Shown here piece after piece: positions 1 through 21,481 of a stretch of 21,481 nt of DNA. Numbering within the stretch: the stretch's first letter is position 1; each line of letters opens with the position of its first letter. The translations under genes and the position numbers were made by a program. The stretch covers positions 1 to 21,481 of the forward strand of contig KZ992681.1 in assembly GCA_003614735.1 (NCBI GenBank), written 5' to 3'. The notes under the pieces were generated by a model. The model saw only the letters and a program-made list of their open reading frames with translations. It had not been told where the DNA came from and made no database searches. This stretch comes from Thamnocephalis sphaerospora (Eukaryota; Zoopagomycota; Zoopagomycetes; Zoopagales; Sigmoideomycetaceae).

Positions 1-815
1 CCGGCGAGGTTGTGGCGGTGGGCTCGGACGTTACCGGCTACAGCGTCGGCGACCGTGTGGCCTACATTGGCGCCGGCAGCTACTCTCAGTACACCGCTGT
101 GAGCACCACCTGGGTAACCAAGCTGCCTGACAACATCTCCTATGAGAAGGGTGCTGCCATTTTGCTGCAGGGTCTGACTGCGTGGACCATGATTATCAAG
201 TCATATCCGGTGAAGAAGGGCGACTGGGTGCTGATCCATGCGGCTGCCGGCGGCACCGGTCGCTGGCTGGTGCGGCTGTGCAAGCGTGCGGGTGCTCATG
301 TAATTGGCACCGTGTCTTCTGCGCAAAAGGAAGCCATTGCGCGCGCTGATGGCGCTGACGTGGTGCTCAACTACTCTGCGCAGCCTAGCGAGGTGGCCGA
401 AGGCGACGTGGCTGTGGATCGCCGCCTGTTGCGCGACATTATGGATGCTACGGACGGCAAGGGCGTGCACGCCGCACTGGACGGTGTCGGTCGTCGCACC
501 TTTGATCTTAGCCTCAGTGCCCTGCGACGCCTGGGCACGCTCATCACCTTTGGCAATGCTAGCGGGCCTGTGCCGCCAGTGGACGTGCTGCGACTGTCCA
601 AGGGCAACTACCGCCTGATGCGCACGACGCTGTTCCAGTACATCACGACGCGCGAGGAGTTTGACGAGTACGCGCAGCCGTTGCTCAACGCCGTTGCTGC
701 TGACGAGCTGGATGTGCCCATTTGCGCCGAGTTTCCGCTTGCCGAGGCGGCCAAGGCGCATGAGTTCATCGAGGGTCGCAACACCACCAGCAAGATTGTG
801 CTCAAGATCGACTAG
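1..815 (+). CDS. NADPH:quinone oxidoreductase, 3' part (5' end outside window)
   Basis: This is the C-terminal part of a zinc-independent medium-chain dehydrogenase/reductase of the quinone oxidoreductase (QOR/Zta1-like) family. Such enzymes reduce quinones or related enones with NADPH, usually in the cytosol. The frame is already open at base 3 and runs without an intron to TAG at 813-815, giving about 270 residues of an enzyme usually near 325, so some 50 N-terminal residues and the start are missing. Visible marks are the GDRVAY and LLQGLTAW segments, then the Rossmann nucleotide loop HAAAGGTGR, then GAHVIGT, the DGVG strand and a C-terminal SKIVLKI ending. Most relatives have a hydrophobic residue after the last glycine of the AAxGGxG loop; here it is arginine. 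No zinc-binding cysteine cluster is seen, as expected for QOR. Its stop lies only 171 nt from the stop of convergent ATG3. The family is clear; the exact substrate is not. Confidence 0.92.
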   Translation, partial: GEVVAVGSDVTGYSVGDRVAYIGAGSYSQYTAVSTTWVTKLPDNISYEKGAAILLQGLTAWTMIIKSYPVKKGDWVLIHAAAGGTGRWLVRLCKRAGAHVIGTVSSAQKEAIARADGADVVLNYSAQPSEVAEGDVAVDRRLLRDIMDATDGKGVHAALDGVGRRTFDLSLSALRRLGTLITFGNASGPVPPVDVLRLSKGNYRLMRTTLFQYITTREEFDEYAQPLLNAVAADELDVPICAEFPLAEAAKAHEFIEGRNTTSKIVLKID

Positions 816-986
816 TGGCGCGAGAGCACTGGTAGGCGCACGTTTGAATGCCTATACGGAATACACTGTTGCATTTATACACGTGTGCAATAATGGAGCG
901 ACGACAGCCGTCTTTTACACACCGTAACATCCATCCTCTGTCTGCAGCAATGCGCCAGGCGCGTCCTTGTCAAACACGCGCGCAGA

Positions 987-2169
987 CTAGCCTTCCATGG
1001 CCATGGTGTAGTCGTAGTCGATGGTGGGCAGGATGGCAGAGAGGAATTTGAGAAAGATGATCATGTAATAGTCGACGCGCAACTCGACGCCGCTGGCGGC
1101 CGTCCGTTCGATGATGCGTTTCATCACGTCAGCATGCTTGCACGGATGCACCGACGCCATGGAAATGTCCATGTGCGGGTGCGGGTCGATGGTGACCGTT
1201 TTGCGCGCATGCTCCTGAGAAATGTCCTCAAAGATCTGCGTGGCAGAAAGCGGGCGTCGGTGCTCGTCGTATCCAAACAGCCAGACACGCGGCGTCTGGT
1301 AGTACTTGTCGTATGTAATGCTGATGTCGTAGGTGCGTGTGCGCAGAATATTATCCGAGCCACCTGCTCCATGAGTGCGCAATGCTGCCGGGTCCTCCTC
1401 ATCTTCGATGGCGCAATCGTCAAAGTCATCGAGTGCATCGTCAATGTCGGGTATATCGTCCTTGACGGACACCTGCTGCACGCGCGCAGCCAACTGTGCA
1501 TCAATATCTGCAGTCTGCTCTCCCTCGTCGTCAATGTCGCCAATATCATCAATGTCGCGAATGGCGCCCTCTGTACTTGATCCTTCTCCGGCATTTCGAT
1601 CCGTGTGCGTAGCAAGCCAGCTCTCCTCATCCTCAGCGCCTTCCTCTGCCAGCGAGGCAAGCACCTCGCGCTCATCATCGCCCGTATACTCCAAATCCTT
1701 GGCCCTCTTCAAGCACGGCACTGCATTGGTAGGGTGGTAAGATGAATGCTATCTCACTGGCATGCGTCGCACATACCATTCTTTGTAATGAGAAACTGCT
1801 TGTCAGCCGGCAGGTAGTCTCGCTGCTTGGATGCTAAACCGCCCGACCTGGCGAGCACCCGTACACTCGCATCAGCAACAACTAGACGTGGCGTGCATGC
1901 GCAGAACAAGACGTACCATTGCCAGGTGGGGCACTTGTAGACGAGAAAGTCACCTGCAGCAATAAACTAGACAGTCACGCGCACGCCACAGGTGAACATC
2001 GCATGGTCAGCCTGCTAGCGGCGTCTTGAAGAGCACGCTTGCATCCTTCTCGCACACCTTGCCCACCCACCTCTTCAGGCGTCAGCACGCCCGTTTCACG
2101 AAATTTAGATTCCTTCAACAGCGGGTTTAGGTATTCGCGCACGCTGTGGAAGAGGTTGTGCACGTTCAT
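987..2169 (-). CDS. ATG3: ATG3, E2-like enzyme conjugating Atg8 to phosphatidylethanolamine (4 exons)
   Basis: Atg3 takes Atg8 from Atg7 as a thioester and transfers it to phosphatidylethanolamine on the growing autophagosome. I join exons 2169-2071, 1966-1917, 1847-1777 and 1720-987; phases agree and give 317 codons, against 314 residues in human and 310 in yeast. The start is the ATG opening MNVHNLF, followed by the membrane-sensing N-terminal helix and [15 protein letters not shown]. Exon 2 gives [17 protein letters not shown] and exon 3 ends QFLITKN. Exon 4 holds an acidic flexible region (about residues 85-185) with DIDD repeats and a SWLATH segment placed like the Atg8-interacting region. 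Next come [16 protein letters not shown] and the catalytic HPC motif (Cys about 267), ending in [13 protein letters not shown]. All donors are GT and all acceptors AG. The gene is divergent from THO2 and convergent with the oxidoreductase. Identification is near certain; the first-exon start is the only reasonable ATG in frame. Confidence 0.95.
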
Positions 2170-2866
2170 GTTGGGACTGGCGACTGCTCGCTGAGGTCCG
2201 CCGTTGGATGCGCAGCTGAACTGTTGACCGCAATGGATGGACAATCCACGCCGATGGTGCGGAGGTGGCAGTGATGCCTGGGTGCCTGGAATGCGGTGTT
2301 TGGCCTGAAAGGCGCCAGTACAGTCGCCGTTTGCTTGTGTGGAAAGCAGAGGCAGCAAGGAGATGTAGAGGGGACACGGTGGTACGCGCAGTGATGGCAG
2401 TGTGGCAAGCGAGGAAACGTTGGTAGCAGTGGCTTTAGAGGAGCAAGCTTGCGTCACGCTGACCGTCACTGGGAGAAAACTGTGACAGTTTTTGACCGTT
2501 CGTCACCTGGTGCTTGGAGGGATGATGACGCTGTGACACTCTGCCAATGCCAACGGACTGTGTGTCCATAGTAGCAAAGGTTAGCTATAGCTCAGGTGGC
2601 TGACTGACGATGACTGTCAGTAGTCTGAGTGTATACTCTGACTTGAAGCTGTGGCCTTTGCTTATAGCGATGTTCACAAGCGGCCATTCAGCCCGTAATT
2701 TCGCATACTCCTGTTCCCGAATGAAAGCGTCTTGAGCTAGTAAATCGCCTTGTAAATAGAGGCACCAGCAGCGCTGCTACGGTATAAGCTTGTAACGTAG
2801 GGACAAATAAAGTGTCTGCTCTTTGGCAGGTAGCTTTCAACAGCCCAGCATTGATTACTCCAGAGA

Positions 2867-2906
2867 CCACCATCATTGCCACCATCATTGCCATCATTAT
2901 TACCAT
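2867..2906. repeat. Short degenerate tandem repeat (CATCATTGCC units)
   Basis: Two copies of CATCATTGCC (2871-2880 and 2883-2892) are followed by a diverged third, ATCATTATTACC. It lies in non-coding sequence between ATG3 and THO2 and looks like a simple slippage repeat. Confidence 0.7.
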
Positions 2907-3100
2907 AGTAGGTTGCAATGGTAGGTGTACAGCCGGCATGGCCTATAGCATACGCAATGGCGTAGCATCATCATTTAACCAGTGGTGTATCTTGAATGGC
3001 CGATAAAGCCGCTGGTGTGGTGGTCTGTTCAGCATTAGTACCACATCATTGGGAAATAGTTGCTTGGGCCAGTAGTGTGTAAAACTGCCTTAGCTTAGTT

Positions 3101-3110
3101 GCGCATGCGC
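3101..3110. promoter_or_regulatory. GCGCATGCGC palindrome upstream of THO2
   Basis: A perfect 10-bp palindrome lies 188 nt upstream of the THO2 ATG, just before a pyrimidine-rich leader. It resembles the animal NRF-1 site, but that factor is not expected in fungi, so a regulatory role is only inferred from position and symmetry. The same core also occurs near 3388 inside THO2 coding sequence, so chance occurrence is possible. Confidence 0.25.
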
Positions 3111-3297
3111 CGTTTGTTTGGATCGCTCCACTACTCCATCCATCCATCGTTCTCTTCCGCCTGGTGCGTTTGCGCATTCTATTGCTACTGTTGGCTGGTC
3201 GACGCTACCAAGCGGCGAGCTATTTGTCTTTTGCCGCGTTCTACTCAACGCTACGCGGTGTGTTGTGTTTACCGGCCAAGCCGACGGCAACGGCGAC

Positions 3298-6200
3298 ATG
3301 GCGGCGGCGAACGTGCTAGACACGGCGACCATCGCCGCCATGAACCTAGGAGAAGAACAGACGCGTGTGCAGCTACAGCGACAGCTGGCGCATGCGCTTT
3401 CAGCGGGCGAGGAATCGTGTGTGTTTGCCCTGGTACAGGCGGTGTGCGATCCGCACCGACATCACAGCGTCACGGGTCTGACTGTGGCGCAGCTATTGCA
3501 GCACGCGTGGCACGAGGTGGAGGATGCACGTGCGACAGCGCGCGCCAATGCGGCCATGCTGAGCTCGCTGAATGGCACGGCATCTGCAATGGACACCGAC
3601 ATGACCGTTGATGGTGTCGCCATCGAGCCGGTTGATCTGGAGACGCTGCTGGTGGATGCCGTCTGGGTGGCAGACGTGGAGCTGGACGACACAGAGGCTG
3701 ACGCAGCTGTACGCTCTCGCCGACGTGACGCGCTGATTCAGCTGATCACGATTGCCAAGGATCAGGGCCTGGTGCGCGAACGCATCATGCAGGAACGCCT
3801 GGGCACAGAGCTGCTTGGACGAGCACTCTCTCGCTTTCCTGTCAAGCCATTTGAGACCGAGTGTGTTCGTCGACGTACTACGATGATCTACAAGCAGCAG
3901 AAATTCAACTTGCTGCGCGAAGAGTCTGAAGGCTACGCAAAGCTGGTGACGGAGCTGACGCGCGAAATGCCAAAGAACGGCGTGCCTGCTGCGGTTGTGG
4001 AGAAGCGGGCGCAGGAAACGCTACATCGTGTACAGTCGTTGATTGGTAAGTGTTGATGATGCGACAAGTGCAATGTCGGTCGTGCCGATCGTTGCAATGG
4101 CCGAAATCATTAACGGCTCCTGCGTGCGCTAGGATACTTTGATTTGGATCCGAACCGCGTGCTGGATATCTTGCTGGACGTGTATGCCTACAATCTATTC
4201 CGGTATCACCGCTATTTTCTGGAGCTGATTCGCGCACCGCTATGGCACGGTAACCAGGACCGACCGACAAACGGCGCTGCACAGGCGGCAGCCCAGAAAC
4301 TTGGGCGGCCTGGCACGGTGAATGTGCTGGCACAGCTAATGGGGCAAAAGTTTGCCTACTATAGCCGTTGGCAGCGGGAGCACACTGGAAAGCAGACGCG
4401 CACGCCTGAGGAGGTGACTTTTGCAGCGGCGCTACTCATCCACGAGGGCTTGATGACCGTGGAGGATGTGCTCCCTCATTTGACGCCGACAGAGGAGGAG
4501 TGCAACGGCGAGTATATCAAGTATTTGACTGGCAAGATTGATGGATTGCGCAGTGGCGGTGTTGGCGCACTTGCAGTAAGTGACACGTTGCTTGCGGGCG
4601 GCTGATCACGTACTCATTGGATACGCCTTTAGATGGCGGGTGCTCTGGTAGATGATACACCTGGCATAAGTATGAACCAGAGCAGCAGCAGTATAGGAGG
4701 CGCAGGAGGTGACAGCCAGTCTAGCGTAAGTTTTATGCCGTTCTCGGCGTAGCGCATTGATGGTCACTATGCATTCGGCTCACTAGCATGTCACGATGCT
4801 GCACATAGTCCACACCGGCCCTTGTGCATCCGCCGCCACATCAGCGTGCAGATCTGTGTGCCGCGCTGCTGGCCATTGGTAGTCTCAATCCTGCACTACG
4901 CCTGCTAGCTCGGCAGCCACATTTGCCAAACACGCGGCCGGACATTGCGCTTGCTTTGGGCCGTGTAATCGACCATCTTATCGAGCCAATTTATGCGGTC
5001 GTTCGACCGACACCCCGGCGCACTGTAACGCCCAGCGGTCGACACGAGTACACGTGTGATATCCTAACGGCCGCCGGTGGCATCTTCTTCTACGCCGAGT
5101 GGGCCGACAAGCTGGAGGCAGACCAGCTTTCGGCGGCCGGTTCGCTGGTCGACATTGTTGGTCGGTTGCGGCGTCTACTGAGCTATCTGCAGCTAGGACT
5201 GGCCAAGAGTCCTGCGCTGTTTGTGAAAATATGCCGGATTGCAGTGCACTCGCTCGAAACGGCTGCCGCGACGGACACAGCGATGGCAGCTGACACATGG
5301 GCGAGCGTTATCCGCGACTACCTGCTGCCGGCAGTGTCGTGCATGCGGGCGAATCCAGGTAGGACGTTGTCGCGCACATCTGTTCCCATCTGCTGGGCAT
5401 TAACGCATATCGTCATTACTGATGATGTTGTGCACCTCCAATGTGTCACCTCTAAAGCGGCATTGAACGAGCTTTGGCAACTTCTTGAGCGCTACGACTA
5501 TCGGATGCGGTACGTGTTGATCTGGCAGCGTGGATATCTTGTGCAATCTACGTAATGTGATATCTGATGTACTGACTACACCGGCGTACGGCTAGCTTTG
5601 GCATGTACGGCGAGTGGAATCGGCGCTATGGCGAGAACACACGGCTGGCGCGTGCCACCAAGGAGAAGAGCTGCACCTGGGGTCTGGTGCTTGCGCGAGC
5701 CAAGACCGAGTCCAATATCAAGAGAATCATGCAGTAAGTGGCGCTGGGTATGCCCGGGTTTAGCGGCACAGCGTTGACGGGGTCATCACCCTCTGCAGGC
5801 GCATTTCGGCCGAAACGATCAAGGAGAGTGGTCGTCGCTTGGCCAAGGCATCGCACTCCACGCCTACCGTTGCCTTTCACGCTATTCTCTTTCAGCTACG
5901 CACCTACGATAACATGACGCAGAGTGTGACGGACGCGTTCAAGTATTTCAGCCGCTTTGGCTACGATGTGCTTACCTGTATCCTTTACGCAAAGGCGATT
6001 GCAGCGGGTGATTGTTAGTTATCACGACGCTATACACTTTGACGGTGAATGGCGATGTCTTGCCTGTCTCCCTGTACAGACACGATGCTGGAGCTGTTTG
6101 CTAGTGGCCAAAACCGGATGCAACAAGATGGACAGCACATTTCCCTGTGGCTACGGAGTACGCATTACTGTGCTGCGCTCATTTTGCTTGCATTGGCTGA

Positions 6201-9200
6201 CGCGTGTTTGTGGTCACTGTAGATCTTACTTCCTTTTGCGGCCAAACAATTCGCCGGTACTCGGCCGTTTCTGTGACGGCGGTGGCGCAGTATATTGTGA
6301 ACCAGCTGCGCCATGGCAATACGGATGATCTGTTTGTGCTGGAGCAAGTCATCAAGGAGGTGTCGGCCATCGAGGCAGGAGCCATTCTTACTGATCACCA
6401 GCTTTATGCGTCCGGCGGTGGCGAGACGCTACGGCGTGAGGCGCTCACCGTTGAAAAGAGTCCCCGGCCCCTACGCAGACCAGGCGTAAGGGTTGTGCGT
6501 GCGCTTACTAGCACACATCTAGGACTGGCACTAGCAGTGCTTATTGGGCAGGCCCGACGCGATATGATCTATACGTCCGAACGGGATTTTCTAGATAATC
6601 TCAAAGTGCTGGGCAATCGCTATGATCAGGTAGACATGCGTTAGGCAAAGATGTTGGCATGCAAAACATATTGCTAACGATGGCAATGTCTGTTCGCCTT
6701 GGATCTGCAATGTAGATCAACGCCACCATGCTGCAGTATGCCGAGTTTCTTCGCGACTTTACCACTCCAGACGAATACGACGCTGTATTTACAGACCTGC
6801 ACACACTCTGTGGCCGTTATGCCCTGGAGCCGGAGGTGGCTTTTCACTGGCTGCGCCCCAAATATCTGCGTGCCTTTAGGAAAGCATTGGCTAGTGCTAG
6901 CGCATCGTCAGCTACCGAGACTACAGCTACACAAAGTGCTGATGCAGCAGTCAAGGAGGTCGTGACAGAAACAATGCAGGTGGATGAACCGTTGGCAGCT
7001 GAATTGACAGATGCGATGGCAACGGCACCATCACCGTTGACCAAACGTGTTAAAGAGGACTGGGTAGGTCAAACGGTGTACCAAACGCCTCATGGGTGCC
7101 GCATAGCTCATGGTAAACGGGATTAGGAAATTGAATTGGTAGAGTCTGTCAAGACCTTGCTGCCCGAGGACGTATGGGAGCACATCAGGTGGCTAGTGAA
7201 TACTTGGAAACACCAGCTACGCCGGCTAATGCTTGCGACTATCTGGCAGCCCCGAGTTTTACGCTGTGTTCTGGCAGATGAGCATGTATGACATTCACGT
7301 ACCGGAGGCACAATATGAGACGCAGGAACGTCTGCTGCGCGAGGAGCGGCAGGACATTGAACGTGGCAACCGCAACACGGTATGCACATCGGACTCTTTG
7401 CACAAACCGCCCTTTGGCCTGTTGTTTATCTGCTACCACAACAGGTTTACCACAACAGCAGCATCCGCCATATGATGGGTGGTCGCATCAGCGGCTGGGA
7501 GCGCACGCTACACACGGAGCTGGAAACCCACAAAAAGCACCGAGATGCTGTGCTAAAGCGTCTTGACAGCGATAAGGCTAGCTGGTTTGCACATGGTGAG
7601 CATTGTATGCACATGTATTTGCGTGTGCATGGTGGCAGTGGTCGTCGATATCTATTCCATGGCCATGTTGGCTAGAATACTATTACCGATGACATGGGTG
7701 CGCATCGGCTTTTAGACAAGCTACAATGTCGATGCGCACAGTCAGTGCATGGAGATGGCTCTAGGGTGCTTTTGCTCATCGGGCTTTCTGCGCTTGGTTG
7801 TTGCCAGTTACTTTTGGTATCAACATGCTAACGCAACCCTACCCATTCTTCAGCGCGCGATGTTCGACAGACAGCTGCCTACGTGTTCCAGTACTGCATT
7901 CGACCGCGGCTCACTTTCTCCGACGCGGATGCACTATACTGCTTCAAGTTTATTGAGGTTATGCATGAACTGGGTGTGCCAGGCTTGTGGACACTGGATT
8001 TGTACGATGCTGTGCTCAAGCGTAGCCTGTCCAACTGGGTATTTGCTTGCACGGAAAAGGAGGCCAAGATGATTGGTCGTTTTTTGAAAATGATGCTGGC
8101 CAAACTGACGCGCTGGCATCTGGAGGAAAATACATACGTGAAGGTATGCTTTGAGCGAGCGGCATTTACGCGCTGTACGTGCTAACGGGCTGCTGGGTAC
8201 ACAGGAAGCACTTGGTAGCGGCCTTCCTGGGTTTGCAGCTAAAGCACATCGAGCGCTGGTTATCTGTCCGCCGGTGCCCAAGGAGAATCAGTTGGCATCC
8301 AATCAGCTGGCCACTGCGATGATTGACTGGCACAGAAATTTGCACGAGGTCAGTGGTGGATAGGTGAAGAGAATTTAGATTGCTGCAGGCTAACACGATT
8401 GGGCAATGCGTTGCTGGCTGGCATCGAAGACGTTTGCGGCATGCCTGTCATCGGGCGAGTACATGCAGATCAAGAATGCAATCATGATCTTGACGGATGT
8501 GCTAGAGTATTTCCCGCTTATCGAAAGGCCTGGTCGACTGCTGCGCGTGGACTATGTTAAGAAGCTGCTGGAAGATGATCGTGACGATCTGCGCGTGCTG
8601 GCCACAGGGTGAGTAGCGCGCGAGATACTCGATGATATGCAGGCTAATTCGGTACGTATCGCACAGTTATCACGCCAAGCTGAAGAGCAAGTCGCACACA
8701 TGGATGGATTTGGATGCATTCAAGAAGCGAAAGCCTCGTACGCAGCGTGCCCTGTCGTCCCAGCCCGTGCTGCGTTCCAGTTCGACGCCTGTGCCTGCAA
8801 CGATCCGCTCATCCTCACCTGCTGTATCGACATCGACGCGTAGTAATCTTGATGAGCGTGAAGCTGGGTAAGCAAGAACAGGCTGGGTGGAAGGTTTAGA
8901 ATAGCATTTGGTGCCGGTGCTGATATTACGGCGCATTCGATTTAAGCGAGCGCTCACAAACTAGATCTGGCGAGTCTGGACAGTCGGTGACACTCTCCTC
9001 CGCACTTGGATCATCTGGCGCGTTGGCTGAAGCAAATGCAGCTACTGGTCAGCGCGGTAGTCGAACAAGCACGGCTTCTACGCGCAACATGGTGCTGGAT
9101 GCGGTTAAAGATGCCGCCAAGGATGCAGCACGTCCTGCACCTAATCGGTAGGTGCTCTGCCAATGAGCATTCGCTTTGTTTGCAATCGACTAACGCCATG

Positions 9201-11127
9201 GCATGCAGTGTAAGCGATGACAAACATGCCGAGCTGCGTGCGGCAGCCGAAAACTCGCGGCCACGCAAGGATACGCAAGATGATGGAGAGCGCAGCCGGC
9301 GCCATCGCAACGAACCTGCGGAGCGTGATCGCCGTGATGCTGGTCGGTCCTCGCGAGAATCGCGTGCACAAGGAGGCGGCGGATCAATGAGTGTATCCGA
9401 ACATGGCTCCACGACTGGCTCTCTGGCCACTTTGGACCGCGATCGCGACCGTGACCGCGACCGGAGGTCAGGCCGCGAGACCCGCGGTGGCAATCGCACT
9501 GCCGATGAATCCACGGGTGGTCGTGATACGCGCTCCAGCCGCAGCGATCGCTCCGATCGTGACGGTGATCGTCCAAACCGCCGTAATCAGCCATCAGCAC
9601 TTGATTCATCAGGCGCAACTGCAGGAGGTGGTGACGGCGATCTGGAACCAGGAGAGGCGGTCGACACTGGCCGCCGTAGTCGCCACGACCGCCGACGCAA
9701 TGGGGCTGGCGGAGGAGGGCCGGATAAGGGCAGCGAGCGCGGCAGCCGTGATGCCGACGGACATGCATCGGCGGCTGGTTCCAATGCCTCAGCCGTCATT
9801 ATGGCTATCGGCGGCGACGCGAGTGCGCCATCTGTGGAGCCAGAGCTCAGCGCGACACCTCTATCTCGGCGTTCGTCAGGTCTTGGCCGTGATCGCGACC
9901 GTGACCGTGATCGGGACCGTGGCCATGAACGTGATCGTGACCGCGACCGTGGTCGGGATCGTGAAGCGGCTCAGCGGGATCGCGATAGGCCACGTGAGCG
10001 CGAACGGGACCGTGGCCGCGACCGAGGTCGCGAACGCGATGCCGAACGTGAGCAGCGCCGTGAGAAACGAGTAAGTAACTGTATATGGATGGTGCACTGT
10101 CATGTGTGCGCTGCTCACCATGATGCTTTCTCGCTGTAGGAGCGTGGCAACGATCGCTCTGAGCGTGGCCCGGGCAGTGGACGCAGCTCTGCAGTAGATC
10201 GACCCGACGATGTAACCGACACTGAGCGTGACAAACACAAACGCCATCGCGGCGAGGCAAACAGCAGTAATGAAGGCCCCGGAACGCGCCATTCTGGTAT
10301 GTGACCTTTTAGCAACGCGATCCTTGACAGCTTTCTACCTTTATATTCTGACCAGCGATTGCTACTGGGTGCCATTTACAGAGACAACAGCAAAGGATGG
10401 CCGAAATGGTCGCAAACGGCCGGCAGAACAGGAACTGGGCGGGCCGCACCCTAAGGCGCAGCAGCTGGAAACGACACTACCCAAAGGACCTCGCGGCACA
10501 GCACATGCTGCAGGCGACAGTGGTGGTGATGGCTCAGCGCGCAGCGCAACACAGCCCACATCCGCAGTGCCACCCCCGTCTGAGGATTGGGGCAGTGCAG
10601 CGTCGCGCATTCCGCAGCCGTCTGGTTCAAGCGCCTTTGCTGATCGACGCGGACGACGTGCGCCACCATCAAATCAGTCGAGACAGCAGGCGGGCGGTTC
10701 TTTGGGCGGCAGGCATACGCCTTCCGGCACATCGAGTTCAGCGCTGCCAACAGGCCCTGCCAGCACCGGCGCACCCGCACCTTCTTCTGGCGACGGACGG
10801 CAGAATGCAGCGCAGACTCGTTTGGCAGACCAGGAAGCGCGTGACCGGCGCGCCCGTCGCTTTGGTCTGATGTCGTCCGCAGGCACTGGGCCAGCAGGAG
10901 ATGCACCAGCAGGTAGTGGTGGTGGCTCAGCAATACCTCCGCCATCTACGCGCGAAGGTGGGCCATCATTTGCCGAAAGCAACAGTCGAAATAACGATGC
11001 TGGTGCCCATGCTCCTCCGGATAATCAAAGCACATCGAATGCCGGTGGACAGCGACGAATGGGCGGTCGCCGGTATCCAAGAGGCAATGGTGGTGGCGGC
11101 AGCGGTGGCGGAGGTGGCCGACGCTGA
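3298..11127 (+). CDS. THO2: THO complex subunit 2 (THO2/THOC2), 21 exons, 2,046 residues
   Basis: THO2 is the scaffold of the nuclear THO complex, which couples transcription to mRNP packaging and export within TREX and limits R-loops. Exons: 3298-4045, 4133-4575, 4633-4725, 4809-5358, 5458-5509, 5596-5733, 5799-5977, 6080-6157, 6223-6629, 6716-7063, 7127-7188, 7250-7379, 7445-7595, 7854-8143, 8205-8348, 8430-8608, 8667-8867, 8965-9147, 9209-10070, 10140-10296, 10382-11127. They sum to 6,141 nt with every phase agreeing. Family landmarks in order are IYKQQKFNLLREESEGYAKL (from residue 197), GYFDLDPNRVLDI (250-262), FGMYGEWNRRY at the exon 5/6 join, KASHSTPTVAFHAIL, FKYFSRFGYDVL and SFCGQTIRRYS. 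The C-terminal Tho2 domain (about 1033-1337) has PEFYAVFWQMSMYD, the WFAH join into CIRPRLTF, TRWHLEENTY, SSGEYMQIKNAI and GYHAKLKSKSH. Residues about 1340-2046 are disordered, RS/RD/RE-rich, ending GGGGSGGGGGRR. Human and yeast proteins are about 1,590-1,600 residues, so the excess is the tail. Intron 15 uses a weak acceptor (CGAAG) chosen by homology and its CTAAC branch site; intron 13 is outsized (258 nt). Confidence 0.95.
7698..7739. repeat. Perfect 10-bp inverted repeat inside THO2 intron 13
   Basis: GTGCGCATCG at 7698-7707 is exactly complementary to CGATGCGCAC at 7730-7739, leaving a 22-nt loop. A competing smaller stem (CCGATG with CATCGG, starting near 7686) overlaps its left arm. 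The hairpin lies mid-way in the 258-nt intron, the longest in the gene. It could be an intronic structured RNA or a splicing-related fold. No confident C/D or H/ACA boxes were found. Confidence 0.6.
9435..9467 (+). repeat. First RD-dipeptide repeat in THO2 tail
   Basis: A GAC/CGC/GAT/CGT codon run encodes an alternating DRDRDRDRDRR stretch. Codons vary between units, so the repeat is kept at protein level rather than being a pure DNA microsatellite. Confidence 0.75.
9888..10070 (+). repeat. Long RD/RE/RG mixed-charge repeat in THO2 tail
   Basis: About 60 residues of nearly uninterrupted Arg-Asp, Arg-Glu and Arg-Gly dipeptides end exactly at the exon 19 donor. Synonymous codons alternate (CGT/CGC/CGG, GAT/GAC), which favours selection on the protein. 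Known mixed-charge RD/RE domains of splicing and mRNP proteins drive nuclear-speckle association, so a similar role is inferred here. Confidence 0.8.
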
Positions 11128-11817
11128 TTCTATATTGAACATTAGCTCTACCGTGTATAGTGATAAACAAGTACTGCTCTGCGCAAATGGTGGTGCACTG
11201 CGAGTTTAGTTGCGCATGAGCACTACGTTCATGTTGCTTGATGGGACAATATTTGGTTGCGCTGTACGAATACGCGTATGGTGCCACACAAGTCTTTGAT
11301 TTGCCAGGCGAGACGCAGCATAGAACAGCACTTGCATGCCCTCTCTGCAGACAAGTGCTTCCAGCGTGAGCACACCCAACAAGCGTCTGGTGCTGCCCTA
11401 TGATGTAGTCAGATTTGAGCGCACGCCACCACCCATCACCACTAATCCACAACATACAAAGGGCTAACGTGGCAAATGTGCATTGACGATGTGCAAGAAC
11501 AATGAGCAACAGTTGTGCAAATGGACCATGACATCAAATATATTCAGGCATACATCGTATTGCCACCGCAAGCAGTCTACATCTACGCGATGATACTGCT
11601 GCAATCCTCGCCCCATTGCTGTGTCTGAGCAAATCAAAGCCACGTCCAAATGCAGCATTAAGAAAGCATCGAAAGCGCTGGTCAAGATAATAATGTCCGC
11701 GCTGAGGAGCCAAGTATCCAAGATGCGCGCGTGTAGGTCGGAATAGTCGTGCACACGAGAACAAGTTGCGCGAGTGACTGTACAGATTTGCGGCAACCGT
11801 AGCTACAGCTAGGCCAG
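11128..11817. other. 3' flank shared by convergent THO2 and OPY2-like gene
   Basis: About 690 nt separate the two stops and should hold both 3' untranslated regions. No canonical AATAAA is close to either stop on its own strand. A minus-strand frame of 110 codons (11464-11796) is open in the same phase as the OPY2-like gene but follows three in-frame TAG codons and has no ATG until its 47th codon, so I do not call it a gene. Confidence 0.6.
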
Positions 11818-13770
11818 CTAGTGGGTGGAGGACTCGGCATTGCGCATCATCTGCTGGCGCCAGGCCCAGTAGGCGGATGAGTCGTCGCCGGTGATGTCAC
11901 TTTCGTTGCTGTCGCCGTAGCTGTCATCAGTGACGCGCGCACGGTCGGACATGATGGTTGGCGAGTCTGTTTGCAGATCGCTCATCGAAACGCCGTTGGC
12001 CTCCATTACGGCGCGAATCGCATCTGGCAGGCGGATGGTGACGTCCACGGTGGGACTGGACGTGTTTGTTTCTGCGCTGGTGGCGAACCTGGGCGTTTCC
12101 ACGTCAAGTCGCTCCTCAGAGGCCACGGCAGTAGCCAGGTTAAAGAGAGCATTGCCTGCGTCCAGCTCAGAGTCCGGGCGCACTCGTGTAAGCGGAGCCT
12201 GGGCGTTGGCGTTGTATGAGCCGCCCAGCGAGTAATAGTCGGTCACTTCCGATTCAGCCACCGAATCGCGCTGGAACGTAGTGTCACCGGCGCCAGGATA
12301 GTCTGCGTGCAGGCCGAGCTCTCCCGTGCGCGGGGTCATGGCCGACGCCACGTCACTCGGGGTGGCCGGTTCAGTGGCAAGAGCGTCAAAGACGTGCATG
12401 GCAAAGCTGGATCGCATCCAATCAGCTTCATGATCACCGGGCTTGGCCTCCGTTGCCGCATTGTTTTCTTTGGTGATCGCCATTTCGGCGGACACAGCCG
12501 GAGAAGCGCTAGCGGTAGGTGGCCAGTGTGCATACTCCTCTCCACTCGTTGCGCTTCCGGGTGTACTTGGCGTATGGTGCGACATGCGACCATCCGGCGT
12601 CAAAAGATCCTCCACATTGTCAACAACAGTGGCGCGGTGTGCTGAGCGTACCGTTTCCCGACGTGCAATTGTCACGGCTGGCATGGAGCAGTCAGACTCT
12701 GCCGTACTGTCGGGGCGCCATGCGCTGGACGTGTTGCTTATTTGACGCCGATGCTGTCCGCTTTCCTGAAGCTCCTGGATCTGATGATGATGCGGCAAAA
12801 TACCCACGTCTGCGTTCATGATACTGGCTAGGCTAATCTCAGCCGGCAGCTGAGTGGCCACTGACTGCTCGGTATGGGCGGTACTGGCCGACTGATCCGT
12901 ATAGACCTCGGTCACCTGCTGGTCGATGGCGGCGGCAGCGGCTGCCACCATGGCGCTCAGCGAGCCTGTTGTAGGCTGCGTATTGGGGCTGTATGCGCTG
13001 GTCTCCGTGGTAGGGAGGGCGGTCGTTGGCAAAGAGGTGGCCATGTAGGCCGCAGAGTTCAGGCTGGACGCGATGGCCGGATGGTACACCGAGTTGTTGA
13101 TCTGCAGATGCGGCGACAAAGGTGACTGCGGCGAACGAGGTGTGCCCTGCTCATTCAGAACAACCTCGGTGAATTCGGCCAGATCAGCGGTTGCACCAGC
13201 TGCCGCTTCGTAGCTGGGCTTGTTTGGGCTTGTCGGATGATTGGCATAGTACATGCTGCGCGGGTGGGCCCTGGTAGCCTCGGAGAAGGCGCTTCCTGCG
13301 GATACACGACGCATGCTGTTGTGCATGGTCGTCGGCGAGCGCATGCTGGAGGCCATGGTGCTATGGACGCTATGGCGCTTTTGGCGGAACCAGACAAAGC
13401 CAGCCACCACAGCAGCAAGCACCAGCGCACCACACACACCGCCAATGGCAATGGGCACGGCGGAGGATCCCGAGTCGACATCATCGGAGTTGGTGGTGCT
13501 CTTTTGAGCTGCTGCACCAACAATGGACTCTTTGAGGTTCATGCATTTGGCTTCCGGGCAACTGTTACAGGTGCGTACCGTCAGCGTACAGGTTTCTCCG
13601 CTTGGGCATCCTCTCTGGCAGGTTGGTGGTGGGCCGCACGGCACACAGCTAGGGGACACTGTGGGCTGCCCCGAGGCGGGTCCGAATTGGGGCTTGGCCG
13701 TTCCGCTGCTGGCCATCAGCAGCAGGCCGAGGCCGGCAAGCAACACGGCGCGCCCAACTAGCGCGCGCAT
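11818..13770 (-). CDS. Opy2-like single-pass membrane anchor of HOG/osmosensing MAPK signalling
   Basis: An intronless frame of 650 residues. Residues 1-25 form a signal peptide (Leu/Ala-rich core ending GTAKP). Residues 42-76 hold eight cysteines with spacing C-x2-C-x5-C-x3-C-x5-C-x6-C-x2-C-x4-C, including CPSGETC and RTCNSCPEAKC, which matches the extracellular Opy2 module. Residues about 104-128 are a transmembrane helix, followed at once by the basic stop-transfer RQKRH. The remaining 520 residues are cytosolic, Ser/Thr/Pro/Ala-rich and probably disordered, ending in a distinct YWAWRQQMMRN motif. In yeast, Opy2 holds the adaptor Ste50 at the plasma membrane to activate Ste11 in the HOG pathway. 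The call rests on the cysteine module and topology; the tail is longer than in yeast Opy2 (about 360 residues in all) and its Ste50-binding segments cannot be assigned by eye. The upstream minus-strand sequence is pyrimidine-rich, as in many fungal promoters and leaders. Confidence 0.8.
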   Translation of the reverse strand: MRALVGRAVLLAGLGLLLMASSGTAKPQFGPASGQPTVSPSCVPCGPPPTCQRGCPSGETCTLTVRTCNSCPEAKCMNLKESIVGAAAQKSTTNSDDVDSGSSAVPIAIGGVCGALVLAAVVAGFVWFRQKRHSVHSTMASSMRSPTTMHNSMRRVSAGSAFSEATRAHPRSMYYANHPTSPNKPSYEAAAGATADLAEFTEVVLNEQGTPRSPQSPLSPHLQINNSVYHPAIASSLNSAAYMATSLPTTALPTTETSAYSPNTQPTTGSLSAMVAAAAAAIDQQVTEVYTDQSASTAHTEQSVATQLPAEISLASIMNADVGILPHHHQIQELQESGQHRRQISNTSSAWRPDSTAESDCSMPAVTIARRETVRSAHRATVVDNVEDLLTPDGRMSHHTPSTPGSATSGEEYAHWPPTASASPAVSAEMAITKENNAATEAKPGDHEADWMRSSFAMHVFDALATEPATPSDVASAMTPRTGELGLHADYPGAGDTTFQRDSVAESEVTDYYSLGGSYNANAQAPLTRVRPDSELDAGNALFNLATAVASEERLDVETPRFATSAETNTSSPTVDVTIRLPDAIRAVMEANGVSMSDLQTDSPTIMSDRARVTDDSYGDSNESDITGDDSSAYWAWRQQMMRNAESSTH

Positions 13771-15623
13771 GATAGTCGACGCGAAGACGATGCTAAAAGG
13801 CTACGACAGCAACGCGACAGCTTGTGCCAGGCAATGCGTTCCTGGCTCTGCAGGTGCTATGCAAACCCTGCAGCAGTACTGGTGGCCACCTGGCCAATTA
13901 GCCGAAAGGCGCGGTAGGATGGTGCAGTATAGCACGCTTAGATAAAAAGCACGCACAAAGAGCGCGCGGGCTCACAAAAGGGCGCACCACGCTGTAAGAA
14001 TAGAGGAAAGACCGACGTCACGACCGTAGGGTGTCTGTAAGCACGCAGAATTGGCGCACGCACAAACAACAAGAAGACAGAAAGGGACAGACGTGGTTGG
14101 TGAATGATGTAGAAGGAAACAGTGGCAGAATGGAATTAGCGAACAATAACTGTGGCCAGCATACGAGGGGAGCAGGTAGAAAAAGGTCCCGGAGGAAAGG
14201 GAGAGGGCGCCGCTGTTTTGGTGAACAGCAAAAGGCGTGTACCGCCAAGCAGACCGACAGAGAACTGCGCCCACACAGCCTTGCGTGGAACGGTGGCGAA
14301 AAGCGAGAGGAAGACGGAAGAGGCTGAGGTCCACAGAAGACGGCCAGCGTTGATGGTCGGACGGATTGGCAGGATAATGCGACCTGTACGTCCAATGCTG
14401 GAAGAGGAAGCAACGCCGTAAAAGGCAGTAGTGCAAGAAAGAGTAAATGTGGATAGAAGCAAGCGCTGTAGTGTAGAAGGCACAAGTGGTGGCCGTGCTG
14501 CGTAGCGCGGTCGAGGCGGAAACACCATGCCGTCGGCGTGCGGGGCATTTGCGGCGTCAAGGGGGCCATGTCTGACGCCGCCAGCACGCACGTCCAAAGG
14601 CCAGTGCTTATGCACCGGACACGCTAGCCAGGTGGGGCCACGATGGATGTGTGCGTACCCGGCGATGGGTGATAGGCAACGGACAGTGCGGCTGGCATGG
14701 CTGGCATGGCTGGCCTTTACAGTGGCTAGCGCGCCATGAAGCGGCTACATGCAGGTGAAGCAGGGCCAGACATCCTAGACCGCCGTCGTTCCACGTGGTG
14801 GATACAGAAACGGCATGATGACTGGCTCGCGCTGTAGGACGCAGCATGGCCAGAAATAGCAATGGCCCTTAATGTTGGCCGCCAATGGGCGCGAGCCAAG
14901 ACGTGCCCAGCGATTGTAAGCGGCTTTGCAGCCATCGCTGCGCAAATGCAGGTGGTACCAAGGATCAGCAGCCCGGCTACGGCGGTCAGCGGGTACAGGG
15001 TGTGAACAGCCAGCCCAAGAATGCATACTCTGCCGTCGCGCCGCGCTGTCGCTCTGTGACACGTCCGCGGAGGTGCGGGTTTGTTACGCAGGTGTGTCAA
15101 ACAACCGCAATTGGGCGCGCCATTCTAGTCACGCCGCCAGGCTGAAAGCAACCAAGCCAGCGGTGCAGAGCGTTCAGTACTGCGTAGGTGCGGAAGACTA
15201 AGGCGAGATGGGCGATACTATCGGCATGACCATGGCGCACAGCTGCTACACCCAAAGTAGTGAGTGCTATTTCAATGCAGTGCGGTGGCATCTGCATACT
15301 AAAAGACGCCGTTGAAACACTGAAACCCTTCAAGCGTAGTGCGCGCACTTCAGCACACACGGAATCTGTTTCGTCGATATGCCGGAGGAATAGCCAACGC
15401 CAGCGCGATAATGCGGCAACACATTGTCACACTCACTTTTGCACTGCGCCTCCTTGAAAGCACGCTACTGCGCTATAAATGTCGGCATTCAGTCCCATTT
15501 AGTGCATTAGAGTGGCTTTGAGTTGTCAAAAACAAGTGTCCTGATACACCGTGTCGTCGGCATCGCATTCCAATGCTGTAGCTAGCTACAAGGCCGCTAT
15601 GCTGTCCAAGCAGTCGACAGCTG
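13771..15623. other. Gene-poor interval upstream of the OPY2-like gene
   Basis: About 1.85 kb with no gene I can support. From about 14000 to 14480 the plus strand is strongly purine-rich, so the minus strand is a long CT-rich tract suited to the leader or promoter of the OPY2-like gene. Minus-strand frames there read as Leu/Ser/Pro-rich strings that this composition alone would produce. Further right, two minus-strand frames contain hydrophobic stretches: one from an ATG near 15296 to TGA near 15097, and one around 14930-15030 reading GLLILGTTCICAAM. No splice join between them is convincing. They remain a weak hint of a small membrane protein. Confidence 0.5.
14692..14714. repeat. Short tandem repeat (CTGGCATGG units)
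   Basis: Two full CTGGCATGG units and a partial third lie head to tail in non-coding sequence. No function is apparent. Confidence 0.75.
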
Positions 15624-15630
15624 TATAAAT
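15624..15630 (+). promoter_or_regulatory. TATA box of the 15820 secreted-protein gene
   Basis: TATAAAT lies 196 nt upstream of the ATG at 15820 and is followed by CCGCGTAGTG. It predicts transcription from about 15655 and a leader of about 165 nt. No ATG was noticed in that leader. A closely similar context occurs at 19801. Confidence 0.5.
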
Positions 15631-15819
15631 ACCGCGTAGTGCTGTGCTGCAACGAATACTGATTCATACACTGCTCCTATCGATTCACCAGCATATCTGC
15701 AAACATCACCGCAAGCCTTCGCAAACCGGGTCTAGCTTCATCTTTGCTGCAGGCAGCACACAACACTAGCACCAACCATCAGTCTCCACTCGTCATCCAT
15801 CGCCATTCAAAAGCACACC

Positions 15820-16445
15820 ATGCTGAGCTACACTCGAATCACGCTAGCCGTTGCTGCTCTGACACTGCTGCTGGGCAATCAGATGCTTGCAAGCGCACAG
15901 GATGTCGATTCAGAGTCAAGCGGATCCGGCAAAATCAGCCTCAGCGCCGAGATTACTGTTGTAACGCCAAGAGCCCTTATTTCCGATGACAGTAAGTAGA
16001 TGCTAATGCTACAAATGTGTGATGCTTGCGGGGCATGCGAACAGCATGTCGCGATGCTGTTTAGCCATACCACCATACATTTCCATCGCAATATGGACTT
16101 GCGGCGTTTGCGACATGCCCTTGGAGACATAGCACTCCCTACCAGTGTAATGATACTAACGTGATGCCGCATATAATAGCTCATCCAGGCAAGAATGTAC
16201 TAGTGACATGGAGCGCGGCCATCAACGGAAAGAATCTAGATTCAAAGACCGAGTGGTGGAATGACGATACGCCGTACACCAATAAGTTTGGAGACTGCGA
16301 CTCGGAGACAGGCTGCGTGTCTGTAGATGGGGAGGGCGGTAGTTACAGCATGACAGCCAAAGTGGGTGGACAGGAAGTCACATGTCCGTGCAACTGGTCT
16401 GGATTCCCGGGTAGAGGCCGGTGCATTGCTGAATGCTCTTCCTGA
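15820..16445 (+). CDS. Small secreted cysteine-rich protein, 145 residues (2 exons)
   Basis: I do not recognise the family. Exons 15820-15991 and 16180-16445 join in phase (GTAAGT donor, ATACTAAC branch site, AATAG acceptor) to 145 codons plus TGA. The start is the first ATG after the TATA box. Residues 1-27 are a clear signal peptide with an Ala/Leu core ending ASAQ. A Ser-rich linker follows, then ISLSAEITVVTP. Exon 2 gives HPGKNVLVTWSAAINGKNL, the aromatic TEWWNDD and YTNKFGDC. All six cysteines lie in exon 2: one pair in GDCDSETGC, one in TCPC and one in RCIAEC, so three disulphides are plausible. There is no transmembrane segment or GPI signal. The NVLVTWS segment gives it the feel of an immunoglobulin-like beta-sandwich, but this is only an impression. 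A secreted structural, cell-wall or host-interaction role is possible and cannot be decided here. Confidence 0.72.
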
Positions 16446-16597
16446 GCATTCGCAAACAGCGATAGACAGTACACACGATTGCAGATAAAGATCGATTTAT
16501 GCAGCGAGACGCAGTGCAATATCGAATGTGGCTTGATGTCATGCCTGCCTGTACACGCGCATTTACGCGTGCATTTGCGCCAGGACGCGACCGCATC

Positions 16598-18261
16598 TCA
16601 CTCGCGCTGGCTCAGGCTCATGTTACTCATTTGACTACCGAGCCCCGCCAGATCCGAATCATCATCGGATTGCATCTGAAATGCCATGAGGTGCAATTAG
16701 CGCACAGAAACATCACCGCGCACGGTACTGACTTACCACAAATACGTTCAGGTTTAGAAGGCGCATCTTTTGCTTCAATTCCAAAATCTCCTTTAGATCA
16801 TCGACATACTCCAGTTCCGTGCCATCTACCTTTCGCCAGCCACGCCCCTCCCACGTGCCGATGAGTTGGTTGACATCTGCGTGCGTTTGGGCATTAGACG
16901 CCAATGTCATATATCTCTGTATCATTAGCACTCACTGTGTATGTAGTTATTATTCTTGTTACACCCTTCAACACGGATTGTTACGTTGAGTCTTTTGGTC
17001 AAACTAGCTTTAAGAATTTCGGCAAAGGCCTAGCGACAATGCATTCAGCAGTATGACTAGCTGTTTGTTTAGCACAGCTTTTCGTACCATGAGCTGCGCA
17101 AAATGCACGGTGCTTTTTTCGTATTCGGCGTGGGCGCTAACGGAGACTGCGCGTTAGTCGTGCTGAATAGCAGTAAATTTAAATTGCTCACACCGAGGAT
17201 ACGTCAATCAAAACAGCAAGACAGGGCAATGGCTTGCCCACACTGGGTACAACGCTACCTAGAGTTATACCCACACTTTTGGAATGTCACTCACCTCTCG
17301 GAGCCTCCGCCACGACTTACGGTATACCAAGAGCTTATGGCATTACCGTTCTTGTCTCTAGTTTCACCGCTATCAATGGAAAGCGTTATTTCCTCGGCTG
17401 TGGGAAGAATGATATTGTAATGCCTCAGAATGGCCTGACAGGCGTTGGCTCTGGCCACTTTGCAGCCATCTGTGCTGCGATGGTTGATGGAGGAGATTGC
17501 GGTCACCTTGATTTTTGGTAAAAAAAACGCTGAGCTTCTCCAGTATATCCTTGTTGGGGCGAGGCCGGTTTCCTTTCATAAAATCCTGTCCTTCATACTG
17601 TTTAATGTAGCCCACAACGTCTGCAACAGCACGAGTAAGAAACGCGTGCATTAGGCACCCCCAGCCACATTACATTTTATGTATTTGTCCTTTGCATTGC
17701 TGGCATCGTAGACGAGCGTTAGACGGTCAATATCCAAGGCCTCGGCATTCTCCAGAATTTCCAGTAACCCCTGCACGGCATTTTGTCAGGCACGCGGCGC
17801 ATGCTGTAACTATGTGCAATGGACTCAAGTTACGCGCTTACCACCAGAATTGCTCTGTACCGTGTCTGTTTGGGCCCATCCAAGAGTCTGCCTCGGCTGC
17901 GGTGCCCAAGTATGATCGCTTGTTAATGCAAAATCCAGGGTTGCATACCGCTGCTCAAGAAGAGACGCTGTACTTACCCTTTGCGACAACACACTGGCTG
18001 CCTCTCGCAACGCTCAGTGCACTCATGTTTTGCCTGCCAATGTATACCGTATGCCGCAATAGAAGTAGCATACGTGTCCGCATCATAGACTTGTCCACTA
18101 ACATATACGTCGACATCGTCGGTATCGTCGGCACTCGAAGCATCTTCACGGTACGCGGCAGCCTCTTTGACATCATCAATATCGCGAAAGCTCTTGGGGT
18201 CTTTCTTCCGCTGATAATGATCCTGCGCCGACACGCCTCCGTGGTTGCCCCGAAAAATCAT
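16598..18261 (-). CDS. Tandem RNase H-like protein with degenerate active sites (multi-exon, one frame break)
   Basis: Best reading: exons 18261-17978, 17896-17842, 17770-17674, 17620-17347, one starting at 17146 (3' end unresolved), 16916-16737 and 16675-16598. Domain 1 follows RNase HI order. Strand 1 is VYVSG (TDG in active enzymes); then SIAAYG; then GPKQTRYRAILVGLLEIL (RQTNQRAE in RNase H1). The next strand is LVYDAS (YTDS), then the handle region YIKQYEGQDF, RPRPNKDILEKL, and a last strand with INH before CKVARANA. The four catalytic positions read Ser, Ile, Ala and Arg; only the late His remains. Domain 2 starts ITLSIDSGE and continues with helix QLMVRKAVLNKQL, strand YMTLASNAQ and GTWEGRGWRKVDG, matching the GWKKNGWKTSAG handle; its later aspartate is also lost. 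A short acidic tail ends the protein. Domain 1 keeps frame into 17507-17347 only if one base of the T8 run at 17520-17527 is skipped. Exon 1 might instead end at 18048. An intron-bearing, non-catalytic RNase H fold suggests binding or scaffolding. The fold is fairly convincing; exact splicing is not. Confidence 0.6.
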
Positions 18262-18398
18262 GGTGCAGCTTGATTGTCTTGCAATAGAAGCGGTCAGTCT
18301 TGATGGGTCAAGCGACGTATGGTGCAGAAAGCGCGGCAGACAAAAGAGTGGCGATTGGTTGGGGCAAGCGACCCTTTTTGCTCGGCATCTTGCTGCAC

Positions 18399-18404
18399 CT
18401 TATA
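18399..18404 (-). promoter_or_regulatory. TATA-like element of the RNase H-like gene
   Basis: TATAAG reads on the minus strand 138 nt upstream of the ATG at 18261. A 26-codon frame with ATG at 18388 begins only about 11 nt after this element, so it is probably upstream of the transcription start. Confidence 0.35.
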
Positions 18405-19221
18405 ACGCTCGCGCCGCCTTTACAGCTAGCGCTATTATTAGCCAACGGTATGGTACACCGCAGTAACGCCTTTTCTTTGTTCTTGAGTGCAACATCTGCA
18501 CGTCTGTATACCGCTACACGTGTGCATACATTTCGCTTAATTTTTTGGCCCACAGAGGCCTTTGAAGCAGCATAGATTTCCAGCCGATACGTGTGTCTGC
18601 ACGAGCATGATTTGACATTGGGCGGTAGTGCGTTTATTCGGTAAACAGCTGATCACCTGCTAGAGGTTGTACACGTAGGCTCGCTGATGGTGTAGACTTG
18701 GGCACAACTTTCGTCGTTTTCCAGATGCTTGTTTGTGTGTGACGACCTGTAACGCGCATTGCACCGATGACGTACGAACGTTGTGCAAACACTACTGAGA
18801 AGAGCACGCGACCAAAAAGCGCACAGAAGCTCGGTCAAATGCTGGTTGAGTGCAGGTCAGTGCGTTGCTCTGTCGTCTTGTGCGGTGCTTGTGCTTGACG
18901 AAAATCTCGTTGCTGTCATTGCTGCGGCCAATCCATGAAAAGCCGCATTTGCAAAGTCGTCGCATATCTGATGCCAAGGCAATTACAATCACTTTGCCAT
19001 TCTGTTCTACGCCCGTAAAGTGCCGCTGGTCGCGTATAAATGCTGCACACGGCACCATACTGGTTTGCTGACAACATACACAAACTGATTGCATCTAACC
19101 CTCATTGATACGCATAAACTTTTTACGACTCTCATATGTATTGACGAGTGCTTTATGGCTGCACTCATACAAGCCACATGCGCACACACAAATAAAAAGG
19201 ACAAGCCGCTCATCTGTAAAC
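18405..19221. other. Interval without a supported gene
   Basis: About 800 nt. A minus-strand frame of 100 codons with an ATG at 19094 contains KVIVIALASDMRRL, but it has no signal peptide, no splice partner and no family match that I recognise. On the plus strand an AATAAA lies near 19191 with no plus-strand gene before it. Most of this interval is probably the promoter of the RNase H-like gene and the 3' flank of the secreted-peptide gene. Confidence 0.5.
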
Positions 19222-19227
19222 TTTATT
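19222..19227 (-). terminator. AATAAA polyadenylation signal
   Basis: AATAAA reads on the minus strand about 20 nt after the stop of the secreted-peptide gene (19247-19610), a close but workable distance for a polyadenylation signal. Confidence 0.5.
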
Positions 19228-19246
19228 CACTTTCGGATGCCCGGCA

Positions 19247-19610
19247 TTACGGGTTAACCTTGGCGCTTCTTCCAATCGCCTCCGTCTGCGGTTGCGCCGC
19301 AGGATTGCTGCCAACACTGATCAAGGGCCCGACATATTGAGATGTAGGACCAGCTGACGCAATAGACGGCGTAGAGCCAAGCCCCTGATCTTGAGATGCA
19401 TCAAAGGCACCTGGGATCAACCACGGCCTGCGCCAAGCGGTACATTCAATGGCAATGCACTGTGTAAGCACAAGCATTCATAGCAAGGTGAGTTTGAGCG
19501 ACCTACCAAGGAAAAACATCATCACGGCCAATCGGAGACCCATATACTCCTTTGGATGCAGCAATGCAAAGCAAGACTAGCGCAGTTGCCACAGATTTGG
19601 TAGTGTACAT
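19247..19610 (-). CDS. Small secreted peptide, 94 residues (2 exons)
   Basis: I do not recognise the family. Exons 19610-19507 and 19427-19247 join in phase (donor GTAGGT, acceptor GCGCAG, 79-nt intron) to 94 codons plus TAA. The start ATG sits in a CA-rich leader (CCAACACACCAACATG), similar to that of the 15820 gene. Residues 1-24 are a signal peptide (TALVLLCIAASKGVYG). The mature part begins SPIGRDDVFPWPWLIPGAF and is then rich in Gly, Ser, Pro, Ala and Gln with no cysteine and no membrane segment. If the intron were not spliced, the frame would stop at TAG just after VFPW, so the splice matters. An unstructured secreted or wall-associated peptide, or a precursor processed after its Arg/Lys sites, is possible. 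A TATA sequence lies 191 nt upstream and AATAAA follows the stop. Confidence 0.65.
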
Positions 19611-19800
19611 GTTGGTGTGTTGGATAGACAAAGAGCCAAAAAACCGATGCAGATGCAGTGTCAAGGGAATGATTGCCGTGCTATGACGTTGGTGATGATG
19701 CCTGATAGTCTGATGCAAAAGATGCAGTAGTATGGGAGAGAACACAATGCGCGGAAGAGTGCATGGAAGCCTGGTGCGCAAATACACGGATAGACGCCGC

Positions 19801-19807
19801 TATATAA
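19801..19807 (-). promoter_or_regulatory. TATA box of the 19610 secreted-peptide gene
   Basis: TATATAA on the plus strand (TTATATA on the minus strand) lies 191 nt upstream of the ATG at 19610, almost the same spacing as the TATA box of the 15820 gene. The element is nearly symmetric, so it could also serve rightward transcription. Confidence 0.4.
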
Positions 19808-21481
19808 CGCGTAGTGGCACTGGGCATGGACTGCGTTCAAAGGCGGATGCCCAAGCGCTGGGTCAAAGCCAGGCGCGGTTGGCGTACCGATGCTCCCGCC
19901 CAATAGAACGACGTGCCGAAAGTGTACACATTGGCAGTGAGCACATCATACCTGTCGGTATCCATTGTGCATAGGCGATGCATCGTGCTTAGTCAACCGT
20001 AGGATAGCAGCGCACAGCCCAGCGCACAGCTGACCGACTGACGGATGGGCATTGTAACGATGTGTCCAACTCAGCGTGAGCTGTATTACACTCGCGCACT
20101 ATCACTCGCTATCACCGCCACACAGCAGAGCATCACAGCTACTGTCATTGCGTCATTGGAGTTGCTCTTCACCGCTGCATTTGTCATTGCCTTAGCTCTG
20201 ACTGGCTGGGGTAGCACTGGTGCTGACGCTGTGCAGACATTGGCGCAACACGGTCAGTCATCTTTGTGGCACGCATTTCCTTTGCGGCGGCTATCAAGCA
20301 TCCGTATCGCCGCCTCAGCTCAAGTCTGTCCATGTGGGCCAAAGACAGATCGGCTTTATCGTGTTGGCTGGCGCGGATGCTTCCGGGCGCTTCCTATCGC
20401 CATGTGCGCAGTTGCAGCCATTGCCGTGACATGGTCTTCCCTTGCCATTTCCGATTGAGCTCGCGCCTGACCATCATACTCGTGGTTTGCGCGTGCGATG
20501 CGGGTGAAACAGCAGCTGCCAATGTGGCATTGGCGAATGACAAGAGGGGTATCCAGGACTACACGAGTGGTTTCCTAACGGGCTCAGCACCCACGTCACG
20601 GCCAGCGTGTGAATCTATTTCCAGCATGCTCTTCGGATGTCAGGTGCCACATACACACATACACTTGCGCGACGCAGCAATAGGCCAACGGCGCGTTAGC
20701 CCAAAGGACATGGCCACCGTGCTGCCTAGAATGCGGCAGTGAATACCGATGCTGGACCACTTTGCTATGCGAGGGTGGGATGCCTTTGTGACGACTGGCA
20801 CGCACCGTCATAGCACGAGGCGCGGGGTGCGTGTGAAGGCACAAGAAGCAGCACGCGCACACTGAGCCCAAACGTGGCTGTCACATTCACATGCACGCGC
20901 TGTTACGCCGTTTACATCTGGCACAGTATACAGTGGATACGCCTCGTGCGTGTGTGTGCTGCATAGCCGCCAGCAGGCTGCCAATGTGCTTATGCAACCA
21001 ATGCACGCCGTAACACTCATGTCAACGCTACGTCCCACTAGATGCTCATCTTCCAACCCCAACCAGAATTGGCTGCGCGACACGCACCCTGTTTGCTAGA
21101 ACGCTACACATTGCAACGCTACGTTCGGTCAAATAGGCCTAGGTGATTTGGCGACACAATGCTTGCGTAATAGCAATAGGCCAGCTAGGGGCGGCTCGCA
21201 GACAAACGCGCCAATACTCTGCGCGCCAGCTGGACAATGAAACAGTCTAGCGTCCGCCTATTTGCATGTATCCCACCGCAGCTAGTGTCGCGCGGCCGGC
21301 CAGTGCGACAACCAAACTCATTCAAATGCCACGTACAAACAGCACGCTTGTCCATTCGTCCAAAAATGCAAAAGCTGCACAAATCTACCTCGATGTGACA
21401 CAACACGCCGACCTCCGGGATGATAATGGCACGTGCTGGGCACATATAGCCCGGATAGCAGCAGCTCAGCACCGTGACAGG
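19808..21481. other. Right end of window without a supported gene
   Basis: About 1.67 kb. Two plus-strand frames are the least unlikely. One starts at an ATG at 20045 and has a hydrophobic stretch (LLFTAAFVIALALTGW) before running to 20458. Another is open from 20266 to 20742 without an early ATG and contains TIILVVCACDAGETAAANVA. I could not find a splice join that links them in phase. A minus-strand cysteine-rich frame at 21185-21472 has no supporting feature. A divergent gene, a pseudogene or plain intergenic DNA all remain possible. Confidence 0.45.

Follow-up and report, generated by a model that had tools for sequence, protein, structure and literature searches.

The window analysed here, 21,481 nucleotides in length, is the entire contig KZ992681.1 (positions 1-21,481, forward strand; C257 in our numbering) of the Thamnocephalis sphaerospora (Zoopagomycota) assembly GCA_003614735.1, which comprises 14.46 Mb in 594 contigs. 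T. sphaerospora is a mycoparasite whose genome, according to the main text of its description, was obtained by single-cell genomics and co-assembly (PMC6784888); the terms "transcriptom" and "RNA-seq" are absent from that main text. Several genes can be recognized in the window. On the plus strand, positions 3094-5552 and onward carry a THO complex subunit 2 gene, three exons of which match THOC2_N, and the Arg/Ser/Gly-rich frames that extend to approximately 11127 may, on reading, be its C-terminal part. On the minus strand, positions 990-1748 encode an Atg3/Atg10-type protein with an Autophagy_act_C domain (E 4.2e-47), and a 660-aa frame at 11821-13800 carries an Opy2 domain, which scores 26.0 bits and so exceeds the cut-off of 22.1.

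The gene under study occupies positions 18261-16598 of the minus strand, with an ATG at 18261 and a stop codon that ends at 16598. Its seven introns are all of the GT-AG type and 53-158 nt long, and its eight exons provide approximately 374 codons without an in-frame stop, a single frame break excepted. Two public proteins, P0001 (THASP1DRAFT_24138) and P0002, derive from it. The features are as follows:

17978..18261, minus strand: exon 1, acidic N-terminus and first strands of domain 1; identical in P0001
17842..17896, minus strand: exon 2, GPKQTRYRAIL, start of helix A of domain 1
17674..17770, minus strand: exon 3, helix A, strand 4 (LVYDAS) and start of helix B of domain 1
17295..17620, minus strand: exon 4, handle, helix D, strand 5 and helix E of domain 1, strands 1-2 of domain 2; frame break within
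17088..17136, minus strand: exon 5, AHAEYEKSTVHFAQLM of domain 2; missing from P0002
16936..17029, minus strand: exon 6, helix A and strand 4 of domain 2
16737..16876, minus strand: exon 7, handle (WEGRGWRKVDG), helix D and strand 5 of domain 2
16598..16675, minus strand: exon 8, acidic/Ser-rich tail (MQSDDDSD...) and stop; outside the partial public models
17417..18120, minus strand, introns included: domain 1, probably RNase H-like by sequence comparisons
16652..17395, minus strand, introns included: domain 2, RNase HI-type with an incomplete catalytic set, by sequence statistics and fold match
17520..17527, minus strand: T8 run at the frame break, +1 frame afterwards
17475..17598, minus strand: 124 nt (GTATGA...CGCAG) treated as an intron by both public gene models

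This minus-strand gene is real. P0001, publicly recorded as a "hypothetical protein" with no Pfam domain given, agrees with every junction of our model within its span; it consists of exons 1-7 minus an extra 124-nt intron (17598-17475) in exon 4, plus one Gln/Arg difference. P0002 shares the splicing of P0001, uses an earlier donor at 17320 and lacks exon 5, and both proteins are partial and end before exon 8. The start, the stop and these junctions bear out the gene coordinates and spliced minus-strand exons of the original prediction. Codon usage was scored after training on long open frames (33 in number, drawn from 20 regions). In the expected frame, exons 1, 3, 4 (both halves), 5, 6, and 7 score above zero and exons 2 and 8 slightly below it; among the intron frames, the highest score was +3.4 bits.

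Exon 4 holds one open frame until the T8 run at 17527-17520 and continues in the +1 frame. This break, on which the original prediction was silent, lies inside domain 1 and is also present in the overlapping contig C252. The public models sidestep it through their 124-nt intron, which leaves domain 1 short of 42 residues. This stretch of 124 nt looks partly coding: codon usage of the first 23 codons reaches 5.5-6.6 bits, a score matched by 2.2%-2.4% of stop-free off-frame controls and 11%-15% of true coding windows, and the last 14 codons are uninformative (15%-18% of off-frame controls score as high). A 22-nt microintron at 17528-17507 would restore the frame, but it was rejected, as it falls far below the 53-158 nt of the other introns and would delete the end of helix D.

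Searches of the genome at the DNA and protein levels found the gene on C257 and a truncated copy on C252, positions 1-4775 of which match window positions 16707-21481 with three mismatches (99.94% identity), namely one Gln/Arg change in exon 7 and two changes in intron 4. The C252 copy is an unmerged contig overlap or haplotype and the gene is a single locus; apart from this overlap, the genome search returned no paralogues. Overlap at such identity is also a sign of heterozygosity or of duplicated assembly. Upstream of the gene on C252, a plus-strand frame (L003, 4545-6095) resembles, by eye, a subtilisin-type protease. Outside T. sphaerospora, no relatives emerged when the whole protein, domain 1, and domain 2 were used as queries (3965, 388, and 352 candidates, respectively), although a distant orthologue could escape these searches, which require shared five-residue words; the only proteins matched were THASP1DRAFT_24138 and THASP1DRAFT_26480, both from T. 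sphaerospora.

The C-terminal half of the protein is securely identified: it is an RNase HI-type domain, degenerate but with a similarity far above chance. It scored 17.2 bits against an 81-sequence bacterial RNase HI profile (79 genome loci, E. coli, and the genome's own RNase H1, one of 80 loci having been dropped for a stop in its plain translation), and none of 2000 shuffles scored as high. It reached 29.1 bits against an RNase H1-like profile of six sequences (the genome's own, the human one, and four from viral loci, two of six such loci having been left out as identical to others), and 20.5 bits once the nearest member of that profile was removed, with 0 of 2000 shuffles as high in either case. 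Shuffles without a score were counted as below the observed value (for example, 1448 of 2000 were scored for domain 1 against the 81-sequence profile). The unmodified public protein used as a query matched the PHROG ribonuclease family (PHROG 3265) at E 1.1e-6. Alignment of domain 2 with the RNase HI of a viral contig (L109) scored 106, which none of 3000 shuffles equalled and which compares with 48 for the best of 582 genome pieces. A search of viral contigs for relatives of domain 2 yielded two loci, one of them on the contig of L109. Foldseek matches also point to an RNase H fold, albeit for a low-confidence AlphaFold model (mean pLDDT 40.3; 59-74 for residues 181-240 and 30-46 for the remainder of domain 2): 31 of 926 matches had E <= 0.001, the best had E 1e-4, and the best 50 of the 926 were all RNase H or reverse-transcriptase RNase H. 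In Pfam, neither the whole protein nor any of its pieces, the two domains included, matched PF00075, and the NCBIfam ribonuclease H model PRK06548 scored 15.4 bits, below its cut-off of 280. Domain 2 retains the handle WEGRGWRK; its final Asp helix is not recognizable, exon 8 showing no discernible helix E. The domain boundary of the original prediction must be moved, as KVTAISSINHRSTDGCKVARANACQ fits domain 1, as its strand 5 and helix E, and domain 2 begins near EITLSIDSG.

The N-terminal half is probably RNase H-like. The tests of domain 1 are split, with controls scoring as high in 0%-1% of cases in some and in at least 4.5% in others. Its segment VDVYVSG...VARANACQAIL is co-linear with the genome's own RNase H1 (score 52; 0 of 2000 and 0 of 3000 shuffles), a score equalled by 2 of 242 translated genome pieces. 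Comparison with human RNase H1 was equalled by 12 of 2000 shuffles, and the six-sequence RNase H1-like profile gave 4.2 bits, a value also attained by 8 of 2000 shuffles and by 4 of 582 pieces of the genome. Removing the 124 nt, as in the public version, does not lower the score (5.7 bits; 4 of 2000 shuffles), so that this profile test gives the longer exon 4 no preference. Comparisons with the bacterial profile (89/2000 shuffles as high) and E. coli RNase HI (287/2000) were not significant, as was also the case for the domain 1 handle alone (440/5000) and the first strands (4443/5000 against the own RNase H1, 622/5000 against human); a PDB sequence search with domain 1 returned no RNase H among 4 entries. 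Likeness between the two domains is weak (7/2000 and 11/2000). The part of domain 1 after the frame break, aligned alone, favours strand 1 of the own RNase H1 (75/5000), which calls for caution on the register of this part. The alignment prepared for guided AlphaFold modelling placed strand 1 of RNase HI on domain 1. Structure prediction, proposed as a check in the original prediction and carried out with AlphaFold and Foldseek on P0001, delivered the RNase H matches for domain 2 but no RNase H-like strand order in the domain 1 region, where the single-sequence model, 42 residues shorter there, had pLDDT <50. The nearly gap-free RNase H1 spacing that had been claimed applies, at best, to the part from helix A onward, alignment A2 showing an insertion of approximately 13 residues ahead of that helix. 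A degenerate hybrid-binding domain at the N-terminus was considered and rejected, as 1398 of 5000 local and 627 of 5000 global shuffles scored as high against the genome's own hybrid-binding domain.

The genome also encodes a canonical RNase H1 with a hybrid-binding domain on contig C150. On contig C46, a 554-aa minus-strand frame (L015, 2623-4284) has a C-terminal RNase H (PF00075, 32.8 bits) behind a Lys/Ala-rich region, and more RNase H pieces, some with stops, lie on contigs C15, C182, and C380. Kinship of our gene with the pieces on C46 and C15 is weak at best and was discarded: domain 1 against C46 was equalled by 80 of 3000 shuffles, and the other three comparisons were at chance. Relatives of the RNase H1 on viral contigs were not found with one query sequence, and a two-sequence alignment retrieved six loci with four distinct sequences.

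In alignment A2, the domain 1 counterparts of E. coli residues D10, E48, D70, H124, and D134 are Ser, Ile, Asp (Ala if the register moves on by one), a gap, and a gap; those of domain 2 are Asp, Gln, Glu, a gap, and an Asp of the tail. Alignment A5 places Gly at position 10 of domain 2, with an Asp one to two columns off, and Ser at 134, a position that falls in the unanchored tail. In these alignments, the place of the catalytic Glu is therefore taken by Ile in domain 1 and by Gln in domain 2, the complete Asp-Glu-Asp-Asp set is absent from both domains, and the late His is found in neither, as the original prediction had observed for domain 2. That prediction had read the four carboxylate positions of domain 1 as Ser, Ile, Ala, and Arg; Ser and Ile are retained, the Ala at 70 depends on the register, and the Arg lies nearby (VARAN), with a gap at 134. 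Its Ser in place of Asp in the TDS strand of domain 2 is replaced by Glu at 70 and Gln at 48. Loss of the catalytic Glu in RNase HI abolishes or strongly lowers cutting. Without this Glu and the full carboxylate set, neither domain should cut, to judge from the sequence, and the protein likely contains two dead RNase H domains. The tandem originally proposed is thus secure in its second member and probable in its first, which fails several tests.

We tentatively favour, at slightly less than an even chance, a lineage-specific dead RNase H protein: a single-copy spliced gene with a degenerate domain 2 and a probable domain 1, whose product would be a non-cutting binder if it is used. Domain 1 and domain 2 may sit on an RNA:DNA hybrid or structured nucleic acid without cutting. 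Alternatively, they could bind a partner, for instance the active RNase H1 of this genome, in the way that the dead tether domain pairs with the active RNase H of retroviral reverse transcriptase. Non-cutting binding would be the likeliest mode because domain 1 is basic (charge +6.1 at pH 7) and domain 2 keeps the substrate-gripping handle, although the acidity of domain 2 (-6.0) does not favour nucleic-acid binding. A bolder version, which we consider doubtful, is a stand-alone protein of two dead RNase HI domains that acts as an RNA:DNA-hybrid reader or as an RNase H1 partner or antagonist in one zoopagalean lineage, an independent parallel to the retroviral tether.

A serious rival, if on balance an unlikely one, is a decaying relic, that is, a duplicated RNase H gene being lost, any transcript of which would have no selected function. 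The T8 break in both overlapping contigs, the loss of the catalytic residues, of helix E of domain 2 and of the reading frame of domain 1, and the lack of relatives elsewhere all suit such decay, and without a relative outside the species there is no conservation to show that the gene is used. However, seven GT-AG introns and approximately 374 codons interrupted by one break, together with positive codon usage in exons 1, 3, 4, 5, 6, and 7, speak against it. It is less probable still that the protein has one RNase H-like domain only, a dead RNase HI with a divergent N-terminal extension, the 124-nt intron being real and domain 1 not a folded RNase H. Both public gene models splice these 124 nt, which have consensus-like ends, and domain 1 is weak in profile tests and lacks an RNase H-like order of strands in the P0001 model; yet the supposed intron looks coding over its first 23 codons, and domain 1 is co-linear with the genome's RNase H1 through the segment. 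Origin from the dual RNase H (tether plus RNase H) of an LTR element is very improbable. The gene has seven introns, and of the RNase HI sequences compared, those of bacteria and of viral contigs come nearest to domain 2. In addition, none of the six RVT_1 matches found genome-wide (best candidates scored) lies on C257 or C252, and window positions 15000-21481 contain no direct or inverted repeats >= 25 nt; these last two results also support the original description of a spliced cellular gene.

If the favoured dead RNase H protein is used, non-catalytic RNase HI domains would occur in tandem in a cellular protein, outside retroelements and beside a normal RNase H1, which would raise the question of how a nuclease becomes a binder. 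As a relic, the gene would be an ordinary duplicate in decay. In line with the original statement, no fungal family of this layout appears in the portions of the RNase H literature that our search covered, nor does any cellular tandem of dead RNase HI domains appear there.

Compared with known systems, the protein shares with RNase HI and eukaryotic RNase H1 (PF00075) the order of strands and helices and the handle, and each domain is approximately 20% identical to E. coli RNase HI (A2). It differs in its replaced Glu and missing late His in both domains, its duplication, the lack of the final Asp helix in domain 2, its position below Pfam detection, and the lack of a detected N-terminal hybrid-binding domain such as eukaryotic RNase H1 carries. 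A non-catalytic RNase H fold also serves as a scaffold in the RNase H-like domain of Prp8, which, by description, is a single domain in a very large spliceosome protein. Tandem RNase H folds with one dead copy are known, in the literature excerpts consulted, from retroviruses and some LTR retrotransposons; the connection (tether) domain and RNase H of retroviral reverse transcriptase and the dual RNase H of Tat, Chronos, and Archon elements likewise have two successive folds, at least one of them dead, and the connection domain, according to the part of PMC3985635 consulted, is without the last helix, which domain 2 also appears to lack. Unlike these, the T. sphaerospora gene has no reverse transcriptase, both copies appear dead, and the locus is cellular and spliced. 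The tandem RNase H folds of actin, FtsA, and HSP70, described in such excerpts as another clade with NTPase activity, are set apart by description, as domain 2 matches RNase HI itself. Among the sequences compared, domain 2 is closest to the RNase HI of viral contig IMGVR_UViG_2706796186_000001 (L109), with 35% identity in the best segment (residues 47-120), and to PHROG 3265 ("ribonuclease"). Unlike domain 2, the L109 frame has its Asp, Glu, Asp, His, and Asp motifs intact.
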